This document shows, piece after piece, positions 1-64,000 of a stretch of 64,000 nucleotides of DNA. The stretch lies in the NCBI GenBank assembly GCA_001769535.1, contig MEOH01000006.1:103077-167076 (forward strand), read 5' to 3'. The DNA is from Bacteroidetes bacterium GWF2_38_335 (lineage in GTDB: Bacteria > Bacteroidota > Bacteroidia > Bacteroidales > GWF2-38-335). Each line of letters starts with the position of its first letter. Position 1 is the first letter of the stretch. The translations under genes were made by a program, and so were the position numbers. The notes under the pieces were generated by a model. It saw only the letters and a list, made by a program, of their open reading frames with translations. It made no database searches and was not told where the DNA came from.

Positions 1-961
1 CTTCGGCAACAACAATTTCGGCAACCTTTACCACCGGTTCATTGCTTTCAGATTTTATTTGAACAACGTCAGTCTGTTTTTCAGTTTGATTGTTTTTACT
101 CACCGGTATTTCGGTCGATTTTCTTTCATCAACAGCTATATTAGCTTCTTTTGCTACATTTTCGGCAGTTAAAACAGGAACCTGTTTTATGGATTTATCA
201 GCAATAAGGTCATTATTTTTAACCGGGATGCTGTTTTTCACCTTAATTTTGGATGAAAGAACTTTATCAAAGCTTACCACTAGATCAGCGTTGCCCGCAG
301 TTTTTCCTGTTCTTTTAATAAACGATTCGGCGAAAACTACTTTTCCCTTATCCTCAACTACTACAACGTTTTCATTAACAGTGTTTTCGTTATTAACTAT
401 AGGATTTTCAGAAACAGTCTGAGTCGTAGTTTTTTCAGTATTGTTATTCAAAACAGGGTAAGCTGTTGTGTTATTGGCAGGGGTTTCCTCAATGCGATTA
501 AAACGGGTTCTTTCGGGTAAATTTTCAGCAGTAATATTTGCCCGGGTATTTTCAGGTATGTTGATATTATCTGATATTTCCCGTACAGGCTGAATTTCGA
601 AAGCAGACGATTGATTTTCTGTAATACCGTTTAATTTTGAAGGACTGAGCTCGTTACTTCCGAAGTCGGAGAACATAAACAATCCTGAAGCAGCAATCAG
701 TAAAAATGATGCGTAATAAATGTTGAAAGAATTCCAGCTAAATCGGAAAAACATCAGAAACTTAAGTTTGCTCTGAATGTTGCTCCAGACCTGAACGGAA
801 GGTTGAACCTGGTATTTCTTTAAGATCTCGTTAAGGTTGTTGAAAAAGTTTTTGTTCCACATCTCCTTCTCAACATTTTCCCATACCTGCTTCCCCGGCT
901 GAACCTTATAGTTTTCGGCCGCTTTCCTGAAAATGTCTTCTATGTTTTTTCCTTTATCCAT
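1..961 (-). CDS. Putative anti-sigma-factor-like membrane protein, 3' end truncated by the window edge
   Basis: Reading the minus strand from ATG at 961-959 gives MDKGKNIEDIFRKAAENYKVQPGKQVWENVEKEMWNKNFFNNL..., with one hydrophobic segment (FNIYYASFLLIAASGLFMF). It lies immediately downstream of an ECF sigma gene. It is absent from the ORF track because no stop falls in the window. Confidence 0.65.
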   Translation of the reverse strand, partial: MDKGKNIEDIFRKAAENYKVQPGKQVWENVEKEMWNKNFFNNLNEILKKYQVQPSVQVWSNIQSKLKFLMFFRFSWNSFNIYYASFLLIAASGLFMFSDFGSNELSPSKLNGITENQSSAFEIQPVREISDNINIPENTRANITAENLPERTRFNRIEETPANNTTAYPVLNNNTEKTTTQTVSENPIVNNENTVNENVVVVEDKGKVVFAESFIKRTGKTAGNADLVVSFDKVLSSKIKVKNSIPVKNNDLIADKSIKQVPVLTAENVAKEANIAVDERKSTEIPVSKNNQTEKQTDVVQIKSESNEPVVKVAEIVVAE

Positions 962-971
962 GAAACATGAA

Positions 972-1523
972 TTAATATAAGTGCTCTTCTTTTTTCAATT
1001 CGTACAATTTTTGCTGAATGACTTTTTTGGCCCTTGAATACTGCGATTTGGAGGTGCTCACATCAATGCCCAGCATATCGGCAATTTCTTTGTGTTTGTA
1101 TCCCTCAACCGCGTATAGGTTGAACACAATCCTGAAACCATCGGGCAAAGCCGTGATGATATCCATGATTTCCTTTTCAGAAAACTCGCTGTCGCTGATA
1201 ATGTTTTCGTCAATCTGCGTTTCATTCACATCATCAATATTCTGATGATACAGATGTTTCAGATTCGTCCGGTAGTGCGACAACGCTGTGTTAACCATGA
1301 CCCTTTTCATCCAGCCTTCAAAAGAACCTGTTCCTGCATACTGGGAGATTCTCATGAATATTTTCACAAAACCCTCCTGAAGTATATCCTCGGCCTCATC
1401 GTGGCTATTGGCATACCTCATGCAAACACCAAGAAGTGTCGATGCATATTTGTCAAACAGCATCTTTTGTTCCTTCTTGTTGTTTTTTAAGCATCCCTGT
1501 ATGATCTGCTCTTCGCTAAGCAT
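972..1523 (-). CDS. RNA polymerase sigma-70 family (ECF) sigma factor
   Basis: 183 aa; region 2 (YANSHDEAEDILQEGFVKIF) and region 4 (YKHKEIADMLGIDVSTSKSQYSRAKK) motifs. Confidence 0.93.
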   Translation of the reverse strand: MLSEEQIIQGCLKNNKKEQKMLFDKYASTLLGVCMRYANSHDEAEDILQEGFVKIFMRISQYAGTGSFEGWMKRVMVNTALSHYRTNLKHLYHQNIDDVNETQIDENIISDSEFSEKEIMDIITALPDGFRIVFNLYAVEGYKHKEIADMLGIDVSTSKSQYSRAKKVIQQKLYELKKEEHLY

Positions 1524-1850
1524 GTGGTCGTTCTTAATAATCAGACTGCGTTAATTAAAAAAAGGTTGCACGTAAAAAACATATTATTATAAAAGTTTGA
1601 TAAAGATACAAAAAATATAACAAAAAATTATGATCAGGCCAAAAGGTATTTTTCTTCAACAGATTCATAACCTATATAGTTACGTCGGGGTTATTATGCC
1701 TGACTTACAAAAGGTCTATTGTTCCGACCTTGAAAGAGCATAAAATAATACATGAAATAATTATCAATCGTCAATTGAAAAACCCAGCTAATCACATTTG
1801 AACAGTAAAAACAGATTGAAAATACTATCTTAGCAGTTCAATTTTATTAT

Positions 1851-2501
1851 ATGGAAAAAGCCATTGAAAAAATAAGGGAACAGGTGCGGCAGCAATTTAT
1901 GGGCGAGGTAACCGGTCACGATTGGTGGCATATAAAAAGGGTGACTGATCTTTCAATATACCTTGGGAAAAAGGAAAATGCCAATTTGCAAATTGTTGAA
2001 ATTGCGGCCTTGCTTCATGACATTGCCGATTGGAAATTTCATGACGGCAACGAGAACAAAGGTCCTGAAATGGCTGCTGAAATAATGAAATCACATGCCA
2101 TACTAAATGAAATTTCGGAGCAGGTAACCGACATTATTAAAACAATTAGTTTTAAGGGGGCAGGAGTAGCAACTCCCATGAAAACCATTGAAGGGAAAGT
2201 TGTGCAGGATGCCGATCGTTTGGATGCCATGGGAGCCATAGGAATTGCCCGGGCTTTTGCCTACGGAGGAAGTAGAAACAGAGAAATTTACAATCCTGAT
2301 ATTAAACCCGAGATGCACAGCAGTTTTGGAGAATACAAAAAAAGCAAGGGCCACACAATAAACCATTTTTATGAAAAACTTCTTTTGCTTAAAGACCGGA
2401 TGAATACTGAAACAGCAAAAGAAATGGCTGAAAGCCGTCACGGGTTTATGGTTGAGTATTTGGAGCGGTTTTTTGGGGAATGGAATTTAAAATCTGAGTA
2501 A
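1851..2501 (+). CDS. HD domain-containing phosphohydrolase (YedJ-like)
   Basis: H..R....LLHDIADWKFHD and QDADRLDAMGAIGIAR motifs. Confidence 0.9.
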   Translation: MEKAIEKIREQVRQQFMGEVTGHDWWHIKRVTDLSIYLGKKENANLQIVEIAALLHDIADWKFHDGNENKGPEMAAEIMKSHAILNEISEQVTDIIKTISFKGAGVATPMKTIEGKVVQDADRLDAMGAIGIARAFAYGGSRNREIYNPDIKPEMHSSFGEYKKSKGHTINHFYEKLLLLKDRMNTETAKEMAESRHGFMVEYLERFFGEWNLKSE

Positions 2502-2542
2502 ACAATTTCCCCTTTTAGTTGTTACAATTAAAACAATTAAAA

Positions 2543-3466
2543 ATGGAAACACCTCTGATATTCTGGATATTGTTTAATGGATTTGTGCTTTTGATGCTGG
2601 CGCTCGATCTGGGTGTTTTTCACAGAAAGTCACATCACGTGTCGGTAAAAGAAGCTATTATCTGGACATTTATCTGGATATCCCTGGCTATGATCTTTAA
2701 CCTGATAATTTATTATTGGCAGGGAAAACAGCAGGCACTGGAATTTTTCACCGGATACCTTATTGAAAAGGCCCTGAGCATAGACAATATATTTGTCTTC
2801 ATCATGATTTTTTCATATTTCAGCATACCCTCTATTTATCAGCATAAAATATTATTCTGGGGAATCCTGGGAGCTTTGGTAATGAGGATAATTTTCATCT
2901 TTGCAGGTGTTACGCTCATAGAAAAATTCCATTTTACAATTTACATTTTCGGTGCCCTTTTAATCTATACCGGTTACAAAATGTACAGCCACAGCAGTGC
3001 AAAGATTGAACCGGAAAAAAATCCTATTGTAAAGATTTTCAGGAAAATATTTCCCGTTTCCCAAAACTTCGAGGGTGGTAAATTTTTCACCAGAGTTGAC
3101 GGAAAAAGAGCAGCCACACCGCTTTTTCTGGTATTGATCCTTGTTGAAACAACCGATCTGATTTTTGCTGTTGACAGCATTCCGGCCATCCTGTCAATCA
3201 CCCAGGATCAGTTTATCGTTTACACTTCCAATGTTTTTGCAATTCTCGGACTGCGTTCATTGTATTTTGCACTTGCCGGAGTAGTACATAAATTCTGGCT
3301 GCTGAACTATGGCCTTTCCATAGTGCTGATATTTGTGGGGATTAAAATGATTTTATCAGATTTCTATAAAATTCCCATTGAAATATCTCTTCTGTTTATT
3401 GCCGGAATAATTATCGGAAGCATATTATTGTCATTAAAAATTGAAAAACCTAAAACAGCGATATGA
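2543..3466 (+). CDS. TerC/Alx family integral membrane protein
   Basis: Multi-TM; ALDLGVFHRKSH, EKALSIDNIFVF and VETTDLIFAVDSIPA motifs. Likely start METPLIF. Confidence 0.92.
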   Translation: METPLIFWILFNGFVLLMLALDLGVFHRKSHHVSVKEAIIWTFIWISLAMIFNLIIYYWQGKQQALEFFTGYLIEKALSIDNIFVFIMIFSYFSIPSIYQHKILFWGILGALVMRIIFIFAGVTLIEKFHFTIYIFGALLIYTGYKMYSHSSAKIEPEKNPIVKIFRKIFPVSQNFEGGKFFTRVDGKRAATPLFLVLILVETTDLIFAVDSIPAILSITQDQFIVYTSNVFAILGLRSLYFALAGVVHKFWLLNYGLSIVLIFVGIKMILSDFYKIPIEISLLFIAGIIIGSILLSLKIEKPKTAI

Positions 3467-4095
3467 TACCTATTGATATTTCATTTCAGAATATTTTTGA
3501 TGCCAATCATTTGATTGAGTATGGAGGATTTGCCTTAATTCTTATTATCGTTTACCTCGAAACAGGATTTTTTTTGGGTTTTGTACTGCCCGGCGGCGAC
3601 TACATGTTGTTTGCAACCGGTATGCTTTCTGCAAGTTTCCTGCCCGATATTCCGCTCCTGCTGATTGTGCTTTCACTGGTTACTGCTTCATTCCTCGGTG
3701 ACCTTACCGGATATTTCAAAGGCAGGTGGCTGGGAAGCAAACTTTTTACCGGAAACAAATCACGCTTTTTTAAAATTGAATATATTGAAAAAGGAAACAG
3801 TTTTTATGAAAAATATGGTATGCGGGCATTTATCATTGGCAGGTACTTGCCGGTAATCAGGACCCTGGTGCCAATGATAGCCGGTGCAAGCGAATTTAAA
3901 TTAAATAAATTTCTAATCTACAATTTGCTGGGCGCAACAACCTGGGTTGGAACGCTGGTCCCCCTGGGCTATTTTATCGGTGAAACTTATCCTGATGCAA
4001 TAAATTATTCGATCTATTTTATAATTATTTTTGCTGCCATTGCTTCGTTTCCGGTAATTAAAATCTTGCTTTCAGGGAAAAAAGTAAAATTATAA
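3463..4095 (+). CDS. DedA family membrane protein
   Basis: FLGFVLPGGDYML, GDLTGYFKGRWLG and GRYLPVIRTLVPMIAGAS motifs. Overlaps the terC stop by 4 nt. Confidence 0.9.
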   Translation: MIPIDISFQNIFDANHLIEYGGFALILIIVYLETGFFLGFVLPGGDYMLFATGMLSASFLPDIPLLLIVLSLVTASFLGDLTGYFKGRWLGSKLFTGNKSRFFKIEYIEKGNSFYEKYGMRAFIIGRYLPVIRTLVPMIAGASEFKLNKFLIYNLLGATTWVGTLVPLGYFIGETYPDAINYSIYFIIIFAAIASFPVIKILLSGKKVKL

Positions 4096-4185
4096 ATGAG
4101 GTTACCTTTATCATATAGCTTTATTGGATTTTGAGTATTTTTGTTTAAATTAGCCTCACTAAAAACATGGAAGCGGCATTAATTA

Positions 4186-6603
4186 ATGAAAAACAACCTG
4201 CTCAAAAAACAAATACTGGTTTTTGCATCAATTCAATTGGTCTTTGCCATATACATTAATGCACAGAACAGTTACACCGACAGTTTACTTTTATCAATAA
4301 GCAAATCGAAAACCGACAGTATAAAAATCAAGGGATACGAAGAACTTGCTGAGTATTTTAAAACCATTAAACCCGACAGCGCGCTTTACTATCATGAAAA
4401 GGCCCTTAAGCTGGCGACAAAAAGCAATTCATTTAAAAAACAACAAAATCAAACAGCTATTTTGATGAATATGGCTAATCTTTACGCCTATAGCTTTTCT
4501 GATTTTAAAAACTCAACATTGTATAGCTCAAAAGCCAGAAAAATATATGAAAAATATATTGACAACAGAGATACCCTGATTTATAATTGGGCCATGAACG
4601 GTATTGCCGATCTGTATAACCTTGATGCTTCAGTAATGTTTTTTCAGGGCAAATACAGTGATGCAGTAGTGCTGTTCAAGAAAAGTGTTGAAATTTACCA
4701 ATCCATACACGACGAGGAAAGTGCAATTCTTGGTATTGGCAACCTCGGAGTGGTATATACCAATATTGGTGATTATGTCAGGGCTGTCGAAAACATCAGG
4801 ATTATATTAAAGTTCAATGAAAAAAACAACAACAAGCAGGGTATGGCAAAAAATTACAATAACCTGGCAATTGTTTACGTAAAACAGAAAAGTTTTGAGC
4901 TGGCAAAAAAATATTATGAAAAAGCCATTAAAATAGCAAAGGAAATTAATTATAAGGAAGGTCTGTCAAGATATTACGCTAATATTGGCATGTTGAATTA
5001 TGATCTGGGTTTTTTAAGCACAACTGAAAAAGGCAGGGATTCGCTTTTTGCCATTAGCGAAAAATACATTAATGATGCTCAAGTCCTTTATAATGAATTA
5101 AATTTTGTTGAGGGGATAGCCGATTGCTACAACAATCTCAGTTTAATTCAAACCGCCAGAAAAAACTACACAAAAGCCCTCGAATTTCTGGAGAAAAGTC
5201 TTGAAATACAGAAAAAAATAAACAACCTTGACGGAGAAGCAACGGCTTATAACAACCTTGCAGAAAACATGATTTTTCAGGGAAAATACAGTCAGGCAAT
5301 TGATTATGCCCTGAAAGCCTATAATTATTCCATTGAATCGGGATCGCTTTCTGTCAGAGCAAGTTCGTGTAAAAAACTTGCCGACGGATATGCCGGAATG
5401 GGACGCCATTTTGAAGCTGTGAAATATCTCAACGAGTTGGTGGAGTTGAAAGACAGTCTTTTCGATCAGGAAAAAACCAACGCTATTGCCAATATGGAAG
5501 CCCGGTATGATGTGGAAAAGAAACAGGAAGAAATTGAAAAACAGCAATTGGTAATTGCCAAAAAAGATGCCGAAATGAAACAGCAGGATGAGGAAAATGC
5601 ACGACAAAAACTTCAACGCAATATGTTTATCGGGGCATTCCTGTTTATGATTTTACTTGCGTTTTTTATTTACCGTAACTTCAGACAAAAGAAAAAGGCA
5701 AACATTATTCTTTTCAATCAAAAACAACAAATCGAGATACAGAATACAAAACTTCAGCAGGCAAATGAGGAAATTACTGCACAAAGGGATGAGATTGATG
5801 AACAAAGAGCCATTCTCAGTGAGCAGAAAAAGGAAATTACCGACAGCATCAATTATGCAAAAAGAATTCAACAGGCCGTTTTGCCTTCCGGCGAATCAGC
5901 TTCTTCAATTTTGGGCGAACATTTCATTTTTTTTAAGCCCCGCGATATTGTAAGCGGTGATTTTTACTGGGCTGCGCGGATAAAAAATTTATTGGTGGTA
6001 TGTGTGGCAGATTGTACCGGACATGGTGTTCCCGGAGGATTCATGAGCATGCTCGGGGTTTCTTTCCTCAATGAAATTGTCAGGAAAAAAGAAGTCATCA
6101 TTTCCGGCGAAGTTCTTGACCAGTTGCGAAACTCGGTAATTGACGCCCTTCAACAGGAAGCAACCCGTGATCATGATTTTGGCTCAGTGAAAGACGGAAT
6201 GGATATTTGTCTTTGCGTTATTGACACAGCAACACAAAAAGTTCAGTTTTCCGGAGCAAACAACCCATTGTATATTGTTGATTGCAGAGGAAATGTAAAT
6301 GAAATCCAACCCGACAAACAACCTGTTGCCATGTACGATTGCATGAACCCCTTTACCAGTAATGAAATTTTCTTAAATGCAGGTGATTGCATTTATCTAA
6401 CCAGCGATGGCTTTTCGGATCAGTTTGGCGGACCAACTCAAAACGGAAAAAAATTCAAAACAAAAAAATTAAAGGAACTGCTGGCTGTAATAGCATCAAA
6501 ACCTATGAGCGAACAATTGGAGGAGCTGGACAAGGCATTTATTGAATGGAAAGGAATGCACGAACAAACGGATGATATTACCATCCTCGGAATAAGGTTT
6601 TAA
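4186..6603 (+). CDS. TPR-repeat sensor protein with C-terminal SpoIIE/PP2C-type phosphatase domain
   Basis: N-terminal signal, multiple TPRs, one TM (MFIGAFLFMILLAFFIY), coiled coil, then PRDIVSGDFYWA ... VADCTGHGVPGGFMSMLG ... GANNPLYIV ... YLTSDGFSDQFGG. Confidence 0.93.
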   Translation: MKNNLLKKQILVFASIQLVFAIYINAQNSYTDSLLLSISKSKTDSIKIKGYEELAEYFKTIKPDSALYYHEKALKLATKSNSFKKQQNQTAILMNMANLYAYSFSDFKNSTLYSSKARKIYEKYIDNRDTLIYNWAMNGIADLYNLDASVMFFQGKYSDAVVLFKKSVEIYQSIHDEESAILGIGNLGVVYTNIGDYVRAVENIRIILKFNEKNNNKQGMAKNYNNLAIVYVKQKSFELAKKYYEKAIKIAKEINYKEGLSRYYANIGMLNYDLGFLSTTEKGRDSLFAISEKYINDAQVLYNELNFVEGIADCYNNLSLIQTARKNYTKALEFLEKSLEIQKKINNLDGEATAYNNLAENMIFQGKYSQAIDYALKAYNYSIESGSLSVRASSCKKLADGYAGMGRHFEAVKYLNELVELKDSLFDQEKTNAIANMEARYDVEKKQEEIEKQQLVIAKKDAEMKQQDEENARQKLQRNMFIGAFLFMILLAFFIYRNFRQKKKANIILFNQKQQIEIQNTKLQQANEEITAQRDEIDEQRAILSEQKKEITDSINYAKRIQQAVLPSGESASSILGEHFIFFKPRDIVSGDFYWAARIKNLLVVCVADCTGHGVPGGFMSMLGVSFLNEIVRKKEVIISGEVLDQLRNSVIDALQQEATRDHDFGSVKDGMDICLCVIDTATQKVQFSGANNPLYIVDCRGNVNEIQPDKQPVAMYDCMNPFTSNEIFLNAGDCIYLTSDGFSDQFGGPTQNGKKFKTKKLKELLAVIASKPMSEQLEELDKAFIEWKGMHEQTDDITILGIRF

Positions 6604-6705
6604 TTGCAAAGCTTAATCCATACATACTAAAAAAACATTATCTCCGTTTTTCATACCAGTTCGTGAAAAACAATAAGTTTTACTATCTTTACAGAGATTT
6701 TTAAT

Positions 6706-7755
6706 ATGAAAACGGTAATAGCTGCCATACTGATTTTTTCCGCAAGTCTTCTGAATGCCCAGATCGGAGGAAAAAATACCTATGAATTCCTTGATCTTCC
6801 CAATTCAGCCCGAGTGGCTTCGCTTGGTGGCAATGCCCTTGCTCTGTGTGATGGCGACATCAATATGGTTTTCCATAACCCCTCGCTGCTGAATGAATCC
6901 ATGGACAACCATGTGGTGGCAAATTACGTGAATTACTTTTCGGATATCAACTTCGGATACGCTGCCTATGCCAAAAAATTCAAAAAGTTTGGCATGCTGG
7001 GGTTCGGGATACATTACATTAATTACGGAGATTTCGTAAGAGCCGATGAAACTTCTGCCATTTTGGGAAATTTCAAGGCTTCTGAGCAATCGCTTAATGT
7101 TAGCTGGGCAAAACCCCTCGATTCATTGTTTTCTGTTGGAGCTACCGCAAAAATTATATATTCGGCCCTGGATAGTTACTTTTCAGCCGGAATGGTTTTT
7201 GATGCCGGTGCAACTTATTATAACAGTAAAAAATTATTTGGGGCTGCTGTGGTTTTAAAAAATTTCGGAACACAATTCAAATCCTATACCAAAGGCAATT
7301 ACGAACCCATGCCCATGGATATTCAGCTTGGTTTTTCCAAAAAACTCAGATATGCCCCGTTCAGGTTTTCGGTAACAGCTCAAAATCTACTGAGGTGGGA
7401 CATGAGCTACATCAATACCAACGAGCCCGACGAATCGGTTGACCCGCTCACAGGTGAGCCCATCAAAGAAAATAAACTTGAAAAACGTGCCGATAATTTC
7501 ATGAAACATTTTATCCTCGGATCGGAATTGATCATGTCTAAAAATTTCTTTATCAGACTGGGTTATAATTACCAGAGACGTTCTGAACTTAAAATCTCAA
7601 CAAGAGCATTCACCGTTGGCTTTTCATGGGGATTCGGTTTCCGCATCAATAAATTTCATTTCAGCTATGGTCGCGCTACCTACCATTTGGCCGGACCATC
7701 CAACCATTTTTCCATCTCAACAAGTCTGAGCGACTTCATGAAAAAGGCAGAGTAA
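6706..7755 (+). CDS. porQ: Type IX secretion system protein PorQ
   Basis: GGKNTYEFLDLPNSARVASLGG N-terminal signature, beta-barrel-like sequence, located next to cmk. Confidence 0.85.
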   Translation: MKTVIAAILIFSASLLNAQIGGKNTYEFLDLPNSARVASLGGNALALCDGDINMVFHNPSLLNESMDNHVVANYVNYFSDINFGYAAYAKKFKKFGMLGFGIHYINYGDFVRADETSAILGNFKASEQSLNVSWAKPLDSLFSVGATAKIIYSALDSYFSAGMVFDAGATYYNSKKLFGAAVVLKNFGTQFKSYTKGNYEPMPMDIQLGFSKKLRYAPFRFSVTAQNLLRWDMSYINTNEPDESVDPLTGEPIKENKLEKRADNFMKHFILGSELIMSKNFFIRLGYNYQRRSELKISTRAFTVGFSWGFGFRINKFHFSYGRATYHLAGPSNHFSISTSLSDFMKKAE

Positions 7756-7854
7756 AGAATTCTATTACACTTCCAATTTGTTGATTGGACCGAAATTTCC
7801 TATTTTTACATTTGATTTTTTTTATCCGGACTGATTTTGTTTAAATGCAATCCT

Positions 7855-8532
7855 ATGAATAAAAAACTAGTCATAGCCGTAGACGGTTATTCATCATGTG
7901 GAAAAAGTACCGTTGCCAGGGAACTGGCGCATAAACTCGGTTATATCTATATTGACAGCGGAGCCATGTACAGAGCTGCTACTCTTTTTTGCATGGAAAA
8001 CAATTTATTGGGAGATGAGCAGAAAATAATCAGCCGGCTGAATGAAATAAACATTGAGTTCAGATTAAATCCTGTTAACGGAAATGCCGATACCTGGCTA
8101 AATGAAGTTAATGTTGAAAACAGAATACGTAAAATAGATGTTTCTGATAATGTAAGTCAGGTAAGCCGAATAAAAAATGTGCGCGAAAAAATGGTAGCCA
8201 TCCAGCGTAAATTGGGCGAGAAAAAGGGAATTGTTATGGATGGACGAGATATCGGAACCGTCGTTTTTCCAGATGCCGACCTGAAAATTTTCATGACTGC
8301 CAGTCCCGAAATCAGGGCACAAAGAAGATTCGATGAACTTGTTGCAAAAGGAGATAACATTTCTTTGGACGAGATTATTTCAAACATCAAAAAAAGGGAT
8401 CAAATGGATGAAAACCGCACCGAAAGTCCCTTGCGTAAAGCAGATGATGCCGTTGTCCTTGATAACGGAAATATGACGCGAAATGAACAGATGGAATGGA
8501 TTATGAACCTGGTTGCAAGTAAAATACAATAA
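7855..8532 (+). CDS. cmk: (d)CMP kinase
   Basis: AVDGYSSCGKSTVARELA, YIDSGAMYRAATLF, MDGRDIGTVVFPDADLKIFMTAS. Confidence 0.96.
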   Translation: MNKKLVIAVDGYSSCGKSTVARELAHKLGYIYIDSGAMYRAATLFCMENNLLGDEQKIISRLNEINIEFRLNPVNGNADTWLNEVNVENRIRKIDVSDNVSQVSRIKNVREKMVAIQRKLGEKKGIVMDGRDIGTVVFPDADLKIFMTASPEIRAQRRFDELVAKGDNISLDEIISNIKKRDQMDENRTESPLRKADDAVVLDNGNMTRNEQMEWIMNLVASKIQ

Positions 8533-8545
8533 TTTTCAGATACAA

Positions 8546-9421
8546 ATGAAAGTAGAAATTGACCCGGGATCCGGATTTTGCTTTGGTGTGGTAAATGCCA
8601 TTGAAAGGGCTGAGGATGAACTGGATAAAACCGGAAAACTCTACTGTCTTGGAGATATTGTACACAATAATGTGGAAGTAAACCGACTGAAAGAAAAAGG
8701 ACTGATTACCATCAACCACGACGAATTTTCAAAGCTTAAAAACTGCAAGGTGCTTATCAGGGCACATGGAGAACCTCCCGAGACATATCAGATAGCCGAA
8801 AAAAACCAGATCACACTTATTGATGCATCCTGTCCGGTTGTTCTAAAACTCCAGGAACGGATAAAAAAGGGTTACGAAAACATGAAAAAGGTGAACGGGC
8901 AGATAGTTATTTTCGGAAAACTTGGTCACGCCGAGGTAAACGGACTGGTAGGGCAGACAAATCAGGAAGCCATTGTGGTGGAGGGCATGGAAGACATTTC
9001 GAAAATAAATCTATCGCTGCCGGTAAAGATTTTTTCACAAACAACAAAAAGTATCGACGAGTACAAGGAACTCATCGAAGAAATAAAAAACCGTAAAAAG
9101 AAACTGGGGTTTGAGGAGATTCCGTTCATTGAAAATGATACCATTTGCAGGCAGGTTTCCACGCGCGGACCAAAACTTATGGCCTTTGCCCAAAAACACG
9201 ATGTGATAATTTTTGTGAGCGGAAGTAAATCATCCAATGGCAAAATGTTGTATGATGTATGTAAAAAAGAGAATCCGATGACGTTTTTTGTTTCTGATAT
9301 CTATGAAATAGAAAAGGACTGGTTTAAAAATGTAAAATCGGTTGGAGTTTGTGGTGCAACTTCATCTCCCCGTTGGCTAATGGAAAAGATTGCAGAGCAC
9401 ATTCAAACACTATCAAAATAA
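8546..9421 (+). CDS. ispH: 4-hydroxy-3-methylbut-2-enyl diphosphate reductase
   Basis: DPGSGFCFGVVNAIERAE, LIRAHGEPP, DASCPVV, GKLGHAEVNGL motifs. Start at MKVEID. Confidence 0.95.
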   Translation: MKVEIDPGSGFCFGVVNAIERAEDELDKTGKLYCLGDIVHNNVEVNRLKEKGLITINHDEFSKLKNCKVLIRAHGEPPETYQIAEKNQITLIDASCPVVLKLQERIKKGYENMKKVNGQIVIFGKLGHAEVNGLVGQTNQEAIVVEGMEDISKINLSLPVKIFSQTTKSIDEYKELIEEIKNRKKKLGFEEIPFIENDTICRQVSTRGPKLMAFAQKHDVIIFVSGSKSSNGKMLYDVCKKENPMTFFVSDIYEIEKDWFKNVKSVGVCGATSSPRWLMEKIAEHIQTLSK

Positions 9422-9514
9422 CCATGTGTCATTTTTTTCGTATCTTCATATAATTTGTATTTCTAAAATAGGAATTGATTAGTAATTTCGCTGAATTTTA
9501 AAATTTTCTTAAAA

Positions 9515-10495
9515 ATGAGTAAAATAAAGAACATTGCTGTATTGACTTCAGGAGGCGATGCTCCGGGCATGAATGCCGCTATCAGGGCAGTTGTGAGATC
9601 GGCAATTTATCATCACCTGAGGGTTTTTGGAGTCCGCCACGGCTATGAAGGCATGATTCAGGGTCAGTTAAAGGAAATGAAATCACACCATGTGGCTAAT
9701 ATTATTCAGCGCGGAGGAACCATTTTAAAATCTGCCCGTTGTGAGGAATTTAAAACCCCCGAAGGAAGAAAAAAAGCATACGAGCAACTTAAATCTTTTG
9801 ATATTGACGGAGTGGTGGTGATAGGTGGCGATGGCACTTTTAAAGGCGCCCGTGCATTTATGGACGAATATGAAATTCCATTTGTTGGGGTTCCGGGAAC
9901 CATTGACAATGACCTTTTCGGTACCGATTATACAATTGGATATGACACCGCAGTGAATACAGTTGTTGAAGCCATAGATAAAATAAGGGATACAGCCAGC
10001 TCACACAACCGATTATTTTTTGTCGAAGTAATGGGAAGGGATGCCGGTTTTATAGCTTTACGCAGTGGCATTGCCTGCGGAGCAGAAGCTATTCTGATAC
10101 CCGAAAAACAAACACATCTGGAAACCCTCAGGTCACATCTGGAAGATGGCCCACGGCGTAAAAAATCAAGCAATATTATTTTGGTTGCCGAAGGCGAAGT
10201 GGCAGGCGGAGCATTTGCCATTGCCGAAAAAGTTAAGGAAGATTTTAAAGAATATGATGTCAGGGTTACAGTACTGGGACATATTCAGCGTGGAGGAACA
10301 CCGTCGGCTTTTGACAGGTTTTTAGCAACTAGGCTTGGTGTTGCCGCTGTTCAGGCATTGCTTGACGACCAAAAGAGTATCATGGTTGGTTATATGGATA
10401 GGGAAATTGTTCACATTCCTTTCAATAAAACCATCAAGCACAACCGCACTGTTAATCAGGAATTGCTTGATTTGTTTGATATTTTGAATGTTTAG
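9515..10495 (+). CDS. pfkA: ATP-dependent 6-phosphofructokinase
   Basis: VLTSGGDAPGMNAAIRAVVR, IGGDGTFKGA, PGTIDNDLFGTDYTIGYDTA, VEVMGRDAGFIA, GHIQRGGTPSAFDR. Confidence 0.97.
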   Translation: MSKIKNIAVLTSGGDAPGMNAAIRAVVRSAIYHHLRVFGVRHGYEGMIQGQLKEMKSHHVANIIQRGGTILKSARCEEFKTPEGRKKAYEQLKSFDIDGVVVIGGDGTFKGARAFMDEYEIPFVGVPGTIDNDLFGTDYTIGYDTAVNTVVEAIDKIRDTASSHNRLFFVEVMGRDAGFIALRSGIACGAEAILIPEKQTHLETLRSHLEDGPRRKKSSNIILVAEGEVAGGAFAIAEKVKEDFKEYDVRVTVLGHIQRGGTPSAFDRFLATRLGVAAVQALLDDQKSIMVGYMDREIVHIPFNKTIKHNRTVNQELLDLFDILNV

Positions 10496-10504
10496 AAAAA
10501 ATTA

Positions 10505-10551
10505 TTTAGCCGCGAATGCGCGAATATGAAATTCGCGCATTCGCGGCTAAA
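10505..10551. terminator. Perfect 21-bp inverted repeat between convergent genes, candidate bidirectional terminator
   Basis: TTTAGCCGCGAATGCGCGAAT-atgaa-ATTCGCGCATTCGCGGCTAAA, flanked by A- and T-rich tracts, between pfkA (+) and an ECF sigma gene (-). Confidence 0.75.
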
Positions 10552-10559
10552 TTTTTTAA

Positions 10560-11039
10560 TTAATTCCTGCCGTAAGCAACCAGCATTTCCGAAAGTTTTT
10601 TGCGACTGAAGAAAATCCTGCTTTTTACTGTGCCCACAGGCACTTTGGTTATATCAGATATTTCCTTGTATTTATATCCGCTGGTAAAAAGTTTGAAGGT
10701 GGTTTTGTGATCATCTTCAAGTAAGTCAATGCTTTTTTCAAGTTCATTTACTGATACACTTACTTCAGCATTGCTGCCTGTGACAGCTCCGTTCATTGAA
10801 ACATCATCGCTCAGCTGATACCTCTTTTTCTTTTTGTATTCATTGATGAAACTGTTTTTGAGAATGGTACTCAACCATCCAAAAAGGTTTTTATCATCTG
10901 TAAATTTTTCTCTGTTTAATAATGCTTTGAGATAAGTTTCCTGCACCAGGTCCTGGGCATCGTTTCGGTTGAGGGTCAGACTCATTGCGAAATTCATAAG
11001 TCTGTTATTGTGTTGGTATATGTTGTTTATAGCTTCCAT
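10560..11039 (-). CDS. RNA polymerase ECF sigma factor
   Basis: MNFAMSLTLNRNDAQDLVQETYLKAL and YKYKEISDITKVPVGTVKSRIFFSRKKL. Start MEAINN preferred over the longer ORF. Confidence 0.92.
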   Translation of the reverse strand: MEAINNIYQHNNRLMNFAMSLTLNRNDAQDLVQETYLKALLNREKFTDDKNLFGWLSTILKNSFINEYKKKKRYQLSDDVSMNGAVTGSNAEVSVSVNELEKSIDLLEDDHKTTFKLFTSGYKYKEISDITKVPVGTVKSRIFFSRKKLSEMLVAYGRN

Positions 11040-11177
11040 TTTCTGTAAATTTAATTGTTTATTAAAATCAATATAAATATGAAACAAAGATAAATAATGT
11101 TTAAGCAAAAACCAAATAAATTAAACACTATTTTTAATTGAGTTTAAATAAAAGTTATAAACAATTAAAATACAGCA

Positions 11178-12092
11178 CTATAAAATTTTCAATATTTTTT
11201 CTAATTCATAAAAAGTTGTTAATTTTATTATTTTTTCATTATTTAATTCAGGCAGGTTCTTAATTTGAATTCCTGAAATGATTATTTTCGATTTATTGAA
11301 TTTTTCAGTCAAATCACCGATGTACTCAGTAAGTTTTTGCTTTGAAATATTCGAGGTAAAAGAGGTCACAAGAAATTCAGCCGGTTTTGCATTCCATGTC
11401 TTTACAAGATCGGGCAGGGGTACACTTTGTCCAAGATAAATGACCTTGCCTCCTGCTTTTTTTATCAGATAATAGGAGTATAATAATCCCAATTCATGCA
11501 GCTCGTTTTCGTGAAGAAAAAGAATGAATTTTCGGTTTTCATTTTCGGGTTCCTTCAATTTTTCAATTTCAGAAAAGAAGAGTTTTTTAATGATGTTTGA
11601 CACAAAATGTTCCTGTGCAGGGTTGATGGCTTCGGTTTGCCATAGTATTCCCACTTTTGTAAAAAAAGGATAAATCAGATTATTCACTGTATTTTGAAAA
11701 CCTGATTTTTGTATTGTTTTTAGCACTGTTTTTTCAAAGGCAGGCTGATCAAAATCAATCATGGCAATGATGAGTTTTTCAACCGGATCATTTTTGTCAG
11801 CAGTTTTAGAGCTGCATAGATTTACTTTTTTTAGTATCTCTTCAGCTGAAAAGTGTGCAATCTGAGAAATTTTAAAATTATTTTCGAGTAAAATTGAAAT
11901 GTTCAGAAGTTTTCGAAGGTCATTGTCCAGATAATAACGGATATTGGTATCGGTACGCTGTGGTTCGAATATATTGTATCTTTTTTCCCATATACGAATG
12001 GTGTGCGCTTTAATTCCGGATATATCCTCAAGATCTTTTATGGAATAAACCTGTATGTCCATTTCTCTTTTTTCCATTGTAACAATTTTCAA
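11178..12092 (-). CDS. MerR family regulator with C-terminal cobalamin-binding-like domain (CarH/LitR-like)
   Basis: MerR HTH (YSIKDLEDISGIKAHTIRIWEKRYNIFEPQRTDTNIRYY), W-x9-EH (WQTEAINPAQEH) and E-x-H-x-x-G (ELHELG). Confidence 0.85.
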   Translation of the reverse strand: MKIVTMEKREMDIQVYSIKDLEDISGIKAHTIRIWEKRYNIFEPQRTDTNIRYYLDNDLRKLLNISILLENNFKISQIAHFSAEEILKKVNLCSSKTADKNDPVEKLIIAMIDFDQPAFEKTVLKTIQKSGFQNTVNNLIYPFFTKVGILWQTEAINPAQEHFVSNIIKKLFFSEIEKLKEPENENRKFILFLHENELHELGLLYSYYLIKKAGGKVIYLGQSVPLPDLVKTWNAKPAEFLVTSFTSNISKQKLTEYIGDLTEKFNKSKIIISGIQIKNLPELNNEKIIKLTTFYELEKILKIL

Positions 12093-12102
12093 GGTTTCTT
12101 GT

Positions 12103-12744
12103 TCATTTTTTTCTGATCAGGTTTAACCCGTCGCGCATGGGAAGGATGATATTCTCTACTCTGATATCACTATTAATCAACGTGTTAAACTCTCTAATTC
12201 CTTTGGTAAAATAATCGTTGTCCCTGATTTTTTTCTCAATAACTTTTCCGCTCCAGAGCACATTATCGGCAAGGATAAACCCGCCTGGTTTCACTTTTTC
12301 AAAAATCAATTTATAATATTCGCAATACTGATCTTTTTCTCCGTCGATAAAAACAAGGTCAAACTGTTCGTTAAGCTCCGGAATTACTTTTAGCGCATCA
12401 CCGATAAGCAGGTTAATCCTTTTCTCCACTCCGGCCTTTTTAAAATACCCTCTGATAAAATCTTCCAGTTCATCATTGATTTCAATGGTTGTCAGTTTTC
12501 CTTGATCAGACAGTCCACGTGCAATTGAAATGGCCGAATAACCGGTATAAGTGCCAATTTCTAAAACTTGCGAAGGGTTTATCATCCTTACAAGGAACTC
12601 CAGCAACTTGCCTTGCTCATGTCCCGAAACCATTCGTGGATGATAAATTTTCACATGGGTTTGCCTGTGCAGGTCTGCCAATACTTCATCTTCGGGGCAG
12701 GAATGATCAAGAATGTATTTTTCGAGTTCGCTGTTTAAGTCCAT
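12103..12744 (-). CDS. Class I SAM-dependent O-methyltransferase
   Basis: VLEIGTYTGYSAISIARGL, DLVFIDGEKDQYCEYYK, ILADNVLWSGKV. Confidence 0.93.
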   Translation of the reverse strand: MDLNSELEKYILDHSCPEDEVLADLHRQTHVKIYHPRMVSGHEQGKLLEFLVRMINPSQVLEIGTYTGYSAISIARGLSDQGKLTTIEINDELEDFIRGYFKKAGVEKRINLLIGDALKVIPELNEQFDLVFIDGEKDQYCEYYKLIFEKVKPGGFILADNVLWSGKVIEKKIRDNDYFTKGIREFNTLINSDIRVENIILPMRDGLNLIRKK

Positions 12745-12795
12745 TTCATTAAAATTTAAAAACAATGTAACTCATGCTCAGGTATGGGTAATCAA

Positions 12796-14019
12796 TTACT
12801 TTTTATAAATTAATACCGACATTTGATTATCGTCTAAAATCAAATTAGCTGTTTCAATAAGGGTTTCAGCGCTAATGGCTTCAACTTTTCTTTGGATGGT
12901 TTCCAGATCGTCCACTTTTCCAAAAATGAGATAGCTTTTTCCCAATGTGAAAAGCAGGTTTGAATGGCTGTCGGCCGAAATGGCAACCTGACCGATAATC
13001 TGATTTTTAGCTTTGTGCAGTTGAAGTGTTCCCATTTTTTTGGTTTTAATCAGCTTCAATTCTTTGTTGATTAATTCCATTGACCGGTCCAGATTGTCAG
13101 GATCGGTGCCAAAATAAATCGAAAACAATCCACAGTCGCGGTAGGGTTCATAATTTGATTCAACATTGTACACAAAGCCATATTTTTCACGAAGCACCAG
13201 ATTCAGTCTTGAATTTAGTCCGGGACCACCAAGAATATTATTAAGCATGACCATGCTCAGCCGGTTTTTGTCCATGATGCTGAAAGCCTCATTTCCCATT
13301 ATGCAGTGCGACTGAAAGGTATTTTTTTTGACAGTTTTTACAATCTTTGAATAAACCGGTTTATTAAGTCCCGAAGTTTTTTTTCTGTTTTCAGGAACTG
13401 TAGAAAAGTATTTGGAGAAAATCTTTACCAGTTTTTCAAAATTTATATTTCCTACGGAACAAAATACCATCTGGTCAGTATGGTAATTGCGCTGCATAAA
13501 TTCCTGAATATGTGATTTTTTGAAAGATTTTAACGATTTTTTTGTTCCAAGGATATTTCTCCCCAGGGGATGGTTTGGATAGACAAACTCTTCAAAGTCG
13601 TCAAAAATTTGTTCGGCAGGTGAATCTTTATAGGAATTTATCTCATCAACAATAACTGTTTTTTCTTTTTCAAGCTCCTTTTGTGGAAATACAGAATTAA
13701 AAAGAATATCAGAAATCAGGTCGATGGTACGCTCATAATAATTATGCATGAAAGTAGCGTACAGACAGGTTTTTTCTTTGGTGGTATAGGCATCAATATC
13801 GCCTCCCACATCTTCCATCCGGCTTAAAATATGATATGCTTTTCTGCGCTTGGTTCCTTTAAAAATAACGTGTTCGATGAAATGTGCAATTCCATGTTCA
13901 TCTTCATTTTCATCGCGTGTGCCGGCATTGATGATCATTCCTGCATAAGCTACTGTATTTGGCACAGGGAGGTGAATCAGCCGGATACCGTTATCAAGTT
14001 CAAAGGTTTTGTATTCCAT
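12796..14019 (-). CDS. M16 family insulinase-like peptidase
   Basis: HFIEHVIFKGT (HxxEH), R/Y C-terminal motif (GLNSRLNLVLREKYGFVYNVES). Confidence 0.93.
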   Translation of the reverse strand: MEYKTFELDNGIRLIHLPVPNTVAYAGMIINAGTRDENEDEHGIAHFIEHVIFKGTKRRKAYHILSRMEDVGGDIDAYTTKEKTCLYATFMHNYYERTIDLISDILFNSVFPQKELEKEKTVIVDEINSYKDSPAEQIFDDFEEFVYPNHPLGRNILGTKKSLKSFKKSHIQEFMQRNYHTDQMVFCSVGNINFEKLVKIFSKYFSTVPENRKKTSGLNKPVYSKIVKTVKKNTFQSHCIMGNEAFSIMDKNRLSMVMLNNILGGPGLNSRLNLVLREKYGFVYNVESNYEPYRDCGLFSIYFGTDPDNLDRSMELINKELKLIKTKKMGTLQLHKAKNQIIGQVAISADSHSNLLFTLGKSYLIFGKVDDLETIQRKVEAISAETLIETANLILDDNQMSVLIYKK

Positions 14020-14049
14020 ACAATTGTTTAAAAGACAAAACTAATAAAA

Positions 14050-14495
14050 TTAATTATGAGTTATGGTTATAAGTTATAAGTTATGGGTTATGAGTTATGG
14101 GTTGGGGGGAAGCCGGAAGACGGAAGTTGAATTAACTCCTTATTTTACATCGAATAAATGGCCTGACCACCTATGCTGAAACTTCGGTGGTTAAATAAGG
14201 CCAGGTAAATTCAACCCCGGCTTTGTGCCTCCCTTCGGTTGCCGAAGGTTTATCTTAAGACTTGCCGTAGGTGAAACGCTTAAGCTTCAGCGACAAGCGG
14301 TCAAGCAGGGGATTTAATAAGCCTGTAGGGCTTAAATTATGGTAGCCCCGGGCAATTGCCCGGGGGCCCGCCGGCCATGAACACATTAGAACGAAAAACC
14401 CCATTCCGGCGGAAATGAATGAGTCGGTTTGGTTTATGGGTTATAAGTTATGGGTTATAAGTTATGGGTTATGAGTTATGAGTTATGAGTTTGGG
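14050..14495. repeat. REP-like intergenic element (copy 1) bracketed by ATAAGTT/TATGGGT heptamer arrays
   Basis: Arrays of TTATAAG/TTATGGG/TTATGAG at about 14052-14102 and 14437-14493. The core at about 14107-14425 contains several stem-loops and shares long identity with the 16985-17235 region. Confidence 0.8.
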
Positions 14496-14506
14496 AGTTG
14501 AGGATG

Positions 14507-15562
14507 TTATTTTTTCTCAATGGTTGCTTTCAACTCAGCCAATTCACGTTCCAGTTTATTGATGGTATTTTTAAGATTGGGCAGACTTCTATAAAGCACG
14601 TATGATTTTTGATAGTCTTTAATTTCGAAAGCAGGTGAACCCTGAACGATGGCTCCCTTTTCAGTAATAGTTTTTCCAATACCTGATTGGGCAGCAATCT
14701 TTACTTCATCAGCAATTTTGATATGGCCGATAATTCCTACCTGTCCGCCAATCATGCAATTAGCCCCAACTTTTGTTGATCCGGAGATGCCGGTTTGTGA
14801 AGCCACAACTGTATTTTCGCCTATTTCGACATTGTGGGCTATCTGAATCAGGTTGTCAAGTTTTACGCCTTTTCTGAGTATGGTAGAACCAATAGTAGCA
14901 CGGTCAATGGTTGTATTGGAACCTATTTCCACATGATCTTCAATGATAACGTTGCCAATTTGCGGAACTTTTTTACGGTTATTATCGTCCTGTATGGCAA
15001 AGCCAAAACCATCGCCTCCAATAATTGCACAGCTGTGGATGGTACATTGGGCACCAATTTTACAGTCGTTATAGACTTTTACTCCTGAATTTAAAACCGA
15101 ACCATTTCCCACCGAAGCATTTTCACCTATATAAACATGTGGAAAAAGACTTACATCATCACCGATAACAGCATAGGCATCAACACAGGCAAAAGGTGCA
15201 ATAAAAACATTTTTACCGATAGTGGCTGTTTTATCCACAAAAGCAAGCGGGTCAATCCCTGTTCTGCGGGGTTTAGAGTTGTTATAAAACTCCAGAACCC
15301 GGGCAAAAGCTTCATAGGCATTGCGGACTTTTATCATGGTAGCTTCAACCTTTGTTTCGGGCTTAAAATCATGATTTACAAGAACAATGGAAGCGCGTGT
15401 AGAATAAATAAATTTTTCGTATTGCGGATTGGCAAGAAATGAAAGTGTACCTGGTTTTCCTTCTTCAATTTTCGAGATGTTGTTTACCTTAACAGCCGGA
15501 TCTCCAATAATTTCTCCCTCTAAAAGTTCGGCAATGCTTTTCGCGCTTAATTCCATACACAT
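14507..15562 (-). CDS. lpxD: UDP-3-O-(3-hydroxyacyl)glucosamine N-acyltransferase
   Basis: Left-handed beta-helix hexapeptides, IGGDGFGFA, VEIGSNTTIDRATIGSTILRKGVKLDNLIQIAHNVEIGENTV. Confidence 0.96.
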   Translation of the reverse strand: MCMELSAKSIAELLEGEIIGDPAVKVNNISKIEEGKPGTLSFLANPQYEKFIYSTRASIVLVNHDFKPETKVEATMIKVRNAYEAFARVLEFYNNSKPRRTGIDPLAFVDKTATIGKNVFIAPFACVDAYAVIGDDVSLFPHVYIGENASVGNGSVLNSGVKVYNDCKIGAQCTIHSCAIIGGDGFGFAIQDDNNRKKVPQIGNVIIEDHVEIGSNTTIDRATIGSTILRKGVKLDNLIQIAHNVEIGENTVVASQTGISGSTKVGANCMIGGQVGIIGHIKIADEVKIAAQSGIGKTITEKGAIVQGSPAFEIKDYQKSYVLYRSLPNLKNTINKLERELAELKATIEKK

Positions 15563-15635
15563 TTATTTTTGACAAAACTATGAAAATATTTTTTTTAGTA
15601 TGTCATTTTTGGTTTTTTATTTTTCTAAAATATTC

Positions 15636-16889
15636 TCAATCCAGTTTCTTGGGGTAACACATAAAATATTTTCTCACCTTTTTTGAAAGCACTGAAATAT
15701 TGAGCATATCCGATGCTTCGGCAATATCTTTCAATTCATTGTTTTTCATAAGGATGTTAATTTTTTCATCATTGGCACTGTAGGCGTAATTAGTAATGTT
15801 ATCGGTAAAAACAAAGTATTTGATTTCCTTGTCGGTGAGTGACATTTTTTCTTTGAATTCCTTCTTTTTTGCGCTGAGAACTTCTTTATTAATGGGCTCA
15901 TTCTGAATCACAATTTTAAAGAGGTTTCGGTTAATCATATTGCTGCTGAGTGTTGATAACACCTTGTCGGGATGGTTTACCCATACTTTAATTGCCGACA
16001 TGATGTCGTAATCGTCGAGGTTTGCATACAGATCGAGCAGCGTATGGTCGCCAAGTACTTTTTTATCATTTTTAAAGTCATCGGCACAAACATCATTGCT
16101 GAGAAAATACTGTAATGCCGGGGTGGCAAAAAGCATTTCGCCCTTTTCACTGAGTTCCTTTGCCCTGAGCAATGTTTTCACCAGAAGCTGTTCGGCCGAA
16201 AGAACCGTTTTATGAAGATACACCTGCCAGTACATCAGTCGGCGGGCAATCAGGAATTTTTCAATGGAGTAAATGCCTTTAGATTCAACCACCAGTTCAT
16301 CGTTAACAATATCGAGCATCTTAATGATGCGGTCAGAACCGATTACTCCTTCAGAAACACCTGAGAAAAAGGAATCCCTTCGCAGGTAATCAAGCCGGTC
16401 CACATCAAGTTGTCCGGATACCAGTTGATGCAGGAATTTTTTATGATATTCGTTTTTAAAAATTTTAATGGCCAAATCGAGTTTTCCCTTATATTTTTTA
16501 TTCAGCTTGTCCATAAACAACAATGAAAGATCTTCATGCGTCACATTTTTAACAATGGTAAACTCCAGCGCATGAGAAAAAGGTCCGTGTCCAATATCAT
16601 GAAGCAGAATGGCCAGCATGGCGGCATTTTCTTCCTTTTCAGTGATAACATGACCTTTTGACCTGATGATATTAATTACCGTGCTCATGAGGTGCATGGC
16701 TCCAATGGCGTGTTGAAAACGGGTATGGTAGGCCCCCGGGTAAACCAGATAGGTTAGTCCGAGTTGCTTTATTCTTCTGAGTCGCTGAAAATATGAATTT
16801 TCGATGATTTCATAAATCAATCCCGAAGGAATGTCAATAAATCCGTAAACAGGATCGTTCATTATTTTTCTTTTGTTCGGAGCCGCCAT
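15636..16889 (-). CDS. HD superfamily phosphohydrolase (dNTPase-like)
   Basis: PVYGFIDIPSGLIYEIIE, RFQHAIGAMHLM, LLHDIGHGPFSHALE, DVDRLDYLRRDSFFSG. Confidence 0.92.
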   Translation of the reverse strand: MAAPNKRKIMNDPVYGFIDIPSGLIYEIIENSYFQRLRRIKQLGLTYLVYPGAYHTRFQHAIGAMHLMSTVINIIRSKGHVITEKEENAAMLAILLHDIGHGPFSHALEFTIVKNVTHEDLSLLFMDKLNKKYKGKLDLAIKIFKNEYHKKFLHQLVSGQLDVDRLDYLRRDSFFSGVSEGVIGSDRIIKMLDIVNDELVVESKGIYSIEKFLIARRLMYWQVYLHKTVLSAEQLLVKTLLRAKELSEKGEMLFATPALQYFLSNDVCADDFKNDKKVLGDHTLLDLYANLDDYDIMSAIKVWVNHPDKVLSTLSSNMINRNLFKIVIQNEPINKEVLSAKKKEFKEKMSLTDKEIKYFVFTDNITNYAYSANDEKINILMKNNELKDIAEASDMLNISVLSKKVRKYFMCYPKKLD

Positions 16890-16984
16890 TTTTTTAAGTT
16901 AAGATTGTAAAGATAGTAAAATGTGTAGTTATGTCAAAGAAGTCGGGAGTTCGATGTTCGGAGTTCAGAGTTCGGTGTTCGGAG

Positions 16985-17235
16985 TCGGAAGTCGGAAGTC
17001 GGAAGTTGGAAGACCGAAGAGGGAAGACGGAAGTATTGATCAACTCTTTAAATCCAAAAAAGCAAACGGCCTGACCTCCTTTGCTTTAGTTCTGGAGGTT
17101 AAAAAGGCCAGCTCAATTCCGCCCCGGCTTTTAAGCCTGTAGGGCTTAAATTATGGTAGCCTCGGGCAATTGCCCCGGGGCCCGCCGGCCATGAACACAT
17201 TAGAACAAAAAACCCCATTCCGGCGAATATGAATG
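16985..17235. repeat. REP-like intergenic element (copy 2)
   Basis: AAGCCTGTAGGGCTTAAATTATGGTAGCC(C/T)CGGGCAATTGCCC(C)GGGG..CCCGCCGGCCATGAACACATTAGAAC is shared with copy 1. Preceded by CGGAAGT-type simple repeats. Confidence 0.8.
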
Positions 17236-17424
17236 ATGAATTTAATCAGAAGGTAAGTTTATAAAGTCCATCAAGTCAAAATTTCCTAAAAAGCATTGAA
17301 AACAGAGGATTTCGAATTTCGAAAACCAGTCGGGGCATGACTTATCACTGAACCACTCAGGAGGCAACTTAAAGTCGTACCCTGACTTTCACAGACTTTA
17401 AACTTTTTTACCGATATTTGCCAA

Positions 17425-17763
17425 ATGAAATTCTTGCTTGCCATATTGAAAACAACTTTTTACATGCTGATGATATATATGTCATTGGTAGTGATATATC
17501 TGGCGGTTTTGGTTTTGGTCGATCCGGCAGGAGGTTTCTGGGGTTTTATTGTTAATGCTGTTTCTTTTCTGATGAATAATATTTTTTCATACCCATTAAA
17601 AATTGCCAATCCCGATTATCCTTTTTTCTGGGAGGTAAATAGTATTTCAACGGCTACAGTTTTGATTTTTTCGTTTGGAAATGCACTCATACAATCATTG
17701 ATAGTGGTGTATCTGACGAAACTTTTTAAAAGAAAGGAAAAGGCAGCCTTAAAACCCGAATAA
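17425..17763 (+). CDS. Small membrane protein of unknown function
   Basis: 112 aa with two or three hydrophobic segments. Its stop is followed shortly by another small CDS. Confidence 0.6.
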   Translation: MKFLLAILKTTFYMLMIYMSLVVIYLAVLVLVDPAGGFWGFIVNAVSFLMNNIFSYPLKIANPDYPFFWEVNSISTATVLIFSFGNALIQSLIVVYLTKLFKRKEKAALKPE

Positions 17764-17804
17764 AACATTATTGAAATAAATAGTTGCATAAAAACCTAAA
17801 AACC

Positions 17805-18092
17805 ATGAAACGAAAACTTAATTTGATTTTAGCTTTGATCTTTACTCTTTCCATTGTAATGTCATCATGCAGTATTTTTAAAAAACAACATACCTGGTCA
17901 GAGGTTGAAAGAACAGCATTTCTAGAAGCTTGTGTTGAAGGTATGAAGGAAATGCCCAATTACAATGGCGAAAAATACTGTGAATGCATGCTTGAAAAGA
18001 TTGAAAAGATAACCAAGAGTGCCATTGAAGCACAAAGCATCACCGAAACACAGATGCAGGAGATGGCTGTGGATTGTTTGAAGGGGAAATGA
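17805..18092 (+). CDS. Small putative lipoprotein of unknown function
   Basis: MKRKLNLILALIFTLSIVMSSCSIFKK lipobox; conserved-looking Cys pattern (ACVEGM...YCECMLEKI...DCLKG). Confidence 0.65.
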   Translation: MKRKLNLILALIFTLSIVMSSCSIFKKQHTWSEVERTAFLEACVEGMKEMPNYNGEKYCECMLEKIEKITKSAIEAQSITETQMQEMAVDCLKGK

Positions 18093-18159
18093 TTATAAAA
18101 CAGAAAGACACCACCGGTTGCCCGGAGATGCCTTTCATAACCCCTAAACTATTATGAAA

Positions 18160-18615
18160 CTACAACGACGCTAATAGCCTTTTTACAATGTCGGCAACCA
18201 TTTTGCCGTCGGCCTTTCCGGCCAGTTGTTGGTTGGCTGCGCCCATTACTTTTCCCATTTCTTTCTGGGAAGTGGCACCAACCCGGGCAATAACCTGTTT
18301 GATGATATTCTCAACTTCGGCTTCGCCCATTTGTTCGGGAAGGAATTTTGAAATAACCTTTGCCTCGAATTCCTCTTTTTCTGAAAGATCAGTCCGGTTA
18401 GCCGCTTTATACAGTTCGGCCGATTCTTTTCTTTGCTTAACCAGCTTTTTGAGCAGGGTCATTTCCTGTTCTTCGGTAAGCTGGTCTGAACCACCTTTTT
18501 CGGTTTTGGCAAGAATGATGGCTCCTTTTATTGCCCTCAGAGCCTCCATGGTTGCTTTGTCCTGAGCTTTCATTGCATCTTTCAGCTCAGCCATTATTTT
18601 TATTTCTAAACTCAT
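18160..18615 (-). CDS. GatB/YqeY domain-containing protein
   Basis: LKDAMKAQDKATMEALRAIKGAI, RKESAELYKAANRTDLSEKEEFE, ARVGATSQKEMGKVMG. Confidence 0.95.
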   Translation of the reverse strand: MSLEIKIMAELKDAMKAQDKATMEALRAIKGAIILAKTEKGGSDQLTEEQEMTLLKKLVKQRKESAELYKAANRTDLSEKEEFEAKVISKFLPEQMGEAEVENIIKQVIARVGATSQKEMGKVMGAANQQLAGKADGKMVADIVKRLLASL

Positions 18616-18639
18616 AATTATTTAATTTTAAAGGTTTCA

Positions 18640-18950
18640 CAACCCATAACTTATAACTTATAACTTATAACCTATAACCTATAACCCATAACCCCAACAC
18701 CCTCTTTCCTTTCCGCCGGAACAGTATTCTTCGTTATTTAGATTTCATGGCCGGCGGTTTTTATCTTACCGATTCAAACACCCCGGATTTCATCCGGGAC
18801 TATTGTTATTCAACTCCTCCAGAGTTGCAATGCCCCAAACCCGAAACCAGAAACAAAAAGAACCCCCCCAAACCTCAACCTCCCAACTCCCAACTCATAA
18901 CTCATAACTCATAACTCATAACTCATAACTCATAACTCATAACTCATAAC
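18640..18950. repeat. REP-like element (copy 3, inverted, divergent) bracketed by heptamer arrays
   Basis: ATAACTT/ATAACCT array at about 18643-18693 and (ATAACTC)n at about 18889-18950. Between them are CCGCCGGAACAG...ATTTCATGGCCGGCGG and CCCGGATTTCATCCGGG. Confidence 0.7.
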
Positions 18951-18952
18951 CC

Positions 18953-20380
18953 CTAATCCACCTTATCATGGATATAAGGATTATTCGGACTCAATCTGAT
19001 ACCATCATTCTCATCAGATTTCAAAGTATACCTCGAAATGTCAGATTCATCGGAAGAAGTTCTGTTGTCAAGATCCACATTGCGGCGCTTGTAAGCAGGT
19101 ACATTCTCAATGCGGTTAATTTCGTCTGTATCTTCTATTTCACTCAGTTTTTTGTTTTCTGTAGAACTTTTCTGAACTGTGTTCAAACGTTCTTCATTGG
19201 TTGTGCGGCTGTTTTCCTTGCCTTTTGATTCGTAGTACTGACTGAATGATTCATGTTTGACATCGCCACGTTTGGGGTCAAAATTGAATGACTGTTGGGT
19301 AATTGGTGGCGGAGTAGGTTTCCTGAACTCAACAGTATTTGGTTTTTCGCCAAACACAACCACTTCTTTTTGGTTTTTTTCGCTGCGGGCAAGCAGTTCG
19401 GGTATGCTTCCGGAACCAAATCCGGTTGCAATGATGGTGACCGAAATTTTGTCGCCGAGTGATTCATCTGTGCCGTTACCCCAGATTATATCTGCATTTG
19501 AACCGGCTGCATTTTGTACAAAGTCGGTTATTTCTCCTATTTCATCCATGGTTACCTCTTCAGTTCCCGAGGTGATGTTAAGCAGGATATTCCTTGAGCC
19601 GGTAATATCATTATTATTCAGAAGCGGTGAGGTAAGTGCTTCCTGGATGGCAATAATAGCCCTGTTTTCGCCACTGGCTGTAGCTGCTCCCATAATGGAT
19701 ACTCCTGAATTGAACATGACGGTGTGGACATCTGCAAAGTCAACATTTATGTATCCGTGCACGGTAATGATTTCGGCTATGCCTTTGGCAGCCATTGTCA
19801 AAACGTTGTCGGCTTTGGCAAATGCATCGGTCAGCTTAAGGTCACCATAAATTTCTCTTAATTTCTCATTGTTAATGACAAGCAATGAGTCCACATTTTC
19901 CTTCAGTTCTTCAATACCCAGCAATGCCTGATTAATCCTGCGGGTACCTTCGAAGCGGAAGGGAATGGTAACGATGCCAACGGTAAGGATGTTCATTTCG
20001 CGGGCCACCTGTGCAATAACCGGGGCAGCACCTGTTCCGGTTCCGCCGCCCATGCCTGCAGTAATAAACACCATTTTAGTATTGTTGGCAAGGACTCTTT
20101 TCACTTCATCGATATTTTCAATGGCTGCCTGTCTTCCCTGGTCGGGTTTGTTTCCTGCTCCACGGCCTTCGGTAAGTGATGACCCAAGCTGGATTTTAAT
20201 AGGTACGGGACTAATGACCAGTGCCTGTGCATCGGTGTTGCATACAACAAAGTTTACATCTTTTATTCCCTGTCGGAACATATGGTTCACGGCATTACTG
20301 CCACCACCTCCGACGCCAATCACCTTAATGATCGAGTTTTCGTCGGTGGGCATGTTAAAATCAATTAATTCTTCGTTCAT
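18953..20380 (-). CDS. ftsZ: Cell division protein FtsZ
   Basis: VIGVGGGGSNAVNHM, GMGGGTGTGAAPVIAQVARE tubulin signature. Confidence 0.98.
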   Translation of the reverse strand: MNEELIDFNMPTDENSIIKVIGVGGGGSNAVNHMFRQGIKDVNFVVCNTDAQALVISPVPIKIQLGSSLTEGRGAGNKPDQGRQAAIENIDEVKRVLANNTKMVFITAGMGGGTGTGAAPVIAQVAREMNILTVGIVTIPFRFEGTRRINQALLGIEELKENVDSLLVINNEKLREIYGDLKLTDAFAKADNVLTMAAKGIAEIITVHGYINVDFADVHTVMFNSGVSIMGAATASGENRAIIAIQEALTSPLLNNNDITGSRNILLNITSGTEEVTMDEIGEITDFVQNAAGSNADIIWGNGTDESLGDKISVTIIATGFGSGSIPELLARSEKNQKEVVVFGEKPNTVEFRKPTPPPITQQSFNFDPKRGDVKHESFSQYYESKGKENSRTTNEERLNTVQKSSTENKKLSEIEDTDEINRIENVPAYKRRNVDLDNRTSSDESDISRYTLKSDENDGIRLSPNNPYIHDKVD

Positions 20381-20405
20381 GATATTTAGTTTTTGGGGTT
20401 ATTTT

Positions 20406-21755
20406 TTACATTTTAGCATCATCTTCGGGCTCGTCAAATACGTGGCCCAGACTAGATTTTATTTGATTAAAAAGACCAAAACCTGTTTTTTTCTTTTCAC
20501 GGGGTTCTTTTTCCACAGGTTTTTCCTTAACGATTTCTTCTTTTACCTCGGCTTCTTTCTTTTCACCTACCGAAACATAGTCAGGGGTTTCTTCCTGTTC
20601 AATATATTCATGACCTTTAAGCAGCAGTCCAACCACAGTTGAATACATAGGCTGGTTAATTTCTGCAATAGAGTCGCTTGAAAGATATTCGTTGGGGTAT
20701 CCCAGTCTCACGTCCATGCCTGTTTTATATGCAACAAGCTGGGGAAGATGTTTCAACATAGAGCCACCACCTGTTAAAACAATTCCTCCACCCAATTTGC
20801 TGGCAATACCTGATGATTCGATTTCGAAATAAATGGCATCGATGATTTCTTCCATTCTTGCCTGGATGATATTGGACAGATTTTTAAAGGAAATTTCCTT
20901 GGGATCACGGCCTTTTAATCCGGGTATTGTAACAAACTTATTGTCCAGTTCAAATTCGGCCAGAGCAGAGCCATACTGAACTTTAAGTGATTCGGCCATT
21001 CTTTCGAGGATACCGCATCCTTCTTTGATGTCATTGGTTACGACGTTTCCTCCAAACGGAATAACTGCCGAATGGTAGATATTGCCTTCGTAGAAAACAG
21101 CAACATCGGTTGTGCCACCGCCGATATCCACCAATGCCACACCCAGTTCTTTTTCTTCATCGCTGAGAACAGCATCTGCCGAAGCGAGGGGCTCAAGAAT
21201 GAGGTCATACACCCTCAATCCTACACGGTCAACACATTTTTTGATGTTATTGGCCGAAGCAACATGTCCGATTACAATATGGAAATTGGCTTCGAGCCGT
21301 TTTCCGGAAATGCCCACGGGATTTTTAATGCCGGTTTCATTATCCACAATAAAATTCTGAGGAATCACATGCAGAATTTCCTCACCCATTTCGATGGGAA
21401 TGTTATGCATATCCTTAATCAAATGCTTAACATCCGATTTCGTGATTTCCTTATCAATCCCACCGGTATTGATATAGCCGCGATTCTGGATGCTTTTGAT
21501 ATGCTGTCCTGCTATACCTACGAAAACATCTTTCATTTTGATTCCGGCCATTCCTTCGGCTTGCTCAACAGCCGATTTAATGGAATTTACGGTATCTTCA
21601 ATGTTGATGACGGTTCCGCGTTTTACGCCATTTGATGGGGTTTTGCCCATTCCCAGGATCTCGATCCTTCCTGCTTCGTTTTTCTTCCCGACAAGGGCAA
21701 CAATCTTGGTTGTTCCAATGTCGATTGCTGATACTAATTGTGTCTTGTGGCTCAT
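20406..21755 (-). CDS. ftsA: Cell division protein FtsA
   Basis: SAIDIGTTKIVALVG, ALVDIGGGTTDVAVF, GIVLTGGGSML. Start at MSHKTQ likely. Confidence 0.97.
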   Translation of the reverse strand: MSHKTQLVSAIDIGTTKIVALVGKKNEAGRIEILGMGKTPSNGVKRGTVINIEDTVNSIKSAVEQAEGMAGIKMKDVFVGIAGQHIKSIQNRGYINTGGIDKEITKSDVKHLIKDMHNIPIEMGEEILHVIPQNFIVDNETGIKNPVGISGKRLEANFHIVIGHVASANNIKKCVDRVGLRVYDLILEPLASADAVLSDEEKELGVALVDIGGGTTDVAVFYEGNIYHSAVIPFGGNVVTNDIKEGCGILERMAESLKVQYGSALAEFELDNKFVTIPGLKGRDPKEISFKNLSNIIQARMEEIIDAIYFEIESSGIASKLGGGIVLTGGGSMLKHLPQLVAYKTGMDVRLGYPNEYLSSDSIAEINQPMYSTVVGLLLKGHEYIEQEETPDYVSVGEKKEAEVKEEIVKEKPVEKEPREKKKTGFGLFNQIKSSLGHVFDEPEDDAKM

Positions 21756-22558
21756 AATAGTGGTTTTTTTGTACAAACTACCTGGTTCTTATATTTTAAA
21801 TTAATCGTTGTATACTTGTTCCATCCGGATTGTTTAAGTCCTAATTTATAAACGACCTTCAGTTTTCTGAATTTTTCATACATATCCTCGGCAGTTCCGA
21901 AGATGACGGTGTGGTTGCCAACGCGCGGAATGAGTTCGAGGTCATTGTTGATGTTCACATAAATCTGTTCAATCATTGATTTCCAAAACTCATTGTTGTA
22001 AACATGGAGGGCAATATTGTAAATATCCTTGATCACATAACGGCGGCCAATGACGTCTTTGTCGCTTAAGGAGGTTATGTTTGTGGAATACAAAAGGTCC
22101 TGAGACTCATTGATATTACCGTTTGCAATTAAAACATGAGCTGTGTATTTTGGTGAAAGCGGCATGATTTCACCCTGTTCATCAATGTAATAGCTTTCAT
22201 TTTTTCGGTTTATTACTCTAACGATGGGGTTTCTTTGCTCAACTTCAATAATAACACTGCCGTCAATGCGTGTGTATACCTGCGAATTTTTTATTGACGG
22301 GTCGTTGTTAAGGATTTTTTCCAGTTCATTAACGTTTATTTTATTGATATTCACTCCTTCAAGGGCAATTCCTTTGCTCAGGAACATTGAAATGACATCT
22401 TCCTTTTCTACGAAATAATTATCCGTATTATCTGTAATGATCACCTCAATATTGCTGCATACCACCTGTTCTCTCTTAATGGCAGAAAATCCAAGTGTTA
22501 TCAGCGAATAAGCTGTAATTACAATCCAGAATAATATGTATTTATATTTCTTAATCAT
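21752..22558 (-). CDS. ftsQ: Cell division protein FtsQ/DivIB
   Basis: Single N-terminal TM, POTRA-like region (LEKILNNDPSIKNSQVYTRIDGSVIIEVEQRNPIVRV), dcw position. Confidence 0.88.
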   Translation of the reverse strand: MIKKYKYILFWIVITAYSLITLGFSAIKREQVVCSNIEVIITDNTDNYFVEKEDVISMFLSKGIALEGVNINKINVNELEKILNNDPSIKNSQVYTRIDGSVIIEVEQRNPIVRVINRKNESYYIDEQGEIMPLSPKYTAHVLIANGNINESQDLLYSTNITSLSDKDVIGRRYVIKDIYNIALHVYNNEFWKSMIEQIYVNINNDLELIPRVGNHTVIFGTAEDMYEKFRKLKVVYKLGLKQSGWNKYTTINLKYKNQVVCTKKPLL

Positions 22559-23934
22559 TTGTTACTAAACAATTCCTTTATGGGTTCTACAAAGTTGTCA
22601 ATATCGCCTGCTCCCATGGTGAGGAGTATTTCCGGTGATTTTGTTTTCAGAATTTCCATGAGTTGGTTTTTTGAACATTGTTCCCGGTTTTTTATGGTGA
22701 TATCTCTGAAAATTATACCGGATGTCAATCCCTCGATAGGTTCTTCGCGTGCAGGGTAAATGTCAAGTAAAATCAGTTCGTCCAGCAAGTTCAGTGAAAC
22801 AGCAAATTCAGCTGCAAAATCTCTGGTCCTGCTGTACAGATGCGGTTGGAATATTCCTGTTATTTTTTTATTTGGGAACAGTTCACGCACCGAGTTGATG
22901 CATGCCTTGATTTCTTCGGGATGGTGTGCATAGTCATCCAGATAAATCATTTTTTCGTTTCGGATATGAAAATCAAAGCGTCTCTGTACCCCGGCAAAAG
23001 TGTCAAGGCCATGTTTTATTTCGCTTTCAAGCAATCCGGTCATCATGCATACTGCAATTGCAGCAATGGAATTTTCAAGATTGAACCGGCCTGGCAATCC
23101 CAGTCTGATTCCCCTGATTATATTTGTTGGGGTTGCTACATCATATTCATAATACCCGTTTACGATTTTCACATTCAGGGCATGGAAATCTGCTGTAATA
23201 TCCTTGTCTGAATAGGTAAACCTGTTTTTGGCAACTTCTTCATTGGGCATCAGGCCCTTTTTGATGATGAGTTTTCCTTCGGGTTTGAGTCTTTGGATAA
23301 ACTTCATGAAGGATTCCTGAATGTCATTTTTATCCTTGTAAATATCGAGATGATCTTCGTCTATAGCTGTAATTACTGCTATTTCGGGTGAAAGGGTAAG
23401 AAATGATCTGTCAAATTCATCTGCTTCAATCACAACGTAATCGCTGTGGTTTGAATACAGCATATTGGTGTTATAATTTTTGGAAATCGCACCCATAAAT
23501 GCACTGCAATCAACCGAAGAGGATTTTAGCAGATGGGTCACCATACTTGTGATGGTCGATTTGCCATGGGTTCCCGAAATTGCAATGCCTTTTCTCGAAT
23601 GGGTAATCATTCCCAATACCTGTGATCTTTTGTATATCGTGTAATTATTTTTCTGAAAATAAACCAGTTGAGGATGGTCGGAGGGAACAGCCGGAGTATA
23701 AACAATAAGCACATGGTCTCTGTTTTCGTTCATTATTTTTAAAGGAACAGCATCCAGACTGTCTTCGTACACCACGTCGATGCCCTCGCTTTCAATGGAT
23801 CTAGTTAGACTGGTAATTGTGCGGTCATAACCGGCCACCCAATATCCGGTAAGTTTGAAATATCTGGCCAGGGCACTCATTCCTATGCCGCCGATCCCGA
23901 TAAAATAAACTCTTTTAATCTGTTCCAAACTCAT
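22555..23934 (-). CDS. murC: UDP-N-acetylmuramate--L-alanine ligase
   Basis: FIGIGGIGMSALARYF, GISGTHGKSTITSMV, YLDDYAHHPEEIKA. Confidence 0.97.
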   Translation of the reverse strand: MSLEQIKRVYFIGIGGIGMSALARYFKLTGYWVAGYDRTITSLTRSIESEGIDVVYEDSLDAVPLKIMNENRDHVLIVYTPAVPSDHPQLVYFQKNNYTIYKRSQVLGMITHSRKGIAISGTHGKSTITSMVTHLLKSSSVDCSAFMGAISKNYNTNMLYSNHSDYVVIEADEFDRSFLTLSPEIAVITAIDEDHLDIYKDKNDIQESFMKFIQRLKPEGKLIIKKGLMPNEEVAKNRFTYSDKDITADFHALNVKIVNGYYEYDVATPTNIIRGIRLGLPGRFNLENSIAAIAVCMMTGLLESEIKHGLDTFAGVQRRFDFHIRNEKMIYLDDYAHHPEEIKACINSVRELFPNKKITGIFQPHLYSRTRDFAAEFAVSLNLLDELILLDIYPAREEPIEGLTSGIIFRDITIKNREQCSKNQLMEILKTKSPEILLTMGAGDIDNFVEPIKELFSNK

Positions 23935-23937
23935 TTC

Positions 23938-25086
23938 TTAATCTCTTTTGTTATTGACCAGTTTTATTATTTCGTTTGCAATTAGATTGGCTGAATTTTT
24001 AACAGCCATTTTAGCTACGTTTTCTTTGTAAACATTCATTCTAAACTCATCATTAAGCAAATCAATGGCAGCTCTGACAAGGTCGGTATGAGCATTTTTA
24101 TCTTCAACCATCATGGCTGCATTTATTTTTATTAAAGCCATGGCATTTTTAGTCTGGTGGTCTTCGGCCACATTTGGTGAAGGAACCAAAATAGACGGTT
24201 TTCGCACCAGGGTAAGCTCAGAAACGGTGCTGGCACCTGCTCTAGAAATCACAATGTCGCTCACTGCATAGGCAAAATCCATTCTTGAAACAAAATCAAG
24301 AACATGGATGAGCCTTGTATTGCGCTTTATCACTTCGCTTTTTGCGGTCTCAAAATAGGTCTTTCCTGTTTGCCAGATTACCTGTATGTTGTTCTTTATT
24401 AACAGATCAAGGTTTTTTGTAATGCTTTCGTTGATTGTTCTGGCACCCAGACTGCCGCCCACAACCAGAATAATTTTATGATTTGCCTGTAGGCCGAAGT
24501 ACATAAGGCCTTGTTCCTTTTTATTGTCAAGGCTCACGATATCCTGGCGTACCGGATTGCCGGTGACAATGATTTTTTCTTTCGGGAAAAATCTGTCCAT
24601 CTCATCGTAGGCCACACATATTTTTAATGCGTTTTTAGCAAGCAGCTTGTTGGTCATGCCCGCATAGGAGTTTTGCTCCTGAATAAGAGTTGGAATATTT
24701 TTTTTAGCCGCCACGCGCAGGGTTGGCCCCGATGCATATCCGCCAAAACCGGCTACCACATCTGGTTTGAATTCCCTGACAATTCTTTTTGCTTTCCTGA
24801 TTGAGGAAATCAGTTTGAAAACAAAGGTCACATTTTTAAAAGTGAACCTACGCTGGAATCCCGCTACCGGCAAGCCGATAATTTCATATCCTGCGGCAGG
24901 AACCTTTTCCATTTCCATTCGTCCGAGCGCCCCGACAAAAAGAATCTGAACATCAGGCACCAGTCGTTTCAGTTCGTTGGCAACTGAAATGGCAGGAAAA
25001 ATATGTCCGCCGGTTCCTCCGGCACTAATTATTACCTTCAGCGGTTTCTTTTCCGGGCTCTCCGGAAGGTTCTGTTGCTGTGTCAT
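23938..25086 (-). CDS. murG: UDP-GlcNAc--lipid I transferase
   Basis: ISAGGTGGHIFPAISVANEL, GGYASGPTLRVAA, VVGGSLGARTIN, SRAGASTVSEL. Confidence 0.97.
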   Translation of the reverse strand: MTQQQNLPESPEKKPLKVIISAGGTGGHIFPAISVANELKRLVPDVQILFVGALGRMEMEKVPAAGYEIIGLPVAGFQRRFTFKNVTFVFKLISSIRKAKRIVREFKPDVVAGFGGYASGPTLRVAAKKNIPTLIQEQNSYAGMTNKLLAKNALKICVAYDEMDRFFPKEKIIVTGNPVRQDIVSLDNKKEQGLMYFGLQANHKIILVVGGSLGARTINESITKNLDLLIKNNIQVIWQTGKTYFETAKSEVIKRNTRLIHVLDFVSRMDFAYAVSDIVISRAGASTVSELTLVRKPSILVPSPNVAEDHQTKNAMALIKINAAMMVEDKNAHTDLVRAAIDLLNDEFRMNVYKENVAKMAVKNSANLIANEIIKLVNNKRD

Positions 25087-26221
25087 TTTCAGTTGAATTT
25101 TGGTTTGTACGGCTGATACTCAGTATAATTCCCAAGGCACCCGAAGTAAAAACTATGGAAGTTCCTCCCATGCTCACAAAGGGTAGTGTTTGGCCGGTAA
25201 CCGGAATCAGGTTTACATTTACAGCCATGTTGATCATACCCTGAAAAACAAGACTGAATGCGAGTCCGAATGCCAGTAAAGCCGGAAATGTCCTGGAACT
25301 TTTCCTGACCACAATTCCTGCCCTGAAGAGCAGGTACAGATAGAGCAGAAGAATGGGTATTCCTCCAAGGATGATACCGTATTCCTCGATAATAATGGCA
25401 TAAATAAAATCGGAGTAGGGGTGGGGAAGGAAGTTCCTTTGAGAACTGTTTCCCGGCCCTTTGCCGATAAAACCGCCGTCTACTACGGCGATGATGGCCT
25501 GTTCGGCCTGGAAGTTGGTTTCGCTGTCGCCCGAACTGAAATTTTCAATTCTGCCTTTCCATGTTTCACCACGGGGAAGGATGTTCGGGAAATTAAATAT
25601 GATAATGCCGATGAGAAATACTCCGGCAAGTCCTATTCCAAATGTTCTGAACAGGTGTTTAACATCAACCCTGCCTACAAACATGATTACTGCTGCAGTG
25701 ATAAAAACAATGGCGGCAGTAGAGAAGTTGGCAGGCAGTATGAGGATGACAATGGCAGCCACCCACCTGATCATGGGTTTGTATGTTATTTCATAATCTT
25801 TTATATTATCCTGGTTTTGTGACAGGTGTTTTGCCAGATACATGATTAAAGCAAGCTTGGCAAAGTCAGAAGTCTGGAAAGTTAGTCCGCCCGGCAGGGT
25901 AATCCATCTGGTTGCTGAGTTCAGACTGGTACCCAGAATCAGGGTAAATGCCAGCAGGAACACCGAAATATATAAAAACAAACGGGCCAGTCTGATGTAA
26001 TATTTATAATGAACCAAATGCAGGAGGTAGGTTACGAACAAACCTAAAACCAGAAACATTGAATGTCGGAGGAGGTAATAGAAAGTGTTTCCGCCATGAA
26101 ATTTGTATGCAAGGGTTCCTGTCGAGCTGTAAACAGCAAGCAGTGAATACAGGGATAATATGACTATTATCGCCCATATTACAGGGTCTCCCTTGAAATA
26201 TCTGGCCAGAAACTCGCGCAT
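25025..26221 (-). CDS. ftsW: FtsW lipid II polymerase / peptidoglycan glycosyltransferase
   Basis: SEDS family multi-TM; PHPYSDFIYAIIIEEYG, NLIPVTGQTLPFVSMGGTS. Confidence 0.96.
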   Translation of the reverse strand: MREFLARYFKGDPVIWAIIVILSLYSLLAVYSSTGTLAYKFHGGNTFYYLLRHSMFLVLGLFVTYLLHLVHYKYYIRLARLFLYISVFLLAFTLILGTSLNSATRWITLPGGLTFQTSDFAKLALIMYLAKHLSQNQDNIKDYEITYKPMIRWVAAIVILILPANFSTAAIVFITAAVIMFVGRVDVKHLFRTFGIGLAGVFLIGIIIFNFPNILPRGETWKGRIENFSSGDSETNFQAEQAIIAVVDGGFIGKGPGNSSQRNFLPHPYSDFIYAIIIEEYGIILGGIPILLLYLYLLFRAGIVVRKSSRTFPALLAFGLAFSLVFQGMINMAVNVNLIPVTGQTLPFVSMGGTSIVFTSGALGIILSISRTNQNSTENDTATEPSGEPGKETAEGNN

Positions 26222-27558
26222 TATAATTTACCTACTTCAAATTTGAATTTTCTTCCTCTGTCTTCATAGTTTTCAAAAAGATCGAAGCTTGCGCATGCAG
26301 GCGAAAGGAGTACTGTGTCTCCCTGCTTTGCAAGATAATAAGCTGATCTTACTGCATCATGCATGGATGAGGTGTCAACAATTGTTTCGCAAATGCCATC
26401 AAAGGCTTTGTGAATTTTTGAATTGTCTTTTCCCATGCAGATAATGGCTTTGACTTTTTGCTTTACCAGATCGGTAAGCGAAGAGTAATCGTTTCCTTTA
26501 TCTATTCCGCCGGCGATCCAGACGATAGGTTTTTCAACACTTTCAAGGGCATACCAGGTAGAATTCACATTGGTAGCTTTTGAATCATTTATAAACTCTA
26601 TTCCGTGGACTTTGAAAACCGGTTCAAGACGGTGTTCAATGCTCTGGAAATCAGTAAGACATTCCCTGATGATATCTTTTCTGATCTTATAAACACTTGC
26701 CGCCAGTCCGGCTGCCATCGAATTGTAGGTGTTGTGTTTACCTTGTAATGCTAATTCCTGAATTGACATAGTTAGTTGGGTATTGTTTGTTTTTATAAAT
26801 AATTTTTCATCATTTGCATAAGCGCCAAAGCCGACTTCCTTTTTAATGGAGAAGGGCATCAGTACCATACCGGGTTTTCTTTTTTCCATTTCAATCATGG
26901 TCACTTCATCGTCGATACAGTATATAAAATGGTCTGAGTCAAGCTGATTTTGGATTACCCGGAATTTTGAGTCGATATAATTCTGAAATTGATATTCATA
27001 TCTGTCCAGATGATCGGGGGTAATGTTTGTCAGAATGGCAACATCTGCTTTGAATTTGTACATTCCGTCAAGTTGAAAGCTGCTGAGTTCTATCACGTAA
27101 TAATCGAAATTATTTTCGGCTACCTGCAATGCAAAACTCTGTCCCACATTCCCTGCCAATCCAACATTTAGTCCGGCCTTTTTAAAGATATGATAGGTAA
27201 GCAGAGTGGTGGTAGTTTTACCATTTGCTCCGGTAATACATATCATTTTGGCGTTGGTATAGCGTCCGGCAAATTCAATTTCGGAAATGACCGGAATATT
27301 TTTTTCGCGGATTTTTTTGACAATGGCCACCTTATCAGGTATTCCCGGACTTTTAATTACCTCATCAGCATTGAGAATAAGTTCCTCGGTATGCATTTCT
27401 TCTTCGAAGGTGATGTCATATTTCTGCAGCAGGGCTTTGTATTTATCTGCAATTTTTCCAAAATCGGACAGGAATACGTCAAACCCCCTGGTTTTTGCCA
27501 GGATGGCAGCACCAGCTCCGCTTTCGCCCCCACCAAGTATGACAATCCTATTACTCAT
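26221..27558 (-). CDS. murD: UDP-N-acetylmuramoylalanine--D-glutamate ligase
   Basis: ILGGGESGAGAAILAK, ITGANGKTTTTLLTYH, INDSKATN. Confidence 0.97.
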   Translation of the reverse strand: MSNRIVILGGGESGAGAAILAKTRGFDVFLSDFGKIADKYKALLQKYDITFEEEMHTEELILNADEVIKSPGIPDKVAIVKKIREKNIPVISEIEFAGRYTNAKMICITGANGKTTTTLLTYHIFKKAGLNVGLAGNVGQSFALQVAENNFDYYVIELSSFQLDGMYKFKADVAILTNITPDHLDRYEYQFQNYIDSKFRVIQNQLDSDHFIYCIDDEVTMIEMEKRKPGMVLMPFSIKKEVGFGAYANDEKLFIKTNNTQLTMSIQELALQGKHNTYNSMAAGLAASVYKIRKDIIRECLTDFQSIEHRLEPVFKVHGIEFINDSKATNVNSTWYALESVEKPIVWIAGGIDKGNDYSSLTDLVKQKVKAIICMGKDNSKIHKAFDGICETIVDTSSMHDAVRSAYYLAKQGDTVLLSPACASFDLFENYEDRGRKFKFEVGKL

Positions 27559-27559
27559 T

Positions 27560-28819
27560 TTATCTCATTTTAAGTGTTACAATGGTGAATACTGCCAGCG
27601 CAATACCTACAATCCAGAAGCGAGAGACAATTTTGGGTTCTGTATATCCAAGTTTCTGGAAATGATGGTGGATGGGGGCCATTTTAAACAGGCGCCTTCC
27701 TTCACCGTATTTTCTTTTAGTTCTTTTAAACCATGCCACCTGCAACATAACCGAGAGACTTTCAACAAAGAAAATTCCGCACAGAATGGGTATTAAAAGT
27801 TCTTTTCTGATGATGATGGCAAAAACAGCGATAATTCCGCCCAGGGCCAAACTACCTGTGTCGCCCATGAATACCTGGGCAGGGTAGGAGTTATACCATA
27901 AAAATCCGATCAGCGCTCCGATGAATGCGGCGCTGAATACAAGCAGCTCGCCCGAATTTGGTATATACATGATGTTCAGGTAGTCGGAAAAAATGGTGTT
28001 ACCCGAAACGTAAGCCAGAATACCAAGGGTGGTTCCGATGATGGCTGAAGTTCCGGTTGCCAGGCCATCCAGACCATCTGTGAGGTTTGCCCCGTTTGAA
28101 ACGGCTGTTACCACAATGATGGTCATAATTACAAAAAGCACCCAGCGGCCCCATCCACGGTTGTTGTAACCAAGCATGCCTTCAGCGACATCTGCATAAT
28201 CGAGTTCATTATTTGCAAAAAATGGAATTGTGGTTGTAGTTGATTTGTGATCGTTGGCCACAACTACATAGTCATCGGTATCGCAGGTTTTACTAACGAT
28301 GACCATTTTATCGGTTAACTCTGATTTGTGGACTTCGGAAGTATCACGCACCAGCACATCGCTGCTCAGATAAAGAGTAAGTCCAACGATAAAACCAAGT
28401 CCAACCTGACCGATAATTTTAAATTTGCCGGCAAGGCCTTGTTTGTTTTTTTTGAAAACCTTTATGTAATCATCAATAAATCCAACGGTGCCCAGCCATA
28501 CGGTTGTGATGAGCATCAAATATATATACACATTGTGTATTTGTGCAAAAAGCAAGGTTGGAATTACAATACTTGATAAAATGATAATTCCGCCCATAGT
28601 TGGGGTTCCTTTTTTCGAGTACTGGCCTTCGAGGTCAAGGTTTCTGATTTCTTCGCCGATTTGTTTTCTCTGGAGGAAGCGGATAATTTTTTTACCGAAA
28701 ATCAGGGCAACAACCAGCGATGCGATCAGAGCCATGGCTGCTCTGAAGGTGATGGAGTAGAACATCCCTGCACCGGGAAGGTCGAATTTATCGAGATATG
28801 TAAACAAATAATAAAACAT
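27560..28819 (-). CDS. mraY: Phospho-N-acetylmuramoyl-pentapeptide transferase
   Basis: [54 protein letters not shown]. Confidence 0.98.
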
Positions 28820-28820
28820 G

Positions 28821-30284
28821 CTAACTTGTTTTAAAAAGTTCTTTTATAATTTCTTTATCGTCAAAATGGTGTTTCACACCTTTAATTTCCTGATAGGTCT
28901 CATGACCTTTGCCTGCAATGAGAATGATGTCGCCTGATGCGGCTATCATCACAGCTGTTCTGATTGCCTCTTTGCGGTCGGTAATCCTGAGAACCTTTTT
29001 CATATTGTCAACTCCGGCCATCATGTCATTGAGGATATCCTCAGGGTTTTCACTTCTTGGGTTGTCGGAAGTAAGGATGACCTTGTTGCTTTGATTGCAG
29101 GCAATTTTTGCCATTTCGGGCCTTTTTGTTTTGTCGCGGTCACCGCCTGCGCCAACCACTGTAATGACCTGACCGCCTTCGCTGATCTCATTGATGGTGG
29201 TGAGGACATTTTTCAGGGCATCGGGTGTGTGCGCATAATCCACAATGGCTGTGACTTTTTCGAGAGAAACGAAATATTCAAACCGTCCGTTTACGGATTT
29301 GAGTTCACTGATGATGGTAAGCACTTCCTGTTTTTCCAGTCCAAGCAGAACAGCAGCCGAATAAACCGCAAGAAGGTTGTAGGCGTTGAATTTTCCGATA
29401 AACCGGGTCCAGATTTCATTCCCATCCATATTCAGTTTCATGCCTTCGAAGTGGTTTTCGAGAATACGGCATTTGAAATCGGCCATGCTCCTAAGAGAAT
29501 AGGAGTATTTTTTAGCGTTGGTGTTCTGGAGCATTACCTTGCCATTTCTGTCGTCGAAATTTGAAAGGGCAAAAGCTTCGCCTGGAAGGTTGTCAAAAAA
29601 CATTTTTTTAGCCTTGATGTATTCATCGAAGGTTTTATGATAGTCGAGGTGATCGTGTGTGATGTTTGAAAAAATTCCCCCTGCAAATTTTAACCCTGCA
29701 ATTCGGTGCTGATGTATTGAATGTGAACTTACCTCCATAAAGCAATACTGACATCCGGTTTCTACCATACGGGCAAGCAAAGCGTTAAGCTGAACCGGGT
29801 CGGGCGTGGTATGGGTAGCAGGAATCTCTTCGTTGTGAATGTAATTGCAAACAGTGGACAACAACCCGGTTTTATAGCCTGATTTTTTAAACAGTTCATA
29901 AAGCAGGGTGGCAGTGGTTGTTTTGCCGTTAGTTCCTGTTATACCGGTAAGGATGAGGTTTTCTGAAGGGCAGTCGTAATAATTTGAAGCACAAACACCT
30001 AAGGCAATAGCACTGTTTTCGACCTGAATATAAGTGATATGATCAGCAATTTCTTCCGGAAGTTTTTCGCAAATAATTGCCACAGCTCCTTTTTCAATGG
30101 TAGAGGAAATAAAGCGGTGGCCGTCAGCGGCGGTACCCGATACAGCAATAAAAACATCACTGGGCATCACTTTTCTGGAATCGAAACAAATATTTCCAAT
30201 GCTGATGTTTTCATCACCCAGGATTTTTACTGTCCCGCAATTTTTTAATATGTCTTTTAATCTTTTCAATTTATCCCAGTTCAA
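28821..30284 (-). CDS. murE: UDP-N-acetylmuramoyl-L-alanyl-D-glutamate--diamino acid ligase
   Basis: [54 protein letters not shown] (consistent with the DNPR-type meso-DAP motif). Confidence 0.97.
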
Positions 30285-32373
30285 TGGTTATTTCCTGGCC
30301 CGGAATAATTTTTCTTCCGGGTTCAATATTTTGTTTTATCACTGTGCCTTTTCTTTTTCCGGCAATTTCTACTTCGAGTCCGGCATTATTAAGCAAAAAA
30401 ACAGCATCACGCAGTCCCATCCCCCTGACATCAGGAACTTGCTTATTTTTAATGTATCTGTTTCTGAACTCAACAACAGAATCTCTTTTTACAGTGCTGA
30501 TCCAGCTTGATTTCACATCATTTTCGACTACTGGAATTCCCAGGTAATTGAATACATATTCCAGTTGTTTTTTATTGCCGTTTTTAGAGTAGGGAGTTTC
30601 TTTACCCATCAATTCGTTTTGCTCCATTTCTTTCTGGATTTCAAGACTGGTTGCATAAACCTTATCAGCAATTTCCTGAAAAACCGGTCCGGCAACTGTT
30701 GCACCATAATACCCGTTTTTCGGAAGGTTGATAATTACAATGCATGAATACTGTGGGTTATCGGCCGGGAAATAACCAACGAAAGATGAGCGGTGACCTG
30801 AAATGTTGCCATTCGAATAACCAACCTGAGCGGTACCTGTTTTTCCGGCAATCTTATAATTTTCGGTATTCATTGCCGAGGCTGTACCATGTTCAACAAC
30901 CCCTTCGAGCATATTTTTCAGTTTGTCGATGGTAGATTGTGAGCACATTTTGTTGTTTAGAATGGTTGTCGGGTATTCTTTTACTATTTCACCGTTTTGG
31001 CGAAGGGCTTTAACAAACTTGGGTTTTACCACGATGCCGTTGTTGGCCACTCCGTTGTAATAGGTGAGCAATTGCAGGGGAGTTAATGTTGATTCATAAC
31101 CTACAGCCATCCACATCAGCGTGATACCTGACCAGTCGTCTACTTCCTTGATGTAAGGTGAACCTTCACCGGGGATTTCCAGTCCGAGAGGCCTGTGAAT
31201 TCCGATTTTTTTCAGTCCGTTCAGGTAACTTTGTTTTTTATCGGAATAGTTAAGCCGGATTATTTCAGCCATACCCACATTGGATGATTTTTCCATGATT
31301 TGCTGAACACTTAGCTTGCGGTAAAGGTCGGTTTTGGAGTCTTCCATTACGGCATCTTTATATGCTTTTTTACCCCAGAAAATGTCAATGGTGTCTTCGG
31401 GTCTCACGTAGCCATCTTCGAGGGCGACCATCATGGAGAATAATTTAAAAGTTGATCCACATTCAATGCTTGAGTGCACGGCCATATTGAGAGACTCTTT
31501 GTATTTTCCGTCCTTTTGTCTTTCAAGATTGGCAATGGCTTTGATTTCACCAGTTTTAACTTCCATCAGAACGGCAGTTCCCCATTGGGCTTCCTGGGCT
31601 ATCAGTTGATTCATAAGGGCGGTTTCGGCAACATCCTGTATGTCGATGTTAATGGTGGTAATCAAATCCATTCCGTTTTGTGGTTCCACTTCGTTTCCGT
31701 CATTAACAGGCATCCATACACTTCCCGAGAGTTTCTGCATCGATCGCACACCCATAGTCCCGCGCAGTTCTTTATCATAGGCAATTTCGAGACCGACTCC
31801 CCTAACCGAGTCGCTGATGGTTTTATAGGTAAACCCGAGGGTTCGGTTTGCTAGGAGGTCAAAGGGTTTTTCGCGGAATTCGATTTGTTCGAAAATTACG
31901 CCCGATTTAAACCTGCCCAGTCTGAAAATAGGGTAATTCTGAATTTTTTTAAACTGGGAGTGGGTTACCTTTCTTTTCAGCAGATAATACCTTTCACCGC
32001 GGTTGCGCGCGTTGATGATGTTATCCTTATATTCTTCCTTTGTGCGGTCTTTAAAAGTGGCAGCCAGATAAAAGCAAAGAGAGTCGAGGTTTTCCTTGAT
32101 AATTTCATCGGTAAGCAATCCGGCGCCAAAATCCACTCTGATTTCATAGTATGGCACAGTGCTGCACATGGGGCGGCCATCTTCGGCACAGATATCACCA
32201 CGTTCAGGTTCAATGATGATATCTTTTTTCTTCATGGTTTCGGCTTTCTTTTTCCAGATTTCTTTCTCGCCGATCTGAAGGTACAGAGCCCTGCTGAGTA
32301 TAGCCACCGCCACCAGTACAATGGTGATGTACACTATTCCTACGCGCCACAATATGTCTTTTTTAACATCCAT
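30271..32373 (-). CDS. ftsI: Penicillin-binding transpeptidase (FtsI-like) with C-terminal PASTA domain
   Basis: [14 protein letters not shown] (STFK), SSNVGM (SxN), AGKTGTAQ (KTG); C-terminal [49 protein letters not shown]. Confidence 0.96.
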
Positions 32374-32765
32374 TAATAATACAGGGCATTAACAATTATT
32401 TTAACCGGAGGGGTTCTTGATTCAATGAGATTCAAGTCTTTGGATTTCAATGAATCGAGAACCACTGTTCTTTTGCTGCTGTTCATGAGTTCGGACTGTA
32501 CTGCAATTTTTTCGGTACGCAGTTCTTTTACTTCTTTTCTGAGCTCCACGGTTTGACGGATTACTTTTTCAGCGTGGTAGCGGTTTGCGATGTAAAAAAT
32601 GCAGAGCACGGTAACAAAAAGGATGTAGGGAAGCTGTTTTACCACGGATTCGCGGGTAAGCAGACTGCCGTCGATGACATCCTTAAGCATGGAACCCTTT
32701 TTTTGTTCCTTATCACCGGATTTTAAGTCCTTGTCTTTTTTATTTTTCTTTTTAAATATTTTCAT
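32373..32765 (-). CDS. ftsL: FtsL-like septum formation protein
   Basis: Small bitopic protein with one TM and a coiled coil (VELRKEVKELRTEKIAVQSELM) between rsmH and ftsI. Confidence 0.82.
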   Translation of the reverse strand: MKIFKKKNKKDKDLKSGDKEQKKGSMLKDVIDGSLLTRESVVKQLPYILFVTVLCIFYIANRYHAEKVIRQTVELRKEVKELRTEKIAVQSELMNSSKRTVVLDSLKSKDLNLIESRTPPVKIIVNALYY

Positions 32766-33661
32766 GCAATCTTTTCAGCAATTCTGAGCCTTGCACTGCG
32801 GGCTCTTGAGTTATTCATTATTTCTTTTTCATTTGGTTCGGTACCTTTTTTGTTGATCAGGGTAAACGGCACATCGGCATTTCCATAAATATCTTTCTGC
32901 GGTTGGCCGGTGAGCATTCCGAATTTCAGAAAGTTTTTTACCAGCCGGTCTTCCAATGAATGGTAGGTGATGATTACCAATCGTCCACCCGGATTCAGTA
33001 TGTCGGTGGTTTGCAGCAGCATTTCTTCCAGTGCATCTTTTTCATTGTTCACTTCGATGCGCAGGGCCTGAAAAACTTTAGCCAGATATTTGTATTCGGC
33101 TTTGGGCTGAATACATTCTGCAATGGATTCTCTGAACTGAATGGTTCGTTCAATCATAGTTCCCTCGCGCTGTCTTATTATGACAGATGCCAGTTTGCCA
33201 GCATTGGGAACTTCGCCATACTCGGAAAAAATCCGGATAAGTTTTTCTTTAGGATAGCTGTTAATCACCTCACGGGCACTGATAGAAGATTTCTGTGACA
33301 TGCGCATGTCGAGCACCGCATCATGCATAAAAGAGAAACCCCTTTCGGGCATATCGATGTGGTGCGAAGAAATTCCCAGATCGGCTAAAATGCCATCGAC
33401 TTTCACTATTCCGTTGTACCTTAAATAATTTTTAAAGAACCTGAAATTACTGTTAATCAATAAAAAGCGTTCATCTTTTAGGGTATTGGCAATAGCATCA
33501 TCATCCTGATCAAAGGCTATAAGTTTACCGTTCTTAAGATGTTTTAAGATTTCTGCTGAATGCCCGCCGCCGCCAAAAGTCAGATCCAGATACGTCCCCC
33601 CGGGTTTGATGTTCAACCCCTCAACACTTTCTTTCAGGAGCACAGGGACGTGATAATCCAT
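32762..33661 (-). CDS. rsmH: 16S rRNA (cytosine(1402)-N(4))-methyltransferase
   Basis: HVPVLLKESVEGLNIKPGGTYLDLTFGGGGHSAEIL, DLGISSHHIDMPERGFSF, ITYHSLEDRLVKNF. Confidence 0.98.
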   Translation of the reverse strand: MDYHVPVLLKESVEGLNIKPGGTYLDLTFGGGGHSAEILKHLKNGKLIAFDQDDDAIANTLKDERFLLINSNFRFFKNYLRYNGIVKVDGILADLGISSHHIDMPERGFSFMHDAVLDMRMSQKSSISAREVINSYPKEKLIRIFSEYGEVPNAGKLASVIIRQREGTMIERTIQFRESIAECIQPKAEYKYLAKVFQALRIEVNNEKDALEEMLLQTTDILNPGGRLVIITYHSLEDRLVKNFLKFGMLTGQPQKDIYGNADVPFTLINKKGTEPNEKEIMNNSRARSARLRIAEKIA

Positions 33662-34134
33662 TATTTTTTATCTTCATCTGTTATTGATCCACCTAGAATT
33701 TTTTCAGCCAAAGCTGCAAAGTCATCCTCAGGCTCGCGGATCTGATCATAGACATTTTTGTCCCACATTTCGATTTTGCCCATTTGTCCCGCAAGCACGA
33801 TTTCTTTCTCTATCCCTACCAGATCAAGTAATCGTTTCGGAATCAGCAACCGGTTTGCGTTGTCAATGACCACTTCGGCCACGCCGCGCGAAAATTCCCT
33901 GAGAAACCGGTTATGTTCCTTATTGTAAGGGTTGATTTTGCTTCTGATGATGTTCATCTGTCTGTCCCATTCGTCCATCGGATAAACGATCAGACATTTT
34001 TCGTAGATATCCTTTTTTACCACAAACTTATCCGGTTCAGATGAACTGCTCATCTGTTTCTTGAAAGCCGCCGGAAACATCAGTCTTCCTTTGACATCAA
34101 GCTTGCATGGATAGTCGCCGATAAATGTTGTCAT
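33661..34134 (-). CDS. mraZ: Division/cell wall cluster transcriptional repressor MraZ
   Basis: TTFIGDYPCKLDVKGRLMFPAAFKKQ, FLREFSRGVAEVVIDNANRLLIPKRLL. Start moved to MTTFIGD (34134) because the longer ORF runs through the operator repeats. Confidence 0.95.
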   Translation of the reverse strand: MTTFIGDYPCKLDVKGRLMFPAAFKKQMSSSSEPDKFVVKKDIYEKCLIVYPMDEWDRQMNIIRSKINPYNKEHNRFLREFSRGVAEVVIDNANRLLIPKRLLDLVGIEKEIVLAGQMGKIEMWDKNVYDQIREPEDDFAALAEKILGGSITDEDKK

Positions 34135-34170
34135 ATCTTCAAAAAAATCTTTGTAAAAATATACAAAAAG

Positions 34171-34210
34171 TTCCCACTTTATACCACTTATACACACTTT
34201 TTCCCACTTT
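34171..34210 (-). promoter_or_regulatory. Candidate MraZ operator: four tandem GTGGGA-type boxes with 10-bp period
   Basis: Minus strand reads AAAGTGGGAAAAAGTGTGTATAAGTGGTATAAAGTGGGAA. The units GTGGGAAAAA/GTGTGTATAA/GTGGTATAAA/GTGGGAACTT start every 10 nt, about 37-76 nt upstream of the mraZ ATG. Confidence 0.85.
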
Positions 34211-34468
34211 GTTAATAACTATTTTTTAAATACCTGAAAATCAGATAATTAAAAAAGTAATGTTGTTAATAAGTTAAGATTCAGTATTACAGATAGTTAT
34301 AAGGATAATTTTTGGACAAAATTTTAAAAATCCTAGTTTTTATTGGGAGGTTAAGTATCAAATTTGTGCGGTAAACAATTATTTTGCTGAATTGGTCAAA
34401 ATTCAGTGTGTTTTGGTAAGATTTTTGATACCTTAGTACCTGAAATATAAACCTAAATTAGTTTTAAG

Positions 34469-34801
34469 ATGAAGAAATTAGTTGTTATTGTTGTTCTGGT
34501 TCTGGCTGCTTTTGTTTCAAATGCCCAGAAAATATATTCTGTTGATTATGAATCACAGGCCGATGTTAAGGTTTTTGTTGTTGATTATGAATCACAATGC
34601 GACCTTAAAGTTTACAAGGTAAGTTATGAATCACAAGCCAGCGGAGATGGTAAGTGGTTTTTTGTGGATTATGAATCACAAGCCGACAAAAAAATATTTT
34701 TTGTGGACTATGAATCTCAGGCCGATTTAAAAATCTATTTTGTGGATTATGAATCGCAGGCTGGCTGGAATAACAGTTCAAAAAAGCATTTGATGTATTA
34801 A
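34469..34801 (+). CDS. Secreted six-repeat protein resembling the 7(1) septoil-knot (DUF6150-type) domain family
   Basis: Signal peptide (MKKLVVIVVLVLAAFVSNAQ), then six units of [VS]xYESQ[AC]DxKx[FY][FVK]V ending in YESQAGW...KKHLMY. Confidence 0.75.
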   Translation: MKKLVVIVVLVLAAFVSNAQKIYSVDYESQADVKVFVVDYESQCDLKVYKVSYESQASGDGKWFFVDYESQADKKIFFVDYESQADLKIYFVDYESQAGWNNSSKKHLMY

Positions 34802-34856
34802 CCTCTGATCTATGAAAACTATGGAAAGCCCGGGACTTATGTTCCGGGTTTTTTTA

Positions 34857-37586
34857 TCAATATACCTTCCAATATCTGTTTCCGGTAATGAGATTGATGT
34901 AACCGAGGGGAAAAGACTTTATTAAACTTCCATGAACAATTTCATCCTGAATGAAAAAACAATAATCGGTATTTAAGGTTTTTCCGGTTAGGTCAATAAT
35001 TGAGAAATCCTGCCCGAACAGTCTGCAATTATAAATAATTTTCTCATTTTGGCTGACCATGGCAAATCCCGAATTAAATCTGCCTGCATAGAAATATTTT
35101 GGTTCAATAACCGTTTTCCCTGTTAAATTGATGTAACCATATTTATTTTCAACTGAGTATGGAGCCAGTCCGCATGAAAATTCTCCCGCCCAGTCAAATT
35201 GCGGTTTAATCAGTGTAATGCCGCTGAAATCCATATAACCGAATTTCAGGTTTTCAGTACCTTCGATGTAACTTTGGTAACAAACAATTCCGTTTGAAAC
35301 GTTTTCAAATATCCGCAAACCGTCAAAATCATCATGCAACTTCCCGTTTATTTTATATACAATCAGATCAGGTATTCCGGCAACAATGTACTTTTTATTA
35401 TAGCTGTAAATTTCAGTCAGGTCGTCAATAATAGTTTTCCCTTTCGAACTGATCAGTCTCACAAATCCGGCATATCCCACTACTGCTTTTTTCAGGTAAA
35501 AATCAGTTGCAGATTCGTAAATGGCATTGATCTGTATTTCGCCCCGGGAATTGATGTATCCCCATTTTCCAAGGATTTTAATTGCAGCAAGCGATTCGCT
35601 GAAATTACGGGCATCATCATATTTGCAGGGTATGACTTCACTGCCTGTTTTGTCAATAAATCCCCATAAGCCGTTCTTTTTTACGGCTGCAAAACCATTT
35701 TTAAATGGCAATGCTTTTTCATAAACCAATTCGGTAATTTTTTTACCTGAATTATTTAGAAATCCATAAACCAGCGAGTCACCTTTTTTGATTCCGACCA
35801 GAGCAACATCTTCATGAAACAAATCGGCAAAATCGTACTCGAGGGGTATAACAACCCGTCCGTTTTGGTCGCTGTATCCCCATTTATCATAGAAAACCTC
35901 GCAATCAGATATGTTTGTGAATCCATAGCTAAAACAAACCATGTAAGGTACCATGGTTTCGTTTGACGGTACAGATAAAATTTCATCTATACTTTTAATG
36001 TATATTTCATTGTTGGAGAGTACCTCATATTCAACCCGGTCAAATGCTGTGTCGCATAATGTTTCCGGAAGGTTTACCGCAAGGTAACTCTGATCCTGAC
36101 CTGACATTATCTTACCGTAATCGCAGGATGAGCTGAAATATCCGGTTTCGGTGGTGAAATATTTGCTGATAAGGGATTGAAGCCTGTTGAAATCATTATT
36201 TTCAAGTACTCTGGCAACATCTGTAATTAAATAATAATAAGTAGGTTCATCAGCAAGTTCATTTTCAGGACCGTCAACGTTTTTATATGTTACCGGGCCG
36301 ATTGCGGCAATAATGCTGTTATGATAAAATTTATCTGGGTCAGTACGGTACCAGAATTTTTCAACCCCTATGCCAATTGGGTTTGTATTATCCTTAAAGT
36401 AATTTGGAGCAAAATTTAACTGCGTTTCAGAGTCATTTTCATAGGCATAGGGCCGGCAGTTGTTTTCCGGGTGTTTTAAAATCAAAAAGATCTTTTTAAT
36501 AAATTCAAGATCAGCAGGATCATTGATTTGTTTTACTGAAGCTGTTTTTTTCACAACAATATCTCTCAGTGGTTTATCGTTGATCATGTTGTCAATCAGA
36601 TGGATTATATCCGGGCCACCTAAATCTTTATTTATAATATCCTCTGTTTTTACCCAGAAAACAGGAATATAGGAATTGTTGTTATAGTTTTGGTCAGACT
36701 GATCAGGTTTTCCGGGACCAATGGCTGTCGGAAAGTTTGAATAAGCAGCTGTTTTATTGTTTTCCAATGAGCCTTTAAAAGCACAATAAATTACGGGGAA
36801 CTTTATGGCTTGGGTAAACCTTCCGTCGGTTTCCTGATCTTCGAAATAAATAGTTTCGTTTAAGAGGTTGAAAGTTTCCTCGTTGCTGTATGTTTGAGAA
36901 AAATTCAAATCACGGTACAGGTCAATCAGATTATAGTTCCAATCATAACTTAATGATTTAATAATGTTGTATGAACTAAAGGAAAATGGTGAATCGGGGT
37001 CGGTTTTGTAATATTTTAATGTCAGGATTTGAGCGTTTCCTTTGATGATAAGGTCATTTAATTGCTTATGAAGTTCGCTTCCCAAAAGATGTTCCAATTC
37101 AGTCAATTTAAAACAGACAGCAGGATTATGGTTGAAAGTATTTATTCCGATAAAGAATTCTTGTTTTCCATTTTTCACATTTGTGAAGACAGAATAATCG
37201 GGGAAATAGTCGCTGATGAGTTTTTCTCTTGAATCATCGGAATAGAGGTCTCCATAAGGTCTGTAATAAACCGAATCACATATATTATATTTATTGAAGA
37301 AGGTAGTGAGATTGGAATGGTAGATAAAAGTTTTCACCTCTTTGATATTGTATTCGGGGTTTGGAATCAACATGCCCGATTCCATATCGGTAATAGAATC
37401 GGTATCAAGTTTATATCCGTTATAAATGTAGTCGGTTATTTTTTTATGCACTTCATAAAGAAACGGTATTGCATATTCGCCTGAGTATCCTTTGTAATTT
37501 GCAACTTGTTTATTGATATTGTTTTGGGCATACACATCAATAATAAGGGCAGTAAAAATAGCGGTCAGAAGTACAATTTTTTTCAT
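34857..37586 (-). CDS. WG-repeat-containing protein with large N-terminal domain
   Basis: Repeats such as KKNGLWGFIDKTGSEVIPCKYDDARNF, ILGKWGYINSRGEIQINAIYESATDF and VENKYGYINLTGKTVIEPKYFYAGRF. N-terminal signal peptide. Confidence 0.88.
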   Translation of the reverse strand: MKKIVLLTAIFTALIIDVYAQNNINKQVANYKGYSGEYAIPFLYEVHKKITDYIYNGYKLDTDSITDMESGMLIPNPEYNIKEVKTFIYHSNLTTFFNKYNICDSVYYRPYGDLYSDDSREKLISDYFPDYSVFTNVKNGKQEFFIGINTFNHNPAVCFKLTELEHLLGSELHKQLNDLIIKGNAQILTLKYYKTDPDSPFSFSSYNIIKSLSYDWNYNLIDLYRDLNFSQTYSNEETFNLLNETIYFEDQETDGRFTQAIKFPVIYCAFKGSLENNKTAAYSNFPTAIGPGKPDQSDQNYNNNSYIPVFWVKTEDIINKDLGGPDIIHLIDNMINDKPLRDIVVKKTASVKQINDPADLEFIKKIFLILKHPENNCRPYAYENDSETQLNFAPNYFKDNTNPIGIGVEKFWYRTDPDKFYHNSIIAAIGPVTYKNVDGPENELADEPTYYYLITDVARVLENNDFNRLQSLISKYFTTETGYFSSSCDYGKIMSGQDQSYLAVNLPETLCDTAFDRVEYEVLSNNEIYIKSIDEILSVPSNETMVPYMVCFSYGFTNISDCEVFYDKWGYSDQNGRVVIPLEYDFADLFHEDVALVGIKKGDSLVYGFLNNSGKKITELVYEKALPFKNGFAAVKKNGLWGFIDKTGSEVIPCKYDDARNFSESLAAIKILGKWGYINSRGEIQINAIYESATDFYLKKAVVGYAGFVRLISSKGKTIIDDLTEIYSYNKKYIVAGIPDLIVYKINGKLHDDFDGLRIFENVSNGIVCYQSYIEGTENLKFGYMDFSGITLIKPQFDWAGEFSCGLAPYSVENKYGYINLTGKTVIEPKYFYAGRFNSGFAMVSQNEKIIYNCRLFGQDFSIIDLTGKTLNTDYCFFIQDEIVHGSLIKSFPLGYINLITGNRYWKVY

Positions 37587-37706
37587 AGTTTCAGTTATTG
37601 GTACAGTAAAAGTAAGAAAAATGATAAAGCCAGGAAGTAAGGGGTTACTTTTTTTTTAAAAGGGGTTGTGATTAAAGTATTTTTTGTATATTTGCAATCC
37701 CAAAAT

Positions 37707-37777
37707 GGTCGGTTGGCCGAGTGGCTAGGCATCGGTCTGCAAAACCGGGTACGGCGGTTCGAATCCGCCATCGACCT
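37707..37777 (+). tRNA. tRNA-Cys (anticodon GCA)
   Basis: GGTCGGTTGGCCGAGTGGCTAGGCATCGGTCTGCAAAACCGGGTACGGCGGTTCGAATCCGCCATCGACCT; cloverleaf with acceptor GGTCGGT/ATCGACC, anticodon loop CTGCAAA and GTTCGAATC T-loop. Confidence 0.96.
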
Positions 37778-37780
37778 CTG

Positions 37781-37820
37781 AAAAACCCCGATGTGCGAAG
37801 CACATCCGGGGTTTTTTAAT
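37781..37820 (+). terminator. Rho-independent-like terminator downstream of tRNA-Cys
   Basis: AAAAACCCCGATGTGCGAAGCACATCCGGGGTTTTTT stem-loop with T-tract. Confidence 0.8.
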
Positions 37821-37835
37821 TTAAATTGTTGCCAA

Positions 37836-38030
37836 GCTCCGCTTGAGCAAAAAAATTTAAATTAAAAAATCCCGAAGGCGATAGCCGGGGTTTTGCAGAG
37901 GGTATCCCCCCCTCTGGATCATGAAATAATCCGCTCCGCTTGAGCAAAAAAAAATTAAATTAAAAAACCCCGAAGGCGATAGCCGGGGTTTTGCAGAGGG
38001 TATCCCCCCCTCTGGATCATGAAATAATCT
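37836..38030. repeat. Two-copy tandem direct repeat, 97-bp period, with internal terminator-like hairpins
   Basis: GCTCCGCTTGAGCAAAAAAA...CCCGAAGGCGATAGCCGGGGTTTTGCAGAGGGTATCCCCCCCTCTGGATCATGAAATAATC occurs at 37836 and again at 37933, nearly identical. Confidence 0.92.
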
Positions 38031-38145
38031 GCCAGCCAAAGCATGGCTGTATACTGTGTTGTCTTTTTCGTTGTAAATTATTTTTACTATTTTTATCCTT
38101 TAGTACAAATCAATATTTTATCTCGAAAAACCAACGGTAGAAAAA

Positions 38146-39027
38146 GTGAACACTCAGCAAAAAATATCCATAAGTTTTTTTGACGACCGTGAAGTGCGCG
38201 CCATCTGGGATGAGCAAAATGCTAAGTGGTGGTTTTCGGTTTTAGACATAGTTGCCGTTCTTACTGACCAAAACGATTATGCGAAAACCCGCAACTATTG
38301 GAAATACCTTAAAGCCAAGCTGAAGAAGGAAAACAGTGAAGTGGTTAGTGTCACTACCCAGTTGAAACTTCTTGCCCCTGACGGCAAAAAACGTATGTCT
38401 GATATGCTCGATTATAATGGGATCATTGCATTGGGCAGACAGTTTCCCGGAAAAAAGGCAAACCGGTTTATCGAATGGTTTACTTTAAGTGATGAAAGCA
38501 TAGACGGAAAAAGCAAATCAAAGGCCTATGCACTTTTCGAGAGTTCTTTTATTGACAGTCTCGAAGTTGGCACAGCCAAAGGTCTTCAGCAAATCCATGC
38601 ATATTTGTTTGGTGGCTTGTATGATTTTGCCGGACAAATAAGACAAAAAAACATTTCAAAAGGAGGGTTTCAGTTTGCTGTATCACAATTCCTTGGAACT
38701 ACATTAAGGCAAATCGAAGAAATGCCCGAAAATACATTCGATGAAATTGCGGAAAAATACGTGGAAATGAACATCGCACATCCATTTATGGAAGGCAACG
38801 GCAGAAGCACCCGGATATGGCTGGATCTGATATTGAAAAAACGTCTGAAAAAATGCATCGACTGGAGCAAAATAGGCAAAACAGATTATATGAACGCAAT
38901 GGTGAAAAGTGCTGTAACCAGCAGTACCGTAAAAAAGTTGCTTAAAAATGCCCTAAACGACCAAATCCACAGCCGGGAAATGTATTTGAAAGGAATTGAT
39001 TATTCTTATTATTATGAGGAAAATTAA
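38146..39027 (+). CDS. Bro-N (phage antirepressor-like) / Fic domain fusion, putative AMP-transferase
   Basis: N-terminal [30 protein letters not shown]...[12 protein letters not shown] (Bro-N-like). C-terminal [20 protein letters not shown] Fic core (HPFxxGNGR at 38779-38805). C-terminal SYYYEE resembles a class III inhibitory motif. ORF start is a GTG or in-frame alternative near 38146. Confidence 0.87.
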
Positions 39028-39143
39028 TATAAGATAATAAGTACAGATACTGGAGTCAAAAAATGATTTATCGTGAATTATTCTAAAAATTTAAACCCTT
39101 GCTTTAGCCAAGGTTTTCATATGAACCAGTAATTGATTCAATT

Positions 39144-40493
39144 TTACATAAGTATTAACTTATGAATTGTCACTCCTCTGTTTGAGATCAGATATACAAA
39201 ATACAATCCTTTGGGATTAGTGCTTAATTCAATTCTTTTATTCGTGCCCTTATAGACTACAGTTCCTTTGATATTGTATATCTCAATCATTTCAATATTT
39301 TCCCCTGAAACATTTATGTAACCATCTGATGGATTGGGAAATATTGTATTTTCATTTTTGGTTTTTTTATCTAAACCTACAAAGTGAAATCCCTTGTATA
39401 ATAATAAATTAGGCATTCCTAAGCCGCATGTTCTTGATTCAAGGTATATGGCATCATTGACATAATCACAATCTTCTCCTAAACCATTGGGATTGTTAAT
39501 CACATCCAAATAAGAAGTATAAACATCAGACACATAAATTTTGCCGTCTGGGCCAAGCTGAAGTCCTCCACCGTTGACCAGAGAATTGGAAATATTTATC
39601 GGGTCTGAAAAAGAACCACCTGAGATGTCATATTGGTAAAGATTCGGATTAATAATGTCACATACGTACATTTTGGTTTCATCGGGTGAAAATTCTAAGC
39701 CATAAGCATCAGGATGGCAAGTTACATCTGTTTGGCAGTTGGAAAGGATTCCAGTGCTGTTATCAAAATCAAAGAGCTCAATGGCGCCTAATGAATAATG
39801 GGCAAGGGCAATTTTACTACCTGAAATTGTTGCTTTCATAAAGCCCATACTTTGCATGCAATTGTCAACATAAGAAGGTGTGGCTCCTATGTTTGATATT
39901 ACTGGAGTGGTATGCAGACTATCAGAATCAATTAAAAAAGTCTTAAACGCATTTGTGCCCCATTCATGGGTTACCAACCAAAAATAAGTGCCGTTTGCAT
40001 GAGAAACTGCCTGCATTTTTTCACAGGATTTAGCATAAATGAGCTTATTTTTTTTTGTTGGATCAACATCACCCTTTCCGCCATTTAAATTCATGTTAAC
40101 GATTGAATATCTCAAACCATATATTAAGTTGTTTTCAGCATAATCCAGGGTGAAAATATAGAATAAGGAATCATTATTTGGTTTGGGAACAATTATACAG
40201 GAATTGGTTGTGGAGTTTCCTCCTAACAAAACTGTTCCATGAGGCATATAAGAGTGTGTAGAATCCCATACGCTTATTCCATCACTATAGAAGAGCAAAT
40301 TACCTTCAGAATCGCAAACGGTTGCGCAGCCCTCGTGGGTATTTACTTTTCCATTGGTAAGTACCACAGGTGTTGCTGAATTAAAATCCAGTCCGCACCT
40401 ATATCCAAAATACCAGATATTGGTATTATAATTTTGCCCATTAATACTTACTGCAAAAAAAAGGCATAGTATAATAAGAACTTCTTTTTTCAT
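39144..40493 (-). CDS. Secreted beta-propeller-like protein with T9SS type A C-terminal sorting domain
   Basis: Signal peptide; NIWYFGYRCGLDFNS..., propeller-like repeats; C-term TIFPNPSDGYINVSGENIEMIEIYNIKGTVVYKG...LSTNPKGLYFVYLISNRGVTIHKLIL. Confidence 0.85.
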   Translation of the reverse strand: MKKEVLIILCLFFAVSINGQNYNTNIWYFGYRCGLDFNSATPVVLTNGKVNTHEGCATVCDSEGNLLFYSDGISVWDSTHSYMPHGTVLLGGNSTTNSCIIVPKPNNDSLFYIFTLDYAENNLIYGLRYSIVNMNLNGGKGDVDPTKKNKLIYAKSCEKMQAVSHANGTYFWLVTHEWGTNAFKTFLIDSDSLHTTPVISNIGATPSYVDNCMQSMGFMKATISGSKIALAHYSLGAIELFDFDNSTGILSNCQTDVTCHPDAYGLEFSPDETKMYVCDIINPNLYQYDISGGSFSDPINISNSLVNGGGLQLGPDGKIYVSDVYTSYLDVINNPNGLGEDCDYVNDAIYLESRTCGLGMPNLLLYKGFHFVGLDKKTKNENTIFPNPSDGYINVSGENIEMIEIYNIKGTVVYKGTNKRIELSTNPKGLYFVYLISNRGVTIHKLILM

Positions 40494-40787
40494 TGATTTT
40501 CAACACTATTTAGCAAATTGAATCATATCTGATTCAAAGATAATGGATTATTTTGGAAATGCAATTTCGGATTTGTTTTATTGCCAATTCTTGATTTTGT
40601 GATTTAACTGACAATATTATCTCATTTGAATAAAACCAAATTCTTCAATTCAATCGTTTAGAATATTTTTTCACTTTATTGATTGACCCAAACGAATCAT
40701 TTCAGATACAGCTTATAGTTTGGCTCATATTGAAAGCTCCAAATAGTCTCTCCCCTGTTTACAATGAATTTAGATCTGTAATTTATT

Positions 40788-41564
40788 CTAAGCCATCGGC
40801 AACTGCACCATCCAAATTGTTGAAATAACCAGCATTCCAATTGAAATGAGAATGAATACAAATTTGATTGAAGGCTGTTTCAGTGCCATGGTTATACCGG
40901 CAAAAAATAATACGATTGTGAATAAAACGGTCAACAACATATAGGTGTCGCCGGTTTCATTATGCTGACGCCCCAAAGCGGTATATTCTTCACCTTTTAC
41001 ATATAAACTGTCAACTTCCTTTGTAAGGGCTTCAGTGTATTTTTGACAATAGATTGGAGTAAAGAATTCTAATTCTTCCTCATACGCCAATGAATCGGCG
41101 GGATTAAAATACAGACTGTCGGCATTCGACTGGAGTACCACAATTTCCTCCAACAACCGGGCATAATCCTCCGGTGTGGTATCTCCTGACGATATTAATT
41201 GATTATACATAGCCAACCCGTTGGTGTTCACATACTCTAACCAGTCAACTGTCTTACTGATTTCGGGAGTCATGATTTCTTTCTTGATTTTATACAACAG
41301 TGTTGAATCATCATATGAGGTCTGTTTGGTATATTCCATCCAGGTCAGCATATCAAAGATATACTGTTGCGTGGCCTGCTGGTTGCTTGTGTTGGCTTGC
41401 CCCAAAGTGTTGCTGCCCAAAGTGTAGTTTTCTATACTCATACCGCTGTAAAGTGAAGACTGGTATGCCGACCAGGCTCCAAGTGTCGTAGCCAAACCAA
41501 TCATAATTGCTGCTATTAACTCGTAGAAATAGTCCCTTTTTGTTGTTCTTTTTTCGGGTTCCAT
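40788..41564 (-). CDS. Hypothetical membrane protein with N- and C-terminal TM segments
   Basis: MEPEKRTTKRDYFYELIAAIMIGLATTLGAWSAYQSSLY...; two C-terminal hydrophobic helices. Confidence 0.6.
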   Translation of the reverse strand: MEPEKRTTKRDYFYELIAAIMIGLATTLGAWSAYQSSLYSGMSIENYTLGSNTLGQANTSNQQATQQYIFDMLTWMEYTKQTSYDDSTLLYKIKKEIMTPEISKTVDWLEYVNTNGLAMYNQLISSGDTTPEDYARLLEEIVVLQSNADSLYFNPADSLAYEEELEFFTPIYCQKYTEALTKEVDSLYVKGEEYTALGRQHNETGDTYMLLTVLFTIVLFFAGITMALKQPSIKFVFILISIGMLVISTIWMVQLPMA

Positions 41565-41701
41565 ATTTTGTTTTTTATTGCGTGTTTTGAATTTGCACTT
41601 TTTTACAAAAATATCCAGATTATCACAAAAAACAAAAAGATACACACCAACCTAAATCATTTTTTTTCGTACAACGGGTTACTGTATCAGACCTGTAAAA
41701 A

Positions 41702-42598
41702 ATGAAAAATATTGCCGTAACCGGACTGGTTATTATATCAGTTGGTTTTTTTATTAATTTGTATTCTTTTTCTGAAAAAACACCTTTCAGATTTACTGAC
41801 GGAAAAGACACCATCAATCCCGTCTCATTAATAAACCCTGAAATTCCTGCACTTCTGTCCGGCGAAAAAGCAATTAATCACAAAGGATACACCCTGCTTT
41901 ACAATGAGAGCCATGAGCAGGCAAGCTGGGTGGCTTACGAACTTACTTCTGCTGAAACAAAAAAGCTGTTTAGCCGCACCGATTATTCAGGTTCTGGTTA
42001 TGACCGCGGTCACCTCGCTCCGGCTGCCGATATGGGCTGGTCTGAACAGGCCATGGCCGAATCTTTTTACTACAGCAATATGAGTCCGCAAACCCCCGGT
42101 TTCAACCGCGGAATATGGAAAAACCTTGAAGAATTGATCAGAAGCTGGGCAGTGGAGTATGGAAGCGTTTATGTTGTAACCGGACCGGTTTTGAAATCAG
42201 GGTTGCCCTCAATTGGCGCAAACAAAGTTTCTGTGCCTGAATATTATTATAAAGTGATTCTCGATTATTCAAAACCCGATGTCAAAGCCATTGGATTTAT
42301 CATGAAAAATACTTCTTCCGACAAGTCTCTGTCAAATTTTGCGGTTACCGTTGATTCGGTGGAAAATATTACCGGAATTGATTTTTTCCCCTCCCTGCCG
42401 GATACCCATGAAGCAATAATTGAAAAAGAACTTTGTGTTTCATGCTGGATCTGGGAAAGGCAAAATACCGAATATGTGCCTGAAAAACAATCCACTTCGG
42501 CCTCGGTACAGTGTTCTGAATATACGCAGGCCGGAACAAGATGCAAGAGAAAAACAAGTTCTCCGAATGGTAAATGCTGGCAACATGGCGGGGATTGA
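41702..42598 (+). CDS. DNA/RNA non-specific endonuclease (NUC1/NucA family) with C-terminal Cys/His module
   Basis: YDRGHLAPAADMGWSEQAMAESFYYSNMSPQTPGFNRGIWKNLE (DRGH and downstream Asn). C-terminal CSEYTQAGTRCKRKTSSPNGKCWQH. Confidence 0.92.
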   Translation: MKNIAVTGLVIISVGFFINLYSFSEKTPFRFTDGKDTINPVSLINPEIPALLSGEKAINHKGYTLLYNESHEQASWVAYELTSAETKKLFSRTDYSGSGYDRGHLAPAADMGWSEQAMAESFYYSNMSPQTPGFNRGIWKNLEELIRSWAVEYGSVYVVTGPVLKSGLPSIGANKVSVPEYYYKVILDYSKPDVKAIGFIMKNTSSDKSLSNFAVTVDSVENITGIDFFPSLPDTHEAIIEKELCVSCWIWERQNTEYVPEKQSTSASVQCSEYTQAGTRCKRKTSSPNGKCWQHGGD

Positions 42599-42837
42599 TG
42601 AACTTTTTGTTTTTTTGGTTGTTTAGTTGTTAGTTGTTTTTGTTTGTTATGTTCTTTTAGTTTTTTGCCTGCGGCGTTTTTTTTGTTTCCCAAGGGTTTG
42701 TTGTTGGGGGACTGGCTTCGGACTTCCGACTTCGGACTTCCGGCTTTTGTCCCGAAAATGAAATTTTCGAGGATGCTCGACTTTAGTCGGCATTCTTTTA
42801 GTTCTTTTTGTTAGTTGTATACTTGTTTATTTTAAAT

Positions 42838-43716
42838 ATGAAACCATTCAGAAATATTCAGAAGATTTACAATCCACCTCCCTTTCACTGGGTTGGGAAC
42901 GGATTTAAAGTTCATAATTTCTTTCCTCGTGCCATTGAATCAAACGACAGAATGAGTCCTTTTTTTCTGCTCGATTACAATGCAAAAATTCACTACCCGC
43001 CATCAAATGAAAAAAGAGGAGTGGGGGTTCATCCGCACCGCGGACTTGAAACGGTTACCATTGCTTATCACGGCAAGGTTGCCCATCATGACAGTGCAGG
43101 TAATGGTGGTGTAATATCTGCAGGTGATGTTCAGTGGATGACAGCCGGAAAAGGTATTCTGCACAAGGAATACCAGGAAGATAGTTACGTAAAAAAAGGC
43201 GGCGATTTCCAAATGGTTCAGCTTTGGGTCAACCTGCCTGCAGAACATAAAATGACTGAACCCGCTTATCAGGAAATACCTGCTTCAAAAATGGGAAAAT
43301 TTACTTTGCCCGGTCAGTCCGGATTTGTAAATGTTATTGCCGGCGAATACATGTCGGTTAAAGGCCCTGCCCACACTTTTACACCGATAAATCTTTTTGA
43401 TATCAGGCTTGAAAAGGGTGCCTCTGCAGATTTCGAAATAAACCCCGCTCACAACACTTCCATTCTTGTTATTGAAGGAAATGTTGAGGTCAATGAAAGT
43501 AAGGTTGCTGGTTTAAACCAGCTGGTACTTTTTGAAAACGCCGGCCAACATATTAAAATTTCTGCTTCTGAAAAGGCTATTGTGCTTTTGATGAGCGGCG
43601 AACCTATTAACGAGCCCGTTTATTCGCACGGCCCATTTCTAATGAATACCCGCGAGGAAATTATTAAGGCGTGGGAGGATTATGAAAATGGTTTTTTTGG
43701 TGAACTGGAAGATTAA
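42838..43716 (+). CDS. Pirin family protein
   Basis: SPFFLLDYNAKIHYPPSNEKRGVGVHPHRGLETVTIAYHGKVAHHDSAGNGGVISAGDVQWMTAGKGILHKE. Confidence 0.95.
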   Translation: MKPFRNIQKIYNPPPFHWVGNGFKVHNFFPRAIESNDRMSPFFLLDYNAKIHYPPSNEKRGVGVHPHRGLETVTIAYHGKVAHHDSAGNGGVISAGDVQWMTAGKGILHKEYQEDSYVKKGGDFQMVQLWVNLPAEHKMTEPAYQEIPASKMGKFTLPGQSGFVNVIAGEYMSVKGPAHTFTPINLFDIRLEKGASADFEINPAHNTSILVIEGNVEVNESKVAGLNQLVLFENAGQHIKISASEKAIVLLMSGEPINEPVYSHGPFLMNTREEIIKAWEDYENGFFGELED

Positions 43717-43798
43717 TTAAAACATAAAAATTTGTTAAATAAAAGACTTTGATATCTTTTATTGTTTTTATGTATTATATTTGTATTAATATATTAAT

Positions 43799-44263
43799 AT
43801 GCGGCTGATTCTAAATATATTGTCAATACTCATTCTGCTTGTGGTTTTTGTTTCCTCCACAGGGATAAATAAGCATGAGCATGAATGTAAGTCAATGGGA
43901 TCTGCTGATGTTTCATATCTTCCTGAGTATTTTGGAATTCATACCGAATGTGCTTGCAGAGGAATTCTTCATCATGATGAACAGCACAAAAGCAATACCG
44001 TAGTTTCAGGAATCAGCTGTTGCAAAAATTCCATGGAGTTTTTTAAGGTTCCGGTTTTAAACCAGAATGTTGCAAAATTCTTTCAGATAACTACAGAATA
44101 TACTCCCATAATTTTATCCTGCGAATCGCGCTTAAATAAATTTGAAGATAACAGTCCTGCGCACGCCGGCACATTTTATCGTCCGCCCCCCAATATATAT
44201 TGTGGCCGACAATTGATTTATTTTACCTCCAATATTAAAATTCCCTTTCCCGAATTGATCTGA
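43799..44263 (+). CDS. Small Cys/His-rich secreted protein (HYC_CC_PP-like)
   Basis: Signal-like N-terminus; HEHEC, CACRGILHHDEQH, SCCKN and FYRPPPNIYC; directly upstream of a TonB receptor. Confidence 0.6.
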   Translation: MRLILNILSILILLVVFVSSTGINKHEHECKSMGSADVSYLPEYFGIHTECACRGILHHDEQHKSNTVVSGISCCKNSMEFFKVPVLNQNVAKFFQITTEYTPIILSCESRLNKFEDNSPAHAGTFYRPPPNIYCGRQLIYFTSNIKIPFPELI

Positions 44264-44389
44264 TGAGAAAATTCATTGGCTTAAAATTGTCATTTTTTTA
44301 TAAAAGGATAAAACTAAGCCACGAATTGCTTTAATCCAGTTTGATAAAAAAAACTGCAGATTCAATTGAAAATTTTAATATTAAAAAAG

Positions 44390-46786
44390 ATGAAAATAAA
44401 TATAGCGGTAATACTTGGTTTTATATTTGTTCTTACTGCTGTGAATGCTTTCTCCCAGAGTCTTTCAGGTACCGCATTCGAATTAAATGAGAACAACAAA
44501 AAAGCCAATCTCGAAGGAGTCAATATTCAGTGGCAGGGAACCACGGTGGGCACTTCGACCGATAAAAACGGAAATTTTTCACTTCCCCGTGTTTCCGGAA
44601 ACACTAAATTAGTTTGTTCTTTTCTGGGTTATCGAACAGATACTATGGATGTTAAGGAAGGCATTTCAAAATTAGATATCAGAATGTTTAACTCTTCGGT
44701 TACACTTTCGCAGGTGGTGGTGAGTGGAAACTCAGAAACCACAATAATTTCAAAAATAAATCCCAGACAAACCCAGCTTCTAACTCAGGGTGAGTTATAC
44801 CGTGCTGCTTGCTGCAACCTCTCAGAGAGCTTCGAAACCAACGCTTCAGTTGACGTCATGTACAGCGATGCCATCACCGGAGCCAAGCAGATTCAGTTGC
44901 TCGGACTGGCAGGAATTTACAGTCAGATTCAAACCGAGAATGTGCCTTCAATTCGTGGTCTGGCCAGTGCTTACGGACTAAATTATATTCCCGGATCATG
45001 GATGGAATCCATTCAGATTTCAAAGGGAACTTCCTCGGTCATCAACGGGTATGAATCCATCACCGGACAAATAAACGTTGAGTTCAAAAAACCGGCAAAA
45101 AGCGATAAACTTTTTATAAATCTCTTTACCAACAGCAATCTCAGGCAGGAAGCCAATATCAACGGATCATTCAGGATCAATGACAAACTCAGCACGATGG
45201 TCATGGTTCACGGGGATTATTTTGACAAAGAGATTAACAAAATCGATTCAACCCAAATATATATGAACGGCGAATATTCTAATCTGGCCGAAAACTTCAT
45301 GGATCTTCCGAAGCTCAATACCATCAGCATTTTTAACAGATGGGATTATAATGTTCCGGGCAAATATATTTCGCGTTTTGGCATCAGGTTTCTCAGGGAA
45401 GACCGCAACGGCGGCACCATTGATTATGACAAAAACACTTTTGTGCTGGATACATCACAAATTAATCAGAAAAAACTTCCTTATGGCTTTGGATTGAAAA
45501 CTCTGCGTACCGAAGCATTCTGGAAAAATGGTTTCATGTTTAAAGATAAACCATGGAAAAGTCTGGGAATTATTTTGTCAGGAGTGAATCATGAACAGTC
45601 GGGTTTTTTCGGGGTAAATAATTATCACGGAAATGAAAAATCCCTCTATGCCAACATGATTTACCAATCAATTTTCGGAAATACCGACCGAAAATTCAAT
45701 ACTGGTATCAGCTTTTTGTATGATGAGTTTGATGAGGGCTACGATCAGACCAGGTTCAGGTACATTTATCAGGACCTGCCTGCCGACTCGGTTCCGTCGA
45801 TGTATCAGATTACACATCTTTCGGGTTACTCACAACATTCATATAACTGGGATCGCAGTGAAATGGTGCCCGGGGCATTTTTCGAGTACACGCATACATG
45901 GAGAACACTTGTGTTTATTGCCGGAATCAGAGGAGATTATTCCAGTAATCATGGATTTTTTGTTACACCGAGGGCAAATCTCAGGTATCAGTTTAACGAA
46001 AAGACTGTTATCAGAGGATCAGCAGGATTGGGTTACCGTTCGGCCAATGTGATTTCTGAAAGTATTCCGGTTATCGCATCCCAGAGAATTATTGAAATGG
46101 ATGACTCGCTGGATCAGGAAAAAGCCATGAATTTCGGGATCAATTTTTCAAAGGAATTTAAACTTTTCGGGAAAAAGGCAGATTTTGACATTGATTTGTA
46201 CCGAACCGAGTTTATCAAACAGGTTATTGTGGATTTGGATAAGGACCCGACCACGGCCTATATTTATAATCTGGGAGAAGATGAAAAATCTTACGCAAAC
46301 AGTTTCCAGGTGCAGTTGAACTATCATCCTGCCGAAAGGTTTTCGACAGTGCTGGCTTACAGGCTAAACGACGGATGGTCAACATCATCAGGCAAACTGC
46401 AGCGCCGACTTATGCAACCAAGGTTTAAGGCGTTGGCTTCGTTTTCATACGCCACAAAACATGAAAAATGGAAGTTCGATCTCACAGGCCAGCTTAACGG
46501 CAGTGCCAGAATTTCTCCACAAAACCTGATGCCCGAGATAGTACGCAGGGATTATGAGAAATCACCGGTATATTCCATCATAAACGCACAGATTACAAAA
46601 AAATTCAAAGAAAATTTTGATGTATATATTGGTGCTGAAAACTTACTCAACTATACTCAGAAAGATCCCATCACCGAACCATTTATTCCGTACCATACCC
46701 ATTTTGACACGGGCATGGTTTGGGGACCGGTAATCGGACGGGTTATATATGGCGGGTTGAGATATTCGATACCTTATAAAGATTAA
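44390..46786 (+). CDS. TonB-dependent receptor with N-terminal carboxypeptidase-D-like domain
   Basis: LEGVNIQWQGTTVGTSTDKNGNFSLP; plug region with RAACCNLSESFETNASVDVMYSDAITGAKQIQLLGLAG; C-terminal barrel. Confidence 0.93.
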   Translation: MKINIAVILGFIFVLTAVNAFSQSLSGTAFELNENNKKANLEGVNIQWQGTTVGTSTDKNGNFSLPRVSGNTKLVCSFLGYRTDTMDVKEGISKLDIRMFNSSVTLSQVVVSGNSETTIISKINPRQTQLLTQGELYRAACCNLSESFETNASVDVMYSDAITGAKQIQLLGLAGIYSQIQTENVPSIRGLASAYGLNYIPGSWMESIQISKGTSSVINGYESITGQINVEFKKPAKSDKLFINLFTNSNLRQEANINGSFRINDKLSTMVMVHGDYFDKEINKIDSTQIYMNGEYSNLAENFMDLPKLNTISIFNRWDYNVPGKYISRFGIRFLREDRNGGTIDYDKNTFVLDTSQINQKKLPYGFGLKTLRTEAFWKNGFMFKDKPWKSLGIILSGVNHEQSGFFGVNNYHGNEKSLYANMIYQSIFGNTDRKFNTGISFLYDEFDEGYDQTRFRYIYQDLPADSVPSMYQITHLSGYSQHSYNWDRSEMVPGAFFEYTHTWRTLVFIAGIRGDYSSNHGFFVTPRANLRYQFNEKTVIRGSAGLGYRSANVISESIPVIASQRIIEMDDSLDQEKAMNFGINFSKEFKLFGKKADFDIDLYRTEFIKQVIVDLDKDPTTAYIYNLGEDEKSYANSFQVQLNYHPAERFSTVLAYRLNDGWSTSSGKLQRRLMQPRFKALASFSYATKHEKWKFDLTGQLNGSARISPQNLMPEIVRRDYEKSPVYSIINAQITKKFKENFDVYIGAENLLNYTQKDPITEPFIPYHTHFDTGMVWGPVIGRVIYGGLRYSIPYKD

Positions 46787-46881
46787 AAAAGTTAGAAAAT
46801 TAACTGCCCAATTTGGGCAGTTAATTTCTTTAAATTGATTGTAATTAAAAAAGTAATATAAACATTAACAAACAAACGATT

Positions 46882-47661
46882 ATGAAAAAGTTATTTACTT
46901 TATTATTTGTCCTTGGCTCTATATGCATAGTTAATGCTCAAACAGCCGTGAATTTCACCTGTAATGACTGTGATGGCAATTCACACGATCTGTTTACTGA
47001 ACTGGACAATGGAAAAGTTATTGTTTTGTGCTGGGCCATGCCTTGTGCATCATGTATAGCTCCATCCAAAACCACTTACAATGTAGTTCAGAGTTATCAG
47101 GCAACAAATCCCGACAGAGTTTATTTTTATCTTGTGGATGATTATGCCAACACCGTTTGCAGTTCACTTAACAGTTGGGCAAACACCAATGCTATGCCAG
47201 CTTCTTCATCTTCCATCCGATTCTCAGAATCAAGCATAAGAATGACTGATTACGGAACAGCCGGTATGCCAAAAATTGTTGTTCTGGGATGTAACACTCA
47301 CCATGTTTTCTATAATGTTAATGGGGTGGTAAATGCAACAAATCTTCAGGCAGCCATTGATGATGCATTGGTTTGCGAAACAAGTACAGATGAGATAGAT
47401 GGGTCACATTCAAATGTTTCTATTTATCCTTCACCCGCAAATGATTTTCTGAACATAGCTTATGCCTCGCAAAGTGAAATTGTAATTGAAATATATTCCG
47501 TTTCAGGAGTTTTGGTACAGTCTTTTACTAACAACGAAACCTACAGCAAAACTGAAAACACCATCACAATCGGAACTGGTGATTTTGAAAACGGGCTGTA
47601 TCTGGTTAAAGTAAATATAGATGGAAAAAGTATTGTTGAAAAAATCAACATCCAGCATTAG
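46882..47661 (+). CDS. Thioredoxin-like secreted protein with T9SS C-terminal sorting domain
   Basis: Signal peptide; VLCWAMPCASCIAP (CxxC), YGTAGMPKIVVLG; C-term SIYPSPANDFLNIAYASQSEIVIEIYSVSGVLVQSF...FENGLYLVKVNIDGKSIVEKI. Confidence 0.85.
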   Translation: MKKLFTLLFVLGSICIVNAQTAVNFTCNDCDGNSHDLFTELDNGKVIVLCWAMPCASCIAPSKTTYNVVQSYQATNPDRVYFYLVDDYANTVCSSLNSWANTNAMPASSSSIRFSESSIRMTDYGTAGMPKIVVLGCNTHHVFYNVNGVVNATNLQAAIDDALVCETSTDEIDGSHSNVSIYPSPANDFLNIAYASQSEIVIEIYSVSGVLVQSFTNNETYSKTENTITIGTGDFENGLYLVKVNIDGKSIVEKINIQH

Positions 47662-47682
47662 CGGATCTTAAACCAAGATAAT

Positions 47683-48687
47683 ATGAAAAGAATTATCCTT
47701 GTATTATTGCTTGTCTATGCCTTTTCTGCATCTGTGAATGCACAATGCTGCGGAGGTGGAAGCGGCAGTCCGATCGCAGGAGGCGAATCGCGTGGAGTGC
47801 TCATGGAAAGGCAAATGGAGATAAGTTCCAGTTTTGTTTATCTGAACACTGATAAATTTCTTACCGGAAATACTCCGGATACCAATTTTCTTGACAATTA
47901 TAACAGTAAGTACGAATATACGCGGCTTGCATATGGCTTGTCAAAAAAATTCACTTTGTCAATAGAGTCAGGCTATTGGATCAATAAAACACAGATCGGG
48001 CTTCATGGTGTTGACACCAATGATGCTTCGGGGTTTGGCGATTTAATTATTTCTCCACGCTACAACGTTTATAATAAAACAAAAAATTCATGGTTCACCG
48101 AGTTAACACTTGGCATTGGATTCAAAATACCTTTGGGAAAGTATAATGACTCACTTCGCCGGATTGAGCCTTTTTCAGGAGAAGTATATTACATTCCGAA
48201 AACTCTGGCAGTGCAACCTTCATCAGGAGCACAGGATATAATTTTTCAGCTTTTTTTCTTTCACGGCCACAACATAAAAAAACTGAATTTTATTGCCAAC
48301 ATGCTGTATATTAAAAAGGGGTGGAATCCACTGGGTGAAAAAATCGGTGATTATGCAGGAGTTACATTTACGGTAAGCAAAACATATTTTAAACGATTGG
48401 GTTTGGCCCTTCAGTTAAAAGGCGAATGGGTCGATCAGATGTCATTGAATAAAAACATACTTTTATATGCATACCCAAATTATGATCCTTTTGCGACAGG
48501 TTACCGCAAAGTCATGCTTGCGCCTATTGCCAGCTATTTCATCAAACAGGGACTCAGTGTTTTTGTAATGCCAGAGATACCGGTGTATCAGTATATGTTT
48601 AAAACTCAGATTGCATCAAAGTTTCAGGTAAATTTTGGTATTACTTACAGGTTTTTCCCGTTTAAAATGGCTCCGGCCGTGGAATGA
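47683..48687 (+). CDS. Putative outer-membrane beta-barrel protein with N-terminal CCGGG motif
   Basis: Signal peptide then QCCGGGSGSPIAGGESRG; alternating amphipathic strands; follows the TonB/thioredoxin genes. Confidence 0.65.
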   Translation: MKRIILVLLLVYAFSASVNAQCCGGGSGSPIAGGESRGVLMERQMEISSSFVYLNTDKFLTGNTPDTNFLDNYNSKYEYTRLAYGLSKKFTLSIESGYWINKTQIGLHGVDTNDASGFGDLIISPRYNVYNKTKNSWFTELTLGIGFKIPLGKYNDSLRRIEPFSGEVYYIPKTLAVQPSSGAQDIIFQLFFFHGHNIKKLNFIANMLYIKKGWNPLGEKIGDYAGVTFTVSKTYFKRLGLALQLKGEWVDQMSLNKNILLYAYPNYDPFATGYRKVMLAPIASYFIKQGLSVFVMPEIPVYQYMFKTQIASKFQVNFGITYRFFPFKMAPAVE

Positions 48688-48779
48688 AAAAATAATGATT
48701 TTTTGATAATTAAATATTTTTCAACCCACTATTGCAAAGTTCAAAAAAATTATTTTATCTTTGCACTCCCAATTGAGTT

Positions 48780-48852
48780 GGTACCATAGCTCAGTAGGTA
48801 GAGCAATGGACTGAAAATCCATGTGTCCCTGGTTCGATCCCGGGTGGTACCA
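48780..48852 (+). tRNA. tRNA-Phe (anticodon GAA)
   Basis: GGTACCATAGCTCAGTAGGTAGAGCAATGGACTGAAAATCCATGTGTCCCTGGTTCGATCCCGGGTGGTACCA; canonical cloverleaf. Confidence 0.97.
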
Positions 48853-48853
48853 C

Positions 48854-48889
48854 AAACGTAGAGACGCAATATTTTGCGTCTCTACGTTT
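48854..48889. terminator. Perfect 16-bp stem-loop after tRNA-Phe
   Basis: AAACGTAGAGACGCAA-tatt-TTGCGTCTCTACGTTT. Confidence 0.75.
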
Positions 48890-49076
48890 GTTTAATGGCC
48901 CGTCCATATCCTATTACTCCTCCAAATTTCACCCGGAAAATTATTTATTCTACCTAATACGTCTAAAAACGTATCCCCAAAATCCGTCTTTAACCCCCTT
49001 CATTTAGGTCTTTAATCGGTTTTGCAAGATCTGTATCTCCGGTACTTTTACAAAAAATTATTAAACTCTAAATAAT

Positions 49077-50027
49077 ATGAAAAAATTGTTTTTAATGTTA
49101 GCAGGTTTTGCTTTACTGTCTGGACTATTTTACAATTGTGCCGGATCGGGCGAGCAGGACAAAACCATTACCATCTCCGGTGCTTTTGCACTTTATCCCA
49201 TGGCCGTTGTTTGGGCCGAAGAATACCAGAAAATTAACCCGGATGTTAGAATTGACATCTCTGCCGGTGGTGCCGGAAAAGGCATGACCGATGCTCTTAA
49301 CGAAATGGCCGACCTGGGCATGTACTCAAAAGAAGTTAGTCAGGAAGAAGTTGATAAAGGTGCATGGAAAATCGCTCTTACCAAAGATGCTGTTCTTCCT
49401 ACCATCAGTGTCGACAATCCTTATTATAATGAATTGATGACAAAAGGTATGACCAAACAGGAATTTATTGATGTGTTCCTCACTGAAAAAATTACTTCAT
49501 GGGGATACATTATCGATTCAACTAAAAATGATGAAAAAATAAACGTATACAACCGTTCTGATGCTTGTGGTGCTGCCGAAATGTGGGCAAAATACATGGG
49601 CGGCAAAAAACAGGAAGACCTCAAAGGAATTGGAGTATTTGGTGACCCTGGAATGGCCGATGCCATCAAAAAAGATAAAAATGCCATTGGCTTTAACAAC
49701 GTGGCTTATGTGTTCGATGTCAAAACCAGAAAGAAATACGCCGGCATTGATGTAATTCCCATCGACATCAACGAAAACGGTACCATTGATCCCGAAGAAA
49801 AGGTTTACAATACCCTTGAAGATATCGTGAAAGCTATTAAATCTGGGGCTTATCCTTCACCTCCTGCCCGTGACCTGTATTTTGTTTCAAAAGGACTGCC
49901 TAAAAAACAGGCGGTAAAAGATTTCATTAAATGGATTCTCACCGATGGTCAGAAATTCGTTGACGAAGCCGGATATGTAATGCTTACCGAGGAACAATTG
50001 AAAGCCGAGCTCAAAAAATTAGAATAA
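49077..50027 (+). CDS. pstS: PstS-family phosphate (or related oxyanion) ABC transporter substrate-binding protein
   Basis: Lipoprotein signal (LLSGLFYNCAGSG); ISGAFALYPMAVVWAEEYQK, DISAGGAGKGMTDAL, DLGMYSKEV, IGFNNVAYV; adjacent to pstC, pstA and pstB. Confidence 0.85.
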   Translation: MKKLFLMLAGFALLSGLFYNCAGSGEQDKTITISGAFALYPMAVVWAEEYQKINPDVRIDISAGGAGKGMTDALNEMADLGMYSKEVSQEEVDKGAWKIALTKDAVLPTISVDNPYYNELMTKGMTKQEFIDVFLTEKITSWGYIIDSTKNDEKINVYNRSDACGAAEMWAKYMGGKKQEDLKGIGVFGDPGMADAIKKDKNAIGFNNVAYVFDVKTRKKYAGIDVIPIDINENGTIDPEEKVYNTLEDIVKAIKSGAYPSPPARDLYFVSKGLPKKQAVKDFIKWILTDGQKFVDEAGYVMLTEEQLKAELKKLE

Positions 50028-50036
50028 ATACTAACA

Positions 50037-50110
50037 AAGCAATCTCCTTATAACATACAAAGTACTATTTGGAGATTGCTTCGTTCCTCGCATCCGATAG
50101 CTATCGGATG
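50037..50110. repeat. Two inverted repeats between pstS and pstC
   Basis: AAGCAATCTCC (50037-50047) / GGAGATTGCTT (50071-50081), and the perfect palindrome CATCCGATAGCTATCGGATG (50091-50110). Confidence 0.85.
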
Positions 50111-50174
50111 ACGGTCAATAATAGGGGTAACCCGGTAGTTATATTACTGTAATATTCAATTTTGAAAACTAATA

Positions 50175-51083
50175 ATGAAACTAAGTGATCTTAAAATAAG
50201 CCGGCAGTTACGCAGCAAACTCCATAACAAATGGATGTATCTGTGTTTTGCGGTAATACTGATTCTGGCTCCGGCTTTGCTTTTCGGACTGTATATCAAG
50301 TCAGCTCCCTTGTTTGAGCAAAATGGCTTTAGTGAGGTGATTTTTTCAAATGAATGGAAACCTCTTTCAGGAAAATTTGGTTTTCTTTCATTTATTTTAA
50401 GTTCGCTTTGGGTTACTATTCTGGCTCTGATTTTATCTGTGCCAGTTTGCATTTTAACATCCATCTATCTTATTTATTACGCCAAAGGGTTTGTTCTTAA
50501 AATCATGCATCCGATTATTGACATTCTGGCCGGAATACCTTCAGTTATTTATGGTGTTTGGGGCATACTCATGATCGTACCCATGGTTTCAAAGGATATT
50601 GCTCCTTTTTTCGGATACGAAACCACAGGATTTTCAATTCTGTCGGGCGCTATTGTACTCGCGGTAATGATCATTCCCTTTATGCTGAATATTCTTATTG
50701 AAATTCTCAGAACTGTTCCTGAAGGTCTTATCGAATCCTCACTTTCACTGGGTGCCAGTAAATGGCAAACCATCAAGTTTGTGGTGGTGAAAAAAGCACT
50801 TCCGGGAATTGTATCATCAATAGGATTGGGACTGTCCCGTGCATTTGGTGAAACCATCGCCGTTCTGATGGTGGTTGGAAATGTGGTGCAAAACCCTACA
50901 AATGTTTTTGATGCCGGATATCCGCTTCCTGCCCTGATTGCAAACAATTATGGCGAAATGATGTCTATACCCATGTATGACTCGGCACTTATGCTGGCCG
51001 CCCTGATTCTATTTGTTATTGTATTGATATTTAACATTCTGTCGCGCATTTTGATCAGAAGATATGAAATAAAAGTTGCATAA
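50175..51083 (+). CDS. pstC: Phosphate ABC transporter permease PstC
   Basis: Six-TM permease; HPIIDILAGIPSVIYGVWGI, EASLSLGASKWQTIKFVV-like EAA loop, LGLSRAFGETIAVLMVVGN. Confidence 0.93.
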   Translation: MKLSDLKISRQLRSKLHNKWMYLCFAVILILAPALLFGLYIKSAPLFEQNGFSEVIFSNEWKPLSGKFGFLSFILSSLWVTILALILSVPVCILTSIYLIYYAKGFVLKIMHPIIDILAGIPSVIYGVWGILMIVPMVSKDIAPFFGYETTGFSILSGAIVLAVMIIPFMLNILIEILRTVPEGLIESSLSLGASKWQTIKFVVVKKALPGIVSSIGLGLSRAFGETIAVLMVVGNVVQNPTNVFDAGYPLPALIANNYGEMMSIPMYDSALMLAALILFVIVLIFNILSRILIRRYEIKVA

Positions 51084-51084
51084 T

Positions 51085-51939
51085 ATGAAATTAAGAAAAG
51101 TAGAGGAGCATGTATTTTTATTTCTGATGAGATTATCAGCCCTTCTCATTGGTTTTGCACTTTTGGCAATTATCTGGAGTATTTTCAGCAAGGGCCTTGG
51201 TTCTCTTAATTGGCAAATGATCTCTGAAGTTCCAAAAGGAGGTTATTATTTTGGAAAAGAGGGTGGCATTTTAAACGCAATTATCGGATCATTGTATCTT
51301 TCCTTGGGAGCAACTGTTCTGGCACTTGTGATCGGATTACCGATTGCGCTTTTTATCAATATTCATTTAAGTAAAAGGCGCCGGTTGGTCAATGTGGTCA
51401 GGTTGATTCTTGATATCCTGTGGGGAGTGCCCTCTATTGTTTATGGGGCATTCGGTTTTACTGTCATGATTTTTTTTGGTGTTAAAACTTCTTTGATGGC
51501 CGGTATTATTGTCATTACAGCTCTGATCCTGCCAATCATGATCAGGTCGCTCGATGAAGTTTTTAAGGAAGTTCCCATGGGATTGAAGGAAGCTTCATAC
51601 TCATTGGGATCCACAAAATCTGAAACAGCTTATAAGGTTTATGTGAGACAATGTGTGCCCGGGTTGGTTACCGCAGTCCTTCTTTCTTTGGGAAGAGGAA
51701 TCGGTGATGCTGCTTCGGTACTTTTTACCTCCGGGTATACTGATAATATTCCCACAGCCCTCGATCAGCCCGCTGCAACTTTGCCGTTGGCAATATTCTT
51801 CCAGTTGGGATCACCCATTCCCGAGGTGCAAAACAGGGCTTACGCAGCCGCTGCAGTTCTTACAATCATAATATTGGTGATCAGTATTCTTGCCAGAATA
51901 GTCGGAAATAAATATCAGAAAAATAAAATTAAAGCTTAA
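51085..51939 (+). CDS. pstA: Phosphate ABC transporter permease PstA
   Basis: LDILWGVPSIVYGAFGF, KEASYSLGSTKSETAYKV, LSLGRGIGDAASVLFTSG. Confidence 0.93.
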   Translation: MKLRKVEEHVFLFLMRLSALLIGFALLAIIWSIFSKGLGSLNWQMISEVPKGGYYFGKEGGILNAIIGSLYLSLGATVLALVIGLPIALFINIHLSKRRRLVNVVRLILDILWGVPSIVYGAFGFTVMIFFGVKTSLMAGIIVITALILPIMIRSLDEVFKEVPMGLKEASYSLGSTKSETAYKVYVRQCVPGLVTAVLLSLGRGIGDAASVLFTSGYTDNIPTALDQPAATLPLAIFFQLGSPIPEVQNRAYAAAAVLTIIILVISILARIVGNKYQKNKIKA

Positions 51940-51940
51940 T

Positions 51941-52699
51941 ATGGAAAATCCTAAAATAAAGGTACAAAACCTCAACCTTTTTATTGGAAAACAGCAGATT
52001 CTCAAAAATGTGAATGTTGAAATTCCCGAGAAGAAAATCACCATTATCATTGGCCCGTCGGGTTGTGGTAAAACCACGTTGCTTAAAAGTCTGAACCGGC
52101 TCACCGACATTTATGAAGACATCAATGTTCAGGGAAATATTTTTATCAATAACGAAGACATTCTTAATACCAAAACCGACATCACCATATTGAGAAAAAA
52201 AATGGGACTGTTGTCTCAGAGACCTTATCCGCTGCCCATGAATATTTATGACAATATTGCATACGGCTTGCGCATCAGCGGAAGAAAACAAAAAAAATAT
52301 CTCGACAAAAGAGTCGAACATTATCTGAAACAGGCAAATCTATGGGATGAAGTCAAAGACAGACTGAAAAGTCCGGCTTCTGCATTATCCATCGGACAAC
52401 AACAAAGGTTGTGTCTGGCACGCGGATTGGCAGTTGATCCCGAAATCATTCTGGCCGATGAACCAACTTCTGCACTCGACCCCATTTCAAGCCAGTATAT
52501 CGAAGAAAAATTTGTTCAGCTAAAGGAGCATTACACAATAATCATGGTTACCCACATCCTGCGTCAGGCAAGAAGGATAGCCGACTACGTGGTATTCATG
52601 TATCTCGGTGAAATTATTGAACAGGGAACAGCCGAAGAATTTTTCAACAACCCCCAACAAGAAAAAACAAAAGCATATTTAAAAGGATTGTTTAACTAG
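51941..52699 (+). CDS. pstB: Phosphate ABC transporter ATP-binding protein PstB
   Basis: IIGPSGCGKTTLLKSLNRLTD (Walker A), LSIGQQQRLCLARGLAVDPEIILADEPTSALDP. Confidence 0.95.
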   Translation: MENPKIKVQNLNLFIGKQQILKNVNVEIPEKKITIIIGPSGCGKTTLLKSLNRLTDIYEDINVQGNIFINNEDILNTKTDITILRKKMGLLSQRPYPLPMNIYDNIAYGLRISGRKQKKYLDKRVEHYLKQANLWDEVKDRLKSPASALSIGQQQRLCLARGLAVDPEIILADEPTSALDPISSQYIEEKFVQLKEHYTIIMVTHILRQARRIADYVVFMYLGEIIEQGTAEEFFNNPQQEKTKAYLKGLFN

Positions 52700-52701
52700 C
52701 A

Positions 52702-52763
52702 GAGACGCATTATCATGCGTCTCCCTTTCAAAAGGAAAGCACACCGTGCTTCCCTTTTGAAAG
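52702..52763. repeat. Tandem pair of stem-loops between pstB and porin gene
   Basis: GAGACGCAT-tatc-ATGCGTCTC (52702-52723), then CTTTCAAAAGGAAAGCAC / GTGCTTCCCTTTTGAAAG (52725-52763, one mismatch). Confidence 0.85.
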
Positions 52764-52778
52764 AAAAAAATTAAAATC

Positions 52779-54041
52779 ATGAAAAACAAAATTCAAAAAC
52801 AAATCATCATCGTATTATTTGCAACCATTTTCCTGCCTGAACTAATTCAGGCACAATTTACAATGACCGGCGAATATCGTCCAAGATTCGAATACCGCAA
52901 CGGATATAAAGAACTTGGTGATTCATCAACCCTACCTGCGTATATCGCAGCCCAAAGAACCCGCGGAGGGTTTAAATTCAAAAATGACAACCTCGAAGCC
53001 GCTTTTACCTTGCAGGATTCAAGGGTTTGGGGCGAAGTAAAGCCTAAAGATGATATTGCTTCTGTGCAAGTGTACGAAGCATGGTTTGAACTTCCGCTGT
53101 CAAAAGTGTTTAAGCTGAAAATCGGCCGCCAGGAAGTTAAATATGATGATGAAAGATTGCTTTCTTCTGCCAATTGGAACAATGTGGGAACAACCCACGA
53201 TCTGGCTATGTTGAAATACAAGGGCAAAGATATGGATATCCATTGTGGTATGGCTTACAACAACGCTTCTGAAATTTATCACGGAGCCAACTATGCTGTA
53301 AAAACCTACAAAACCCTTAATTACCTGTGGATAAATAAAAAGCTGAACAAAGAATTCAGTCTGAGCTTCCTCGATGTAGCCGACGGTTTTAACAAGGAAG
53401 AATCCGTGGATGTAATTTACCTCAGAAATACAGTTGGAATTTTTGGTGAATACAAAAATGACTCATTGGGTCTTACTGTCAATGGATCAGGATATTACCA
53501 ATCTGGCAAAAATAAAGCCGGGACTGAAATTGGTGCTTTCCTGTTTTCACTTAAAGCTGATTTCTTTATTACCAAAAAACTTGACATTCTCGCCGGTTAC
53601 GACTATTACTCAGGAAACGATTACACCGATACCGCCAACGAAAAAGTCAATTATTTCAGTAATCTATACGGATCGGGCCACAGATTTTTAGGTTCCATGG
53701 ATTATTTTACTGCTCCAGAACATACTGCAGGTGCAGGAATTACGGATATATTTGGCGGAATCGGATATAAAATTACAGACAAATGGTCATCACAACTTTT
53801 TTACCATTCTTTTGCCATTTCAGGCGAAATACCTGATTTCACCAGTGCCACTCTTACCGGAGTTGACAAAGGATTGGCTTCAGAAATTGATTTGCTTTTC
53901 ATACTCAAATTAAACCAGATGGTTAACATCAATTTTGGTTATTCAACGCTCATGGGCAAAGAAACCTTGTCATTGGTTCAGTTGGGAGATTATGAAAAAA
54001 CATCTCATTGGGGTTTTGTGATGATCAATGTAAAGTTGTAA
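52779..54041 (+). CDS. Outer-membrane porin (alginate-export-like family)
   Basis: Signal peptide; MTGEYRPRFEYRNGYKE, AAQRTRGGFKFKNDNLEAAFTLQDSRVWGE, FKLKIGRQEVKYDDERLLSSANW. Confidence 0.85.
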   Translation: MKNKIQKQIIIVLFATIFLPELIQAQFTMTGEYRPRFEYRNGYKELGDSSTLPAYIAAQRTRGGFKFKNDNLEAAFTLQDSRVWGEVKPKDDIASVQVYEAWFELPLSKVFKLKIGRQEVKYDDERLLSSANWNNVGTTHDLAMLKYKGKDMDIHCGMAYNNASEIYHGANYAVKTYKTLNYLWINKKLNKEFSLSFLDVADGFNKEESVDVIYLRNTVGIFGEYKNDSLGLTVNGSGYYQSGKNKAGTEIGAFLFSLKADFFITKKLDILAGYDYYSGNDYTDTANEKVNYFSNLYGSGHRFLGSMDYFTAPEHTAGAGITDIFGGIGYKITDKWSSQLFYHSFAISGEIPDFTSATLTGVDKGLASEIDLLFILKLNQMVNINFGYSTLMGKETLSLVQLGDYEKTSHWGFVMINVKL

Positions 54042-54063
54042 ATTTGCATTCTTTTTATGATAT

Positions 54064-54765
54064 ATGGGTAAAATAACCGATTTGCTTTTTAAAGATATCC
54101 ACGTTGAAGATGGATTATCTGCCTGCATTAATTGTGGAACCTGCACTGCCATTTGTCCGGCTGCAGGTTTTTACCATTATTCGCCCCGCGAAATTGTTGA
54201 TACCGTTCAAAGCAAAAATGAACTGAAAATCATTGATCTGCTTAAATCGGAACAAATTTGGTACTGCGGTGAGTGCATGTCATGCAAAACAAGATGTCCC
54301 AGAAACAATACCCCGGGTATGATCATCATTGCCCTGCGATCGCTTTCTCAGGAATTGGGATATTTTACAGAATCTGAAAAGGGCAGACAGCAGTTGGCTG
54401 TAAAAAGAATAATTGGTGAAGCCATTCTTAATAAAGGATATTGTGTCCATATTGATCAGATAGAAACAGGGCTGCATCCTGAACAGGGTCCCGTTTGGGA
54501 TTGGTTTAAGGAAAATGTTGAACAGGTGCATGAAAGACTCGGAACTGCTTACAAAAAAAACACAGCAGGTGTAATGAGGAATATTGCTCAGGAGGATCTG
54601 GATGAATTGGATAAAATCTTTGAAGTGACCGGTGCTCATGACCGGTTCAGAAAAATTGAGGAATTTTCAAAGCAAAAGGCGAGGGACTTAAGAATTGAAT
54701 TTGATAAAGGTATAGATGAGTACTTCCTCCATGTATATCAATCTAATTGCGGAAAACATTATTAA
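54064..54765 (+). CDS. 4Fe-4S dicluster protein, HdrC-like
   Basis: CINCGTCTAICPAAGF and CGECMSCKTRCPRNN. Confidence 0.9.
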   Translation: MGKITDLLFKDIHVEDGLSACINCGTCTAICPAAGFYHYSPREIVDTVQSKNELKIIDLLKSEQIWYCGECMSCKTRCPRNNTPGMIIIALRSLSQELGYFTESEKGRQQLAVKRIIGEAILNKGYCVHIDQIETGLHPEQGPVWDWFKENVEQVHERLGTAYKKNTAGVMRNIAQEDLDELDKIFEVTGAHDRFRKIEEFSKQKARDLRIEFDKGIDEYFLHVYQSNCGKHY

Positions 54766-54767
54766 TC

Positions 54768-55832
54768 ATGATTGAAGAAGGAAAAGAAAAAGTTTGGAAG
54801 GATTACCAGAAGGAAATTGCTGAGGACAATTATTTTTATGCCCGCAGTTGCATCAGGCAGAATTTTTTTCCCGGATCTGAGGTTGCATTTTTACGCATTC
54901 TAAAAGAACTTGGTAAAAACCTGTTTGATGATCCCAGACACACTACCTGTACCGGAATTGCATACCATTCGGATATTGTTCCTTTTGATACAACCATGAC
55001 TGTGGTTGCCAGGCATTTTGCTTTAATGACGGAGGCCGGATTGAAAAATTTTGTGCCTTCATGCATTACATCATTTGGAATTTATACTGAGGTACTTGAG
55101 TTGTGGCGGCATCATCCCGAGATTGAGCAAAAAATAAAGGAAAATCTGTTGAAAGCAACTGGCAGAACTTTTGAAAAACCCGAGAACCTGGCTCATTCCA
55201 GCGATATTATTTACAAGTTCAGAAATGAAATTGCAAACAAATCAAAGTACCGGCTTGTCAATAAAGAAACAGGGAAACCTTTAAGGGTAGTCGAGCATAT
55301 CGGTTGCCATTATTCTAAAATGTTTCCGGAAAAAGGAGTTGGCGGAGCCGAATATCCTTTGGTTTTAACCGGAATGGTGCAGGCATGGGGTGGCGAAGTA
55401 ATTGATTATCCCGAAAGAAGACAGTGCTGTGGCTTTGGTTTCAGACAATATATTGTTCAGGCTAACAGGGGTTACTCTGTTGCCTGCTCAAAGAAAAAAT
55501 TTGAGTCCATGGCTCCCTATAAACCTGACCTGATCCTGACTAACTGTCCGGGATGCCCATATTTCCTCGACAGATGGCAATATGTGGTAAGTGAAATGGA
55601 AGGAGTAACTTATGGCGAAAATAACGGAGGAATACCTGTTTTTACCTATGAAGAACTAGCCGGAATGGTTTTGGGATACAATCCATGGGATTTGGGATTG
55701 CAACTCCATCAGGTTCCGGTCGAGCCGGTTCTTGATAAAATTGGTGTTCAATACAAAAAGGAAGATAAATATAAAGGAGTTAACGGAAAAGATCTGGGCA
55801 GGCCCGAAAGTCCTTCCTGCCTAAAAATATAA
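54768..55832 (+). CDS. Heterodisulfide reductase subunit B-like protein (CCG domain)
   Basis: IGCHYSKMFP...ERRQCCGFGF...NCPGCPYFLDRW; stop/start overlap region with the HdrC-like gene. Confidence 0.88.
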   Translation: MIEEGKEKVWKDYQKEIAEDNYFYARSCIRQNFFPGSEVAFLRILKELGKNLFDDPRHTTCTGIAYHSDIVPFDTTMTVVARHFALMTEAGLKNFVPSCITSFGIYTEVLELWRHHPEIEQKIKENLLKATGRTFEKPENLAHSSDIIYKFRNEIANKSKYRLVNKETGKPLRVVEHIGCHYSKMFPEKGVGGAEYPLVLTGMVQAWGGEVIDYPERRQCCGFGFRQYIVQANRGYSVACSKKKFESMAPYKPDLILTNCPGCPYFLDRWQYVVSEMEGVTYGENNGGIPVFTYEELAGMVLGYNPWDLGLQLHQVPVEPVLDKIGVQYKKEDKYKGVNGKDLGRPESPSCLKI

Positions 55833-55836
55833 ATAT

Positions 55837-56925
55837 ATGGATACAAATAAAACTGTTGCAGTTATAGGTGGCGGAATTGCCGGGATGGAGGCAGCTACTT
55901 TCTTGTCGGCAAGAGGGATAACTGTTTATTTGATTGAAAAGGAAGATAAACTGGGCGGGCATCTTCTCGATTGGGAAAGATTGTTTCCTACCATGCGCAA
56001 TGGGAGTGAGGTGGTTAAATTCCTGATGGATGGCGTTAAGGCCGACAACATTAAAATCATGTTGAGTTCCAAGCTTACTGCTGCCGAAAAATCCGGTAAA
56101 GGTTATAACCTGAGGATTAATGAAAATGTTGATCTTTTTGCTGATGCAGTTTTGGTTACCACCGGATATGACCTTTTCGACGCTACAAAAAAGGAAGAGT
56201 ATGGTTATGGTATTTATGACAATGTGATCACTTCGGCCGATCTTGAAAAAATATTCATGTCGGGCAAAGCCCTGCAAACAAAACAGGGAAATGTGCCGAA
56301 AAAAATTGGTCTGGTTCATTGTGTGGGATCAAGAGACGAAAAAGCCGGTAATGTATATTGCTCAAAAGTTTGCTGTGTTACCGGTGTGAAACAGGCTATT
56401 GAGATCAAACAGAAAATGCCTTATACCGAGGTTTTTAACTTCTATATGGATCTCAGGATGTATGGAATGCATTTCGAAGCACTCTATAAAAAAGCTCAGG
56501 CCGATTTCGGAATACAGTTTATCAGGGGTAGGCTTTCTGAAGCATCCGAAGACCAGAACGGTGGAATTATCCTGAAAGTTGAGGACACTCTCATGGGAAA
56601 ACCTCTTAAACTGACTGTGGATATTCTGGTTTTACTTATCGGATTAATTCCGGCTAAAGGATCTAAAGAGGTTGGCGAATTGTTCGGACTGAAAAACGGG
56701 GTAAACGGATTCTACAAAACCACCGACCAGCACACTCTTACCAACAGCTCAAACGTTGATGGTGTGTTTTTTGCCGGTGCATGCACCTCTCCTAAAACCA
56801 TTACTAACACAATAACCGATGCCAGGGCCGCTGCTTCAACTGTGGCTGCTTACCTTTTTAATTACCGTTCACTGGAAAGAAAAATTGAACAGAATGAAGA
56901 CTTTTGGCTATACAATACAAAATGA
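55837..56925 (+). CDS. Heterodisulfide reductase subunit A / QmoA-like flavoprotein
   Basis: VAVIGGGIAGMEAATFLSARGITVYLIEKEDKLGGHL (FAD), CVGSRDEKAGNVYCSKVCCVTGVKQAI, GVFFAGACTSPKTI. Confidence 0.92.
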   Translation: MDTNKTVAVIGGGIAGMEAATFLSARGITVYLIEKEDKLGGHLLDWERLFPTMRNGSEVVKFLMDGVKADNIKIMLSSKLTAAEKSGKGYNLRINENVDLFADAVLVTTGYDLFDATKKEEYGYGIYDNVITSADLEKIFMSGKALQTKQGNVPKKIGLVHCVGSRDEKAGNVYCSKVCCVTGVKQAIEIKQKMPYTEVFNFYMDLRMYGMHFEALYKKAQADFGIQFIRGRLSEASEDQNGGIILKVEDTLMGKPLKLTVDILVLLIGLIPAKGSKEVGELFGLKNGVNGFYKTTDQHTLTNSSNVDGVFFAGACTSPKTITNTITDARAAASTVAAYLFNYRSLERKIEQNEDFWLYNTK

Positions 56926-57229
56926 CAGGCAGATTGACTTTGATGCAGCCGACAAAAAGCTGTACAGGTATGTGGCCGAAAAAGAACCTGATATTAATTT
57001 GTGTATTTTTTGCGGAACTTGCACTGCCACATGCTCAGCTGCTGAGTTTAAAAATATGAGTTTCAGAAAAATATCTCTCTTTCTGCGCAGGGGCCTTACC
57101 GAAAATCTCAAGCGTGAAATTGAATCTTGTATGTTTTGCGGAAAATGTACGCTTGTTTGTCCACGTGGAATTAATACCCGCAATATTATTTTTAACATCA
57201 GAAAAGGAATAGAAGAATATGAGTTTTGA
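56894..57229 (+). CDS. 4Fe-4S dicluster protein, HdrC-like (second copy)
   Basis: CIFCGTCTATCSAAEF and CMFCGKCTLVCPRGI. Start MKTFGYTIQ overlaps the end of the HdrA-like gene. Confidence 0.88.
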   Translation: MKTFGYTIQNDRQIDFDAADKKLYRYVAEKEPDINLCIFCGTCTATCSAAEFKNMSFRKISLFLRRGLTENLKREIESCMFCGKCTLVCPRGINTRNIIFNIRKGIEEYEF

Positions 57230-59000
57230 TTGGTTTGTACTTCCGTTTAGTATCGGGGCACTTATCCTTATCGTAGTGCTCATTTCAAGATATATCCTGT
57301 GGGTTATTAAACTGTCGCGCGCCGACCGCAGAAAATCCTGGCGCAGTGTATTTAGCTTTAAGTTGTTTCAGGCCGTTTGGGAAGTTTTTAATGAAAGTCT
57401 GCTACACCGAAAAATTTTCAGGGTCAATGCCCTGCTTGGCTGGATGCACATGACTTTTGCTCTGGGCTGGTTTTTGCTGATCGTTATCGGTTCGGTTGAA
57501 TCCAAATTCCATAAGGAAAAGGTATTCAATATGCCTTATGACCCCATTTTTCTAAGATATTTCGAGCATGATGTCCATGGTTTCTGGTTTGCCGAAGGTT
57601 TTACCACCATCATGGATACGATCCTGCTGCTTTTGCTGGTTGCTACTATTATGGCCGTTTCCAAAAGATTTTTCAAATGGATTTATGGCATGAAAAGAAC
57701 CACAAAACTTCATCCCGGCGACCAAATTGCCCTGGCAAGTTTATGGCTCATTTTTCCCATGAGATTTATTGCCGAGAGTTTTACTGCCGGCATATACGGA
57801 AATGGCGGATACCTCACCCAAACAGCCGGTGACATTTTCGCAACATTTCTTCCGCTGAAATCTCTTGAGCTTGGCGCCTGGTGGACGTATTCATCGGCTC
57901 TTTGTCTGTTCTTCCTGTTTTTGCCTTTCTCAAGATACATGCACATTCCCACAGAGGTTTTTCTTATTTATCTCAGAAAAGCCGGGGTTAAAACTCCAGA
58001 CAACAAGCTTACAGGATTCTCTGAATTTGAAACCTATTCCTGCTCCAGATGTGGTCTGTGCATCGACCAGTGTCAGCTTTCCGAAACAACCGGGTATGAT
58101 GACCAGGCAGTATATTTTTTACAGAAACTGCGAAGAAACATCCTTCAGGAAGAAAGTTCACACAACTGCCTGCTTTGTGGAAAATGTACCAATATTTGTC
58201 CGGTTGGCATTGATATCACAAAAATACGTTTGCTCAAGCGTACCGAGTTTGCCCCCGAAATGCTTTTCAATTACCGCCATTACGAAAACGTTATCCATCA
58301 TGATGAACGAAAAGTCGATGTGGCTTATTTCGGAGGATGTATGACTCACCTTACCCCTAAAATTAAAATCGCCATGACCGGAATTTTCAGGAAACTGAAT
58401 ATCCGATATAATTTTGTTGACGAAAATGGCAGTATTTGTTGTGGCAGACCGCTAAAACTAGCCGGTAATCACATGCAAGCGCGCGATTTGATGCAGGAAA
58501 ACAAGAGAATTATTATAGCCACCGGTGCTAAAATATTGGTTACTTCATGCCCCATTTGTTACAATATCTTTAAAAATGAATACAAATTTGATAAGATACA
58601 GGTGCTTCATCATTCCGAGTACCTTAATTTACTCCATAAAGAAGGTGCTTTGAAACTCACCCCCAACGAAGAAAAAATGGTGTACCACGACCCCTGCGAA
58701 TTGGGCAGGATGATGAATATTTATGAGCCCCCACGCGAAATACTTGAAAAATCAGGAAAACTGATACCTGTTCAAAAGGAGAAGAATTTTGCTGATTGCT
58801 GCGGAGGGAGCTTAGCCAATTTACCCCTCTCTGAAGATAATCGCCGCAAGGTTTCAAAAGAAGCTTTGACTAAACTTTTGGCTCCATCACCCGACATACT
58901 TGTAACTGCCTGTCCGCTTTGCAAAAAAACATTTTCAAACGTTTCGGATACCCCGGTTAAGGATATTGCTGAGGTGGTTTATGAGAGGATGATTGAGTAA
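57219..59000 (+). CDS. Membrane-bound HdrDE-like fusion: TM cytochrome-b-like N-terminus, 4Fe-4S dicluster, two CCG domains
   Basis: Several TM helices; CSRCGLCIDQCQLSE, CLLCGKCTNICPVG; GGCMTHL...CCGRPL...CPICYN and HDPCELGR...CCGGSL...CPLCKKTF. Confidence 0.9.
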   Translation: MSFDWFVLPFSIGALILIVVLISRYILWVIKLSRADRRKSWRSVFSFKLFQAVWEVFNESLLHRKIFRVNALLGWMHMTFALGWFLLIVIGSVESKFHKEKVFNMPYDPIFLRYFEHDVHGFWFAEGFTTIMDTILLLLLVATIMAVSKRFFKWIYGMKRTTKLHPGDQIALASLWLIFPMRFIAESFTAGIYGNGGYLTQTAGDIFATFLPLKSLELGAWWTYSSALCLFFLFLPFSRYMHIPTEVFLIYLRKAGVKTPDNKLTGFSEFETYSCSRCGLCIDQCQLSETTGYDDQAVYFLQKLRRNILQEESSHNCLLCGKCTNICPVGIDITKIRLLKRTEFAPEMLFNYRHYENVIHHDERKVDVAYFGGCMTHLTPKIKIAMTGIFRKLNIRYNFVDENGSICCGRPLKLAGNHMQARDLMQENKRIIIATGAKILVTSCPICYNIFKNEYKFDKIQVLHHSEYLNLLHKEGALKLTPNEEKMVYHDPCELGRMMNIYEPPREILEKSGKLIPVQKEKNFADCCGGSLANLPLSEDNRRKVSKEALTKLLAPSPDILVTACPLCKKTFSNVSDTPVKDIAEVVYERMIE

Positions 59001-59095
59001 TTCTGATCCTGAGCTTAATCTACAAGTTATTTAACTTTAACAAATGGCTATTATGCTAAGTAGCTAAGCATTAATAGATAACGAAATTTATTTAA

Positions 59096-59354
59096 GAACA
59101 AGGAACACCGATTTAAGAATTTTGAAGTTAAATCAGTGAGACTATAATTTCAGGAACGATAGTGAACTGAAATTATTTAGTCGAACTGATCCCGAGCGAA
59201 GCCGAGGGATCTCACGGGTTTTATTGGCTTCGCCGAGCTCGTAAACTCGGTTCCCCGTATCTTGATGCGAATAATAAAACATTCCGTTGTGATACCCCGT
59301 CTGCTTGCAGCGGGGTAGTTCATTTCTGAAATCATAAATCGATGTTCCTTGTTC
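59096..59354. mobile_element. Candidate MITE-like element with about 20-bp terminal inverted repeats
   Basis: Left GAACAAGGAACACCGATTTA (59096-59115); right end is the reverse complement with one mismatch (59335-59354), similarity continuing inward. No coding capacity. Confidence 0.55.
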
Positions 59355-59428
59355 GATATTTTTAGTTTTTATAGGATTGTTTTTAAACACCATCAGTGAT
59401 AGTGGAAGTCTACAGAAGTACAAAAAAA

Positions 59429-59537
59429 AGAGGGCAAGCGACTCACATCGCACCGCTACAACCATCTACCCTTGCTACCTTCCGGTCCTGGGGGGGTTCG
59501 ACGGGAGCTGGTCGTATGAGACTTGCCCAGGGCGGCA
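59429..59537 (-). ncRNA. ffs: Signal recognition particle RNA (4.5S-like)
   Basis: Minus strand GCCGCCCTGGGCAAGTCTCATACGACCAGCTCCCGTCGAACCCCCCCAGGACCGGAAGGTAGCAAGGGTAGATGG...GCTTGCCCTCTTTTTTT; conserved CAGGACCGGAAGGTAGCAAG apical domain and T-tract. Confidence 0.92.
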
Positions 59538-59681
59538 AAAGTACTAAAATTCATGTTAATTGCAATATTTTTTAAAATCTTTTATTAAAAATGTTAATCA
59601 TTGACTCATAATTAGGATTATAAGGCATTTTTAAATTTTCTTTTGTATTTTTGATTTCATTTTAATTTAAAACATTTAGTC

Positions 59682-60212
59682 ATGCAACAGAATGCTTTGC
59701 TGAAAAACTCAATGCTCTATGGTGCTTATCTGGGCTTGAGTCTGATACTGGTCTCAGTGCTTTTTTATTCGCTTTCATTTGAAAACGGAATTGTTTCGAT
59801 GCTTGTAAATTATGCAGTTCTCATCGTCTGGGTGGCTGTTGGAACAATTTCTTTCAGAGACAATAAACTTAACGGGTTTTTATCTTACGGAAAGGCTTAC
59901 ACATCAGGAATACTGATAATCATTTTCGGTGCATTTATTACTTCTATATACATGTATTTTTTCGTGACAGTGATTGAACCCGATTTCATGAATAAAGTGA
60001 TTGAAAAAATGACCGAGGATTTGCAGGAACAAGGTAAATCTGTAGAAGAAATTGATATGGCTGTCAGTTGGACAAAAAAATTCAGTACCCCTTTAATGCT
60101 AACCTTTATGACTTTTATTGGTCAGGTTTTTTGGGGCGCACTATTGAATCTGATTGTGGCAATATTCCTGAAAAAGAAAGATAACCGGACTGCTGGTCCA
60201 ACAGAACTGTAA
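59682..60212 (+). CDS. DUF4199-like membrane protein
   Basis: Four hydrophobic segments; FLSYGKAYTSGILIIIFGAFITSIYMYFF pattern; followed by a GT2 gene. Confidence 0.8.
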   Translation: MQQNALLKNSMLYGAYLGLSLILVSVLFYSLSFENGIVSMLVNYAVLIVWVAVGTISFRDNKLNGFLSYGKAYTSGILIIIFGAFITSIYMYFFVTVIEPDFMNKVIEKMTEDLQEQGKSVEEIDMAVSWTKKFSTPLMLTFMTFIGQVFWGALLNLIVAIFLKKKDNRTAGPTEL

Positions 60213-60217
60213 TTAAC

Positions 60218-61189
60218 ATGGAAAACACCAACATCTCAATAGTTGTTCCTCTTTTTAATGAGGAAGAATCACTTAATGAGCTTTATTCCTGGATAAAAAG
60301 GGTGATGAACGAGAATAAATTCTCCTTTGAACTCATTCTGGTTGACGACGGTAGCTCCGATAAATCATGGAAGGTTATTGAATCGCTTGCAGCATCCGAC
60401 AAATGCGTGAAGGGACTGAAATTCAGACGCAATTATGGTAAGTCTGCTGCCCTTTTCAGTGGTTTTGCTGAAGCATCCGGAGATGTGGTGATTACCATGG
60501 ATGCTGATCTTCAGGACAGTCCCGAAGAAATTCCCGAAATGTACAAAATGATTACTGAACAGGATTTCGATATTGTATCGGGATGGAAAAAGGAGCGCCA
60601 TGACTCTTTCATCAAAAACAATACTTCTAAAATATATAACTGGGCTGCCCGCCGTTCAACAAAAATTAAACTTCATGATTTTAACTGCGGTTTAAAAGCT
60701 TATAAAAACCAGGTTATTAAAAGCATTGAGGTTTATGGTGAGATGCACCGCTATATACCGGTGTTGGCAAAAGAGGCCGGATTTGTAAAGATTGGCGAAA
60801 AAGTGGTAAAACATCAGAAAAGGAAATTCGGAACTACCAAATTCGGGTTGGAGCGTTTTACCAACGGATTACTTGACCTTATGACCATTTCTTTCATGTC
60901 AAGATTTGGAAAAAGACCCATGCATTTTTTCGGCACCATTGGAATTCTCATGTTTTTCTTTGGGCTACTGGCTGCCGGTTATTTGGGGGCTCATAAGCTA
61001 TATATGGTTTATAATAATGTGCCGTTTGGAAAAGTTACCGACAGTCCGTATTTCTATCTCTCAATGGTCATGATGGTTATAGGAACACTCTTGTTTATTG
61101 CAGGATTTCTGGGAGAAATGATTACAAGAAATTCGCCCATCCGCAATTTCTACCATATCGACAAAAAACTGAATGTTGAAGATCGTTAA
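60218..61189 (+). CDS. Glycosyltransferase family 2 (polyprenyl-phosphate glycosyltransferase-like)
   Basis: SIVVPLFNEEESLNELY, ELILVDDGSSDKSW, ITMDADLQDSPEEIPEM; two C-terminal TM helices. Confidence 0.95.
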   Translation: MENTNISIVVPLFNEEESLNELYSWIKRVMNENKFSFELILVDDGSSDKSWKVIESLAASDKCVKGLKFRRNYGKSAALFSGFAEASGDVVITMDADLQDSPEEIPEMYKMITEQDFDIVSGWKKERHDSFIKNNTSKIYNWAARRSTKIKLHDFNCGLKAYKNQVIKSIEVYGEMHRYIPVLAKEAGFVKIGEKVVKHQKRKFGTTKFGLERFTNGLLDLMTISFMSRFGKRPMHFFGTIGILMFFFGLLAAGYLGAHKLYMVYNNVPFGKVTDSPYFYLSMVMMVIGTLLFIAGFLGEMITRNSPIRNFYHIDKKLNVEDR

Positions 61190-62303
61190 TATCGGTCCGG
61201 CCTACCCCCTTCGAGGAGGCATTGCCAATTTCAATCTGGCTCTTACACGTGCCCTTATCAAAAAAGGCCATGATGTAACAATCCAATCATTTTCCCTTCA
61301 ATATCCGGGATTTCTTTTTCCCGGTAAAACCCAGTTTGAAGAGGGTACACCTCCCGAAAATATCAGAATATATTCGGAAATAAGCTCCGTGAACCCCTTT
61401 TCATGGTTCAGGGTGGCACGCAAAATATTGAGCAACAAGCCCGATTTGGCCATAGTTCATTATTGGATGCCATTCATGGCTCCTTCACAGGGGAAAATTG
61501 CCCGGAAATTGCGCAAAAACGGGGTAAAGGTCATTGCCATTACCCACAATGTGATTCCGCATGAGAAAAGGCCCGGAGATAAAATCCTTACAAAATATTT
61601 TATAAATTCCTGCGATGCTTTTATTGCACTGGCAAAATCGGTGGAAGAAGATATAAAAACAATTAAAAAAGATGCTCTCACAACATTTGTCCCGCATCCT
61701 GTTTATGATATTTTTGGAGAAATTGTTTCACGCGAAAATGCCCGGTCATTCCTGAAAATATCGCCCGACAAAAAACTGGTTTTGTTTTTCGGCATTATCA
61801 GGGACTATAAGGGTCTTGATATACTTCTGGAAACAATGGCATATAAATCGCTTGCTGATTTGGATGTTCATTTGCTCATTGCCGGTGAATTTTACGGTGA
61901 CAAGGAAAAATACCTGAAAATTATAGCTGAAAAAAATCTTGGACAAAGGATTATTATTGTTGATAATTATATTCCCTCAGATGAGGTTAAATATTATTTT
62001 TGTTCAGCTGATCTGATAGCTCAAACATACAAGTCAGCAACACAAAGCGGAGTTGCACAGATTGCCTATCATTTTGAGCGACCTATGCTGGTTACCAATG
62101 TGGGCGGACTGGCTGAAATTGTGCCAAATGGAAAAGTGGGCTATGTTACTTCTCAAAATCCAGAAGAAATTGCTTCCTGCATCAGCGATTTTTATCTGAA
62201 CAATCGTGAAAATGAATTTTCAGAGAATGTCAGAAATGAAAAGCACAGGTTTTCCTGGGATTCTATGGTTGAGGCTGTTGAAAAGGTGTTTTATAGTTTA
62301 TAA
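61173..62303 (+). CDS. Glycosyltransferase family 4/1 (GT-B)
   Basis: YPLRGGIANFNLALTRALIKKGHDVTI; LLIAGEFYG; SADLIAQTYKSATQSGVAQIAYHFERPMLVTNVGGLAEIV. Confidence 0.92.
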   Translation: MLKIVNIGPAYPLRGGIANFNLALTRALIKKGHDVTIQSFSLQYPGFLFPGKTQFEEGTPPENIRIYSEISSVNPFSWFRVARKILSNKPDLAIVHYWMPFMAPSQGKIARKLRKNGVKVIAITHNVIPHEKRPGDKILTKYFINSCDAFIALAKSVEEDIKTIKKDALTTFVPHPVYDIFGEIVSRENARSFLKISPDKKLVLFFGIIRDYKGLDILLETMAYKSLADLDVHLLIAGEFYGDKEKYLKIIAEKNLGQRIIIVDNYIPSDEVKYYFCSADLIAQTYKSATQSGVAQIAYHFERPMLVTNVGGLAEIVPNGKVGYVTSQNPEEIASCISDFYLNNRENEFSENVRNEKHRFSWDSMVEAVEKVFYSL

Positions 62304-62641
62304 ACTTTCGACTTTACAGCCTTTCGACTTTACGAACTTTATGGACTTTATAATCTTACCTGAAAAACACAACTGATTTATAATCAACACCTGAACGAAC
62401 TATTATCTTTTTCAAAGTAACATTTTAGCAACTTTTTTGGTCAAATGACTTGTAATGGCTTGGAAATGTTTTGTTGCTACTTTTTTGTTATTTCTATATT
62501 CGCTTCTACCATTGTTACTCATTACAATACAAAGATACTAATTTTTCAATTATTCCAATATCTCCATTTAAAATTTATTTAGTTTAAAGGCTTTTATACT
62601 CAGTAAAAGGAAATTGGTTATTTGTTATTCAAAAATAAATA

Positions 62642-63787
62642 TTAACGGCACAATTCTCTTTTTCCTTTATTAAATGATTTATGCTTTTCATTGTACCAGT
62701 TTTTTAGAGTATCATTTATAGCTTCAATTGAAATATCCTTAATATCTAACCAAACTCTCACCTGCTCTTGTGCATGTTTAATGCTATTTGTATCTATAAA
62801 ATTTTCAATATACCCTGCAAGATTTTGATTACACACTGGTTTTAAAAAAATGTATCCATGACACAAATCTTTTAATGTGAAAGAATCATAGCCCAGTGAA
62901 TAATAACTCGATGAATCAACTATCTCTCCAAGAATTGATTCATTTGTAAAAAAAGCATACGATTTAAAATCTGAAGGAAGGCTATCAACTAATTTATCAA
63001 AATATGACTGCATAGGAATAACCATCTTATCATCAAGTCCTTTTTTTCCTGCCCATGTATGATGAATCCATATTGTTATTGTTGTTTCAGGGTACTTATT
63101 ATATACACATTGTCCAACTCTATCATTTTTATTCGCTTTTCCTATAAATTTTCCACCCTCGACTAATGGTTGTGCATAATGAGTTATTGAATGGTGAGCA
63201 CCACAATAAACAAGTGCTTTTTTGTTTTTTTTATAAGTTTCATTAATTATTCTATTGGCCCAATCACTTTCACCGTCTCCAAAAAATGCTTTTCGCTTTT
63301 CTGGATCATTAAAATCCTCCGGTTTTTGTATTGCTGAACAATTATAATCTTTTATTAAACCAATTATTCGAAATTGTTTCTCGCTTTTTTGATTTACTTC
63401 CCATGCCACATGAAGAATATCAATATACTCCTGATATGACCATTCAAATAAACTTCTACTTGTAATTGATCGGGCAAGTTTCTCGTCAAATTTATCTGCA
63501 GTCAATAATGAATCAATAAGTTTTGTATCATCGTAACTAACAAATTCTGAAAATAAAATATTAATGTCATTTTTGTTTAAAATTGGAATAATTGATTTAA
63601 TAAAATCAACCTCTTCTTTTATCCAGTGTGCCTCTCCAATAAATATCACATCCTTATTCTTAAATGCATCAATAATTAAATCTTCAGGCTTATATAATTT
63701 GTATTTTTCAACAAAAGTTTGTTCTTTTTTTTGCTCACTACAGGAACAAACAACGATAATTAATAAAGCAAATAATAATGTTTTCAT
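62642..63787 (-). CDS. Lipoprotein of the TIKI/ChaN/erythromycin-esterase-like superfamily
   Basis: Lipobox FALLIIVVCSCSEQ; VIFIGEAHWIKEEVDFIKSIIP and ALVYCGAHHSITHYAQPL motifs. Confidence 0.6.
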   Translation of the reverse strand: MKTLLFALLIIVVCSCSEQKKEQTFVEKYKLYKPEDLIIDAFKNKDVIFIGEAHWIKEEVDFIKSIIPILNKNDINILFSEFVSYDDTKLIDSLLTADKFDEKLARSITSRSLFEWSYQEYIDILHVAWEVNQKSEKQFRIIGLIKDYNCSAIQKPEDFNDPEKRKAFFGDGESDWANRIINETYKKNKKALVYCGAHHSITHYAQPLVEGGKFIGKANKNDRVGQCVYNKYPETTITIWIHHTWAGKKGLDDKMVIPMQSYFDKLVDSLPSDFKSYAFFTNESILGEIVDSSSYYSLGYDSFTLKDLCHGYIFLKPVCNQNLAGYIENFIDTNSIKHAQEQVRVWLDIKDISIEAINDTLKNWYNEKHKSFNKGKRELCR

Positions 63788-64000
63788 TTTCAGACTTTTT
63801 TATTTATCAAATAATTATCAATTATACAAAAAATCTTACGAATTTCAAACATAGCATTAGATCATCCACCTCCCAATCTGCTTATCCCCCAAAAATGTTT
63901 TTGCACTCATCTCATTTTTAAAATTCCAGTTCATGCGACTTAATTAGTTTTCGGTTTGTATCTGCAAAGGTGGAAAGCCGAAATGCCATCCACAACAGAA

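Follow-up and report, generated by a model that had tools for sequence, protein, structure and literature searches.

The gene at positions 34469-34801 of the window (the whole 64,000-nucleotide stretch of DNA analyzed here) was found to encode a 110-residue protein of the DUF6150 family, composed of a signal-like leader, six near-identical units and a conserved tail. Comparison with its relatives demonstrated that four residues of each unit (positions 2-5) form a barcode, which is usually the same in the six units of one protein and differs between proteins. The original prediction from the sequence had described the repeats, but missed this main feature, a protein-specific motif repeated six times. 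We know of no earlier report of such a rule. A literature search found no paper mentioning DUF6150 or PF19647, and the repeats might figure in the structure paper of the knotted protein Q9PR55. Structure modeling suggested that this exported six-repeat protein is probably knotted.

The gene, its product and its family

The gene lies on the forward strand, as do all of its parts described here, and the translation confirmed the reading frame with six near-identical units as originally quoted. The 19-residue hydrophobic leader MKKLVVIVVLVLAAFVSNA (34469-34525) is followed by QKIYSV, the six units and the C-terminal tail NNSSKKHLMY (34769-34798), for which a short helix was predicted. The units share the core (V)DYESQA(D) and have lengths of 13, 13, 15, 13, 13 and 8 residues. 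Units 1 (DYESQADVKVFVV, 34544-34582), 4 (DYESQADKKIFFV, 34667-34705) and 5 (DYESQADLKIYFV, 34706-34744) were delimited by the unit table and the motif scan. Unit 2 (DYESQCDLKVYKV, 34583-34621) has Cys at position 6, as is also the case in 29 of 289 relatives. Unit 3 (SYESQASGDGKWFFV, 34622-34666) holds an invariant Trp and is longer by two residues (15 versus 13), as had been noted originally, while most relatives have three extra residues there. Unit 6 (DYESQAGW, 34745-34768) is without a strand of the usual kind. The motif GATTATGAATCACARGCC occurs six times in the window, starting at 34544, 34583, 34622, 34667, 34706 and 34745, all inside this gene, when 0.09 copies were expected from shuffled sequence.

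The Pfam search detected PF19647 (DUF6150) with 91.5 bits against a cut-off of 27 (E 3.4e-26), covering profile positions 3-98 of 98. The proposed family assignment was thereby established, under the name DUF6150 only, which is the name that Pfam gives. In an alignment of 38 members, the protein showed the family traits: six units, the third of them lengthened and bearing Trp, and a GW...K tail at the C-terminus. The tail, originally described as conserved-looking, matched the pattern W-x-N-x-S-K-K-H-L-x-Y conserved across the relatives. The junction of MKKLVVIVVLVLAAFVSNA and Q resembles a signal for Sec signal peptidase I; the mature chain would start at Q20, judging from the sequence, the N-terminal helix of the model and an A/S-Q junction conserved in relatives. 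Signal peptide and cleavage site were recognized by inspection, and a crude rule detected a hydrophobic leader in 284 of the 289 relatives, supporting the export signal predicted earlier.

The gene stands alone in its neighborhood. Divergently upstream lie mraZ and a division/cell-wall cluster, and a gene for a 909-residue WG-repeat protein is convergent downstream. A G+C-rich hairpin followed by a T run (34823-34854; -20.5 kcal/mol, z -5.84), located between the two convergent genes, is a likely terminator, and was absent from the list of the consensus terminator scan. Farther along the window, an intergenic segment is present in two 98-bp tandem copies that are 96% alike (37836-38029); it contains a terminator-like GGGG/CCCC hairpin and adjoins a tRNA gene (37707-37777). 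It is followed by genes for an apparently solitary Fic/DOC protein with a possible, weakly matched Bro-N N-terminal domain (38146-39027, +), a protein with a type IX secretion C-terminal sorting domain (39144-40493, -) and a non-specific DNA/RNA endonuclease (41702-42598).

A second DUF6150 copy with a different barcode, also missed originally, was found on another contig of the source genome. DUF6150 was present in 21 of 399 genomes sampled throughout the phylum, in 110 of 395 from the order of the window organism and in 17/167, 34/46 and 57/298 genomes of three other orders. The 14 control genomes lacked it. The first family alignment was too diverse for scanning the collections. The scan of GTDB species contigs gave 557 stretches encoding relatives, the best of which were nearly all from metagenome-assembled genomes of Bacteroidota. 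A few IMG/VR viral contigs also carry a relative (L053/L135, L054, L136 and L137); some of their barcodes are degenerate, and their phage origin is putative. The search of a phage collection detected no relative, that of plasmids a single weak match in Chryseobacterium, and the PHROGs, NCBIfam and PADLOC profiles nothing convincing.

Six units were counted in 289 relatives, and only two otherwise complete shorter forms were found, with four units (L020:1456-1710, -) and three units (L212, +, ORF from about 400). These are possibly natural variants of knot type, or the result of assembly collapse of near-identical repeats. Motif counts of seven to nine in some relatives were artefacts of the regular expression, as each of these proteins has six units. 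Other architectures were also observed. In one protein, five units without a signal peptide precede a probable SH3-like domain (L048:985-1701, -), and in two proteins of 284-411 residues (L183/L184) the units are degenerate.

Barcodes across the family

Barcodes were at least 80% homogeneous in 237 of the 289 six-unit proteins, about a fifth of the proteins being mixed. We identified 42 barcodes, such as YESQ, SKYD, YKSD, YENQ, YDYQ, WKSE, ADYK, AEYK, NRYD, SEAF, SESY and TESW. YESQ was the commonest (105 of the 237 homogeneous members), and the window protein, which carries it, is not unusual within its known family. In the first set, the identity at positions 2-5 among the units of one protein was 0.66, compared with 0.29 when units were reshuffled among proteins (maximum of 1000 reshufflings, 0.32), and the larger set gave 0.68 within and 0.25 between proteins. 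The strand residues (positions 7-13) showed the reverse pattern, with 0.37 within a protein and 0.51 between proteins compared unit by unit.

The barcodes also follow a simple grammar. Position 2, 4 or 5 is aromatic in all 42 of them, and charges of the same sign never occur together at positions 3 and 5; the charges at these two positions were negatively correlated (-0.70, p 1e-4, 32 distinct barcodes), these tallies of distinct barcodes being not fully independent because the barcodes are partly clade-structured. On a tree built from backbone positions, 55 barcode changes were counted (130 tips, 39 barcodes), when compared to approximately 80 after shuffling. The tree indicates that barcodes are partly structured by clade, yet have repeatedly changed. 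The proteins L119 (YESQ) and L022 (ADYK), for example, are 88% identical in their backbones, but not one of the 24 barcode residues is shared; L063 and L301 are a further such pair. One genome has a tandem pair that carries SKYD and YKSD on backbones that are 77% identical, and the window protein (YESQ) matches its own paralog (SKYD) in 67% of the backbone and in 0 of 24 barcode residues.

Among pairs of homogeneous proteins within one genome, 32 of 34 differed in barcode, and the two sharing pairs were near duplicates. When backbones were matched, barcode likeness was 0.256 for paralogs and 0.343 for pairs between genomes (p 0.03), and the test with one pair per genome gave p 0.02. The count of identical barcodes alone was not significantly different between these two kinds of pairs (p 0.25). 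The sequences thus point to a modest effect.

Fold and origin of the repeated motif

The AlphaFold2 model had a pLDDT of 92.3 for the whole protein and 94.0 for the mature part. In both models analyzed, each unit was predicted to form a one-turn helix at motif positions 3-5 and a strand some five residues long. The PDB fold search with both models placed at ranks 1-4 four chains from three entries of Q9PR55 (8iwa, 8iwb and 8jrm), with probabilities of 0.44-0.93 and E-values of 2.7e-3 to 8e-2, while all other PDB entries had probabilities of 0.06 or lower. The superposition was poor, as TM scores were 0.28-0.40 (same global fold, >0.5) with an rmsd of 10-11 Å. The models and Q9PR55 agree in local geometry and in the order of elements, and the global arrangement was not reproduced, so that this is real but imperfect support for kinship. 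AlphaFold does not respect topology and is unreliable in this regard (PMC10672856). Neither phmmer nor the 38-member profile found a Q9PR55 chain in the PDB up to E 10, the PDB sequence searches with the protein and this profile gave no other relevant match, and the BFVD fold search gave nothing. On these models, the window protein is likely kin to the knotted Q9PR55 fold. The predicted link to a 7_1 knot received indirect support, in that the Q9PR55 chains were the sole credible PDB matches of two models, but none from global superposition or from sequence profiles.

Direct-coupling analysis of the 289 relatives, with the barcode positions removed, showed that the strongest long-range couplings mostly join units three or four apart (units 1-5, 2-5 and 2-6). 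An offset of 3 or 4 gave the highest mean coupling in 92% of bootstraps, and an offset of 1 in none. Relabeling of the units gave p 0.025 for a top-3 statistic, which was picked after the first look, versus p 0.37 for block means. A (2,7) torus winding, with two circuits of about 3.5 units each, leads one to expect couplings at offsets 3-4; the pattern fits such a winding and is suggestive only. Charge pairing between particular units, resolved unit by unit, gave no signal.

The same data bear on the possibility that DUF6150 is an unknotted six-rung repeat protein, a small beta-solenoid or closed ring, with the motifs as ordinary stacked ladders. Identical-residue ladders are common in solenoids, and the poor superposition on Q9PR55, together with coupling block means not specific to offsets 3-4, would agree with such a structure. 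Solenoids vary in length, whereas nearly all members have six units; the strongest couplings mostly skip three to four units instead of joining neighbors, and the only relatives in the PDB have a 7_1 knot. We consider the unknotted structure unlikely, with a real claim to attention.

The explanation that we favor, with moderate confidence, is that the DUF6150 product is an exported and autonomous protein, wound as a torus in the manner of Q9PR55, with six equivalent, mutually contacting helices that carry a single barcode. The chain would fold like Q9PR55, making two turns around a ring that bring unit i beside units i+3 and i+4, and the six one-turn helices would pack at equivalent places, so that around the ring an aromatic residue recurs, as does a pair of complementary polar residues at positions 3 and 5. 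If the same residues serve in every unit for contact with the others, only a change of all six units would be tolerated, which would account for one barcode per protein. The barcode may help the chain to interleave correctly with itself, and coexisting paralogs may be kept from mixing by their different barcodes; as the p-values are modest, we only infer this insulation. The product would probably be compact and protease-resistant, located in the periplasm or at the cell surface, without a dedicated operon partner. More tentatively, and with considerable doubt on our part, the barcode could be a six-fold self-complementary code for threading or self-recognition within a knotted chain, replaced everywhere at once and kept distinct between paralogs against cross-association.

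The barcode could instead be a recognition surface for a ligand (glycan, metal, partner protein or phage), shown six times and diversifying with its target, as would suit the exported location, the many barcodes and the differently barcoded paralogs in one genome. The grammar of an aromatic residue with a complementary 3/5 pair points rather to mutual packing, and no defence-system profile matched. Moreover, a conserved operon or partner gene was sought around the relatives, and only lineage-level neighbors were found. The ortholog in a congeneric genome, 81% identical, has no neighboring gene in common with the window, and a linked partner is therefore apparently not needed. We regard a recognition surface as improbable. 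As to the lineage-level neighbors, a PnuC-like membrane protein gene lies downstream of the relative at about ten loci (L064, L065, L070, L074, L079, L081, L089, L093, L097, L101 and L126), followed in most by a NadR-like kinase gene (both names assigned by eye), an arrangement that is probably synteny within a lineage.

Units kept alike by recombination should resemble each other in their synonymous codons as well. The frequency of the same codon at motif positions was 0.54 in 115 proteins, compared with 0.48 expected from local codon usage. The near-identity of the repeats at the DNA level, claimed originally, was real in the window gene, where the same-codon fraction was 0.69 versus 0.45 expected (p=0.002). 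An excess at p<0.05 was seen in 28 of 111 relatives, the window gene included, and the congeneric ortholog of the window gene had none (0.47 versus 0.52). In the closest ortholog pairs, codons were common unit by unit at 0.60-1.00, when units within a protein gave 0.37-0.73, which is what units evolving independently under selection on the protein should show; codon sharing was near background in more distant pairs, including those of the window gene with its relatives. The codon data point to selection at the protein level as the general rule, not to general homogenization of DNA, with occasional homogenization possible, also in the window gene. The suggested recent homogenization thus found at most partial backing, in the codon excess of the window gene, but not as a property of the family. 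That gene conversion or unequal crossing-over made the repeats alike, the barcode being the latest copy to spread, is improbable: the codon excess in the window gene and 28 of 111 relatives agrees with it, and exchange of the whole barcode on a little-changed backbone needs some route of spreading, but most relatives are without the excess, close orthologs share codons of the same unit above the level within a protein, the interleaved strand residues are not homogenized and the number of units does not drift.

Comparison with known proteins

Few natural examples are available for learning how proteins tie complex knots and which sequence rules permit it. In DUF6150, hundreds of natural sequences carry a simple code in repeated form. 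With backbones that stay almost constant across code switches, differently coded paralogs in one genome and apparent short forms of three or four units, the family makes it directly testable what repeat identity contributes to knotted folding. The PF19647 profile and the window protein share the full-length match of the mature part, the six units and the tail; nothing is notably different, the barcode YESQ included.

Q9PR55, a likely relative of DUF6150, is the most complex protein knot solved so far. This Ureaplasma urealyticum protein with a 7_1 knot was the only credible PDB match of the window protein and is similar in the size of its folded part (77-89 residues), with 23-27% identity in the structural alignment. 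It differs in that the superposition is poor and no sequence profile connects the two, and a signal peptide and near-identical repeats set the window protein apart. Its structure paper appeared in J. Biol. Chem. in 2024, going by the citation in PMC13352647. The Q9PR55 homolog P73136 is likewise small and uncharacterized, and its predicted 5_1 knot belongs to the same knot series with one winding fewer (PMC9278004); we liken it to the window protein by description. Designed knotted tandem-repeat proteins follow a similar idea, a knotted ring made by winding a chain whose repeats are equivalent; unlike the window protein, they are helical and man-made, and among them the designed 5_1 knot did not form (PMC10598012).
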